Below the pieces are notes generated by a model. It saw only the letters and a list, made by a program, of their open reading frames with translations, searched no databases and was not told where the DNA came from. Shown here piece after piece: positions 1 through 37,721 of a stretch of DNA of 37,721 nucleotides (positions are counted from its first letter, which is position 1; every line of letters begins with the position of its first letter). The stretch covers positions 1 to 37,721 of IMG/VR virus record IMGVR_UViG_3300022540_000108. One strand, 5' to 3'. The translations under genes were made by a program, and so were the position numbers. This DNA is from a virus.

Positions 1-55
1 TATATATACAACAGGCCTAGGAGGCTCTCTGACAAGAGATATATTCTTCAAGAGG
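1..55. repeat. 55-bp terminal direct repeat (left copy)
   Basis: Bases 1-55 are identical to 37667-37721. An exact 55-base end overlap is what a de Bruijn assembler with k=55 leaves on a circular or circularly permuted molecule, giving a 37,666 bp unit. A true short terminal redundancy cannot be excluded from sequence alone. Confidence 0.95.
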
Positions 56-133
56 ATTAGCTACACGTGGGGAATAATAAGACAAAAAGAAAGGAACCGC
101 TAGGCTCCCTCTTAGTGTGTGTAGGTACTACTA

Positions 134-283
134 TTAACCAATCACGCCCCAATCCTCTATGTTACAATGATAACCCTCATCATCAGGACAAAACCCATTG
201 TCTAACAACCATTCATGTAAATCTTCTGTAGCTACTATTTGTTCTTCCTTAGTGTCATCACAAACTAAATAATATGTATTCAT
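134..283 (-). CDS. Small acidic hypothetical protein, 49 aa
   Basis: The ORF starts at an ATG at 283 preceded by an AAGGGG ribosome-binding site, and ends at TAA (134-136). The product begins MNTYYLVCDD and is rich in Asp and Glu, with three Cys (residues 8, 32, 40). It has no membrane segment and I recognise no family. A good sigma-70-like promoter (314-342) lies directly upstream, so this is the last leftward gene before the non-coding region. The promoter, ribosome-binding site and clean reading frame support a real gene; the function is unknown. Confidence 0.7.
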   Translation of the reverse strand: MNTYYLVCDDTKEEQIVATEDLHEWLLDNGFCPDDEGYHCNIEDWGVIG

Positions 284-313
284 GTTGTTCCCCTTAATTC
301 ATCTTATACTTTA

Positions 314-342
314 AGTATAGTATGGGTAGAACAGTTTGTAAA
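314..342 (-). promoter_or_regulatory. Leftward promoter with inverted repeat at the -10
   Basis: On the minus strand: TTTACA, 17 bp, TATACT. The -10 lies inside the inverted repeat TATACTT-T-AAGTATA (305-319). Two GTGTAAAG repeats (352-370) lie just upstream of the -35. It would transcribe the 49-aa ORF at 134-283. A related promoter and inverted repeat occur at 37573-37608. Confidence 0.6.
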
Positions 343-351
343 CCCCCTCAA

Positions 352-370
352 GTGTAAAGAAAGTGTAAAG
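352..370. repeat. Iteron pair GTGTAAAG x2, 11-bp period
   Basis: GTGTAAAG occurs at 352-359 and 363-370, one helical turn apart. Single copies occur at 545-552 and 675-682, and more pairs at 37313-37331, 37504-37522 (second copy GTGTAAAA) and, inverted, 34068-34086. The complement CTTTACAC(A) differs from the DnaA-box consensus TTWTNCACA at one position when followed by A. Candidate binding sites for an initiator or regulator. Confidence 0.55.
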
Positions 371-390
371 ATTGTAAATAATCATGAAAA

Positions 391-423
391 CCTGTCAGAA
401 ATCCACTAGGTGTGTGTTACACT
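391..423 (+). promoter_or_regulatory. Candidate phage-sigma promoter (site A), rightward
   Basis: CCTGTCAGAAATCCAC at 391 is followed by an extended -10 (TGT then TACACT at 418-423), then by a block beginning TATAAAGGAGCCCTAAGG that is almost identical to the one after site B (34102-34134). Site A also shares AAATCCACTAGGTGTGTG with inverted site C (33985-34016). No TTGACA is present at the usual -35 position. It points into the non-coding 424-791 stretch, so its transcript is unknown. Confidence 0.5.
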
Positions 424-569
424 ATAAAGGAGCCCTAAGGATATATAGGGATATATGTAAGGTATATAAAAGAGTATAAAAGAGGAATACATGTATAAGG
501 AGTTGTCAAGGAAGCAGAGAATATTAAGAAGTCAAGTAAAGAAAGTGTAAAGAAAAGGTGGCACACTAA

Positions 570-652
570 TTGCCATAGCACAGTATTCCTATAAGTCAAG
601 AAAATAAACATGGCATAGGAGTTGCTATAGCACACATCCCCAGAAAGTCAAG
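570..652 (-). promoter_or_regulatory. Tandem leftward promoter-like repeats
   Basis: On the minus strand two copies of CTTGACTT are each followed 16 bp after TTGACT by an extended -10-like TGTGCTATAGC (upper copy, -35 at 652) or TGTGCTATGGC (lower copy, -35 at 600). The copies are 52 bp apart and continue similarly (CAA, then a TGCCA). They have promoter form but no gene follows before 283. Confidence 0.4.
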
Positions 653-791
653 TGGTATAAGTTTTGTAAGGAAAGTGTAAAGAAGTTCATTTCTGCTTGA
701 CAAAAAGAGAGGGAGTGCCGTGTTATTTCACTACCCTTTATCACCCCTCTCAGCACCCCTTTGTATTAGCCGTGTTACCACTACGTACATC

Positions 792-950
792 TCATTGATT
801 ATACAGCATTTCCCAGTCCCACCTCTCACCCTTCTTCTCACGTATCTCTCTGCACACTTCTACATACACATTCATTAGACGTACATTACCATCACCATAG
901 CTCTCTAAAAGGTCTTCTATCAGCTCTTTCTCGCTGTCTAAGTTAGTCAT
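792..950 (-). CDS. Hypothetical protein, 52 aa
   Basis: The best start is the ATG at 950 (MTNLDSEKEL), with GGAGAGG just upstream. A longer frame reaching 995 would run well into the upstream gene without a better site. The start overlaps the end of the upstream Cys-rich ORF (stop 943-945), a coupling seen throughout this operon. The product is charged and predicted helical, with no motif I recognise. It is the last gene of the leftward early array. Confidence 0.7.
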   Translation of the reverse strand: MTNLDSEKELIEDLLESYGDGNVRLMNVYVEVCREIREKKGERWDWEMLYNQ

Positions 951-1110
951 TTTCCTCTCCTTCCTTATCCGGTTTTGTACAGAAATCAGCAACACAAATA
1001 GGTAACCCCAACTTATTAGCTTCTAGCCTGTCTTCCTCTGTTAACCGTCTACCACATTTATCCGTACAATATGCACTACTACAATATGTTCTATCTTTAT
1101 AACACATCAT
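943..1110 (-). CDS. Cys-rich small protein, 55 aa (possible zinc binder)
   Basis: The ORF begins MMCYKDRTYC at 1110, right after the stop of the upstream 58-aa ORF (1111-1113), and overlaps the next gene's ATG. It has six Cys (3, 10, 15, 19, 39, 44) in pairs spaced 4-6 residues, suggesting a small metal-binding fold. The second Met could be the true start. I know no family to assign. The tight packing with neighbours is the main support. Confidence 0.6.
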   Translation of the reverse strand: MMCYKDRTYCSSAYCTDKCGRRLTEEDRLEANKLGLPICVADFCTKPDKEGEEND

Positions 1111-1287
1111 CTAAGCCTTCTCACAAGGCGTTAACCTTAACAGTCTCACTAACCTCTCCTCTATATCATTAGGCCTCTCATAACGTCTTACATTAACCTC
1201 AGCGTCATGATATGTACTTTCAGCCCATTCTAGTAAGCTATCTGTTGACCACGTAATACCTGTAATCTCTGATTTATAAATAGTCAT
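1111..1287 (-). CDS. Hypothetical protein, 58 aa
   Basis: The ATG at 1287 follows a good AAAGGAG site 12 bp after the stop of the 155-aa membrane protein gene. The product begins MTIYKSEITG and has a charged helical C-terminal half with many Arg and Glu. No domain is recognised. The next ORF starts immediately after its TAG. Confidence 0.65.
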   Translation of the reverse strand: MTIYKSEITGITWSTDSLLEWAESTYHDAEVNVRRYERPNDIEERLVRLLRLTPCEKA

Positions 1288-1299
1288 ATTATTCTCCTT

Positions 1300-1767
1300 T
1301 CACTTCTCCAATGATAACAGTTTATAGCTATTATCTAAATCTAAATAAAACAAAGGGTGGCTATATTCTGTAAACTTAGCTCTAAATATGTGGTTACCTT
1401 TGATTACATCTGGGAATAAGCTGACGTACTTTACAAGATTCTGTTTGAATACTAGTAATTTCTCGTAATCGGTCTTATTATCGTATAATCTCATATCTAA
1501 CATGCAAGTATCTGTCTTATATTTACGAATTAAAGCCTCTGCTTCCCTGACCTGCTCAGAGGATAAAAATTTATCTATATGTAATACTATATCGATACTT
1601 GCATTAGATGAGAAACCCACCTTAGGTATGATTTTATATCCAAACCATCCTACAGCTAATAGCACGCAAGGTAACACTAACTGTGCCATCAGTGATGATG
1701 CAGAGAATACCAATATTGCAATAACCCCTATTAGTATACTGAATGCATTAATTTTTTTAATAGTCAT
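1300..1767 (-). CDS. Inner-membrane protein with two N-terminal TM segments, 155 aa
   Basis: The start chosen is ATG 1767 (MTIKKINAF), because AAGGGG lies at the right distance and this ATG overlaps the last codons of the upstream gene. A longer version begins at 1782. Residues about 8-45 form two adjoining hydrophobic segments (from FSILIGVIAILVF to LLAVGWFGYKI). The remaining 105 residues are soluble and mixed alpha/beta in character, with many Asp and Lys. The arrangement suggests a membrane-anchored protein with a cytoplasmic domain. No known phage family is recognised. Confidence 0.7.
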   Translation of the reverse strand: MTIKKINAFSILIGVIAILVFSASSLMAQLVLPCVLLAVGWFGYKIIPKVGFSSNASIDIVLHIDKFLSSEQVREAEALIRKYKTDTCMLDMRLYDNKTDYEKLLVFKQNLVKYVSLFPDVIKGNHIFRAKFTEYSHPLFYLDLDNSYKLLSLEK

Positions 1768-1916
1768 ACCAATCCCCTTCATGTTTGTTAATATCTAATT
1801 GTAAATCCGCCACTGCTACATTCATCTCTTTAAACACTCCCCTGTCCTCTTCTACTATAGATTCTCGGAAATCGTTTAATAAACCATCTAAATAGATTTG
1901 AAAGTCATCTTCCATG
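1757..1916 (-). CDS. Hypothetical acidic protein, 52 aa
   Basis: The start is ATG 1916 (MEDDFQIYLD), with GAGGAGG upstream. An upstream in-frame extension to 1954 overlaps the neighbouring small gene and lacks a site. The product is strongly acidic and predicted helical. Its end overlaps the start of the membrane protein gene (ATG 1767), implying translational coupling. No family is recognised. Confidence 0.7.
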
Positions 1917-2066
1917 TTACACCTCCTCACTTGAGATAATATGACAAACCCCAAAAGAACAATCTATAGCTCTCACCTTCTGACCAGAATTAGCCACCTC
2001 TGGAATACCAAACATAGCAACACAAAATGTAATAAATAAAACCCACCCTATTATTTTATCTTTCAT
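1917..2066 (-). CDS. Small membrane or secreted peptide, 49 aa
   Basis: This is the first gene after the promoter at 2091-2119, with AAGGAG upstream of ATG 2066. The product begins MKDKIIGWVLFITFCVAMFG: a Lys-rich start and an uninterrupted hydrophobic stretch (residues 5-21), then a short polar tail with two Cys (DCSFGVC). It could be a signal-peptide product or a single-pass membrane peptide facing the periplasm. Early phage peptides of this type often interfere with host functions, but nothing here shows which. Confidence 0.7.
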   Translation of the reverse strand: MKDKIIGWVLFITFCVAMFGIPEVANSGQKVRAIDCSFGVCHIISSEEV

Positions 2067-2090
2067 AGTATTCTCCTTGGTTATATTATA

Positions 2091-2119
2091 ACTATAGAAG
2101 AGATAATTGTAGGTGTCAA
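2091..2119 (-). promoter_or_regulatory. Sigma-70 promoter, early leftward
   Basis: On the minus strand: TTGACA (2119-2114), 17 bp, TATAGT (2096-2091). A very short leader leads to AAGGAG and ATG 2066. The sequence from -10 to the ribosome-binding site is nearly identical to that at 8594-8622. Confidence 0.85.
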
Positions 2120-2120
2120 G

Positions 2121-2567
2121 TTATTCCCCTTTTAATAGTGCTTGTAGAAGCAGACGTGTTTGTTTATACGTCCTATCATCAAAGAACTCCTCTTTAAATT
2201 TAGACTTCAACGTTAAAACCCTCCTCCAGTCATCTAAACTGTTTGATTTACACCCTATACGTATATAGTTATCCTTGTAACTACAAAGGATTTGGAAAGT
2301 TAAGCCGGTTATAACTTGAGGCTTAGAGGTTAATATATCATTTCCATATACCTCAGCATCTCCAGACACCTTAGCATCTCCAAACACCTCAGCATCTCCA
2401 GACACCCTAGCATCTCCAAACACCCAAGCCTTTCCATATTGGCTCAGACTATCTTCGCGCTCTAACCAACCCCCTAAGTCTCCTCTTTTAACATTACTAA
2501 AATCTTTAAGAGCTTTAATCCTACTAAAACCACCTACCTTCTTACCTACGAATTCATATTTATTCAT
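2121..2567 (-). CDS. Hexapeptide-repeat (left-handed beta-helix) protein, 148 aa
   Basis: The chosen start is ATG 2567 (MNKYEFVGKK), which has GAGGGG upstream; an in-frame extension to 2609 runs into the upstream gene. Residues about 45-77 contain consecutive six-residue turns of the form (V/Y)xGDAx: GKAWVF, GDARVS, GDAEVF, GDAKVS, GDAEVY. The DNA shows matching 18-bp tandem repeats at about 2345-2430. Such repeats form a left-handed beta-helix, as in many phage polymer-forming-like proteins. The N-terminus (KALKDFSNVKRGDLGGWLE) is typical of these. The role is unknown. Confidence 0.75.
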   Translation of the reverse strand: MNKYEFVGKKVGGFSRIKALKDFSNVKRGDLGGWLEREDSLSQYGKAWVFGDARVSGDAEVFGDAKVSGDAEVYGNDILTSKPQVITGLTFQILCSYKDNYIRIGCKSNSLDDWRRVLTLKSKFKEEFFDDRTYKQTRLLLQALLKGE

Positions 2568-2583
2568 TCTAATCCCCTCGTAC

Positions 2584-2838
2584 TTAAAACACTTTCCACA
2601 CATCATCACTGTTAATACGTACGTTATCTAACCCTAGCTGAGCTCCTTTAACGTCACTCATAGCACTCTTCCAAGCCATAGTCTCATTGGCTCTCTCTCT
2701 TTGGAATCTAAGCCTCAGCATATCCCCATGAACCATAGATGTGGCATCTGAACAACCTGCTGCATACAATCTATCAGATAACTCACATAAATTAATAATA
2801 GGACCTAATTCAGCTAATATTTCAAATGTATATAACAT
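2584..2838 (-). CDS. Hypothetical protein, 84 aa
   Basis: The start is ATG 2838 (MLYTFEILAE), preceded by AAGGGG; a longer frame to 2967 would lie inside the sigma-factor gene. The product is predicted mostly helical, with an Arg-rich centre (RLRFQRERAN). No recognised family. It lies 10 bp after the sigma-factor gene and is probably cotranscribed and coupled with it. Confidence 0.65.
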   Translation of the reverse strand: MLYTFEILAELGPIINLCELSDRLYAAGCSDATSMVHGDMLRLRFQRERANETMAWKSAMSDVKGAQLGLDNVRINSDDVWKVF

Positions 2839-2848
2839 ATAATTCCCC

Positions 2849-3379
2849 TTAAGATAAATATAATTTAATATCTCTAATAGCGTATGCCATATATTGCTGC
2901 ACACGTTGTCTGCTGACGCCCATATCCTCTCCCACCTGCTTAGCTGTTTTACCCTCCATTGTAACACCTAACAGAGCTTTTGTGTTACGTTCACTGATAG
3001 CAAGGGAGATTTGTATCATCTCTTTGATTAAAACCTCATCAGCATCACCACTCTCCTTTGTTTCTTCGGGAGCTTGATCAAGGTTTCTCTCCATCCCAAC
3101 AGGTTGACGTTGTCTCCTGTTACAATGGAGTAACGTAGCGTGTTTACAACTGAAATAGGCAAACGTTTTAAAATCCCCACTCTTCTCAGGGTTAAACTTC
3201 AAAGCAGCTTTCATTATAGCCAGTGAACACTCTTGTTTAACATCATCACCACTGTAACTTAACCACCCGTAAGTTTTAACCATAGAAAGTATCACAGGTT
3301 TCAACCTCTTTAAGATCTCTCTGAAGTCTACGTCCTGATTATCACTTTTCCATTTTACAACTAAATCTTCTAATGTCAT
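2849..3379 (-). CDS. Phage sigma-70 family factor, 176 aa
   Basis: Residues about 23-90 resemble sigma region 2 (DDVKQECSLAIMKAALKF, then a FKTFAYFSCKHA segment like the -10 recognition and melting helix). Residues about 125-175 form a region 4 helix-turn-helix (GKTAKQVGEDMGVSRQRVQQ). Region 1.1 and a long region 3 are missing and the linker is acidic, as in small alternative or phage sigma factors. It would direct host RNA polymerase to phage promoters; no phage RNA polymerase gene is seen. Three genome sites share a non-TTGACA promoter-like element (391, 34102 and, inverted, 34016), which are candidate targets. The start overlaps the upstream 31-aa ORF by ATGA. Confidence 0.85.
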   Translation of the reverse strand: MTLEDLVVKWKSDNQDVDFREILKRLKPVILSMVKTYGWLSYSGDDVKQECSLAIMKAALKFNPEKSGDFKTFAYFSCKHATLLHCNRRQRQPVGMERNLDQAPEETKESGDADEVLIKEMIQISLAISERNTKALLGVTMEGKTAKQVGEDMGVSRQRVQQYMAYAIRDIKLYLS

Positions 3380-3471
3380 AAAACCCCCTTATTGAGAACA
3401 ACCAACACCCCACCGTACATGTAAACACATATAAACACTGTATAGATAATAAATATAGCCTTATTTTTCAT
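3376..3471 (-). CDS. 31-aa single-TM peptide
   Basis: This tiny ORF begins MKNKAIFIIYTVFICVYMYG and is almost entirely hydrophobic after a Lys-rich start, so a single membrane span is likely. Its ATG overlaps the dUTPase stop and its TGA overlaps the sigma-factor ATG (both ATGA), which is strong evidence of translation and coupling. The function is unknown; it could serve mainly to couple translation. Confidence 0.65.
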   Translation of the reverse strand: MKNKAIFIIYTVFICVYMYGGVLVVLNKGVL

Positions 3472-3950
3472 CTCTTACCCCCTTTTTTATGGTCTGCACT
3501 CTCAAAACCATTCTCATCTCTAACAGTCTCCTCACTAAACCTGGTCACTAGGTTGAAATCAGGACGAATAATAGGTGTAAACAACAACTGAGCCACTTTA
3601 TCACCCTTCTCGATATGAATAGTGTCATCGGGCAGCCATGTTTCGGCGCCAGGCTTCTCAGTATTCCTATTCCATGCTGGAATTATAAGCTCGCCCTGAT
3701 AATCACTATCAATTAAACCTATTGTATTTGATAACACTAACCCTTTTCTCCCTAAAGAAAAGCGAGGTATTATTAACCCTGCTAGCTCTTCGCTATCGCT
3801 TCCTATCCATACAGCAATCCCTGTTGGTATCATAAGGTGCTCTCCTGGCACTAACCACATATCTTTAGTGCTTATTAAGTCTAACGCACAAGACCCTGCA
3901 GTTGCGTACTTAGGAGGTTGGGCGTACCTGTTAAGAATCTTAATTTCCAT
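3468..3950 (-). CDS. dut: dUTP diphosphatase (trimeric dUTPase), 160 aa
   Basis: It hydrolyses dUTP to dUMP and pyrophosphate, keeping uracil out of phage DNA and feeding dTMP synthesis. Family motifs appear in order: motif 1 AGSCALDL (residues 18-25), motif 2 PRFSLGRKG, motif 3 GLIDSDYQGE, motif 4 KGDKVAQLLF, and a C-terminal motif 5-like NGFES. The last deviates from the usual GFGSTG P-loop-like arm and ends in basic residues, which may alter nucleotide closure. Length is normal for the family. TAATG overlaps the upstream YopX-like gene and ATGA the downstream peptide. Confidence 0.93.
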   Translation of the reverse strand: MEIKILNRYAQPPKYATAGSCALDLISTKDMWLVPGEHLMIPTGIAVWIGSDSEELAGLIIPRFSLGRKGLVLSNTIGLIDSDYQGELIIPAWNRNTEKPGAETWLPDDTIHIEKGDKVAQLLFTPIIRPDFNLVTRFSEETVRDENGFESADHKKGGKR

Positions 3951-4324
3951 TACAGCTCCTTGGGAAGTAGTTCTGGGTTTTCATAAATGTTACCTATTAC
4001 TTCATACCCCCAAGTGTCCTCAGTCCCCATGTAACAAGTGCGACAGGGTTTACCTATACAATCATTATAGACACCGTAGTGCGATAACCCATCAGCCTCA
4101 TTGTAATAACTCCCAATCTTGACTACATATTTATCTACACCAAGATCGTGATCAATGATAATATCACCTTCATATATATCAACATCGTTCTTATCCTTCA
4201 ACCCTGTGCATTGCATGAGAATATGCCCTTTAGGTATATTAACATAACCGTCTACTATCTCATAGGCACTAGGGTGATTGTCCATATGATTACTGTACCA
4301 AGCTCTGAACTTAATATCTCTCAT
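3950..4324 (-). CDS. YopX-family protein, 124 aa
   Basis: It begins MRDIKFRAWYSN, the characteristic YopX start, followed by a turn with CTGLKDKNDVDIYEGDII and a C-terminal YEVIGNIYENPELL, both hallmarks of the family. YopX proteins are common in phages of many bacteria and their biochemical function is unestablished. A GTG at 4333 would add three residues; the ATG at 4324 fits the family start better. Its stop overlaps the dUTPase ATG (TAATG). Confidence 0.85.
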   Translation of the reverse strand: MRDIKFRAWYSNHMDNHPSAYEIVDGYVNIPKGHILMQCTGLKDKNDVDIYEGDIIIDHDLGVDKYVVKIGSYYNEADGLSHYGVYNDCIGKPCRTCYMGTEDTWGYEVIGNIYENPELLPKEL

Positions 4325-4412
4325 TGTCTTCACCGTCTCTGATTTAAATGTTATAGAATAGCACTGCGTGTAACAAAGACCGGATCACAACCGGTTCTGG
4401 TTCCATATATCA

Positions 4413-4664
4413 TTACTTTCCCCACATCCAACTATAATAATGCTTTATAAACTTACCGCCAATACTTGGCATACCCAAACGTGCTCTTTCTCTCTCTTCT
4501 AACTCTGTTAGTATACAACGACCACCTGTTGTACCTGTTCTAATAACAAAAACTGTTATACATAATGTTATATACCAAGGTTCATTTACTAGACAGAAGA
4601 ACGGTGCCAATACCATCCCCCAAACTGTTAAATGATGCCATATTATAATAATATAAAGTTTCAT
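4413..4664 (-). CDS. Small membrane protein, 83 aa
   Basis: It starts at ATG 4664 after AAGGGG, 9 bp after the upstream stop. Residues 2-22 (YIIIIWHHLTVWGMVLAPFF) and about 29-43 are hydrophobic, giving two membrane spans, followed by a charged C-terminus with an ELEERERARLG helix and an aromatic end. No family is recognised. About 85 bp of non-coding DNA follow, with an imperfect hairpin ACCGG/CCGGT (4379-4395). Confidence 0.65.
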   Translation of the reverse strand: MKLYIIIIWHHLTVWGMVLAPFFCLVNEPWYITLCITVFVIRTGTTGGRCILTELEERERARLGMPSIGGKFIKHYYSWMWGK

Positions 4665-4673
4665 AATAACCCC

Positions 4674-4895
4674 TTATCTGTAACTTGTGTGATCGTGCTT
4701 AATATTAAAGTGGCTCTCTAGTAAGTAAACTACTGCGTCAGGTAACCAGAACCATAATGTTGTACCAACAGCGGCAGTTGCATAACCTGACAACTCCATA
4801 TACTCTGCTGTCACGAAGAATAAGATTAAAGTAAACCATGTAATAAGTTTAGATATCTTATTAGCTAACACCCTACAAAGTTTTTTATTATTCAC
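4674..4895 (-). CDS. Small membrane protein, 73 aa (GTG start)
   Basis: The start is a GTG at 4895 with GGAG six bases upstream. It is first after the promoter at 4927-4955. Residues about 15-30 and 38-58 are hydrophobic (two spans), and the tail contains HFNIKHDHTSYR. With the next gene it makes a pair of small membrane proteins. The function is unknown. Confidence 0.65.
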   Translation of the reverse strand: MNNKKLCRVLANKISKLITWFTLILFFVTAEYMELSGYATAAVGTTLWFWLPDAVVYLLESHFNIKHDHTSYR

Positions 4896-4926
4896 CTTAT
4901 TCTCCTAACCTCTGCTGCATATTCTT

Positions 4927-4955
4927 ATTATAGTATATACACTGTGTGAATACAA
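4927..4955 (-). promoter_or_regulatory. Sigma-70-like promoter after a terminator
   Basis: On the minus strand: TTGTAT, 17 bp, TATAAT. It lies just downstream of the terminator at 4967-4988, so it restarts transcription for the small membrane genes, YopX, dUTPase and the sigma factor. Confidence 0.7.
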
Positions 4956-4966
4956 GTTTTAAACGT

Positions 4967-4988
4967 AAAAAAACCCACAAAAGTGGGC
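4967..4988 (-). terminator. Rho-independent terminator, leftward
   Basis: On the minus strand: stem CCCAC, loop TTTT, stem GTGGG, then seven T. It directly follows the stop codon of the 91-aa ORF and separates the ClpP/nucleotide block from the sigma-factor block. Confidence 0.88.
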
Positions 4989-5263
4989 TATTCTAAGTAG
5001 TGTTGTAAAACCAATGACTTATGATGCTCCATCATCCCTAACAACTCATAAGCAGTGTTGTAGATAGGTACGTTATGATAACCACCTTCACTTGTTTGAG
5101 CCATTATAACCATTGAGTAGACATGTCCACCACCAATACCGTCTTCTAAGACCTCTAAAGACTCCTCTAAGAGTTGCCTTAGAGTTACCTTCTTAAGATC
5201 TTGAGTTACGGGGATATCCACCACCTTTAGGGGTACAACCTTACCATCATCATCTTTAGCCAT
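4988..5263 (-). CDS. Hypothetical protein, 91 aa
   Basis: ATG 5263 has AGGAG upstream. The product begins MAKDDDGKVVPL, with a predicted helix (LRQLLEESLEVLED) and a C-terminal helix ending in LQHYLE. No family is recognised. It sits 2 bp after the ClpP-like gene and ends in a terminator, so it is the last gene of that transcription unit; a role related to the protease is possible but unsupported. Confidence 0.7.
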   Translation of the reverse strand: MAKDDDGKVVPLKVVDIPVTQDLKKVTLRQLLEESLEVLEDGIGGGHVYSMVIMAQTSEGGYHNVPIYNTAYELLGMMEHHKSLVLQHYLE

Positions 5264-5265
5264 AA

Positions 5266-5805
5266 CTACGCTCCTTTCTTGAAGTGGCGTTTAAGTCTCG
5301 CTGTTAAAGTGGGGTCATTGTCATGTACATATACATCTTGATCTTTTAAAACCTCATTCAACTCTTTCTTAGACAGAAAAGGACAGCATGTATAAGCTAA
5401 TAACCTATTAAAGTATGATGTTAAGCTCTCTGAATGATGTGCCATCTCCTGACCTTTACCGTACAAACCACCGCTGTAATTATGTATCATAATGAAAGAA
5501 CAAGGGTTCATAATTAAACTATCACCACTCAAAGCTATCACACTACCCATACTGTAAATACCACCTTCGACAATACATATCACCTCGGCTTCACATTCCT
5601 GCATTGCATTTATAATACTTCTACCTACATCAACACAACCTCCTTCGGAGTTTATATAAAGCAACACTTTATCGTTTGCTGTGTAATGCGGAAACCTAAG
5701 AAAAATATCCTCGTAGTCATCAAATGATGCAATACCACCGTAGATATGGTGTCTATAAACACTAGCTTCTGCACCCTGAATTCTATGCGTATTATCTTCG
5801 CTCAT
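5266..5805 (-). CDS. ClpP-like serine peptidase, 179 aa
   Basis: The ClpP fold signature is clear: LLYINSEGG (residues 48-56, like INSPGG), the nucleophile elbow with Ser85 (GGIYSMGSVI), His108 (FIMIHNYSGG) and an Asp in KDQD (155 or 157), together a complete Ser-His-Asp triad. ClpP forms double heptameric rings and degrades proteins delivered by ClpX or ClpA. Here the gene lies among nucleotide-metabolism genes, not between portal and coat, so it is unlikely to be a head-maturation protease; the P22-type coat does not usually need one. The same early block has a ClpX-like ATPase (14103-15071). Length is near normal, with no long propeptide. Confidence 0.88.
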   Translation of the reverse strand: MSEDNTHRIQGAEASVYRHHIYGGIASFDDYEDIFLRFPHYTANDKVLLYINSEGGCVDVGRSIINAMQECEAEVICIVEGGIYSMGSVIALSGDSLIMNPCSFIMIHNYSGGLYGKGQEMAHHSESLTSYFNRLLAYTCCPFLSKKELNEVLKDQDVYVHDNDPTLTARLKRHFKKGA

Positions 5806-5806
5806 A

Positions 5807-6124
5807 TTACACCCCTTCTTTTAGTTGGATATCTTGAATGTTATTCACATTACCTAAAAATAAAGCATTACACTGTATGTGACCTATGTGAGATAAACTA
5901 CTCTCCTCGTCTATTAGAACACCACTCTGTAACGCTGAGACATGTCTTAGTAAACTATCTAATATGATAGATACATCCATACCCTTCTTCCAGTTATCTC
6001 TACCATACTTCTGTGTCCCGAACTCTAAAACTCTAGCACAATCTGTCATACAACTTAAATCAATCATACTCAACTTAGGTTTGTTATCATTAAACCGCTG
6101 AGCTTGTTTTGTTTTATTTGTCAT
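5807..6124 (-). CDS. dATP/dGTP diphosphohydrolase-like protein, 105 aa
   Basis: The sequence RFNDNKPKLSMID, then EFGTQKYGRDNWKKG, then SLLRHVSALQSG and a His-rich HIGHIQCNAL segment matches the small all-alpha domain found in phage dATP/dGTP diphosphohydrolase-type proteins related to MazG. It probably acts on deoxynucleotides during phage DNA synthesis. The start is ATG 6124, which overlaps the upstream HD-domain gene's end; an upstream GTG (6130) lacks spacing. Assignment is from motif memory, so substrate specificity is uncertain. Confidence 0.7.
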   Translation of the reverse strand: MTNKTKQAQRFNDNKPKLSMIDLSCMTDCARVLEFGTQKYGRDNWKKGMDVSIILDSLLRHVSALQSGVLIDEESSLSHIGHIQCNALFLGNVNNIQDIQLKEGV

Positions 6125-6686
6125 AAACACCTAGCTCCCTACAGAATTTAATATAATGATCTTTTAATAAATAATCTGGCATATTACCTAAAATAGGAAC
6201 TCCTAAAGGTTCTACTCCACTTAGAGCTTTCTGCACTTCCTCGAACCTTTTAGGTATTAACCATTTAAATTCATCTAATAATATACGCTTATCATAACTA
6301 TCTAGTAATCTCTTGTCCCTGGGTGCCAGTTTTATGTTATACTTATTGAAAATAATATTACTGACCTTATCTTCAATATCTTTATAATCGGATAATGTTG
6401 CTTTTAAAGGAGAAACAACGTCTCCTAAATAAGCCTCTGCTGCGTCGTGTAATAGTAAAGCAGCTGCTAGATTCCTATTCTCATCCTTGATGTATACATA
6501 TTCAGCTAAGTGTAACGAATGCTGAGCTACTGTATACGAGACACCTACTGGAAGAGAACCTCCAAATCTATTTATCTTAGATAGATGATGGGCTATATCC
6601 TCTAAACATATATCTGATTTCTTTATATTGTTAGGGAAAATCTTCTTCCCTGTAAAAGTAAAATAGAAACTCGTACCTTTAGACAT
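6114..6686 (-). CDS. HD-domain nucleotidase (YfbR-like), 190 aa
   Basis: HD-superfamily metal ligands are visible: VAQHSLHLAEYV (first His), LLLHDAAEAYLGD (His-Asp pair) and a later Asp in the helix DSYDKRILLDE. The pattern matches YfbR-type 5'-deoxynucleotidases, which dephosphorylate dNMPs. With the dUTPase and the MazG-related protein it makes a nucleotide-pool module. The start chosen is ATG 6686 (MSKGTSFYF), with GGAGG at good spacing; an upstream Met at 6698 is less likely. Confidence 0.82.
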   Translation of the reverse strand: MSKGTSFYFTFTGKKIFPNNIKKSDICLEDIAHHLSKINRFGGSLPVGVSYTVAQHSLHLAEYVYIKDENRNLAAALLLHDAAEAYLGDVVSPLKATLSDYKDIEDKVSNIIFNKYNIKLAPRDKRLLDSYDKRILLDEFKWLIPKRFEEVQKALSGVEPLGVPILGNMPDYLLKDHYIKFCRELGVYDK

Positions 6687-6697
6687 AAAACCTCCCA

Positions 6698-7474
6698 CTA
6701 TCTAGAATACTTATCCTTCAAGTAATCTAAGCTAATAAACATAGGATCGTATGTACCTTCTGTAACTCTATGCTTCACTATAATACCTCTCCAATGATTG
6801 TTACCTTGCGGTCCCATATACTCCTCTGGGTGTTGGTAACAAGCTCCTGCCACTAACCCTTGTAACACCTGACCGTTAGTTAAGTATTTCAAACCGTATT
6901 GTAATGTCTGCTGATGTCCCATCGTAAAGCTGTGTCCTAAGTTATTTAACTTAGAGTTCATCTGTCCAGCCACCACCCCTTTAACTAAGCTATTAGGGTT
7001 TACAAAGTAATGAGCATAATATACACCGTCAATCTCAACAGGTACTAAGAATGGTATCACTTCCCAATCCTCGTATGGAAGATCATCAGAATGAATCAAC
7101 CCTTCAAGCTCTGACTGATTCTCTGCGGCACGTGCTATCCTGTGCTCATGGTTACCTAATGTCAACACCATACGTGGCTTGTATCTCTGCTTATGATACT
7201 GTGCTGCCTTTTTATTGTATTCCCTCAGAGGTTTTAATAAAATATCCATAGCCTCTTTAGCAGCTGCTATATCCTTTGTGTATCTACGTCCTTCAAATGA
7301 AGCTTTCCCTTTGTCGTAAGAACTGAGACTGGGCATATCTGCAAAGTCACCAATATTAATAATTACATCAGGTTTCTTATCAACTATGTATTGACCTACC
7401 CAAGCTAGATGTTCCAGAGGAACACCTTCTTTAACTTGGCAATCAGGTATTACTAAATGTGTAACGTGTCTCAT
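6698..7474 (-). CDS. Calcineurin-like metallophosphoesterase, 258 aa
   Basis: Conserved blocks in order: VIPDCQ (dimetal Asp; the usual DxH is DCQ here), INIGDFAD (GD box), LTLGNHEHRI (GNHE box), and later MGHQQTLQYG (a His ligand). Such phage phosphoesterases act on nucleotides or DNA ends; some are recombination-associated, but the substrate cannot be told. The first box has Gln instead of the common His, which may change metal binding. The start has GGAGG upstream. Confidence 0.82.
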   Translation of the reverse strand: MRHVTHLVIPDCQVKEGVPLEHLAWVGQYIVDKKPDVIINIGDFADMPSLSSYDKGKASFEGRRYTKDIAAAKEAMDILLKPLREYNKKAAQYHKQRYKPRMVLTLGNHEHRIARAAENQSELEGLIHSDDLPYEDWEVIPFLVPVEIDGVYYAHYFVNPNSLVKGVVAGQMNSKLNNLGHSFTMGHQQTLQYGLKYLTNGQVLQGLVAGACYQHPEEYMGPQGNNHWRGIIVKHRVTEGTYDPMFISLDYLKDKYSR

Positions 7475-7483
7475 AACAACCTC

Positions 7484-8047
7484 CTAATCCCAAAAGTGTT
7501 CTATGTATTTATGGACGTACTCCCAGGCTTCCTTCTTAGCCGCTGCTTCATTCTTATTACCACGATCACTTGCAATCTTATACATACCATCGTAAATCTT
7601 TTTCTTTGTAACCTGCTTAGTGTACATCTCGCTTAACTTGGAGGTTTCTATCCTCCGAAAACATATCGGGTTCTTTTTAAACAGATAGGATAATGTAGGG
7701 TCTACACCATAATCGTAAGCTTTCCTGAGCTTCCCCGAAGCTGTCATACAACGTCTGTAAACCTGCTCACCTCTTACGTGATATCCCGATTTACAAGCCT
7801 TTGCATTAACCTCTAACATGTCACAAAAAGCATTGATAGTATATCCACTATCCCAAGGTCTCCATTTCCATGCCATCCTCAAGAACAAAGGCAGGTTAAT
7901 TATAAAATTACGTATATTATAATAAGTGTTCATTAGCCAGCAATTAAACCACCAACTCTCTAAGTCAGATATCCACTCATCGTACCAACGTTCCTCACCT
8001 GCCATTTCTCTTTCAAGACGTTTAATACTCCTCCCCAACTTACTCAT
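7484..8047 (-). CDS. Hypothetical protein, 187 aa
   Basis: ATGA overlaps the upstream HNH gene. Residues about 25-65 are very aromatic (many Trp, Tyr and Phe, including WISDLESWWFNCWL) and may touch membrane or protein. The C-terminal half is Lys-rich and helical. I recognise no domain. The position between nuclease and phosphoesterase suggests a replication or nucleic-acid role, which is inference only. Confidence 0.7.
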   Translation of the reverse strand: MSKLGRSIKRLEREMAGEERWYDEWISDLESWWFNCWLMNTYYNIRNFIINLPLFLRMAWKWRPWDSGYTINAFCDMLEVNAKACKSGYHVRGEQVYRRCMTASGKLRKAYDYGVDPTLSYLFKKNPICFRRIETSKLSEMYTKQVTKKKIYDGMYKIASDRGNKNEAAAKKEAWEYVHKYIEHFWD

Positions 8048-8376
8048 TTCTTAGCCCTCCTACGGTCTTCGGCACCTTTGATTACATGACAAGGTTTACA
8101 TAATATCTGTAAGTTGTCTGTATCACAAAACAGAGTAGGTCCAAACGTTGCCCAATCCTTCTCCTCTTTAAACGTGCCGCACGGCTTAATATGGTCCACT
8201 TGAACTTCTTTTTGCATAAACCACTTCTTACACATCTTACATTTATATTCCCACTTCTGCCGGTTGTTAGGCCCATTGTAAACTCTTCTCGCTTTCTTAA
8301 GTGCTTCTGAACGGGCTGGGAATCTCAACCATGCTCTTCTTAGAGCCGAACGTATCATACTATAGGGGTTCACCAT
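8044..8376 (-). CDS. HNH endonuclease, 110 aa
   Basis: The core spans residues about 43-105: CKMCKKW (zinc pair), VQVDHIKPCG (catalytic His region), a DTDNLQILCKPCH segment (Asn and second zinc pair), then a basic tail RRRAKK. This is the small free-standing HNH type found in many phages, sometimes near terminase; here it is with replication genes. It could nick or cut DNA during replication, recombination or host-DNA breakdown. It overlaps the next gene by ATGA. Confidence 0.88.
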   Translation of the reverse strand: MVNPYSMIRSALRRAWLRFPARSEALKKARRVYNGPNNRQKWEYKCKMCKKWFMQKEVQVDHIKPCGTFKEEKDWATFGPTLFCDTDNLQILCKPCHVIKGAEDRRRAKK

Positions 8377-8568
8377 CTATTTACCACCCCAGAGGTTTAA
8401 AACATACTCCTCTTTATCTGCGTAACCTTGGTCTTGAATATCAGCCCACCCCATATTCAAACCTTCGTAGTAACTTGATTGGCGTAGTTCAGTTAACACT
8501 TGTATACCGTCTTGCTCCGGCATTAACTTTAATGATTGTAGAAGTAATGCATAGTTTGGCTCTTTCAT
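8377..8568 (-). CDS. Hypothetical protein, 63 aa
   Basis: This is the first gene after the promoter at 8594-8622, with AAGGAG upstream of ATG 8568. The product begins MKEPNYALLL and continues as acidic helix (LTELRQSSYYEGL). No known family. It ends directly before the HNH gene's start. Confidence 0.65.
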   Translation of the reverse strand: MKEPNYALLLQSLKLMPEQDGIQVLTELRQSSYYEGLNMGWADIQDQGYADKEEYVLNLWGGK

Positions 8569-8593
8569 TATTCTTCTCCTTGGTTATATTTTA

Positions 8594-8622
8594 ACTATAG
8601 TGTATCAATTACAATTTGTCAA
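8594..8622 (-). promoter_or_regulatory. Sigma-70 promoter inside the replication block
   Basis: On the minus strand: TTGACA, 17 bp, TATAGT. The leader to the ribosome-binding site is nearly identical to that at 2066-2096. The -35 sits at the very end of the exonuclease gene region. Confidence 0.85.
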
Positions 8623-8623
8623 C

Positions 8624-9376
8624 CTAATCTTCTCCTGGATTGTAATTATTAGCCAGTTTCCAATACTCAAGTAGGTGTTCAAACATCCTCCAATCCTTAT
8701 CAAAATCTTCACTCTCTGTTAGCTTCACTACACCTGGTGTATCTCTAGATATAAATAGATTGTATCTCTTAGCTCTAGGTATCTCTAACCCTACAGCGTA
8801 AGCTGCTGATTGCATATGATGGTCTGCATAAGCTTTAAACTTACTAACATCATCACCATCTTTAGTTTTAAAATCTAGAATAATACCATCACCGTCTTTA
8901 CTGTGTAAATCTACACGCCCACCAAACCCAAACTTGAGGTCACAAAATGAAGCCTCCGCCTCCCACGTAACACCTGGGAATTTCTCATGTATAAGAGCTA
9001 GTGCAGCTTCGCATATCTCCCTATCTAACCTATCTACTACACCAATCTCACCGTTATTAAAGTAACCTTCTAACATATCATGTATTTCGTTACCCCTCTC
9101 AGCTGCGTTTTTAGCGTGTTGCCCTGCCATCGCTGCAACTTTCCTTCTCCACTCATTGAGAGGTTCTTCAGGAGGTGTTTTCTGAACTGCGTTTAGTAAT
9201 TGACTCCTGAAGTAAACCTGCAACCCTGGACTAGCTTTTACACTAGTCACAGTTGTTACAGAAGGCACTAACTTTAACTTCCTTGCATCTCTTAATGTGG
9301 TGTCTCGGAGTTTACCATTCTTACCCACCACTTCGTATGCCGAATCTCCTTTCTGATTATACCAATGTTGACCCAT
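8624..9376 (-). CDS. PD-(D/E)XK exonuclease (RecB/Cas4-like), 250 aa
   Basis: Active-site elements are in order: ERGNEIHDMLEG (helix with Glu), GGRVDLH (Asp), IILDFKTKDG (D-x-K) and HHMQSAAYAVGL (QxxxY), the pattern of RecB-like exonucleases of phage replication modules. It likely degrades or processes DNA for recombination or replication, perhaps with the SSB-like protein three genes upstream. Length is typical of phage members. The start overlaps the upstream membrane protein's stop by TAATG. Confidence 0.85.
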   Translation of the reverse strand: MGQHWYNQKGDSAYEVVGKNGKLRDTTLRDARKLKLVPSVTTVTSVKASPGLQVYFRSQLLNAVQKTPPEEPLNEWRRKVAAMAGQHAKNAAERGNEIHDMLEGYFNNGEIGVVDRLDREICEAALALIHEKFPGVTWEAEASFCDLKFGFGGRVDLHSKDGDGIILDFKTKDGDDVSKFKAYADHHMQSAAYAVGLEIPRAKRYNLFISRDTPGVVKLTESEDFDKDWRMFEHLLEYWKLANNYNPGED

Positions 9377-9546
9377 TATTTCCCCCTATTATAAAGAGAT
9401 AAACTTGTGAGAACTAAAAACAACAATACTATAATAGATATACCTAAGAACGCCGGGGCAAATACACCATACCAAGGTAGTAGTATAAGACCTGACACCT
9501 TCAAACCAGCCAATACGGTTGTTATCATAAACAATATCCTAATCAT
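9376..9546 (-). CDS. Small two-TM membrane protein, 56 aa
   Basis: It begins MIRILFMITTVLAGLKVSGL, followed by LLPWYGVFAP and a second long hydrophobic segment (GISIIVLLFLVLTSL). The start overlaps the stop of the upstream ORF and its stop overlaps the exonuclease ATG. The composition resembles small phage membrane proteins of the KxxGLI...W...P type, but I am not certain. The function is unknown; a holin seems unlikely given its early position. Confidence 0.6.
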   Translation of the reverse strand: MIRILFMITTVLAGLKVSGLILLPWYGVFAPAFLGISIIVLLFLVLTSLSLYNRGK

Positions 9547-9716
9547 TCGATACTCTCCGCACTTTTGATAACCTCTTCAGCAGCTTTCATAGCACAAAGT
9601 AGTAGAAACTGATCAGAGGATAGGTTTAATACTTTGCTAGCTCTCTTAATAAGAGCCAGCACTTCTTTACTCACCCCTTGTAGGGTAATATTCACATATT
9701 CTTTTTTCTTACTCAT
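9543..9716 (-). CDS. Possible ribbon-helix-helix regulator, 57 aa
   Basis: The start KKKEYVNITLQGV fits the beta-strand of a ribbon-helix-helix protein, followed by two predicted helices (SKEVLALIKRASKVL and SSDQFLLLCAMKAAEEVI). Size and pattern suit an Arc/MetJ-like DNA-binding dimer. ATGA overlaps the upstream SSB-like gene. If it is a repressor, the short inverted repeats near several promoters (ATACTnnnAGTAT) are possible sites; that link is inference. Confidence 0.55.
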   Translation of the reverse strand: MSKKKEYVNITLQGVSKEVLALIKRASKVLNLSSDQFLLLCAMKAAEEVIKSAESIE

Positions 9717-10255
9717 ATAAAGTCACCTATATCACCACTATCATCAGCTCCGTCTGAAAGTTCTACCTTAGGTTTCGCCTTAATCTCAAAGATATCATCA
9801 TCAGCGTCTTCAGCGCTCTCAAACACAATCAAATCTGTCACTTGAACTTTTCTCATATAAAGAAACTTACCAAACTTTGTCTTAACTAACTCTGCTTTAA
9901 CCACTACTCTACTGCCATTACCCACTTTATCAGTGATTGGGTCACCATATTGATCTATAACTTGTAAATCATCATGTACTTTATCACCTCTTGATATCTT
10001 ATGTGCTGATATTGTAAGATACGAAACTCCTGATTTTTCATCTATTGATAATTTAGCTGGTGATTTCAACCCTGCCTTCTTAAGTTGTGCAAATTGTTCA
10101 TCTGAACACTCTACATCAATCTTATATTTACAGTTATTAGGCTCTTCTGGGTTAATATAATCTGGATGTGGCTTACGAGCCTTATTAGGTGGTATAGTAG
10201 CCCATTTACATAAACCTTTTAGTATTACTATGTCTTTCTTCTCTCTGTCTGTCAT
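9713..10255 (-). CDS. Single-stranded DNA-binding protein (gp2.5-like), 180 aa
   Basis: The gene lies next to the family A polymerase, as the SSB does in T7-like replisomes. The body is mixed beta-rich and basic (KVHDDLQVIDQYG, VVVKAELVKTKFGKFLYMRKVQV), and it ends in a strongly acidic tail (DGADDSGDIGDFI) with Phe near the end, like the C-terminal peptide by which T7 gp2.5 contacts polymerase and helicase. It would coat ssDNA and coordinate replication. The call rests on context and tail more than on sequence identity. Confidence 0.72.
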   Translation of the reverse strand: MTDREKKDIVILKGLCKWATIPPNKARKPHPDYINPEEPNNCKYKIDVECSDEQFAQLKKAGLKSPAKLSIDEKSGVSYLTISAHKISRGDKVHDDLQVIDQYGDPITDKVGNGSRVVVKAELVKTKFGKFLYMRKVQVTDLIVFESAEDADDDIFEIKAKPKVELSDGADDSGDIGDFI

Positions 10256-10271
10256 ACTATTCTCCTAAGTT

Positions 10272-12107
10272 TTAATGTGTCTCAGCCCAATTTGAACCTT
10301 TTGCAAATTCCCCTGTAATAGGGACATTTAATTTTAATAACTTACCTGCTTTCATCATTGAAGCAACTGCTAACTCTCCTATCTTATCCGCATCTTCAGG
10401 GTTACATTCTATTTGAAACTCATCATGAAAGTTCCCTACGAACTTATAGTAAAGTTTAGCATCTTTCAACCATTTGTCAAGTACACATAAAGATAATTTC
10501 ATAACAATAGACCCACATGACTGAAATAATGTATTAATTAATGCATGTTTATAACGTACTGTTAAAGATCTGCCGTCAATTGCTGTTATGTGGCCTGAAT
10601 CATCAAACTCATCTTCTAAAGACTTCTTAAGAGCTTTAAGACCTGGATTCGCATCCCAATACTCTTCGTAAACCTGTTTAGCCTGTGCAGTGGCTTTACC
10701 TAATGTGTTGGCAAACTTACCAGCCGCGCAACCGTATGTTATTGCATATTTAGCAGTCTTAGCTGTGTTTCTGTCTACATTAAAGACATCTGCGTTACGT
10801 TGATGAATATCTCCATCAATAAGCTCTTTAGCACTGTCTAAATCGTACTTAGCCACGTAGTGAGCTTCGCATCTCGCCTCTAATGCAGAAGCATCAACCC
10901 CAATTAATATCTTACCCTTAGGGGCTTTAAACAGGCTTCTGAGCTCTTTACCGTAATACACCTTTTTATCTGCTTTTGGTACATTTACTACAATCCTATG
11001 TGTCATGCGCGTCGTATTTGTCATACAAGTGTTAGCTTGCGCTTCAATACGTCCATCATCTCTTATATTACTTATAAAACCTTGTACCTGCGAACGTCTG
11101 TGCTGTGCTTTATTGTATTCAGCAATGTAAGCAATAGCTGGAGTTCCTAGGTCATTGGCAACTACCGACCATTCCTCGGGTGTTGCGGGTAATTTAGGGC
11201 TGGTTTTAACCACCCGGTTGAATTTACACCTCAAAGGTTTACCATGTTTATCTCTTTTAAAGTTCCACTCTGTTGGTTTCCACCCTCTATTCAGTAAGTA
11301 TTCTTTTAACTGGGTTGCACTATTAACACTAATCTTCTCGAACTTAACTCTACAAAAATCACCTACCACTTCATCAAAAGAATCTCCCACCCATCTAGCA
11401 GCATTAACTGTTAGCTCACCGTCTGCTTTAAATGCTTTACAAACACCCTCTTTATAAGGCATAAAAACTTTAATAGGTAAATACTTATGTAACTGTTGTT
11501 CAATATCTTCAATTTTATTTGTAAACGTGTCAACTAAATCATAAGCCTCTTTCAGGTTGAAATCCCAACCGTTATCAGCTTGTTGTTCAACGATGTGCCA
11601 AACCTTATGTTCCATATTAAAGACTTTCTCCATATCTCCACACTCTTCCATGATCTTTAGATATAGTTTAGCGGTAATCTTTACATCCCCTTTACACCTA
11701 TGTAACATTTCTGGTGTATATCTGCTCCAATCTTCATGTACAGGTTTAGCAACACCTAGTCTAACACCCCAAGCAGCTAATCCGTGTTTACCTTTAATTG
11801 TAACTATCTTACCATCTGTGTCAGGATACTTAGCTTGTTCTATATCGGGCCATAGAATACGGGCCATCAGTAATGTATCTCTGTAAAAACCTTCATATTC
11901 AAAACCTAGAAGTTTCTTAAACACTTTTAAATCAAACCCTATACCATTATGCATACATAAAGAATCAACTTGCTGTAAGAACGGTAATAGTTCATTCATG
12001 TTCTCTGGGGTGAATAAATGTAACTTCTTCTTATCGATGTCATAGAAGACAGCACAATGTATTACACTTGGATCCAACCCATCTGTCTCTATATCACCAA
12101 CTATCAT
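10272..12107 (-). CDS. Family A DNA polymerase (T7-like) with 3'-5' exonuclease, 611 aa
   Basis: The N-terminal proofreading domain shows Exo I (VGDIETDG, residues 3-10), Exo II (HNGIGFD, 53-59) and a later Asp-rich Exo III region (HRCKGDVKITAKLY). Polymerase motifs: A (GVDASALEAR, near 400), B (RNTAKTAKYAITYG, near 442-456) and C (GNFHDEFQIEC, near 560). The residue equivalent to E. coli Pol I Phe762 is Tyr, as in T7 polymerase; in surveys of marine viral PolA this state is linked to virulent phages. Length is slightly below T7 (704 aa), so the thioredoxin-binding insertion may be absent. The gene overlaps the upstream 84-aa ORF by ATGA. Confidence 0.95.
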   Translation of the reverse strand: MIVGDIETDGLDPSVIHCAVFYDIDKKKLHLFTPENMNELLPFLQQVDSLCMHNGIGFDLKVFKKLLGFEYEGFYRDTLLMARILWPDIEQAKYPDTDGKIVTIKGKHGLAAWGVRLGVAKPVHEDWSRYTPEMLHRCKGDVKITAKLYLKIMEECGDMEKVFNMEHKVWHIVEQQADNGWDFNLKEAYDLVDTFTNKIEDIEQQLHKYLPIKVFMPYKEGVCKAFKADGELTVNAARWVGDSFDEVVGDFCRVKFEKISVNSATQLKEYLLNRGWKPTEWNFKRDKHGKPLRCKFNRVVKTSPKLPATPEEWSVVANDLGTPAIAYIAEYNKAQHRRSQVQGFISNIRDDGRIEAQANTCMTNTTRMTHRIVVNVPKADKKVYYGKELRSLFKAPKGKILIGVDASALEARCEAHYVAKYDLDSAKELIDGDIHQRNADVFNVDRNTAKTAKYAITYGCAAGKFANTLGKATAQAKQVYEEYWDANPGLKALKKSLEDEFDDSGHITAIDGRSLTVRYKHALINTLFQSCGSIVMKLSLCVLDKWLKDAKLYYKFVGNFHDEFQIECNPEDADKIGELAVASMMKAGKLLKLNVPITGEFAKGSNWAETH

Positions 12108-12358
12108 TTTGACTCCTCGATTAACGTAACTTCAAGTACTCCTTCAGACACCCTGGTTATACTTTCAATATAACCCGTAAACGTACCGCCTGGGTTACAC
12201 TTAAGATCACATTCTTCTCCTGTGTGCAGGTTTCGGAACAGCTCTTTTTGACCAAGGTCGTGTATATCAGCACTAAATTGAAAATCTATCCGTCTGAGTA
12301 TCACACCTTTAGGTAATTTCCTAGTGGAATATGAGGATGTTATGTCGTTGTCCATCAT
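12104..12358 (-). CDS. Hypothetical protein, 84 aa
   Basis: It lies between helicase and polymerase genes, overlapping both neighbours (ATGA into polymerase; TAATG from the 58-aa ORF). The first or second Met (12358 or 12355) is the start. The product is beta-rich in character (KGVILRRIDFQFSADIH, GTFTGYIESITRV) with two Cys. No known family. Its position suggests a replisome accessory factor, which is unproven. Confidence 0.65.
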   Translation of the reverse strand: MMDNDITSSYSTRKLPKGVILRRIDFQFSADIHDLGQKELFRNLHTGEECDLKCNPGGTFTGYIESITRVSEGVLEVTLIEESK

Positions 12359-12534
12359 TAAAGCCCCCCTCTTATAGTCCTCTTCTCCTCTAGGATATTC
12401 TGTATAATAACCCCCACTTGCGAATATGCATCCTTTTGACCTTTCACGTATGAACTATCAGGCTCTTGAGCTAATCTAATATACTCTTCTGCCACTTCCT
12501 CCCAAATAAGGGTCATATCTGATTTATTATTCAT
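12358..12534 (-). CDS. Hypothetical helical protein, 58 aa
   Basis: ATG 12534 overlaps the primase-helicase TGA and its TAA overlaps the next ATG. The product begins MNNKSDMTLIWEEVAEEYIR and is acidic and helical throughout. No family is recognised. The double overlap is good evidence that it is translated. Confidence 0.65.
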   Translation of the reverse strand: MNNKSDMTLIWEEVAEEYIRLAQEPDSSYVKGQKDAYSQVGVIIQNILEEKRTIRGGL

Positions 12535-14093
12535 TTGAACCTCTTTGTTTTATGACTGTAATCTAAGTACAGTCTTTTTCCTGTGTCTTGTCCAGTAGAT
12601 CTATCTTTTTTAATGAAAACTTCTGTTTTATTACGTTCATATTCATTCTCTGAGAAGACATCTCTGTTAAGATAAACCATATAGTCAGAATACATGTAGA
12701 CACCCCTACTACCCCTGACTGTTGCCTCGCTGATATCATCAAAGTTATCATTTAAATGGCAAACATTGAATAATGTATATTGATACTTTGTACTAGAGTC
12801 TTTTAAATCTTTCATAGCTTTGTCGATACTACGTCTCTCATCATCAACCGCCCCTGTTGCGGAAAAAGACATATTATCAAATATAATAAACTCACATTTA
12901 CAAGTTTTAACCATATAAGGTATATTACGTACAACCTCTGCTAAGTCAGTTCCATACGTACAATGGTCAAACATTACAATATTATCTGTAACTTGCCTGC
13001 AATCTTCTAATTCTTCTTCTGTTAATAACCTATTCATTATATTATCTACACCGTGACCTGTCAGAGCTGCTGTAAGCTTCAAGAGGGTACGTTCCAACGG
13101 GTCCTCTAAACTTACTATACCTATCTTCTTACCGGCCTTCACAGCGTCCCTGACAAGGTCAGCTACAAACGTTGTTTTACCTACTCCGGGTAATGCAGCA
13201 ATCGTGTAAATGCTAGGTATCATAATAGGGTTAATTGTATCATTAAAACTTTTCCAAGGCCAAGGCTTAGATTTAGAGACGTGACCTTTTAATTTCTCCA
13301 GCAACTTATCACCTGTAAGAATCGGAGCAGGTAAGTACGCCACTGCATTGTAAACGCATTCCCTTAGTTCCTTGTTTGAACCTTCCATAAGTAAGTCGTT
13401 AGCGTCTTTCAATCTCCAGTTAACAACTCTAACATTACCAGGCTCGAAGAGTTTAATACACTCCTCTGTGGCTTGTCTACCGGGTTTATCGTTATCAAAA
13501 GCTAAAACAACATACTTAAAACCGTTAAGTAGATGCATATTCTCAGCTAATACGCTAGCCGCGCTTGCACAGCCATTAGGTAATGACACAACAGGCCATT
13601 TACATTGAAACACTTCTGCAACAGACAAGGCGTCTATATGCCCTTCTGTGATGGTTAAGAATAAATTCTCGTTGACACTGAATTTAGACATACCCCATAG
13701 TGTTTTGTTGTATTCTTTGTCACCTGTGATAGGAAACTTCTTGTCACTGGTTCTAAGCTGCTGCATTTTAATATCACCAGCATCATTGTAATAATTAGCA
13801 ATGTGTACTTTCTTTTCAGCATTTATCATATACCCGTAGAATTGACAGGTTTCTTTAGAGATCTTCCTTCTCTTAAGGCCCCTGTATTCACCTTCTAATA
13901 TCCCACCTCGCTTCTCAGTGGGGGTTATCTTCTTAACCACTTTAGCACCTTTCTTAACACCAATTACTTTCTGCTCTGCTACGCAATACCGTACACCACT
14001 TTCGAATACGTGTATGTTATCACCTGCGGTATCTCTACCTTGTGCTCTGCACGACTCACAAGGTTCTTTACTAACTACGACATTCTTTTTCAT
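12531..14093 (-). CDS. Primase-helicase (T7 gp4-like), 520 aa
   Basis: The protein unwinds DNA as a hexamer and primes lagging-strand synthesis. The N-terminus has a zinc-finger-like segment (CESC at 12-15, single Cys37). The TOPRIM domain shows TITEGHIDALS and LAFDNDKPGRQA. The RecA-like helicase shows Walker A (ALPGVGKTT, near 297) and Walker B (FIIFDNM, near 396), with a later VRGSRGVYMYSD motif. The fourth zinc ligand expected after Cys37 is absent (CVAEQ). The start is ATG 14093, with AGGGG at good spacing; an upstream TTG at 14099 is less likely. Confidence 0.92.
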   Translation of the reverse strand: MKKNVVVSKEPCESCRAQGRDTAGDNIHVFESGVRYCVAEQKVIGVKKGAKVVKKITPTEKRGGILEGEYRGLKRRKISKETCQFYGYMINAEKKVHIANYYNDAGDIKMQQLRTSDKKFPITGDKEYNKTLWGMSKFSVNENLFLTITEGHIDALSVAEVFQCKWPVVSLPNGCASAASVLAENMHLLNGFKYVVLAFDNDKPGRQATEECIKLFEPGNVRVVNWRLKDANDLLMEGSNKELRECVYNAVAYLPAPILTGDKLLEKLKGHVSKSKPWPWKSFNDTINPIMIPSIYTIAALPGVGKTTFVADLVRDAVKAGKKIGIVSLEDPLERTLLKLTAALTGHGVDNIMNRLLTEEELEDCRQVTDNIVMFDHCTYGTDLAEVVRNIPYMVKTCKCEFIIFDNMSFSATGAVDDERRSIDKAMKDLKDSSTKYQYTLFNVCHLNDNFDDISEATVRGSRGVYMYSDYMVYLNRDVFSENEYERNKTEVFIKKDRSTGQDTGKRLYLDYSHKTKRFK

Positions 14094-14102
14094 AATCAAC
14101 CC

Positions 14103-15071
14103 CTATTGTAGTAGTAATAATGAATCAGTTTCATCTAAACTAAACTCAAGATCCATGAAATGCTTCTCCACTTCTCTTAGCATATATCTAACACCTTGAG
14201 AACTAGCAACCGCACCTTCAGTAACTTCTTTAATCGGGAAATCTGTTATATCAATCTTCTCAGTCCCCATATAAGATAAATCCCTAACCTTATTTGGTAG
14301 TATAGTTTTAATTAAAATCTGCTCAAACTCCTTAGCTGTAAACTTCTCCAATTCTACTATATGGTTAAGTCTACCTACAAATTCAGGAAGTAATCCATAC
14401 CTAACTATATCTTCATCTGTTAATGGTTTCTTCTCTTTCGTAGATTCTGTAGAGTTAAACCCTATAGAATTACTTACAACCTTATCATCGTAGATACCTG
14501 AGAAGGCCCCTGAGAAAATCCATGAAAGTCCAGCGAACTCATCTTTATTGTCAATAAGCGTTAGAAAGTTAGACTGTACGTGTGAGTTCCACTTTCCACT
14601 TGAATCGAATGAGTTACCCAATTTATCTATCTCATCTATATATACAACAGTCTGATCAACTGTACACTCTATTGAATGATAATCAGAGGAAGATTTAACT
14701 AACTCTTCAGCGTTCGCAACTATCATCTTCCTTAAATCTTCCTCTTTAAGACCACCGCCGGCACCCGTAGGGTTTAACTGTGTGGCGTCTACAGTGATTA
14801 GAGGGAAATCAGCTAATCGTTGTAATGACTTCACTAGATGTGTCTTACCTGTACCACTAGCGCCTACTAAGAGACATTTACTAGGAGTAAGAAGGTCACA
14901 ATCGTCTCTTGTTGTGTAGTTAATCTCCCCAGTACCATAACCCCACTTCTGTACTTGTCTCCTCTTAGAACGTCTAATTAGGCATATCAAAGCCTTCTTA
15001 GCTTCAGTGTGTCCGTATACTAATTTATCTAAAGCTAGTAATATTTCAAGGTTACTATTGGTATAAAACAT
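14103..15071 (-). CDS. ClpX-like AAA+ unfoldase, 322 aa
   Basis: ClpX features in order: Walker A GASGTGKT (70-77), VDATQLNPTG leading to a pore-loop region GAGGG (103-107), Walker B VVYIDEIDK (142-150), WIFSGAFSG (like ICGGAFAG), an IGF tripeptide (203-205) and GLLPEFVGRL with the arginine finger (Arg234), ending with a sensor-2-like GVRYMLREVE. The N-terminal zinc-binding domain and the RKH loop are missing. IGF is the loop that docks ClpX on ClpP, and a ClpP-like gene is in the same early block. The usual aromatic pore residue (GYVG) is not evident. It is driven by the promoter at 15099-15127. Confidence 0.88.
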   Translation of the reverse strand: MFYTNSNLEILLALDKLVYGHTEAKKALICLIRRSKRRQVQKWGYGTGEINYTTRDDCDLLTPSKCLLVGASGTGKTHLVKSLQRLADFPLITVDATQLNPTGAGGGLKEEDLRKMIVANAEELVKSSSDYHSIECTVDQTVVYIDEIDKLGNSFDSSGKWNSHVQSNFLTLIDNKDEFAGLSWIFSGAFSGIYDDKVVSNSIGFNSTESTKEKKPLTDEDIVRYGLLPEFVGRLNHIVELEKFTAKEFEQILIKTILPNKVRDLSYMGTEKIDITDFPIKEVTEGAVASSQGVRYMLREVEKHFMDLEFSLDETDSLLLLQ

Positions 15072-15098
15072 AATACATCTCCTAATGTGTATAATATA

Positions 15099-15127
15099 AC
15101 TATAGACTGTTGATTAAACTTTGTCAA
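15099..15127 (-). promoter_or_regulatory. Sigma-70 promoter before the ClpX-like gene
   Basis: On the minus strand: TTGACA, 17 bp, TATAGT. It overlaps the end of the 100-aa ORF. A short leader with AGGAG leads to ATG 15071. Confidence 0.85.
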
Positions 15128-15416
15128 TGATATTATCACAAGTTAAATAGAATTCACCTGTGTAATTACTATTAATATACTCTATAGTACTTTGAATAAT
15201 CTTCCTCACAGCACGTACTTCTAATAAAGCAGATTGACACCAGGTCTCAAAATCAATAGAGTTTATAAAGGTTACATCCTGATCACGTCCACTAGATATT
15301 AAGACACTTATACTTAAATTACAAAAACCTCTATTCTCCTGAAGTCTATTCTCTGAGATACATATTAATTCACTTTCTATATGATCCCATATAATCTTCT
15401 TATTCTTAACTAACAT
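15114..15416 (-). CDS. Hypothetical protein, 100 aa (first early gene)
   Basis: It is the first gene after the strong leftward promoter (15445-15472), with AGGGG before ATG 15416. The product begins MLVKNKKIIWDHIESELICI and has four Cys scattered through the chain. No known motif and no membrane span. First genes of early phage operons often act on the host, but nothing here shows a target. Confidence 0.7.
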   Translation of the reverse strand: MLVKNKKIIWDHIESELICISENRLQENRGFCNLSISVLISSGRDQDVTFINSIDFETWCQSALLEVRAVRKIIQSTIEYINSNYTGEFYLTCDNIIDKV

Positions 15417-15444
15417 AATATACCCCTAAGTTATTCTTAGTTTA

Positions 15445-15472
15445 ATTATAACATATATATTTATTTTGTCAA
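15445..15472 (-). promoter_or_regulatory. Strong sigma-70 promoter for early leftward genes
   Basis: On the minus strand: perfect TTGACA, 16 bp, perfect TATAAT in AT-rich DNA. It is divergent from the lysozyme promoter, with -35 elements only 5 bp apart, so the two may compete or share a regulator. Confidence 0.9.
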
Positions 15473-15477
15473 ACACC

Positions 15478-15506
15478 TTGACAGAAGTTTATAAAGGGTG
15501 TATACT
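15478..15506 (+). promoter_or_regulatory. Sigma-70 promoter for lysozyme
   Basis: TTGACA (15478-15483), 17 bp, TATACT (15501-15506). It sits back to back with the early leftward promoter. The leader to the lysozyme start is about 80 nt and contains inverted repeats. Confidence 0.88.
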
Positions 15507-15562
15507 ACTTACTAAGGGGTTCTAAGGAACACTAAGTAATTAACTAAATAACAATAAAACAA

Positions 15563-15581
15563 TACTAAGGAGTTCTTAGTA
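15563..15581 (+). promoter_or_regulatory. Leader hairpin before lysozyme
   Basis: Perfect inverted repeat TACTAAG-GAGTT-CTTAGTA. The loop contains AGGAG-like bases, and the hairpin ends a few bases before the GGGGAG site used by lysozyme. A further imperfect repeat (GTTC-TAAG-GAAC) lies at about 15523. It may be an operator or a translational control element. Confidence 0.5.
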
Positions 15582-15594
15582 TGGGGAGAATATA

Positions 15595-16134
15595 TTGAAA
15601 ATGTCTAGAGAAGGTAAGAAATTCTTAGTAGAGTTAGAAGGGGTTTGCTTAACACCATACTTCGACAGTGTTGGGGTTGTAACAATAGGTGTAGGGGCTA
15701 CAAGGTCAGAGATACCCAAGCTTGCTAAGTGGCCTAAGACTAAGAGCATAACAATGGAAGTGGCGTTCAAGCTGTTAAATAAATCCCTTATTAAATACGA
15801 GAATGCAGTGGACAAAGCATTGACTGTTAAAATATCCCAAGAAAAGTTTGACAGTTTGGTGTCTATATGCTATAATATAGGTATCGGAGGCATGAAGAGA
15901 TCAACCTTCATTAAAAGAATTAATAGAGGTGAATCGCCTGTAAGAATCAAGCATGCTATGATGATGTGGAGAAAACCTAAAGAGATAATAGGCAGACGGA
16001 CAAGAGAAGCTGATTTGTTCATGTATGAGAAATACAGATTAAGAGGAACAGCACAGTTGTTCGTAACGAGTAACAAAGGTAGTATATTATGGTCAAAGAC
16101 TAAATCAATTAAATTAGATGATTATATAGCTTGA
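15595..16134 (+). CDS. Endolysin: GH24 lysozyme, 179 aa
   Basis: It cleaves peptidoglycan at lysis. The GH24 catalytic triad pattern is present near the N-terminus: Glu in ELEG, Asp eight residues later in YFDSVG and Thr in VVTIG, followed by ICYNIGIGGMKRSTF, the typical T4/P22-like lysozyme core. No signal peptide is seen, so it needs a holin. The start is probably TTG 15595 because GGGGAG is six bases upstream; ATG 15601 is the alternative. The gene is alone on the plus strand, far from the holin (33.4-33.9 kb), with its own sigma-70 promoter. Its stop overlaps the -35 of the next promoter. Confidence 0.9.
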   Translation: MKMSREGKKFLVELEGVCLTPYFDSVGVVTIGVGATRSEIPKLAKWPKTKSITMEVAFKLLNKSLIKYENAVDKALTVKISQEKFDSLVSICYNIGIGGMKRSTFIKRINRGESPVRIKHAMMMWRKPKEIIGRRTREADLFMYEKYRLRGTAQLFVTSNKGSILWSKTKSIKLDDYIA

Positions 16135-16159
16135 CAAGATAGGATATATAGTGTATACT
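16131..16159 (+). promoter_or_regulatory. Sigma-70 promoter for the structured RNA
   Basis: Perfect TTGACA (16131-16136), 17 bp, TATACT (16154-16159). The expected start is about 16166. The -10 is the left arm of the inverted repeat ATACTTAAAGTAT (16155-16167), found also at other promoters. Confidence 0.9.
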
Positions 16160-16179
16160 TAAAGTATTGAAGAACACAC

Positions 16180-16225
16180 GGCGTTTTGGGTAACATCTCT
16201 GGTTCAATCCCAGGGAGCGCCTCCA
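16180..16225 (+). ncRNA. tRNA-like mini-helix (acceptor plus T-arm with CCA)
   Basis: GGCGTTT (16180-16186) pairs with GAGCGCC (16215-16221) with two G-U wobbles. The T-arm is canonical: TCTGG, loop TTCAATC, CCAGG. It is followed by T and CCA (16222-16225), so discriminator U73 and the 3' end are encoded. Only 11 nt replace the D and anticodon arms. The GGCG/CGCC-U-CCA end resembles tRNA-Cys. A second GGCGTTT (16274-16280) could compete for the same partner strand. This is not a normal tRNA. Confidence 0.75.
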
Positions 16226-16601
16226 GAATATCGTCCAGGGCAGCGGGTCAAACCCGACAAGGTTGCTACCTAAGGCGTTTGAGAGCTGGTCATCTCTTTA
16301 AAGTGACCCCTAATTCATGTGGAATATCGGTAACTAGAGTCGATTAATAAAATATGCTAGTATCTCCTACTGTCCCTACGCTAAATTGGGATAGAGGACT
16401 GGGGAAAAGTTGAGAATAACTGAGTACCGCGAGTTCACTTATTTATAGTCAGAGATTTACTGTTTAGACGACACGCGCTTTCTTCTGACTATTTATAATC
16501 GTAAGGGAAGATTTAAAACTCCTTAAGGTCTTGGACGATATTGCACCAAGTTTAGTGAGAGGTCTAGTAAAAGCCTCAAGTGTATAGCATACACATCTCC
16601 T

Positions 16602-16623
16602 AAGGGCCGCAATGGCCCTTTTT
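16602..16623 (+). terminator. Rho-independent terminator of the structured RNA
   Basis: Stem AAGGGCC, loop GCAAT, stem GGCCCTT, running into five T (16619-16623). It ends the plus-strand transcript 48 bp before the convergent tail genes. The stem could also act weakly on the minus strand. Confidence 0.9.
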
Positions 16624-16670
16624 ATGGACGTTAAAAACCCACCTGAGACTCTTTTTAATCTCGTTAGACA

Positions 16671-18146
16671 TTATATAGTCCTTGGTGTGAATTGATCCGC
16701 TTCTGACTCCGAAGGGTTACCAATCATAACACCGTTGTTATTATATAAATCGGCTGATAAGAAAGTACCACTGCTATCACGTAAGGTTCTTAATACAGCA
16801 CCACCATACACAGCTTGTGTGGTGTATTTTCTAGTATCCACTACACTGATTCCATTACCAAGTATTGTCTCTAAAACTGAAACACCTGCTTTATAAGGTA
16901 GAGGCACTTCGCTGTCAAATTCAGACGGTATAAACTTACCATTTATAAGTGATAGTGTGTAAGCTCCTGTTAAAGGCCAGAACTCTTGTAAAGGGGTTGG
17001 TTGCCCACAAGCAGCAGCTTGAGGTGCTGTTAAGCCTAATGTCCTATCACATCTAGTACTGGTTGTAGAGAGAAGGAAAGGTGCTCCACCTCCTGCCCTG
17101 TTCACAAAGAACTGTACAGCAGTTTGATCATTACTACCTGGTGACTGACTAGCCGCTACATCTTCTGGTGTATCCGACAACCACTCTTTAAACGACTCTG
17201 CTGCTACTTCAGCATCTATTACAGCAGATACAGCCTCTCTGTATGTCTTAAAGACACCACTGCCTCCAGACCATATATACCCAGTAACAAATGCAGAATC
17301 CTCAGGGGGTAGGAAAGGAGTAAACCACTCACCTTGCCCTTGAGTTAAACCACCCTCAGTAGCAGCAGAGGTGTCGGCAACTGTAGGTGTTGGGAACTGA
17401 CCATCTATTCTCACTGCCACATTCTTAAGTCTTCCATCCGTAGCAAGGTTTCCACCAACATCAAAATCATGCCATGCGTTAGTTTTATCTTGACCGACAC
17501 CAGTCCCTTGGTAATAGGTTGATTGATTAGCTAGTTCTGGTATAGCTCGTTTAGGGGCTGAATCAGCTCTATTAGCTTCCGCTGTACCTAAAACCTCACC
17601 TGCTCCTACGTCAGCATCTATCAACACTAGTTGTCTTATCTTAGCTTTAGCTATAACCTTCTCTTCAGTAGATAAATCTGTACGTGCGTCAATAGCCGCA
17701 TCAGCAGCTTGGATAACCGCATCATTAACAAAGTCTTCGGCATATTCTCTAGATACTGAACCACCTAAAGGGTTATTACTAGCTGAACTGCTTAGGTCAG
17801 ACTGCTGTGAGTTCTGAGTGGTGGCAACACCGTTACTTATATTACTGCTAAAACCGGAATCAGAAGTAGAGTTTGTCCGTGATGTAATATCTTGATTTGT
17901 ATTAGTAGGGTTCTCAGTTGAGGGTAGTATTATATTACCTGCTGAGTTGACACCTTCAACCGGAGGTTGATTACCCCCAGAGCCTTGATCTGTGTCAGAA
18001 GAACCGTTCTGCTTCTGTGATGTAGCATTTCTAAACGCTGGAATACTATCTTTATCAACAGGAAAAAACCCCTGTAATAAGGGGCTATATTTACCATCAA
18101 AGTCTTTTGTTCTAGAAATTGTTTGTAAATCTTTAATTAAACTCAT
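16671..18146 (-). CDS. Tail-associated protein with Ser/Asn/Gln-rich linker, 491 aa
   Basis: This is the last gene of the structural operon, after the tail-tip protein and overlapping it by ATGA. Residues about 1-40 form a short N-terminal region, 41-130 are low complexity (Ser, Asn, Gln, Thr, Gly), and 131-491 are a folded region with helical (DAVIQAADAAIDARTDLS) and beta parts and two Cys. The layout suits a surface-exposed tail or adhesin component linked to the tip by a flexible arm. I recognise no domain. The region between its stop and the convergent RNA terminator has no clean leftward terminator. Confidence 0.65.
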   Translation of the reverse strand: MSLIKDLQTISRTKDFDGKYSPLLQGFFPVDKDSIPAFRNATSQKQNGSSDTDQGSGGNQPPVEGVNSAGNIILPSTENPTNTNQDITSRTNSTSDSGFSSNISNGVATTQNSQQSDLSSSASNNPLGGSVSREYAEDFVNDAVIQAADAAIDARTDLSTEEKVIAKAKIRQLVLIDADVGAGEVLGTAEANRADSAPKRAIPELANQSTYYQGTGVGQDKTNAWHDFDVGGNLATDGRLKNVAVRIDGQFPTPTVADTSAATEGGLTQGQGEWFTPFLPPEDSAFVTGYIWSGGSGVFKTYREAVSAVIDAEVAAESFKEWLSDTPEDVAASQSPGSNDQTAVQFFVNRAGGGAPFLLSTTSTRCDRTLGLTAPQAAACGQPTPLQEFWPLTGAYTLSLINGKFIPSEFDSEVPLPYKAGVSVLETILGNGISVVDTRKYTTQAVYGGAVLRTLRDSSGTFLSADLYNNNGVMIGNPSESEADQFTPRTI

Positions 18147-20188
18147 GTGAATGTCACCGTTAACGTATCATTAGGGATATTAATATTAAAACTACTATCT
18201 GAGGCTAGTGTTCTTTTTAACCTCACTGTATCAGGTATAGCGGGGTAATCTACTATAAATGATTCTACGAAATTAGTTCTATGTAATGGTATATTGTTCT
18301 GTGTAACTGTTGCATTACCTATCCAACCATTCCATGTTTCTGCATTAGGTGTGATTGCAGGGTCAGGACTTTCTCCTGTATGTGTTTGCAACGCCACTGA
18401 CATATCTGTATTAATATAACCACTATTATCAATAACAGCAGGAACAGCCCATACATCAGTTGTATCAACCCCTGGAAGCCTAGACAACCTAAGTGTTACC
18501 CTAGTCTCTGAACGCCCTGTAGTGACGTCTATATCATGTGTGAAACTATAAACCTTAGCTTTTGTTGTGAATAATGTAGCATTAACAGCTACAGTGTGTT
18601 TTAAATCAACATCAGCCCAGATATCTCTTCTAAAGGTTACATCAACATCTCTGTAACTTGAAAACAATGTAGCACGTGCTTTATTAAGAGCTACGTTAAT
18701 ACCAGACAAGAACTCTGAAAACCCTTGTTGTTGGTTAACATAGAAATTCTCTGTTGAGTTGTATATTAAATCATCTTCTTCCCAAGACCTTGTGTCATAC
18801 TCATCATCAAAAGAGTAATTCTCTTTAGAAATAACAGGACCGTACTTAGTTTCACCTTTCAATGAACCTAATTGTATTGTATAAACTTCCTCTACTGTCT
18901 GAGCAAACTTACGTCCCGCTTTCCAATTAGCTCCTCTACAAAGATGACTACTTGTGTCTACAATAGTACTAGACACTACGTCGTAAATCTTATTACCCGA
19001 GGCATCCAGAACAAAACTATCAATTGGGTATTGTTTACCGTTAGCCCAGGTTGTGCTATTAGTTGCAGGGTCTACTAAATATGAACGTGTAGTTTGAGCC
19101 ACATAGTCGTGTGTAACCTGATTCGGTTGCCATACAACTGGACCACCTACGCATGCAAACCCTTGAGCTGGCCACAAGTCAACAAAGTTTATAGCTGTAG
19201 TAGGATGCCAATTATCTGAGAAAGCTGAACTCTGCACTGTCTCTTTAGCTGGGAATGAAGGTTTCCCTTGAGTGAACCAATTAGCGCAGAAGTTTTCATA
19301 ACCACCCCATGACACTGTACATAACTGTTGGTGTAATCTCTGATAACTATATTTCATATTAAGCTGTACAACATTAGTTGCAGCATTTCTATTTGAGTAA
19401 GAAACATCAGGCTTCTCACGATAGATGTCAGCATCTGTTAATGTGAAATTAGCCACTGCTTTAGGTTCCCAGGGAGTAACACTGTGATTACCATAATTAT
19501 CATAATCAAAGCTTCCGGTAATTGTCTGCAAGCGTTTATCCAACTCATCTTTATTAGTCTGAGGCTCACCAAACACTATGTTAGAATAAGTACCTATGTT
19601 TTCAATAACAGAGGTTTCTAAATTCTCCATCTTAGATGACCTTCTATCTGAGCAATTCAAAGAAAGGAATCCATCTACTATATCAATCTGTGGGGTATCT
19701 ACAAAACCTGTGAAAATACGTTTAGAAGTAGTTGCTGTGATATGATTAATCGTTATAGACTTACCTTGGAAAAACTCTGGGTCTACAATACCAGCGCCTG
19801 GGTATAGTGTTATGCGAGCAATAGCACTTTGACCTTCTGTCTTAGTGATTGCAACCTGACCTGATAACTCTTCCTCTGGTATAACTTCACCACCAATAAC
19901 AACTTGGAATGTAAATCCATTACGTGTTAAGAATGTATTAGCGTTAGAGTCATGTACTCGTTGTGAGAATTGTACCAGTTGACCCACACCAGTGGTTTCT
20001 ACTTGCTGTTCAAACAAAACAATCTGCCCGCTTCCTGTGACGAACAGTTGTACGTTCTGATCAAAATCTAACATTTGACCTAAGCCAATAACAGCCACTG
20101 TTTGTTCAAGACGAGCTCCCTCACCCGAACCTGTTTGAACAGCTCCACCATTAACTTCTATACTATTGACATCATTAAAATTAGGCAT
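18143..20188 (-). CDS. Tail-tip / baseplate-hub-like protein, 681 aa
   Basis: The N-terminus has three tandem repeats of about 17 residues built on GxGQ(M/I/L)xxFxQxV (about residues 33-78). Then comes a beta-rich region (FTFQVVIGGEVI, IARITLYPGAGI, SKRIFTGFVDTP) with the look of hub-type tail domains seen in phage D or gp27-like proteins, followed by a long mixed region with many Trp and Tyr. Position after the fibre genes and before the last tail gene fits a tip or hub protein contacting the host. The exact family is uncertain. Confidence 0.65.
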   Translation of the reverse strand: MPNFNDVNSIEVNGGAVQTGSGEGARLEQTVAVIGLGQMLDFDQNVQLFVTGSGQIVLFEQQVETTGVGQLVQFSQRVHDSNANTFLTRNGFTFQVVIGGEVIPEEELSGQVAITKTEGQSAIARITLYPGAGIVDPEFFQGKSITINHITATTSKRIFTGFVDTPQIDIVDGFLSLNCSDRRSSKMENLETSVIENIGTYSNIVFGEPQTNKDELDKRLQTITGSFDYDNYGNHSVTPWEPKAVANFTLTDADIYREKPDVSYSNRNAATNVVQLNMKYSYQRLHQQLCTVSWGGYENFCANWFTQGKPSFPAKETVQSSAFSDNWHPTTAINFVDLWPAQGFACVGGPVVWQPNQVTHDYVAQTTRSYLVDPATNSTTWANGKQYPIDSFVLDASGNKIYDVVSSTIVDTSSHLCRGANWKAGRKFAQTVEEVYTIQLGSLKGETKYGPVISKENYSFDDEYDTRSWEEDDLIYNSTENFYVNQQQGFSEFLSGINVALNKARATLFSSYRDVDVTFRRDIWADVDLKHTVAVNATLFTTKAKVYSFTHDIDVTTGRSETRVTLRLSRLPGVDTTDVWAVPAVIDNSGYINTDMSVALQTHTGESPDPAITPNAETWNGWIGNATVTQNNIPLHRTNFVESFIVDYPAIPDTVRLKRTLASDSSFNINIPNDTLTVTFT

Positions 20189-20194
20189 TAATTA

Positions 20195-20458
20195 TTATTC
20201 CTGCGGTTTAGGGTGGGCTTCTTTGATAGCTGTTATTACATCTTTCCAAACGGTTGTACCGTCTATCTTATCGTGATATAGCATATCAAGTTGTTCTTCT
20301 ATCGAAGGGTACTCAGCTATACGTTCATCTTTATAACCTTCCTCCGCTGCGTACCTTACTTTCTCCACGTCCCATGCAGATGCTTCTACAGCCCTATTGT
20401 CTATTTCTTGTTTCGTAAGCTCTATCTTCTTACCGTTGACCTGTTTATACTGTTTCAT
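20195..20458 (-). CDS. Small tail-fibre-associated protein, 87 aa
   Basis: The C-terminal half (YPSIEEQLDMLYHDKIDGTT, then VWKDVITAIKEAHPKP) is a pattern seen in small proteins encoded beside phage tail fibres. The N-terminus (KQVNGKKIELTKQEIDNRA) is charged and helical. It probably assists fibre assembly or attachment. It lies 2 bp from the fibre gene. Confidence in the role is moderate and rests on context. Confidence 0.65.
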   Translation of the reverse strand: MKQYKQVNGKKIELTKQEIDNRAVEASAWDVEKVRYAAEEGYKDERIAEYPSIEEQLDMLYHDKIDGTTVWKDVITAIKEAHPKPQE

Positions 20459-20460
20459 GA

Positions 20461-22296
20461 TTAAACTCCCACTAAGCCGTATAAGTAAAATTTACCTTTC
20501 GCGATATTACCGCTGGCCATTTTAAACTGAATTGCATCTACAGCTGTATTAGCTTTATACATACCCGAGAAAGTACCAATCCTTGACTGACCGTTAGAAT
20601 CAAGTAGTACAGCGTTACCCATTATTGCCGTGTATGCTGTTATGTCTGACAAACCAATTAAGTCCACTTTGAAACTACCCTGTTCTCCTGTAACCGTACC
20701 GAACGGCACTCCCAAAGGTATTGATGTATCTGAAGCTGATCCAGACTGTCCGGTTACTCCTAACACAGCCGAAAAACGTTGTCTCAAGTAACTAGAGGTA
20801 CTTATAAAAGTAGAGCCGTTATCTGTAGACACTCTGAATAATCCATCGGCGGCATCTACAGTTGATTCTACCCCCTGCCCGATTAATATATAACTGTTAT
20901 GTGATGTTAAGTCGGTAAACTCAATTGATGCAGAAGTTGAAGCGGTTGCTGTGGAGACTAATTCAAAATCTTGTGTTCCACCACCTCCAGCTGCTAATTC
21001 AAACTCATCATTTGTACCATTATACGTTACAACATGACCATCTGTAGGGCTTGTGAATTCAGCGACAGGCATACTAACTACACCTTGCTCTTCACCTGCA
21101 TAAATCTTCATAACTCCTGTTGAGAAGTCTGTAACTGTTGTATCAATAGCTATCTCACCATCAGCATCAACTGTAGGAGCTGCACTATTAGGTATTTCTA
21201 AACTTGTTGCCCCACTGAAATCTATAGGAGCAGTTGTCTTAACAACACCAGTTCCATCAGGGGTAAAGTTAATATCACCATTTGTATTAGTTGATATTAA
21301 GCTGTTACCACTTATCTCAAGGTTATCTACTAGTGTTAATGGACTGAAGCCGCTTGGAGGGGTGTATGTAAAGTCTCCTGATTCTGTTCTAATTGTACTT
21401 ACCTGAGTAGCTGCTGCCATTACACACGCCGCCACATAACCTGTCCCCGAATTTAATGTAACAGACTCTTGACCTTGTGAAGTATTATTATGAAAGTACT
21501 CAAGAGTACCTCCGTCGATGTCAAATGCAACACCGATAACGGTCCCTAAGACCCCTGCTGTATACCCGGCAGCTCCGTTGAAAACCGTATCAAAATAGGT
21601 AGTACCATCCATCCTATATGCATAAGTATCTGCTGATTGACCTAAGTCAATTGTTCTACTAGCGCTAGGGGGGGAGATACCTACACCTTGGTTTGCACCA
21701 GGGCCAGCACCGATCAACACTTCAAAATACCACTTACCAGAAGTCTTAGCGTCTGTTGAACCTGCTCCAGATCTAGTGCCTGAAACATAAGTAGCAACTG
21801 TATCACTTACTGATAATGTAACACCCGCCGCTTTATCAGCAGAATTCCACACTACTGGTACAACTGGTGCTGGACCTCCTCCTGCAAAATCAGAGAAAAG
21901 AGCCACTTTTAATACATCACTATCACTATCATCTTGTAGTAATATCCTATCATTAGCTGAAGGAGTTACAACATCTAATGCATTAGCATCTAAATCATCT
22001 TGTTTTCTATCAACACTATCAGCTGTGAGCCTAAGTTGAATAACATCTCCATCGGAGAATACTGCCCCACTTGTCCCCTCGACACCACGTGTAATAGTAA
22101 GCGTAGGACTGGAAGCATCATCTGTAACAGTGACAATCTCTATATTACCACCACCAACTAAGGTTAAGTTATAAACCTCGCCAGCACCTATGGATGGAAG
22201 CCCTGTGGCTGATGTAACAACCAACGTTGTAGCTACATTTGTAATAGCTCCATTTAACGTAGTTGTGTAATTGTTTGAATGTTTTCTATCAACCAT
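20461..22296 (-). CDS. Tail fibre with SPRY-like domain, 611 aa
   Basis: The N-terminus (residues about 8-105) is a beta-structured segment with TTTLNGAITNVATTLVVTSA and GEVYNLTLVGGG, typical of phage fibre attachment regions. Residues about 150-320 look like a B30.2/SPRY domain: SGKWYFEVLI, QGVGISPP, VIGVAFDIDGGTLEYFHNN. The rest is repetitive beta-rich shaft, and the C-terminal about 140 residues form a head domain. It likely binds the host surface; SPRY modules mediate protein binding and occur in some phage fibres. No enzymatic motif is seen. Confidence 0.75.
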   Translation of the reverse strand: MVDRKHSNNYTTTLNGAITNVATTLVVTSATGLPSIGAGEVYNLTLVGGGNIEIVTVTDDASSPTLTITRGVEGTSGAVFSDGDVIQLRLTADSVDRKQDDLDANALDVVTPSANDRILLQDDSDSDVLKVALFSDFAGGGPAPVVPVVWNSADKAAGVTLSVSDTVATYVSGTRSGAGSTDAKTSGKWYFEVLIGAGPGANQGVGISPPSASRTIDLGQSADTYAYRMDGTTYFDTVFNGAAGYTAGVLGTVIGVAFDIDGGTLEYFHNNTSQGQESVTLNSGTGYVAACVMAAATQVSTIRTESGDFTYTPPSGFSPLTLVDNLEISGNSLISTNTNGDINFTPDGTGVVKTTAPIDFSGATSLEIPNSAAPTVDADGEIAIDTTVTDFSTGVMKIYAGEEQGVVSMPVAEFTSPTDGHVVTYNGTNDEFELAAGGGGTQDFELVSTATASTSASIEFTDLTSHNSYILIGQGVESTVDAADGLFRVSTDNGSTFISTSSYLRQRFSAVLGVTGQSGSASDTSIPLGVPFGTVTGEQGSFKVDLIGLSDITAYTAIMGNAVLLDSNGQSRIGTFSGMYKANTAVDAIQFKMASGNIAKGKFYLYGLVGV

Positions 22297-22299
22297 TTC

Positions 22300-22911
22300 T
22301 TATGTCTCCTGGACATTGTTAATAAACAACGCAAGTTCTTCGTGACCTGTGTTATCATTGGGTGTGGTGATTGTATTAGTTACACGTATGTGAACTTCCA
22401 CTAAACTGCCTGTTCCACTACTAACAGTGGTTCCTAAGCTTAAAGGGTCGCCACCAGTAGCTCCAGGAAGTCCTCCAGAGGTTGTAGCAAGCTTTATTTC
22501 TGTAATAGGATGTACCGCACCAACCAGTGACCAAACAACCGTACCGTCCACTACAGTGGTTCCAATACCTGAAGTAGGCCATGTAGGTTCGCTGGCATCT
22601 GATGTACCTGCTGTAGTGACTTTGTATTTAAATCCATTTGGGGTAGTGGGTTCTATAACATCACCTAACGCGTAAACTATAACTGTCACCCATTCAGGGA
22701 GAATGAATGTAGGAGTTAGTGTTATATTGTCAACACCTGGATTTGAAACTGCTTGTAATGTACGTGCTGTCTCTGGGCTACCAAAGTATAAGAGGAAATC
22801 TTGAGGGTTATCAGATAAATCTGTCTCATGGACAATCTCTAATGTCCCACCGAATGCAGTTGTTAATCCGCTATCTGTGAATAATTTAAAACTTAAATCA
22901 GCTAATGCCAT
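22300..22911 (-). CDS. Tail protein with GTS-W repeat-type domain, 203 aa
   Basis: Residues about 75-130 contain WVTVIVYALGDVIEPTTPNG, then YKVTTAGTSDASEPTWP and VVDGTVVWSLVG, a small beta-domain common in phage tail and fibre proteins. The N-terminal region (FKLFTDSGLTTAFGGTLEI) and C-terminal region (VEVHIRVTNTI) are beta-rich. It lies between tape measure and fibre, where distal-tail or fibre-connector proteins occur. The specific role is inferred from position. Confidence 0.6.
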   Translation of the reverse strand: MALADLSFKLFTDSGLTTAFGGTLEIVHETDLSDNPQDFLLYFGSPETARTLQAVSNPGVDNITLTPTFILPEWVTVIVYALGDVIEPTTPNGFKYKVTTAGTSDASEPTWPTSGIGTTVVDGTVVWSLVGAVHPITEIKLATTSGGLPGATGGDPLSLGTTVSSGTGSLVEVHIRVTNTITTPNDNTGHEELALFINNVQET

Positions 22912-22912
22912 T

Positions 22913-24130
22913 TTACACTCCTCCGGATTCGCGGGCTGCCTGAGCCACTACACGTCTAAATATCTCATTAATCTTTGCTGTAACAGCTGGTGACTCAGCT
23001 ACTTTAACTGATAAACCATCTTCAGCTCTAACCACAACGTCAACTTTCTGTGTTGACCCTCCGATAGACTGTCTTGCACTTAATAAACCTTGTTGCAACC
23101 CTGCTGTGGCTTGTCCTCTACCCTGAGAAGAACGGGCTATATCTTTTTGTAATCTTGCTATTTCTTGTAATCTGTCTAGATCTAAGTCATCGCCAAATAA
23201 TTTGAAATCTAATTCAGCAAAAGCATTGATAAACTGCAAGAGGTCTAATTTAACACGTTTGAGTAAAGTGGTAAAAAATTGCACTGAATCAATCATAGAC
23301 TGGAACCCTTTAACAGCACCTATTGTGAAATCAATAAATCCTTTAGCCACAAACTCCGCGACTTGTCCTAGACCACCAAAAGCGATTATTTGATCTTTTA
23401 TGAAACCTAGTATCTGTGTTAAAGCCGGAGCCACTGAGGCAGTTAACTGTAATCTAAACGCGCTAAATACAGCATCTAACTTAGTGACACTGTCTGTGTA
23501 GTCTTCCACACCTTTAGCTTGTTCGTTCGTTAAAGAAGCACCGAAGGTTCTAAACTCAGCGGCAGTGGCTTTAACACCCGAACGTATTAGGTTTAATTGA
23601 TCTATACCTGAACGACCAAAAACTTGGATTGCTAAAGCAGCCTGTTCGTTCTCGTTAGTGACACCTCTTATGGCCTCAGCTATCGTTTGATACTGTTCAT
23701 TTAATGGAAGTTTAATCAACTCTTTAGCATTTAAGTTCAAAGTTTCAAAAGCTTTAGTAGCCTCACCTATCCCTTGCCTTGCATCATCTACGGATTTAGG
23801 TAAACGTTTAAGGGCTGTGTCTAATTGAGCCGCGGAAACTCCTGCTAAATCAGCAGCAAATCTTAATTCTTGTAATGCACCTACATCAATAGTAAACTTA
23901 CTAGCTGTCTTAGCTAACTCGTCTATTTCTTTCGAGGTTTCATTAATTACAGATAGAAGCTTAGTGAAAGCGACAACAGCAACTGTCCCCACTGCTAATG
24001 TTGCAGCAGCACCTATCTTAGCGAGATCTTTTGTAAATCCCCCAATACTAGTGGTTGTATTCGCTATCTCTCTTTTAAACTGTGAGCTGTCAGCCGTAAT
24101 CTTTGTTAGTAGTTCTGATACTAAAGGCAT
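22913..24130 (-). CDS. Tape measure protein (short), 405 aa
   Basis: It begins MPLVSELLTKITADSSQFKR, the common tape-measure opening, followed by a hydrophobic glycine/alanine stretch (IGAAATLAVGTVAVVAF, residues about 38-55), a helical body (ELRFAADLAGVSAAQLDTAL) and hydrophobic segments near 240-270. Position after two overlapping chaperone ORFs is diagnostic. At roughly 0.15 nm per residue the tail would be about 60 nm, short for a siphovirus. TAATG overlaps the chaperone gene. Confidence 0.88.
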   Translation of the reverse strand: MPLVSELLTKITADSSQFKREIANTTTSIGGFTKDLAKIGAAATLAVGTVAVVAFTKLLSVINETSKEIDELAKTASKFTIDVGALQELRFAADLAGVSAAQLDTALKRLPKSVDDARQGIGEATKAFETLNLNAKELIKLPLNEQYQTIAEAIRGVTNENEQAALAIQVFGRSGIDQLNLIRSGVKATAAEFRTFGASLTNEQAKGVEDYTDSVTKLDAVFSAFRLQLTASVAPALTQILGFIKDQIIAFGGLGQVAEFVAKGFIDFTIGAVKGFQSMIDSVQFFTTLLKRVKLDLLQFINAFAELDFKLFGDDLDLDRLQEIARLQKDIARSSQGRGQATAGLQQGLLSARQSIGGSTQKVDVVVRAEDGLSVKVAESPAVTAKINEIFRRVVAQAARESGGV

Positions 24131-24384
24131 TAATCACTCTCTTTCTTAGTTACTGGAACGCCCATCCCTGCAAAAAGGTTTTGTAGCATTGCACTCTTTT
24201 GATCTGCATTTGCTTCTTCTGCGAATTGAGCTAAAATCTTATCTTTATATGTTTCATCTTTTAGGAGGTCAAACGCCATCCAATCTAATAATTCATAAAA
24301 CGTTACACCCTCTATTAATTCCTTAGCCGTTTTACCTAAGGTTTCTGCTCTGTGATATACGTAGAACCGCAGAGGGTGTTTCAT
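24130..24384 (-). CDS. Tail assembly chaperone, frameshifted part (T-like), 84 aa
   Basis: It immediately precedes the tape measure and overlaps the upstream chaperone by TAATG. As in the lambda G/GT pair it would be made as a -1 fusion through the slippery A AAA AAC at 24387-24393, and possibly also from its own ATG (24384). The product begins MKHPLRFYVYHRAETLGKTA and is helical. The fusion binds tape measure and recruits tail tube subunits during assembly. Confidence 0.8.
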   Translation of the reverse strand: MKHPLRFYVYHRAETLGKTAKELIEGVTFYELLDWMAFDLLKDETYKDKILAQFAEEANADQKSAMLQNLFAGMGVPVTKKESD

Positions 24385-24713
24385 TAGTTTTTTGCGTGGG
24401 CCTCAATCTCTTGTTCATCAATCTTATTCAAATCAAGAGCCGCTTTAAACAACCTTGTAGCAAGCGGAGCTGGTAAACTACCCACCTCTTCTGAAGACTC
24501 AAACAACTGATCTCCATTCTCTTCAACACAACTGTAGAACAAGACATTATTAAGAATCTTATTATTATCCTTATCAGCTAACGCCGACTCCATTTGTAAT
24601 TGCTCACCTAAAGTCATAGACCTAATGTAAAATGTATAATCATCCACTTGGACAGGTTTAGGTTTAGAGAAATCTGATACTAATAGTTTTAATTGTTGTT
24701 TATCAATCTTCAT
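24384..24713 (-). CDS. Tail assembly chaperone (G-like), 109 aa
   Basis: It lies between major tail protein and tape measure, as in lambda. It begins MKIDKQQLKLLVSDFSKPKP and contains SMTLGEQLQMESALADKD, a pattern often seen in such chaperones, with a helical C-terminus ending at AHAKN. The last codons contain the frameshift heptamer right before the TAA. It keeps the tape measure soluble during tail tube assembly. Confidence 0.8.
   Translation of the reverse strand: MKIDKQQLKLLVSDFSKPKPVQVDDYTFYIRSMTLGEQLQMESALADKDNNKILNNVLFYSCVEENGDQLFESSEEVGSLPAPLATRLFKAALDLNKIDEQEIEAHAKN
24387..24393 (-). promoter_or_regulatory. -1 ribosomal frameshift slippery site A AAA AAC
   Basis: In the zero frame the codons are GCA AAA AAC TAA, so the heptamer is in the canonical X XXY YYZ phase and sits directly before the stop. 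Slipping back by one continues as CTA ATG AAA into the 84-aa frame, giving an approximately 193-residue G-GT-type fusion. Confidence 0.85.
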
Positions 24714-24731
24714 AAGGGTTTCCTCTATCTA

Positions 24732-25148
24732 TTAAGTTAGTACTACGTCACCGCTTATACGTAATGTCGCTTGTCCTGTCACAACACCGTCAGCTGCAAC
24801 GTCAGTTGTTAGGGATAGTACATATGCATTAAATGTGAATACATTCTTAGTGGATGTAGGAAGGGTTATAATCACTTCACGTTCTGCCTGGTTAGCCATT
24901 GCGTCACGTAATTCAACTTGGCCTAAATCATCCTCATCACGGATTAAATCAATAGTAAAACTACCATTGTCTTGTAATCCCATTTTAAATTCTTTAGCTG
25001 TACTAGCTAGAGTTGTAACATCAATCTCTGCTGCGCTACCAGACCCAATACCACTGATAGCCGTATGGCCATTTATAGTTACTGGTGCTGACACATCATC
25101 ATCAATTGATATCGTAGTGCCTTGTGTTAAAATTGGTACTGCTGCCAT
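24732..25148 (-). CDS. Major tail (tube) protein, 138 aa
   Basis: It is a small beta-rich protein just before the tail chaperones. Visible segments include GTTISIDDDVSAPVTINGHT, EIDVTTLASTAKEFKMGL, SFTIDLI and ATLRISGDVV, fitting the phage tail tube fold (alternating strands and a loop around the lumen). It would polymerise around the tape measure. Order and composition match; exact family identity is not certain. Confidence 0.82.
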   Translation of the reverse strand: MAAVPILTQGTTISIDDDVSAPVTINGHTAISGIGSGSAAEIDVTTLASTAKEFKMGLQDNGSFTIDLIRDEDDLGQVELRDAMANQAEREVIITLPTSTKNVFTFNAYVLSLTTDVAADGVVTGQATLRISGDVVLT

Positions 25149-25162
25149 TTCTTACTCCGTTC

Positions 25163-25558
25163 TCAGTTAATTGAAAAATAGTTTATCTCTACAAACGTAG
25201 TGAGCCATGCATCTTCACGTGTTACAGCTCCTATACTTATGTTTTGTATCCAGACATTGACACCACCTTGTAGTAAATCTTTGTCTGCTGCGAAATGAGC
25301 TCTTACCTCATCCGCTAATTCTAATAAATCTTTAACACCTCGTCCTAATGGTACGAAGATGCTCACTTGATACATCCCTGCATCTTGTTGCTGCCCTGCT
25401 AAATCTTTTAATATAGACGCTGTTGGCAACACTGTAGGTTTAATAAATACTGTATCTTCTACAGGTTTATATTTAGTGTTAGGCCACGCCACTGCTGGAA
25501 GAGTAGGTAAGGTTGATAACCTCGTGTCTAACGCTCTCTGTACCTCTAAAAAAGCCAT
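25163..25558 (-). CDS. Tail terminator-like protein, 131 aa
   Basis: It starts MAFLEVQRALDTRLSTLPTL and continues with VAWPNTKYKP, YQVSIFVPLGRGVKDLLELA and VNVWIQNISIGAVTREDAWL, similar to tail-completion proteins of the DUF4128/gpU-like kind. It caps the tail tube at the head-proximal end. Position between gp10-like and tube proteins agrees with siphovirus order. Confidence 0.75.
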   Translation of the reverse strand: MAFLEVQRALDTRLSTLPTLPAVAWPNTKYKPVEDTVFIKPTVLPTASILKDLAGQQQDAGMYQVSIFVPLGRGVKDLLELADEVRAHFAADKDLLQGGVNVWIQNISIGAVTREDAWLTTFVEINYFSIN

Positions 25559-25559
25559 A

Positions 25560-25958
25560 TTATACTATCCTAAATCTTGATGCTGTCTTAGCTAAAATAG
25601 CTGCATATTCTATAACACTTGTACGCATCATCCCTTTAGGTGCTTGTGTTGACCAACCGGTTTCCACACGTTGTGCGTAGGGTGCGTCATTAGATATAGT
25701 AATGGTTTGTGTTCTACTTCTTAAACTAAATCTAAATCCTGATGTTGTTGAAAGCTTCCAATTAGTTTTTAAAAACCCTGGTGCATAATCCTTATGAGGT
25801 GGAGAGTTCCAAAGCTCTGGTTTACCCACTGGGGTTTTAGCTTCTATTCTGTGGAATAACTCTTTAGCTGTTGCTTCGAGTGTGTTCCCTACAGCCACTA
25901 AGGTTAATTTAATATCACCTTTGAATTGCTTTTCCCAACCTTTAAAATCTGTTGTCAT
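25560..25958 (-). CDS. HK97 gp10-like tail-completion protein, 132 aa
   Basis: The pattern (ATAKELFHRIEAKTPVGKPE, then SSPPHKDYAPGFLKTNW-like: LWNSPPHKDYAPGFLKTNW, then ISNDAPYAQRVETGWSTQAP) is typical of HK97 gp10-like or minor-tail-completion proteins at the head-tail junction. TAATG overlaps the head-closure gene upstream. It bridges connector and tail. Family assignment is by motif memory. Confidence 0.75.
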   Translation of the reverse strand: MTTDFKGWEKQFKGDIKLTLVAVGNTLEATAKELFHRIEAKTPVGKPELWNSPPHKDYAPGFLKTNWKLSTTSGFRFSLRSRTQTITISNDAPYAQRVETGWSTQAPKGMMRTSVIEYAAILAKTASRFRIV

Positions 25959-26314
25959 TAAATCCTCAACTGTACTATATAAACTACATTAACACCTTGT
26001 GCTCTGAGTAAGTCCACTGTTTGTGCTCTATACTCAATACTGTTGACAGTGAACACATCATCTATCTCAGGAGACGTTGTAGAAGCTACGTAAGCTCTTA
26101 GGTCACTACTGAGGATGTTTTCTCCATCTATCTCTGCTTGCACGTAAGGTCTAGCGTGAACGTCCGCTGTGTAAGCTGTAGTGGAGCTTATAGCTGTTTC
26201 ACTAGTAGCAGGGTTATAACCACTATACACATTACGTGATATCGTAGCTGCTTCACCGTACTTATCCAGAAGCCTATCAGCTACTGCTATTAAACTATCA
26301 CTAAACGTACCCAT
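25958..26314 (-). CDS. Head-closure / head-tail adaptor protein, 118 aa
   Basis: Its small size, position after the adaptor gene and the beta-rich second half (DVHARPYVQAEIDGENIL, DDVFTVNSIEYRAQTVDLL) fit head-closure proteins (gp16/gpFII-like), which plug the connector. TAATG overlaps on both sides show tight coupling. There is no unique motif. Confidence 0.68.
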   Translation of the reverse strand: MGTFSDSLIAVADRLLDKYGEAATISRNVYSGYNPATSETAISSTTAYTADVHARPYVQAEIDGENILSSDLRAYVASTTSPEIDDVFTVNSIEYRAQTVDLLRAQGVNVVYIVQLRI

Positions 26315-26802
26315 TAAGCTTTACTCACTTTGAATGTATTACCACCTGCACCACCATCTAACAGTTTCTTCAACGTAGCTGTAATCTTCTTATTAATCAC
26401 CACCGATGAACTGCTATCACTATATTCTACTTCTAAGTCACCAACTTTCTCTCTTTTTGTTTTACGTGGTGAATCTTGTAATGGGTCATTACCTTCATCT
26501 ATTGCTATACATGTTTGCATTTGCCCATCTTTTAATTCTTGAGGTATTTCATCTGAACTTATTAAATAACCATCCACTATGACACCTGTACGAGGCCATA
26601 ATAAAGACTGATCATCTGTCAGTTTAAAACCTTTATAATTTAAGCTCTCTATATAGTCCATAGACTGTATTATTAACACTGCTGCTGTACCTGTTAGGGT
26701 TATCCCTCTATTACTAGCGAACGTGCTTAGTTCAGCCTCAGATACATAACTGTTAGCATTTGCTACAATACTACCATCTTCTACTATTATTGTTGCTACC
26801 AT
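26314..26802 (-). CDS. Head-tail connector adaptor (DnaT-like/gp6-like), 162 aa
   Basis: It begins MVATIIVEDGSIVANANSYV, followed by SEAELSTFASNRGITL, IQSMDYIESLNYKGFKLTD and LLWPRTGVIVDGYLI. This is the pattern of proteins annotated DnaT-like or phage head-tail adaptor 1. The DnaT name is probably misleading here: location between coat and tail indicates a connector ring subunit. Confidence 0.8.
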   Translation of the reverse strand: MVATIIVEDGSIVANANSYVSEAELSTFASNRGITLTGTAAVLIIQSMDYIESLNYKGFKLTDDQSLLWPRTGVIVDGYLISSDEIPQELKDGQMQTCIAIDEGNDPLQDSPRKTKREKVGDLEVEYSDSSSSVVINKKITATLKKLLDGGAGGNTFKVSKA

Positions 26803-26816
26803 TTATATATCACCTT

Positions 26817-28220
26817 TTAATTTAATGCTGAAACAATCACACTTAATGATTCCACTGTTACGTTTGCTGTATCTGTAGTATTCTCTACGAACATTTCTAT
26901 ATAATCATCTTCACCTAGCTGGACAATAGCTTGAACACTTATTGATTCCGCCCTACCACCTGAATTCGTTGTTGCAAGAACTTTTGAATCAGTTACAACT
27001 GAACCGTTCATAGCTACTTGTAATCCTATTACTTTGTTATTACCACTCACTAGAGAAGCTGTTGCAGTGATGAAGAAGTCTCTGACGATAGCGCCATCGA
27101 AAACTAATTTATTATTACTATGGGTAAACCGTTGGGTTAAACTACCCTGTGCGGTAGTTCCTAACACTTTCACTGGCGTATCAACTACGGAAATCACTGT
27201 TGCAGTAGCGTTGTTCAACATAGAATAACTACTAATATTTGCTGAGTTTGTTACACCTTTACATTCTATAAACTTTGTCTTGTTGTCGGAAAAGGTTACA
27301 CCACTTGTGTAAGTACCACCTCCAGTGAAATTCAATGTATCTAATATATACCCCTCGACTGGGATTGTAGCACTTACACTAACATTAACACCTGTTGTAC
27401 TTCCTGTTACGACAAGGGAGCTATAAATAAGTCTAAAACGTCTTGTTATAGTGGTAGTAGCAGCGATATTAATAATATCCCCTGCATCTCCATCACCTAC
27501 AAAAAGACTGTTAGATATACCTATAGTTCCAATATTACCATCAAATATTAAACCTTTACTACTAAGAAATGCACTGTCTGATAAAATCCAGTTAGTTACA
27601 TTCTTTATAGTTCCTATGTTTGGAACATTAAGTATGTTAAATGCTGTCCAATCTAGAGCTGATGTATCACCACCATCTATATCAAAAGCTGTATCAACAT
27701 CTTTAAATGATATGTTCTGTATAGGTGTTGTACCTGTTGTTGTGTATAAAGCCACTCCTACACCAAGCCCTGTAGACGTTAAACTAGTTGTCTCTGAACT
27801 TGTACCAAGTATTGCTGTATTCATACCGCCCACTATTCTATCACCTAGTAGGTCTATATCTTTTGTAAATTGGTAAGCTGCGTCAGACTCTAATGTAATA
27901 ACACCATTCACTGGTGTTGGTAAGTCATCTAAAGCGTCCACTCTTATTAACACTTCTGAAGGTCTAGTTGCGTCCTCTTTAGTGTACATACCTGAGAACA
28001 CTTGACTACTAACTAATAACCCTGTATCTGACACTATACTATAATACCTCTGTTCGTTAAAAGGCCCTAGTGTCTTAGTTTTACTGGGGGTGATATAAAC
28101 TATATCTTCACTACTCTCACCTGGGTTTCTAAGGTATACACAACTACCTGATGTAAACTCATCAGCTGTGACAGTTAGTATAAAACCTTTCGGTAAGTTT
28201 ATCGTTTTTGAAGTAGACAT
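26817..28220 (-). CDS. Beta-rich virion protein after the coat gene, 467 aa
   Basis: The whole chain is Thr/Ser/Gly/Asn-rich and strand-forming (NIGTIKNVTNWILSDSAFL, GNIGTIGISNSLFVGDGDAG), like a right-handed parallel beta-helix. The C-terminal part (FTHSNNKLVFDGAIVRDFFI, VTVESLSVIVSAL) looks like a trimerisation or jelly-roll end. It lies between coat and connector genes, where capsid decoration or head-fibre proteins are found. Decoration, head fibre or tailspike are all possible. No catalytic motif is seen. Confidence 0.6.
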   Translation of the reverse strand: MSTSKTINLPKGFILTVTADEFTSGSCVYLRNPGESSEDIVYITPSKTKTLGPFNEQRYYSIVSDTGLLVSSQVFSGMYTKEDATRPSEVLIRVDALDDLPTPVNGVITLESDAAYQFTKDIDLLGDRIVGGMNTAILGTSSETTSLTSTGLGVGVALYTTTGTTPIQNISFKDVDTAFDIDGGDTSALDWTAFNILNVPNIGTIKNVTNWILSDSAFLSSKGLIFDGNIGTIGISNSLFVGDGDAGDIINIAATTTITRRFRLIYSSLVVTGSTTGVNVSVSATIPVEGYILDTLNFTGGGTYTSGVTFSDNKTKFIECKGVTNSANISSYSMLNNATATVISVVDTPVKVLGTTAQGSLTQRFTHSNNKLVFDGAIVRDFFITATASLVSGNNKVIGLQVAMNGSVVTDSKVLATTNSGGRAESISVQAIVQLGEDDYIEMFVENTTDTANVTVESLSVIVSALN

Positions 28221-28275
28221 ATCATCCCTTTATAAATAATTAGGAGGAGGGTTCTCACCTCCATCCGACTATAAT

Positions 28276-29433
28276 CTAGTCTATAAGTAATACACAATGC
28301 TCTGGTTTGATCATCTCAAATCCCCAAGCAATTGATATTTCAAACTTCACTTGTCTATACTCTTTGTACATAGCTACTTCGAAAGCAAGTCCACTTCTTG
28401 GGTCTTGTACAACCATAACATCTACTGCGCTATCGCCTTCCACAGGTCTAGCAGGAGCACGTGTTACAAGATGAAGAGCGTTACGGCTAAATATCATGTT
28501 ACGTTCACCAGCATCTTTCACAGCTACAGCATGAGTTGCTGCTGATAGAGTACCTTTCAAACCAGGAGCCGCGATAGTAATTACACCAGCAGAAACTGCA
28601 CCGACACCAACTTCAACAACGTAAGCCGCACCTGAAGCATCACCAGTAAAGGAAATGATATCACCAGCTAATATTGTTCCTGTACCCGCAGCAGCTAGAG
28701 TTATAACGGTTGCACCGATTGCATAACCTGCACTGTTTGTAGTAGCTGAAGAAGCTGTTCCTTTAGCAACGTTTTGAATTTGATTTGATTCACGTATTTC
28801 CATACCGAACTGATCAAGTAAAACACCTTGACGTAGCATAGAAACATCACCAGCTGTGTTAGCTGAACTATATGTTGCATTACCACGGAAGTTAGCAGCT
28901 GTGATATTAGATAGTACAGCATGTCTATCAGACATCGGAGCACCATTAATATTAAGCTCTTTAGCAGCATTAGCCAGGTCTTTATAGTTAGCGGCATCAA
29001 ACAAAGTAGTACCTGCTGATTCCACACCTACAGAAGCCTTAGCATACAAACCTGCTAGATCTGCTTCAATCTCATTAGTAAGAACACGGAACGCTTGTTT
29101 AAACTGATCTTGTAAAATCATGTTATAACCAGGACCTGTATTCATACCACGTTGTTCTTCGCCATTCCATCTTACAGGGACATAACGAGACTTCGTAATT
29201 GAAATTGTCTTGTTACCTATTGTTTGGTCACCATTGTCAGCTGGAAGTTGTCCTGCTACAATATCAGAAGCTGTTGAAGCTGGAGCTACAAAGCTACGCA
29301 CTGTTTGGTTAAGTGCTGCCCGTTCTACACCTGAATCACGTGATACTGCAGGTATTAAACCTACTAGTTCACGAGTCACTACATCTAGTGCGGCGTAAAG
29401 GTCGGGAGTTAAATTATTTAATGTATTAGTCAT
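28276..29433 (-). CDS. Major capsid protein (P22 coat-like), 385 aa
   Basis: It follows the scaffold gene and is the right size for a HK97-fold coat of the P22 gp5 type. It opens MTNTLNNLTPDLYAALDVVT, with FVAPASTASDIVAGQLPADN and ITKSRYVPVRWNGEEQRGM early, and LTNEIEADLAGLYAKA in the spine-helix region. A beta-rich insert (residues about 240-310, GATVITLAAAGTG, GDIISFTGDASG) corresponds to the I-domain-like region. No protease gene accompanies it, in keeping with P22-type assembly without proteolysis. Confidence 0.88.
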   Translation of the reverse strand: MTNTLNNLTPDLYAALDVVTRELVGLIPAVSRDSGVERAALNQTVRSFVAPASTASDIVAGQLPADNGDQTIGNKTISITKSRYVPVRWNGEEQRGMNTGPGYNMILQDQFKQAFRVLTNEIEADLAGLYAKASVGVESAGTTLFDAANYKDLANAAKELNINGAPMSDRHAVLSNITAANFRGNATYSSANTAGDVSMLRQGVLLDQFGMEIRESNQIQNVAKGTASSATTNSAGYAIGATVITLAAAGTGTILAGDIISFTGDASGAAYVVEVGVGAVSAGVITIAAPGLKGTLSAATHAVAVKDAGERNMIFSRNALHLVTRAPARPVEGDSAVDVMVVQDPRSGLAFEVAMYKEYRQVKFEISIAWGFEMIKPEHCVLLID

Positions 29434-29447
29434 TAGTTGTTTTTCCT

Positions 29448-30080
29448 TTAAATATTATCTACGACAGTTCCACCATTCTTAATATAATCCATTCTCTTAC
29501 CTGGATTCATCTTTTCGAATGCATTCCTGTCAACTGTTTTTGTGTTCTTGTGAACTCCGTTCGTGTTACCTTCGGCACCGCCTCCAGTAGCTTTACTAGC
29601 CCGCAACAAAGACTTAAACTTTGCATCAAGCTTAAACTGTTCTGTAACTGCATCAATAGCGTCTGCACTCAGTACACCGCTGTCATCTACAAGACCAGAT
29701 AGTTTTCTACTTACAAACTCTGAAAGAATCTCAGCATTATCACCATCGGCAATAGCTGTAGCCACTTTCATAGCTGTAATGTTAATTTTCTCTTGTTTTG
29801 AGGATTCATTCATCTTATGCATTTTTTGCATTAGTTCCTCATTCTCTTGTGTTTTTTGTTGTAGAAGCTTTTCAAACTCTCCGTTGTTCATAGCGTCAGA
29901 CTCTTCTTTTGCTTTAACAGCATTGAGAGCTTCCTCTCTGTCACGTTTAGCTTGTTTAGTTTCATCTAGTAATTCGTTCTTCTTAGCGACCACACTTTCT
30001 AAATCACTTCTCATTTGATCTAATTGTGCTTGTAGGTCTACTTGATTCTCAACTTCTTGATTATCCAACTCAGTTGTCAT
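29448..30080 (-). CDS. Capsid scaffolding protein, 210 aa
   Basis: It is highly charged and predicted coiled coil through residues about 10-100 (DQMRSDLESVVAKKNELLDE, AKRDREEALNAVKAKEES, QKTQENEELMQKMHKM). The C-terminal part contains NAFEKMNPGKRMDYIKNGGT, a basic coat-binding-like tail. Position between portal and coat is standard. The start is ATG 30080; a TTG two codons earlier is possible. It overlaps the portal gene's end. Confidence 0.85.
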   Translation of the reverse strand: MTTELDNQEVENQVDLQAQLDQMRSDLESVVAKKNELLDETKQAKRDREEALNAVKAKEESDAMNNGEFEKLLQQKTQENEELMQKMHKMNESSKQEKINITAMKVATAIADGDNAEILSEFVSRKLSGLVDDSGVLSADAIDAVTEQFKLDAKFKSLLRASKATGGGAEGNTNGVHKNTKTVDRNAFEKMNPGKRMDYIKNGGTVVDNI

Positions 30081-31425
30081 CTTCAATGTCCTCCGGACTG
30101 TTGTTTAAAATCTCTATTGGGCTAGGTATTATAAACTCATCTTCTAAGTCAACACCTGACCTCTTTAAATTCGTTCTTATCTCTTCACCACTAATTAATC
30201 CCTTGTCAAACAACATAATCTGTTGTGCAAGTACATTAGGGTCTATATTATCTTCATAAAACTGGTCATTCAACATATAAACTGATGTAGCAGGGATTTC
30301 CATTTCAAACTCTGAAATCCAGAATAACACTTGTGTCATTGCGATATCTACGTTCTTAGTTATTGTGAATAAAGCCGAGTTCTGTGAGCTAAATCTTATT
30401 CGTGCACCCTCTGCCGTCTCTCGACCTCCTGGGGGAGCTATTAACCTTGCACCTATAGAAGCGGCTTGTTCTTCTTTACGCTTCATGGCGGTGTCTGCTA
30501 ACTGGTTAGGACTGGCTTGTAGTAAACTAGCACTACCTCCCATACCTACTGTTAACCCTGAACGACTACCAAATGTAACCCCACCTGGGTTAGCTTGTTC
30601 AAATTCTTCTGTGGAAACGTCACCTAAATTAACTACTAGATAAGGTTGTCCTGTAATGAATATACTTTCTTCGTAATCTGCACTGTTTCTGTAATGGCCT
30701 AAATTAACCACTGATAAATCATATAGTGGAATAGGGTCTATAAAAGCATCGTTGTTTTCAGAACCTATAAATGCAAATGGTATTTCATTAAATCTTCTAC
30801 CGTTGAAATCTGTTGGTGTGAATGTCTTTATTATCTCATTGTCTTCATTAAATACTAACTGTATATATTGATTATTATTGTCAAGTAAAAGAACACGAAA
30901 CTGAACTTCTTGTTTCCATTCAAATCCATCTTCACCTAACACATCAATATCTTCTCTTAACACTACCATACAAAGCTTTGTAATACCTTCTACTTCTCTG
31001 TACTTCCAGTTAATAATTGTCTCTGCGTTATACTGCTTAATCTTTGTTATCTCAGCGCCTACTGCATTGGATGGTCTATCTACGAGTAATCCGTGACGAC
31101 CTGTAACTAACACTTCACCTATTATCTTTTGTGACAACTGCTCTAGTGTAAACCCTGTGCTTGTAGCAACGTCTTCTATGTATTCTATATCTTCAGGTGT
31201 CTCTACTTTCATAGGTTTCCTGAAAACTAATCCTGTAAGCCCCACTTTCGTAAGTCTTGTAAAGTTAGTTAGTATCGCATCTTGCTTATATTGATTAGAA
31301 CGTGAAGGATCATTTACATCCACTGTACGTATCAAATTCTGAGCAGCGTTGTTAACAATCTGTCTAACAAGCTCCCATCTGCTTAATGCTAAATTGTATT
31401 CTGGGTGTAAGCTATCAACTGACAT
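30070..31425 (-). CDS. Portal protein (DUF4055-like), 451 aa
   Basis: The N-terminus (SVDSLHPEYNLALSRWELVR, then YKQDAILTNFTRLTKVGLTG and a LVFRKP motif) matches the DUF4055 portal family. It forms the dodecameric ring at one capsid vertex through which DNA is packed. The terminase stop abuts its ATG. The C-terminus is acidic (PEDIEDDN). Length is typical of the family. Confidence 0.88.
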   Translation of the reverse strand: MSVDSLHPEYNLALSRWELVRQIVNNAAQNLIRTVDVNDPSRSNQYKQDAILTNFTRLTKVGLTGLVFRKPMKVETPEDIEYIEDVATSTGFTLEQLSQKIIGEVLVTGRHGLLVDRPSNAVGAEITKIKQYNAETIINWKYREVEGITKLCMVVLREDIDVLGEDGFEWKQEVQFRVLLLDNNNQYIQLVFNEDNEIIKTFTPTDFNGRRFNEIPFAFIGSENNDAFIDPIPLYDLSVVNLGHYRNSADYEESIFITGQPYLVVNLGDVSTEEFEQANPGGVTFGSRSGLTVGMGGSASLLQASPNQLADTAMKRKEEQAASIGARLIAPPGGRETAEGARIRFSSQNSALFTITKNVDIAMTQVLFWISEFEMEIPATSVYMLNDQFYEDNIDPNVLAQQIMLFDKGLISGEEIRTNLKRSGVDLEDEFIIPSPIEILNNSPEDIEDDN

Positions 31426-32730
31426 TTATTTCATCCACTTTATGGGTACATTGAATACCGGTTGTCTTAATAAGAATCTGTACGATGTAAAATACGATGC
31501 TGCATCTGTTACGTCATCATGTCCGTTACCTTTCTCAGGTTTGTTGTTCTTATCGTAAGCATGTTGTTTTAATGCCTCACTTAAATCAGGACATTTAATC
31601 TTATTAACAAATATTTGTCCTTTCTGAAAAGCAATATTTGTGCACAGCACTCTGTCTTCCACTAAAGGGTTTTTCTTTCTCTTTCTGATCAAGAAGCCTG
31701 CATCCTTTAATAAGGTTAGATGCGTTATGTCTGCATCAATAGCACTTCTATTTCTACCTGAGGCATCTGGGTACATCCATATTTGATGTCCTGGGTACCT
31801 ACTCTTAATTGTTTCTACCATATCAGGTGTATCATACATACCCGTCATTTCTTCTATGGCATGGAACTCTTGTCCACCTTTACGACTAACCCAAACTATG
31901 GCACATTGTCTACCAACGTTAAAGTCACAACCTATGTGTAATGTTTCTTTAGGTTTAATGTTCTCAATACTGTTATGTAATTCGTCATCATAAGAATGCC
32001 AAACACTTCCTGTGGTCATGTTAACAAACTGTCCGTTCAAGTAAGCGTCCCATTGATGCTCTGGGTATGTGTCTTTAATAGACTGTACATACTCATTATC
32101 TAATACTGGGTTATCTTCTGTTCGTCCGTGTACGCATCCGTACGCTTCTTTCTTTGAGAGCTTCCACATTTCATAGCAGAATCTAAATCCCTCTGGGGTT
32201 GTATAAGCACTTACTTTATTGTAAGGTCTCATCACACCTTCTTCGTTCTCTCTTAAATGTTCCTCTGCAACACCTTCAGGTTTCTGTCTATTACGTGAGA
32301 CTATCTTACCCCAAGCTGATTTAGCGTGGTTACGTTTCATTGTATCTATCTCATCCACATGACTTCGATAAACTGAGTAACCTACTAATGATTCTGGCTC
32401 TTCCATCGTTCTAAAGAGGAAATCACCACAAACCTTACTTTCTGTGTAAATTCTTTTCTCTGTCTTATTATATATATGTTTAATACCAAATGTATCTAAC
32501 CATGAAGACACTGTAGGAACTGCCACTGTACGTATTAAATCTAGTTTAGGTTCATATACAGCTACGAGTGCGTTAGGGCTGTGTAGAGCGTCTAGCACTG
32601 CTGCAAACCCTAATATATAACTCTTACCGCAACCATATCCACCGAAGAAACCTGGGAACCGACATTCTAGCTGTAGAAACTCCACCTGACTTTTGGTCAG
32701 AGAGACATCAATCGCATTCGCTGTCGTCAT
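31426..32730 (-). CDS. terL: Terminase large subunit, 434 aa
   Basis: The packaging motor ATPase has Walker A GGYGCGKS (30-37) and Walker B SHVDEID (near 128). The RNase-H-like nuclease has GCDFNVG (near 270), PDASG and GHDDVTDAASY (near 405). It cuts and translocates DNA into the procapsid through the portal. Length is normal. The start overlaps the small subunit gene by 23 bp. Confidence 0.95.
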   Translation of the reverse strand: MTTANAIDVSLTKSQVEFLQLECRFPGFFGGYGCGKSYILGFAAVLDALHSPNALVAVYEPKLDLIRTVAVPTVSSWLDTFGIKHIYNKTEKRIYTESKVCGDFLFRTMEEPESLVGYSVYRSHVDEIDTMKRNHAKSAWGKIVSRNRQKPEGVAEEHLRENEEGVMRPYNKVSAYTTPEGFRFCYEMWKLSKKEAYGCVHGRTEDNPVLDNEYVQSIKDTYPEHQWDAYLNGQFVNMTTGSVWHSYDDELHNSIENIKPKETLHIGCDFNVGRQCAIVWVSRKGGQEFHAIEEMTGMYDTPDMVETIKSRYPGHQIWMYPDASGRNRSAIDADITHLTLLKDAGFLIRKRKKNPLVEDRVLCTNIAFQKGQIFVNKIKCPDLSEALKQHAYDKNNKPEKGNGHDDVTDAASYFTSYRFLLRQPVFNVPIKWMK

Positions 32731-33115
32731 GTTCTATTGTCCTCATTTCATCGTGTGTTGGTAACATCTTAATATTTACAAGGTTAACGTTCTCTTCTAT
32801 AGTTTGTTGAACTTCAACTTTATCTGACCAACCTATACCTTCTATGTTCTTTAGAGCAAAACAGATAATACCAGCGTTAGCCTTAACCTCGCCTGTTGCT
32901 GCTTTACGTGTTAATTGATACCACCAAGCTGCTGCGTCTCTTACTCCGAATTCGTGTGCTTCTTTAAAAGCAGGTTTTGTCTTCACCCAGGAATAGTATG
33001 TCTTGGGGGCTATACCCCATCTTGCACAAACCTCAGGGACTGAAAAGCCATCACAACGTAAACCACCATACAGTTCATCACAAAACTCTTTTCTGTATTT
33101 TATTAGTTTAGCCAT
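32708..33115 (-). CDS. terS: Terminase small subunit, 135 aa
   Basis: A helix-turn-helix lies at residues about 25-50 (GFSVPEVCARWGIAPKTYYS), followed by an oligomerisation-like helical region (AAAWWYQLTRKAATGEVKAN). It is adjacent to the large subunit in the usual order. It recognises the packaging start site and stimulates the motor. The acidic C-terminus (EHDDSECD) overlaps the start of the large subunit gene. Confidence 0.88.
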   Translation of the reverse strand: MAKLIKYRKEFCDELYGGLRCDGFSVPEVCARWGIAPKTYYSWVKTKPAFKEAHEFGVRDAAAWWYQLTRKAATGEVKANAGIICFALKNIEGIGWSDKVEVQQTIEENVNLVNIKMLPTHDEMRTIEHDDSECD

Positions 33116-33117
33116 TA

Positions 33118-33354
33118 TTACCTTCTGTCTATTAGTTTATCTATACCCTTCTTTATTTCTCGTATGTCTTCTTTAATATCATCAAGCTTGGATTTAACTA
33201 CTGCTGTATCTTTCTCTAAGATATTAACTCTTGCTTCTAAGCTTTGTACTTTCTTGTCATGTTTCTTAAACATCCAAAAGAACATTGCAATCATTGGTGC
33301 AATTGCATACTTTAAAACTGTTTCTATTATGTGCCACACGCCGCCTTCTATCAT
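33118..33354 (-). CDS. Single-TM coiled-coil protein (lysis-associated?), 78 aa
   Basis: Residues about 8-28 are hydrophobic (IIETVLKYAIAPMIAMFFWM). Residues 35-75 form a heptad-rich coiled coil (KKVQSLEARVNILEKDTAVV, KLDDIKEDIREIKKGIDKL). ATGA overlaps the holin gene. The architecture (TM plus coiled coil, next to a holin) suggests an XhlA-like or other accessory lysis protein; a spanin role is possible but there is no lipobox partner in sight. Confidence 0.65.
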   Translation of the reverse strand: MIEGGVWHIIETVLKYAIAPMIAMFFWMFKKHDKKVQSLEARVNILEKDTAVVKSKLDDIKEDIREIKKGIDKLIDRR

Positions 33355-33893
33355 TCAGTCATTCCTTGTAACACTTTATTAAACTTCTTAACATCTTTCT
33401 CAGTGACAAATCCTTGAGCTGCTCTTAAACCATCGTAGAAGTCTTTTCTGTTAATCTTCGCTAGTTTGTATTCTCTTCTAAGCTCTCGTGACTTTCTCAT
33501 CGAATCGAATATGTTATTCATGATTGAACCTTGAACTGGGATACCCCAGATAACAGCTATAATAGATGTATACATAATCATATACCATTCTGGTAAAGCC
33601 CTAAGGTTATCAAACACTGATGTTGCGTATTCAGGAAAGCCAATTAAGGTGGCTACAAAAGGAGATGATATTAAACCAAACACAACGTACTTAAACTTGG
33701 CGCTTGTAGCTCCTAAGGCTACTGTAGCTCTCTCTGCATCAGCTTTAGCAATCTGTGCTGCCAGCTTCTGTCGTTCAAGTGCAATCTGTTGCTCTGTCTG
33801 AGCATTTATTTTTCTTATTTCAGATTTGTTTTTGAAGTATTCACCAATAGGTTTTACTAAACTTCCTAATAACGAGAACACTGCGGTAAACAT
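33351..33893 (-). CDS. Holin, 3TM type, 180 aa
   Basis: A hydrophobic N-terminal helix (FTAVFSLLGSLVKPIGEYF) is followed by a long amphipathic helix (about residues 28-55, EQQIALERQKLAAQIAKA) and two more membrane segments (YVVFGLISSPFVATLIGF, WYMIMYTSIIAVIWGIPV). This is the arrangement of the 3TM holins first named for gene-transfer-agent release. It would open the inner membrane for the GH24 lysozyme. The start is Met at 33893, because AAGGGG has correct spacing for it and none for the Met at 33899. It is the first gene of the late operon. Confidence 0.8.
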   Translation of the reverse strand: MFTAVFSLLGSLVKPIGEYFKNKSEIRKINAQTEQQIALERQKLAAQIAKADAERATVALGATSAKFKYVVFGLISSPFVATLIGFPEYATSVFDNLRALPEWYMIMYTSIIAVIWGIPVQGSIMNNIFDSMRKSRELRREYKLAKINRKDFYDGLRAAQGFVTEKDVKKFNKVLQGMTE

Positions 33894-33984
33894 AAACATC
33901 CCCTTTTTAAATTCTAGAAGGAAGATAACTGAAAGTAACCGGCTTTACGCTCCTAAGCACTTATCAATCTCTTCCTATACTAGT

Positions 33985-34016
33985 ATTATACCACACACCT
34001 AGTGGATTTTCGACAA
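33985..34016 (-). promoter_or_regulatory. Late leftward promoter (site C, phage-sigma class)
   Basis: On the minus strand: TTGTCGAAAATCCACTAGG, then TGTGTGG and TATAAT, that is an extended -10 (TGGTATAAT). AAATCCACTAGGTGTGTG is identical to site A. It is followed by the inverted repeat ATACTAGTAT. The only good promoter upstream of holin, terminase and all virion genes. Confidence 0.65.
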
Positions 34017-34067
34017 CTTTACAATAAAAAACTTGATTTATTTGTAAATATATGCTATATAGTACAT

Positions 34068-34086
34068 CTTTACACTTTCTTTACAC
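34068..34086. repeat. Iteron pair CTTTACAC x2 (inverted copies)
   Basis: CTTTACAC at 34068-34075 and 34079-34086, again 11 bp apart, in the orientation opposite to the copies near the genome ends. It lies between the divergent promoters C and B, a good place for a regulator of both. Confidence 0.55.
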
Positions 34087-34101
34087 TTGAAACGCCCAAA
34101 A

Positions 34102-34134
34102 CCTGTCCAAAATCACACATCGGCATGCTACACT
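34102..34134 (+). promoter_or_regulatory. Rightward promoter (site B, phage-sigma class)
   Basis: CCTGTCCAAAATCACAC, then TGC and TACACT (34129-34134), followed by the TATAAAGGAGCCCTAAGG block shared with site A. It lacks TTGACA. It would transcribe the rightward accessory genes together with the sigma-70 promoter just below (34177). Confidence 0.55.
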
Positions 34135-34176
34135 ATAAAGGAGCCCTAAGGGAATATAGGGATATACAGAGGGTTA

Positions 34177-34205
34177 TTGACAGCTAAGATAATCTATACT
34201 ACAAT
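34177..34205 (+). promoter_or_regulatory. Sigma-70 promoter, rightward
   Basis: TTGACA (34177-34182), 17 bp, TACAAT (34200-34205). A leader of about 25 nt leads to an AAAGGAG site and ATG 34238. Confidence 0.82.
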
Positions 34206-34237
34206 AATAAATATACAATATAATAAAGGAGTATATT

Positions 34238-34459
34238 ATGAGTACATATTCAATACCGATGCCAGAGCTTGATAGTTTCCATAAGAAGAGTATAGTAATA
34301 AACACATTAGGAACTGTTAGATCTTTTAGTACACATACCTTATTGGAGCATTACCTAGATAGTTGGATTGACTACAAGCATAAGTATGGTGATGATGGTT
34401 TAGATATAGAAGTGTCTTGTATTGTTAATGTTTGTTTTAATAATTGTTTTAGAGCTTGA
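34238..34459 (+). CDS. Hypothetical protein, 73 aa
   Basis: It is the first rightward gene, directly after a sigma-70 promoter and a strong AAAGGAG site. The product begins MSTYSIPMPE and has three Cys, two of them near the end (CIVNVCFNNCF). No family is recognised. Its stop overlaps the -35 of the next promoter. Confidence 0.7.
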   Translation: MSTYSIPMPELDSFHKKSIVINTLGTVRSFSTHTLLEHYLDSWIDYKHKYGDDGLDIEVSCIVNVCFNNCFRA

Positions 34460-34483
34460 CATTAATTAGATACATACTATAAT
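34456..34483 (+). promoter_or_regulatory. Sigma-70 promoter for the structured leader
   Basis: Perfect TTGACA (34456-34461), 16 bp, perfect TATAAT (34478-34483). The transcript starts at about 34490, immediately before the first helix of the structured region. Confidence 0.88.
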
Positions 34484-34489
34484 ATAAGT

Positions 34490-34649
34490 ATGACTTGTAA
34501 ATGGAACCTAACCGGAACCTAACATCTCCAGTAACCTGGCAGCTTACAAGTCAGTCCTGTGTCTCCCTGCTGTAATGAAAGGACGTTAAACGGGAGCAGA
34601 GAGCTCGAAGCTTGCTTGAGGTGAAATCCCCCTCATTTAGGAGATTATT
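34490..34649 (+). ncRNA. Structured 5' leader or small RNA, about 160 nt
   Basis: The first element is a 9-bp helix, GACTTGTAA (34492-34500) with TTACAAGTC (34544-34552), enclosing a direct repeat GGAACCTAAC (34503 and 34514) and a hairpin CCAG-TAAC-CTGG (34528-34539). Further helices include GTCC/GGAC, CTCCC/GGGAG and TGAGG/CCTCA; the last ends just before the AGGAG of the 70-aa gene. The shape suggests a riboswitch-like or attenuating leader, or an independent RNA. I recognise no known class. Confidence 0.65.
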
Positions 34650-34862
34650 ATGAAAGAGATATTGACTTGTTTGTATATAACCCTTCTAATAGGTCTGGGG
34701 CTTGTTGTAACGTGCGTACTGGGCATACTAACCACATTACTGCATGTACAGCTATTAAAGCTCTCTATCGAAGTACTTGGAGGTTATACATTAATAGTAG
34801 GGGTATTAACAGTAGTGGGATTTATAAGTTATGTATCGTATATAAATGATAAAAACAATTAA
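34650..34862 (+). CDS. Small two-TM membrane protein, 70 aa
   Basis: It starts at ATG 34650 after TAGGAG. Two long hydrophobic segments (LTCLYITLLIGLGLVVTCVL and LIVGVLTVVGFISYVSYI) leave short charged ends, finishing in NDKNN. Expression would depend on the structured leader. A terminator follows directly. The function is unknown. Confidence 0.7.
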   Translation: MKEILTCLYITLLIGLGLVVTCVLGILTTLLHVQLLKLSIEVLGGYTLIVGVLTVVGFISYVSYINDKNN

Positions 34863-34870
34863 TTAAGATG

Positions 34871-34918
34871 CGGCGAAACCTTGTTTCTTTTTATCCCATC
34901 TTCGCCGACGTTTTTTTT
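34871..34918 (+). terminator. Rho-independent-type terminator
   Basis: Stem CGGCGAA (34871-34877) and TTCGCCG (34901-34907) with a 23-nt loop, then ACG and eight T (34911-34918). It ends or attenuates the transcript from 34456. The next gene follows 15 bp later, so read-through may be partial. Confidence 0.75.
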
Positions 34919-34932
34919 CTAAGGAGACTTAT

Positions 34933-35181
34933 ATGATTATCACACAAGCACATGAAGGGTTGTTTGGAGAATATAAAGTGTTTATAGGAGCAGAGTGTGT
35001 TCACAACGTTATAGAGATAGACACCTCTGAAAGGAAGCTAAAGGTGGTGCATCACGAGGATGAACGCATAAGAGTGGAAGAGAGGTTCCCTGAGGTATGT
35101 AGTGTTCTTCATGACGGAGAGTTTAAAGTGTTGTGGGATGAGAACATTCGTTTTAATGAATATTATACAAAGGGGATGTGA
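34933..35181 (+). CDS. Hypothetical protein, 82 aa
   Basis: AAGGAG precedes ATG 34933. The product begins MIITQAHEGLFGEYKVFIGA and is mostly beta-strand-like with charged stretches (ERKLKVVHHEDERIRVEE). No family is recognised. It overlaps the FmdB-like gene by TGATG. Confidence 0.7.
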   Translation: MIITQAHEGLFGEYKVFIGAECVHNVIEIDTSERKLKVVHHEDERIRVEERFPEVCSVLHDGEFKVLWDENIRFNEYYTKGM

Positions 35182-35363
35182 TGCCTATTTATGAATACAA
35201 GTGCCCTGAGTGTGGCTGGAGCGACGAACTCTTACAGAAGGTAGAAGACTTAGAGAAACCTCTTCCTCATTGTGATAAGTGCTTCACTAAGCTTGAGAGA
35301 GTGTTAGGTACACCGGCTTTTGACCTACGAGGTGAAGGTTGGTATGATGGAGGAGTAACATGA
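35181..35363 (+). CDS. FmdB-family zinc-ribbon protein, 60 aa
   Basis: The start MPIYEYKCPECGWSDELLQK and the second pair HCDKCFTKLERVLGTP are the standard FmdB-type zinc ribbon (CxxC...CxxC). The family is linked to regulatory proteins but its function in phages is not established. The ATG at 35181 is chosen because the family always begins MPIYEY; an upstream GTG adds one residue. It overlaps the next gene by ATGA. Confidence 0.85.
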   Translation: MPIYEYKCPECGWSDELLQKVEDLEKPLPHCDKCFTKLERVLGTPAFDLRGEGWYDGGVT

Positions 35364-35587
35364 GATATTTTATACAGGCACTAAGAAATATCATCTGGAG
35401 ATATGACAAGAAACAAGAGGTGTTGGAGGAGATAGCAGCAGGGATTAGCTTAGATATAATGAGGAAGTCTGATAAGAAGCGTGATAGAATAACTAAATCA
35501 AATGGATGGGAGATGCCCACACAAGAACAAATAGCTAAAGGGGTGGAAGCTCATAAGGTTAACAAAAAGGAGTGTGACGAGATATGA
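35360..35587 (+). CDS. Hypothetical helical protein, 75 aa
   Basis: ATGA overlap with the FmdB-like gene and with the next ORF. The product begins MRYFIQALRNIIWRYDKKQE and is mostly charged helix. No domain recognised. Evidence is reading frame, spacing and coupling. Confidence 0.68.
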   Translation: MRYFIQALRNIIWRYDKKQEVLEEIAAGISLDIMRKSDKKRDRITKSNGWEMPTQEQIAKGVEAHKVNKKECDEI

Positions 35588-35745
35588 AAACTATATTGAA
35601 GCTAGATGCTTGTGTGGATTTTGAAAGAGATGTCTCAGATAAGATGATGGAAACCTTCCTAGATGATTTTACAGACCTAGTAGAGAGGTATGACGCCGTC
35701 ACCGTAGCGTTCTGTAAGCAATGTTCTGAGGAGGAACTGGAATAG
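35584..35745 (+). CDS. Hypothetical acidic protein, 53 aa
   Basis: ATG 35584 overlaps the upstream TGA. The product begins MKTILKLDAC and is acidic, with a CKQC motif near the end (residues 44-47) followed by SEEELE. A CxxC in so small a protein may bind metal. No family is assigned. Confidence 0.62.
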   Translation: MKTILKLDACVDFERDVSDKMMETFLDDFTDLVERYDAVTVAFCKQCSEEELE

Positions 35746-35760
35746 TGGTGATTTACAGTC

Positions 35761-35777
35761 TATACTAAAGGTATACA
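35761..35777 (+). promoter_or_regulatory. Inverted repeat / possible -10 before the M48 gene
   Basis: TATACT-AAAGG-TATAC, the same layout (ATACTnnnRGTAT) seen at 16155, 314 and 37580. TATACT could act as a -10, but no good -35 is found 16-18 bp upstream. A weak promoter or an operator. Confidence 0.4.
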
Positions 35778-35790
35778 ACAGGAGAACGTG

Positions 35791-36243
35791 ATGAAGACGT
35801 TAATAGCAGGTTTAATTTTATTCTGTTCAAGTGCTAATGCTTATGTATCTTTCTCAGAACTAGACGAGATATATCTTGATATAGTCAATAAGAATGGATA
35901 TATATTCTACCCTGAGCTTATATTAAACACTAATGGAGTTATGAATGCCGCTGGAGTGGGGCCTTATATTATAATCTTCTCTGGTGTAATACCTTTTCTA
36001 CGTAATAAAGATGAGGCAGCTGTTCTATTAGGACATGAGTTGGCTCACAGTAAGCTAGGTCACTTAGCTAGTACACCTCATAATGAATACGAAGCAGATC
36101 GTTATGGTGCGGCGTACGCTAAGAAGGCTGGATATAATCCATGTGAAGGTGTTAAGATGTTTCTACGGTTTGGTGCGGGCTCTGAAACCCACCCAAGTGG
36201 TGTATCTAGGTATAAACAGTTGAGGTGTGATAATGAATCATAG
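35791..36243 (+). CDS. Secreted M48-like zinc metalloprotease, 150 aa
   Basis: Residues 1-17 (MKTLIAGLILFCSSANA) form a classical signal peptide. The zinc site is complete: HELAH (82-86) and the third ligand Glu99 in EYEADRYG. A following THPSGVSRYKQL matches the THPxxxxR box of bacterial YcaL/BepA-type M48 proteases. At 150 residues it is a minimal catalytic domain with no TPR repeats. It would act in the periplasm or envelope; possible roles are lysis, entry exclusion or host envelope change, all inferred. ATG 35791 has AGGAG upstream. Confidence 0.85.
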   Translation: MKTLIAGLILFCSSANAYVSFSELDEIYLDIVNKNGYIFYPELILNTNGVMNAAGVGPYIIIFSGVIPFLRNKDEAAVLLGHELAHSKLGHLASTPHNEYEADRYGAAYAKKAGYNPCEGVKMFLRFGAGSETHPSGVSRYKQLRCDNES

Positions 36244-36511
36244 AATGAAAACCCTTAGAAGAAATATATTGATTAATTCATATTTGTATTACGAGAAGGA
36301 CAGTCCAGTGGTGGGAGATGACACTTGGCAAGATTGGGCGGAGGAGTTAGCTAGGATGCCACACGAGGATATAGGCTACTACGACGAGATGTTTAAAGAT
36401 TGGGATGGTACTACAGGAAATCATCTAACGTACAGTGAGGAGCTTATAGAGGATGCTGATAACTTCTATCTGAACATGATAGAGTTGAAAAACTTCTTAG
36501 ATGTAGGTTAG
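36233..36511 (+). CDS. Hypothetical protein with LigA Ia-like N-terminus, 92 aa
   Basis: It starts at ATG 36233 inside the end of the M48 gene, with GAGG at good spacing. Residues about 12-36 (INSYLYYEKDSPVVGDDTWQ) recall domain Ia of NAD-dependent DNA ligases (YYVLDxPxISDAEYD), the part that binds the nicotinamide moiety. There is no adenylation domain, so this is not a ligase by itself. The similarity is short and should be treated as a lead. The C-terminal third is acidic helix. Confidence 0.6.
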   Translation: MNHRMKTLRRNILINSYLYYEKDSPVVGDDTWQDWAEELARMPHEDIGYYDEMFKDWDGTTGNHLTYSEELIEDADNFYLNMIELKNFLDVG

Positions 36512-36520
36512 GGGGATAAT

Positions 36521-36784
36521 ATGAATGGATGGGAAATGTGGTTTTTGCTCACGGTGATACCTGGGATTGGGATGTTTACTATGATGCTAACTTCTATGAC
36601 AACTATGGCGCTCCTAGGTGTTGGGTGTTGGGTACTTAATGTGTTATCAGACGGTTTACCTGTTACGGGTAAGGTTAAGCGGGTTGCTGTGTGGTTATCA
36701 GTTACGTGGGTGGTGTTGGCTCTACTTAGTGCTATAATACCCACTCAAGGAGCGATGATAGCCATCACTACGCAGCTTATTTAA
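36521..36784 (+). CDS. Two-TM membrane protein, 87 aa
   Basis: GGGGG precedes ATG 36521. The product begins MNGWEMWFLLTVIPGIGMFT with hydrophobic segments at about 6-42 and 56-80 separated by a short polar loop (DGLPVTGKVKR). No family is recognised. It is part of the run of small membrane proteins at the end of the rightward operon. Confidence 0.65.
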   Translation: MNGWEMWFLLTVIPGIGMFTMMLTSMTTMALLGVGCWVLNVLSDGLPVTGKVKRVAVWLSVTWVVLALLSAIIPTQGAMIAITTQLI

Positions 36785-36810
36785 ACGAGTTAGTTAAGAA
36801 GGGGTACAAT

Positions 36811-37005
36811 ATGGGGATGGGGACGTGGGTATTAATAATGGTTATAGTGGGGCCTTCTGCCGGTAGTGTGATAACAACTTCAGTGGGATTCTACACACAA
36901 GTAAACTGTCAAGAAGCACGTGCAACTCTACTTGCTAATTTAGAGGCAGGAGACAGGTTACACATGAAAGAATACAGTTTTAGTTTCTGTACACGTAGAA
37001 AATAG
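36811..37005 (+). CDS. Small secreted or membrane protein, 64 aa
   Basis: GAAGGGG precedes ATG 36811. The N-terminal 25 residues are hydrophobic (MGMGTWVLIMVIVGPSAGSV), then a polar domain with two Cys (VNCQEA and FSFCTRRK) that could form a disulfide. It could be a signal-anchored periplasmic protein. It is the last rightward gene before the terminator. Confidence 0.62.
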   Translation: MGMGTWVLIMVIVGPSAGSVITTSVGFYTQVNCQEARATLLANLEAGDRLHMKEYSFSFCTRRK

Positions 37006-37013
37006 AAGATTAA

Positions 37014-37046
37014 GAGGATGCTGATGACTTCTATTTAGATAACTAG
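37014..37046 (+). pseudogene. Remnant of a gene end related to 36233-36511
   Basis: Bases 37014-37035 match 36449-36470 closely (one mismatch) in the same reading frame: the remnant reads EDADDFYLDN-stop, the gene EDADNFYLNM. There is an in-frame stop just upstream, so it is a broken duplicate of about ten codons, probably left by a recombination event around the two membrane genes. Confidence 0.55.
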
Positions 37047-37071
37047 CATTCGCAAACTGGAAACCTTAGAG

Positions 37072-37094
37072 ACCTGGCAACAGCTGGGTTTTTT
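37072..37094 (+). terminator. Rho-independent terminator of the rightward operon
   Basis: Stem ACCTGGC, loop AACA, stem GCTGGGT (two G-U pairs), then a run of T (37089-37094). It closes the 34.2-37.0 kb operon. Confidence 0.8.
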
Positions 37095-37268
37095 ATTGTC
37101 CAGAGGAAAGTGAAATATATTGTTTTGTAATACCAGTGTTCATTTTTATTGAACAAGCTGTAATTATGAACAAGGTGAAAACCATTTATATTGTTTTGTA
37201 ACCTGAGACCATGGGCACCACCCTCCCACAGAAGTCAAGGGGGATGTACCCCCACCTATGTAAAGTTT

Positions 37269-37331
37269 GTGTAAAGATTCCTAACAGTAGTATATCTTCA
37301 TCTGCTTGTCAAGTGTAAAGATTGTGTAAAG
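37269..37331. repeat. Iterons GTGTAAAG x3
   Basis: Copies at 37269-37276, 37313-37320 and 37324-37331. The last two are 11 bp apart and directly abut GTCAAG (37308-37313), giving the compound element GTCAAGTGTAAAGATTGTG also seen, with changes, at 37499-37522. Confidence 0.6.
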
Positions 37332-37498
37332 ATTCCCTTAGTTTCTGTAAGCACCCCTCCCTAAGCATTCTCCCCACCACCCTAGAATACTACGTAAGCT
37401 CTCTATAAGCTCAGTGACGAGGAGATTACTACTAAGGGTAGGCATTGCTATGGGTAGGAATATTAGGGAGGTTTAGAAGAGCTTACAGGAGGGAGGTT

Positions 37499-37522
37499 GT
37501 CAAGTGTAAAGATAGTGTAAAA
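37499..37522. repeat. Compound repeat GTCAAG + GTGTAAAR x2
   Basis: GTCAAG (37499-37504), GTGTAAAG (37504-37511) and GTGTAAAA (37515-37522): the same order and 11-bp spacing as the element at 37308. Confidence 0.6.
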
Positions 37523-37579
37523 TACTTTCTTAAGGTCAACGTCCGTCCCGTCCTAGTTCAAACCTTCTCTCATACTATA

Positions 37580-37608
37580 AGTATAGTACGGATGGGCTAA
37601 GAAGTCAA
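37580..37608 (-). promoter_or_regulatory. Leftward promoter with overlapping inverted repeat
   Basis: On the minus strand: TTGACT (37608-37603), 17 bp, TATACT (37585-37580). The inverted repeat TACTAT-AAGT-ATAGTA (37573-37588) covers the -10. It resembles the promoter at 314-342. Its transcript would run through the non-coding stretch towards 37.1 kb; no ORF follows. Confidence 0.6.
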
Positions 37609-37666
37609 GGCTCTAGGAAGCTATTAAATAATAATATAACATTATGTGTTTCTTAAGATGCAGGTG

Positions 37667-37721
37667 TATATATACAACAGGCCTAGGAGGCTCTCTGACA
37701 AGAGATATATTCTTCAAGAGG
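37667..37721. repeat. 55-bp terminal direct repeat (right copy)
   Basis: Identical to 1-55; see the left copy. One copy should be removed when the genome is treated as a circle. Confidence 0.95.

Follow-up and report, generated by a model that had tools for sequence, protein, structure and literature searches.

Downstream of the lysozyme gene of a siphovirus-type phage lies a predicted non-coding RNA of about 460 nt, which we tentatively explain as an anticodon-less tRNA-like head, seen by the tRNA machinery of the host, on a large body closed by a long helix. This explanation draws on the anatomy of the sequence, on its excess over chance and on a homologue in a related phage contig, L002, which carries a head in the same place. 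Judged by sequence, the two RNAs make up a candidate two-member family, new among structured phage RNAs and marked by its tRNA-like head. The window, as we call the whole stretch of DNA analysed, is one viral record of 37,721 bases; its gene set includes P22-coat-like capsid, portal, terminase, primase/helicase and DNA polymerase. The features of the locus are compiled in Table 1.

Table 1. Features of the RNA and its surroundings, in window coordinates
Feature	Position	Strand	Remarks
Lysozyme/endolysin gene	15595-16134	+	Directly 5' of the RNA; PHROG 7 endolysin, E 3e-34; L002 homologue, 44% identity
Sigma-70-type promoter TTGACA-17-TATACT	16131-16159	+	11/12 consensus bases; TTGACA at 16131, TATACT at 16159
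Predicted non-coding RNA, ~460 nt	16166-16624	+	Promoter/terminator bounds, no credible ORF, fold z -2.6
tRNA-like element (head), 46 nt	16180-16225	+	Ends in encoded CCA; 0/20,000 shuffles
Head acceptor, 7 bp, GGCGUUU/GAGCGCC	16180-16186/16215-16221	+
Head T-arm, 5 bp, UCUGG-UUCAAUC-CCAGG	16198-16214	+	Canonical T-loop UUCAAUC
Head 3' end	16222; 16223-16225	+	Discriminator U; CCA
Long helix P1, 5' strand	16227-16241	+	Starts one base after CCA; 15 bp with 16528-16542
Second copy of acceptor 5' strand, GGCGUUU	16274-16280	+	Alternative partner of GAGCGCC; could be chance
Conserved block	16326-16368	+	36/43 identical (84%) to L002; blastn E 1e-7
Hairpin S2, ACUAG/CUAGU	16333-16337/16357-16361	+	Nearly invariant 19-nt loop with UAAUAA
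Optional helix S1, AUCG/CGAU	within 16326-16368		With S2 would give an H-type pseudoknot
Hairpin HB	16365-16398	+	4 bp, 1-nt bulge, 7 bp, 11-nt loop
Stem-loop AUAGUCAGAG/UUCUGACUAU, 10 bp	16445-16492	+
Long helix P1, 3' strand	16528-16542	+	Pairs with 16227-16241
Intrinsic-terminator-type hairpin AAGGGCC-GCAAT-GGCCCTT, then TTT	16602-16624	+	GC-rich; ends the stretch

Locus, bounds and folding

The region 16131-16623 sits between the lysozyme gene (plus strand) and the point at which the convergent tail genes (minus strand) end. The observation of a structured non-coding region is confirmed. The stretch 16166-16626 folds above shuffles: it reaches -134.6 kcal/mol, the shuffled mean being -119.2 (z -2.6), and none of 100 shuffles equals it. 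A first-pass annotation had proposed a promoter, an intrinsic terminator and some 460 nt devoid of a credible reading frame, and these proposals hold. The promoter is present, and its TTGACA overlaps the stop codon of lysozyme. The terminator, a hairpin with a T run, is plausible; the automatic scan passes over it, presumably since the stem takes up two of the five Ts in pairs. The open frames comprise 20-53 aa only, and none of them is kept as a protein in L002. Both transcript ends are predictions. Two strong sigma-70-type promoters also face each other head to head at 15445-15506, between the replication genes and lysozyme (12/12 on the minus, 11/12 on the plus strand), and an additional 12/12 site is located within lysozyme at 15848-15876.

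The 10-bp long-range pairing noticed earlier (16227-16236/16533-16542) is there and extends to the 15 bp of P1; the 9-bp stem 16445-16453/16484-16492 becomes one of 10 bp when a G-U pair is counted. The pseudoknot that had been deduced from the long-range pairing does not follow from it, since P1 is nested when the RNA takes its minimum-energy fold. By itself, the length of P1 carries little weight: 15 bp are reached in 10 of 300 dinucleotide shuffles, if G-U is allowed.

In each RNA an open frame (window 16186-16347, +; L002:11464-11514, +) stops with -S[V/I][T/A]RVD where the conserved loop has its UAA-UAA. As a tag frame, the one in the window, the sole one found, ends in SVTRVD-UAA-UAA, which is not hydrophobic. 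Coding is unlikely, because it is the first position of the codons that differs between the two phages and L002 has only a short frame.

The tRNA-like head

The most informative feature of the RNA is its tRNA-like head, which the first-pass annotation does not mention. At 16180-16225 a stack of 12 bp is built from acceptor and T stem, with a UUCRANY loop and a terminal NCCA. Searched with a rule describing this architecture, the window gives one match, 20,000 dinucleotide-shuffled versions of the region give none, and 3.7 Mb of DNA from other phages gives seven, mostly ordinary tRNAs according to ARAGORN. The head has neither a D arm nor an anticodon arm. ARAGORN reports no tRNA cloverleaf in the window, and none is possible because the 11 nt between the acceptor 5' strand and the T-arm leave no room for the two arms. 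RNAfold favours another register for the isolated stretch 16180-16229; the minihelix is present in the full-length fold.

The identity bases of the head are U73, G2-C71 and C3-G70, i.e., all three acceptor elements of bacterial cysteine tRNAs (PMC9976931). U73 by itself confers cysteine identity on minihelices (PMC9976931). For alanine, the elements are A73, G2-C71, G3.U70 and G4-C69 (PMC9976931), and here the window head fails, having C3-G70 and U73 instead of G3.U70 and A73.

Most likely, the head recruits host tRNA enzymes for processing and perhaps for charging. The predicted cuts are one by RNase P in front of 16180 and one by the tRNA 3'-end enzymes after the CCA at 16225. These cuts would free the body, the first helix of which starts one base past the CCA. 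The CCA end could possibly be charged, weakly with cysteine in the window RNA and with alanine in that of L002, as the identity bases predict. The window head appears to have lost the tmRNA-specific features and the surface for SmpB; therefore, only a role in tRNA processing or charging would be left to it.

A short UGGN just 5' of the conserved block (window 16320-16323; L002:11482-11485) complements the NCCA end of the respective RNA's own head, UGGA facing UCCA and UGGU facing ACCA. The complement thus tracks the changed discriminator base and recalls the contact of a T-box; it measures only 4 nt in the window, and we place no weight on it.

The homologue in L002 and tag-less tmRNA domains

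L002 was reached via its lysozyme (44% identity) and is related to the window phage also in terminase (45%), capsid and tail proteins. Downstream of its lysozyme it has a promoter with 12/12 consensus bases (10926-10954) and, at 11156-11235, the tRNA-like domain of a tmRNA (RF00023, 68.6 bits, E 3e-26). This domain is tag-less, 17 nt standing where the model has 312 positions for the mRNA-like part. It lies a few hundred bases 3' of lysozyme, in the same place as the window head, and displays all four alanine elements. Then follow a structured domain and the 43-nt block shared with the window. The structured domain includes a sub-threshold match to manA RNA right after the tRNA-like domain (L002:11233-11461, +; 27.3 bits against a cut-off of 55.2, E 9e-5) and might be a remote relative of manA in a phage. 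The L002 RNA continues into a small ORF of 93 aa and could also be a leader.

In both RNAs a helix of 10-15 bp begins 1-3 nt past the CCA. Its 3' strand follows the conserved block in the window but precedes this block in L002, and the enclosed parts differ; because of this placement the two bodies are not fully collinear. Within S2 one pair is altered on both sides (A-U/G-C) and one on a single side (U-A/U-G), the pairing being kept. HB follows the same plan in L002 with another sequence (7 bp above the bulge, 11-nt loop, directly after the S2 block), and 6/7 of its upper pairs differ on both strands when the two are aligned by hand with a 2-nt offset. The compensatory changes in S2 and HB, seen between two sequences, are suggestive. 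The covariation that had been asked of homologues is, thus, partly there: a homologue exists and covaries in part, but a two-sequence covariation statistic is without power, 247 of 500 shuffles scoring as high.

Direct DNA comparison with 50,697 phage records and, separately, with plasmids yielded no useful homologue. Scans with a pattern of the conserved block detected no third member in viral contigs (among the matches listed, none other sits in a similar RNA), in 84,980 genomes or in 50 terminase relatives, and the RNA is absent from the tail-protein relatives L005 and L007. A 16-mer shared by L065 and L066, situated in a leader before a capsid-like gene, was taken as chance. L065, a small viral contig, contains a group I intron (5493-5720, -, 105 bits). 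As for a large structured RNA of a distinct class, the structure, the own promoter and terminator and the lack of an Rfam match stand; the class rests on two members.

The L002 head belongs to the tag-less type of mycobacteriophage DS6A ("standard, no CDS"; PMC4131195, PMC11915505). A molecule consisting of the tRNA-like domain only, similar to that of DS6A, is a strong inhibitor of tmRNA; titration of SmpB may be the mechanism (PMC4131195, PMC11915505). By analogy, the complete domain in L002 would be expected to bind SmpB and to damp trans-translation; titration of SmpB/tmRNA is its most likely function.

Such domains are not restricted to L002. The search pattern, a tmRNA tRNA-like domain with an insert of 15-45 nt, matched 55 stretches of viral contigs in IMG/VR. 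After quality checks, 31 distinct sequences were left, all with seven acceptor pairs and ending in UCC-A (the contigs include L008, L009, L012, L015, L016, L017, L020, L021, L025, L026, L028, L029, L032-L035, L038, L041, L045, L048, L049, L051, L052, L058, L060 and others). Six of the new domains, checked against Rfam, score 65.7-78 bits with RF00023. In none of the eight contigs on which ARAGORN was run did it report the domain, and the tag-less domains, therefore, look under-annotated. Only nine unique tmRNA sequences are listed as "standard, no CDS" (PMC11915505). Three of the contigs also contain Pistol ribozymes of 50-62 bits (L026:5916-6012, -; L032:6292-6379, -; L038:10682-10769, +). 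In L010, L044, L057 and L061, T-arm/CCA halves lie 5' of GGNUUCGACNGG-like halves; these are apparent permuted tmRNAs.

Known RNA classes and competing explanations

The first-pass annotation had been unable to match the RNA to GOLLD or ROOL and had recommended a search with Rfam models of these, of tmRNA and of introns. The covariance models have now been run, and no family matches the RNA. For tmRNA (RF00023) this holds at E<=5; neither permuted tmRNA (RF04321), manA (RF01745, with its weak match in L002 only) nor the group I and II introns were found either. A DS6A-type test (UUCGAC D-loop, GGACG junction, short insert) with model R1 finds nothing in the window. R1 was built from 25 tag-less domains with 8 modelled pairs, which makes it mainly a sequence test, and it is poor because the acceptor 5' strands are misaligned. 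Failing all models, the window RNA is filed under none of tmRNA, permuted tmRNA, GOLLD, ROOL, introns and manA.

With tag-less tmRNA the window head shares being phage-encoded, the missing anticodon arm, the missing tag frame and the CCA. In contrast to it, the window head is fused to a large folded body, and G3.U70, A73, the UUCGAC D-loop and the GGACG junction are all missing from it. Like a permuted tmRNA, the window RNA has a T-arm/CCA half 5' of a possible 5' half, here the second GGCGUUU followed by GAGA-loop-UCUC. Its 7-bp upstream partner, however, makes the head self-contained, and a tag with a hydrophobic tail is missing. The L002 body is weakly similar to manA RNA in layout, the window body is unlike it. 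At most, the window RNA behaves as a tRNA mimic attached to a large RNA.

The likeliest of the rivals, though unlikely in itself, takes the RNA for one of the large ornate phage RNAs akin to GOLLD and ROOL, an RNA-only cage or scaffold with the tRNA-like piece as a passenger. Size range, phage setting, own promoter and excess folding would fit; GOLLD and ROOL, too, are large structured phage non-coding RNAs that sometimes bear tRNAs or lie near them. ROOL can have tRNAs beside it; the linkers of GOLLD can hold tRNAs (PMC12286853). The window RNA, however, measures about 460 nt, matches neither model, shows no homology to them and has its tRNA-like element as part of the 5' end; there is no tRNA island, and the RNA is rare, occurring in two phages.

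Next comes a regulatory leader or 3' untranslated region acting in cis on lysis or tail genes, possibly a decayed manA relative, which we consider quite unlikely. The weak manA match upstream of the 93-aa ORF in L002 points in this direction, as does the position of the window RNA after lysozyme with no terminator in between. Yet the window RNA is followed by its terminator and then by genes on the opposite strand, and a tRNA-like head is missing from the manA RNAs of both cyanophages examined, P-SSM2 and P-SSM4.

That the structure arose by chance in a spacer without coding function is improbable. The long helix alone is indeed matched in 3% of shuffles, but the tRNA-like element, the homology of the syntenic block and the fold z, taken together, argue against it.

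Helix H5 of tmRNA presents UAA-UAA in a hairpin loop and, in this, resembles the conserved loop of the two phages. It is, nonetheless, highly improbable that a rearranged tmRNA-like molecule is at work, in which a self-contained head, of cysteine type in the window and of alanine type in L002, precedes a body showing UAA-UAA, and both would cooperate on stalled ribosomes and subvert the host's ribosome rescue.

Scarcely credible, finally, is an attachment-site remnant, in which a temperate ancestor would have carried along the 3' part of a tRNA gene from its host. T-arm, acceptor and CCA do make up the usual phage attachment core, but we rejected this reading: among 84,980 genomes the 21-mer GGTTCAATCCCAGGGAGCGCC has a single occurrence, outside any tRNA, the 7-bp acceptor partner upstream would be left unexplained, no integrase is seen among the 20 window proteins scanned, and L002 has a whole tRNA-like domain at that place.

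We thus prefer, tentatively, the tRNA-like head on a large body. The many tag-less domains suggest that interference of phages with ribosome rescue may be common and under-annotated. If the head of the window RNA is processed or charged, it would represent a new phage route of attaching a large non-coding RNA to the tRNA machinery of the host, and it would link the tag-less phage tmRNAs with the large ornate phage RNAs, both of which are poorly understood.
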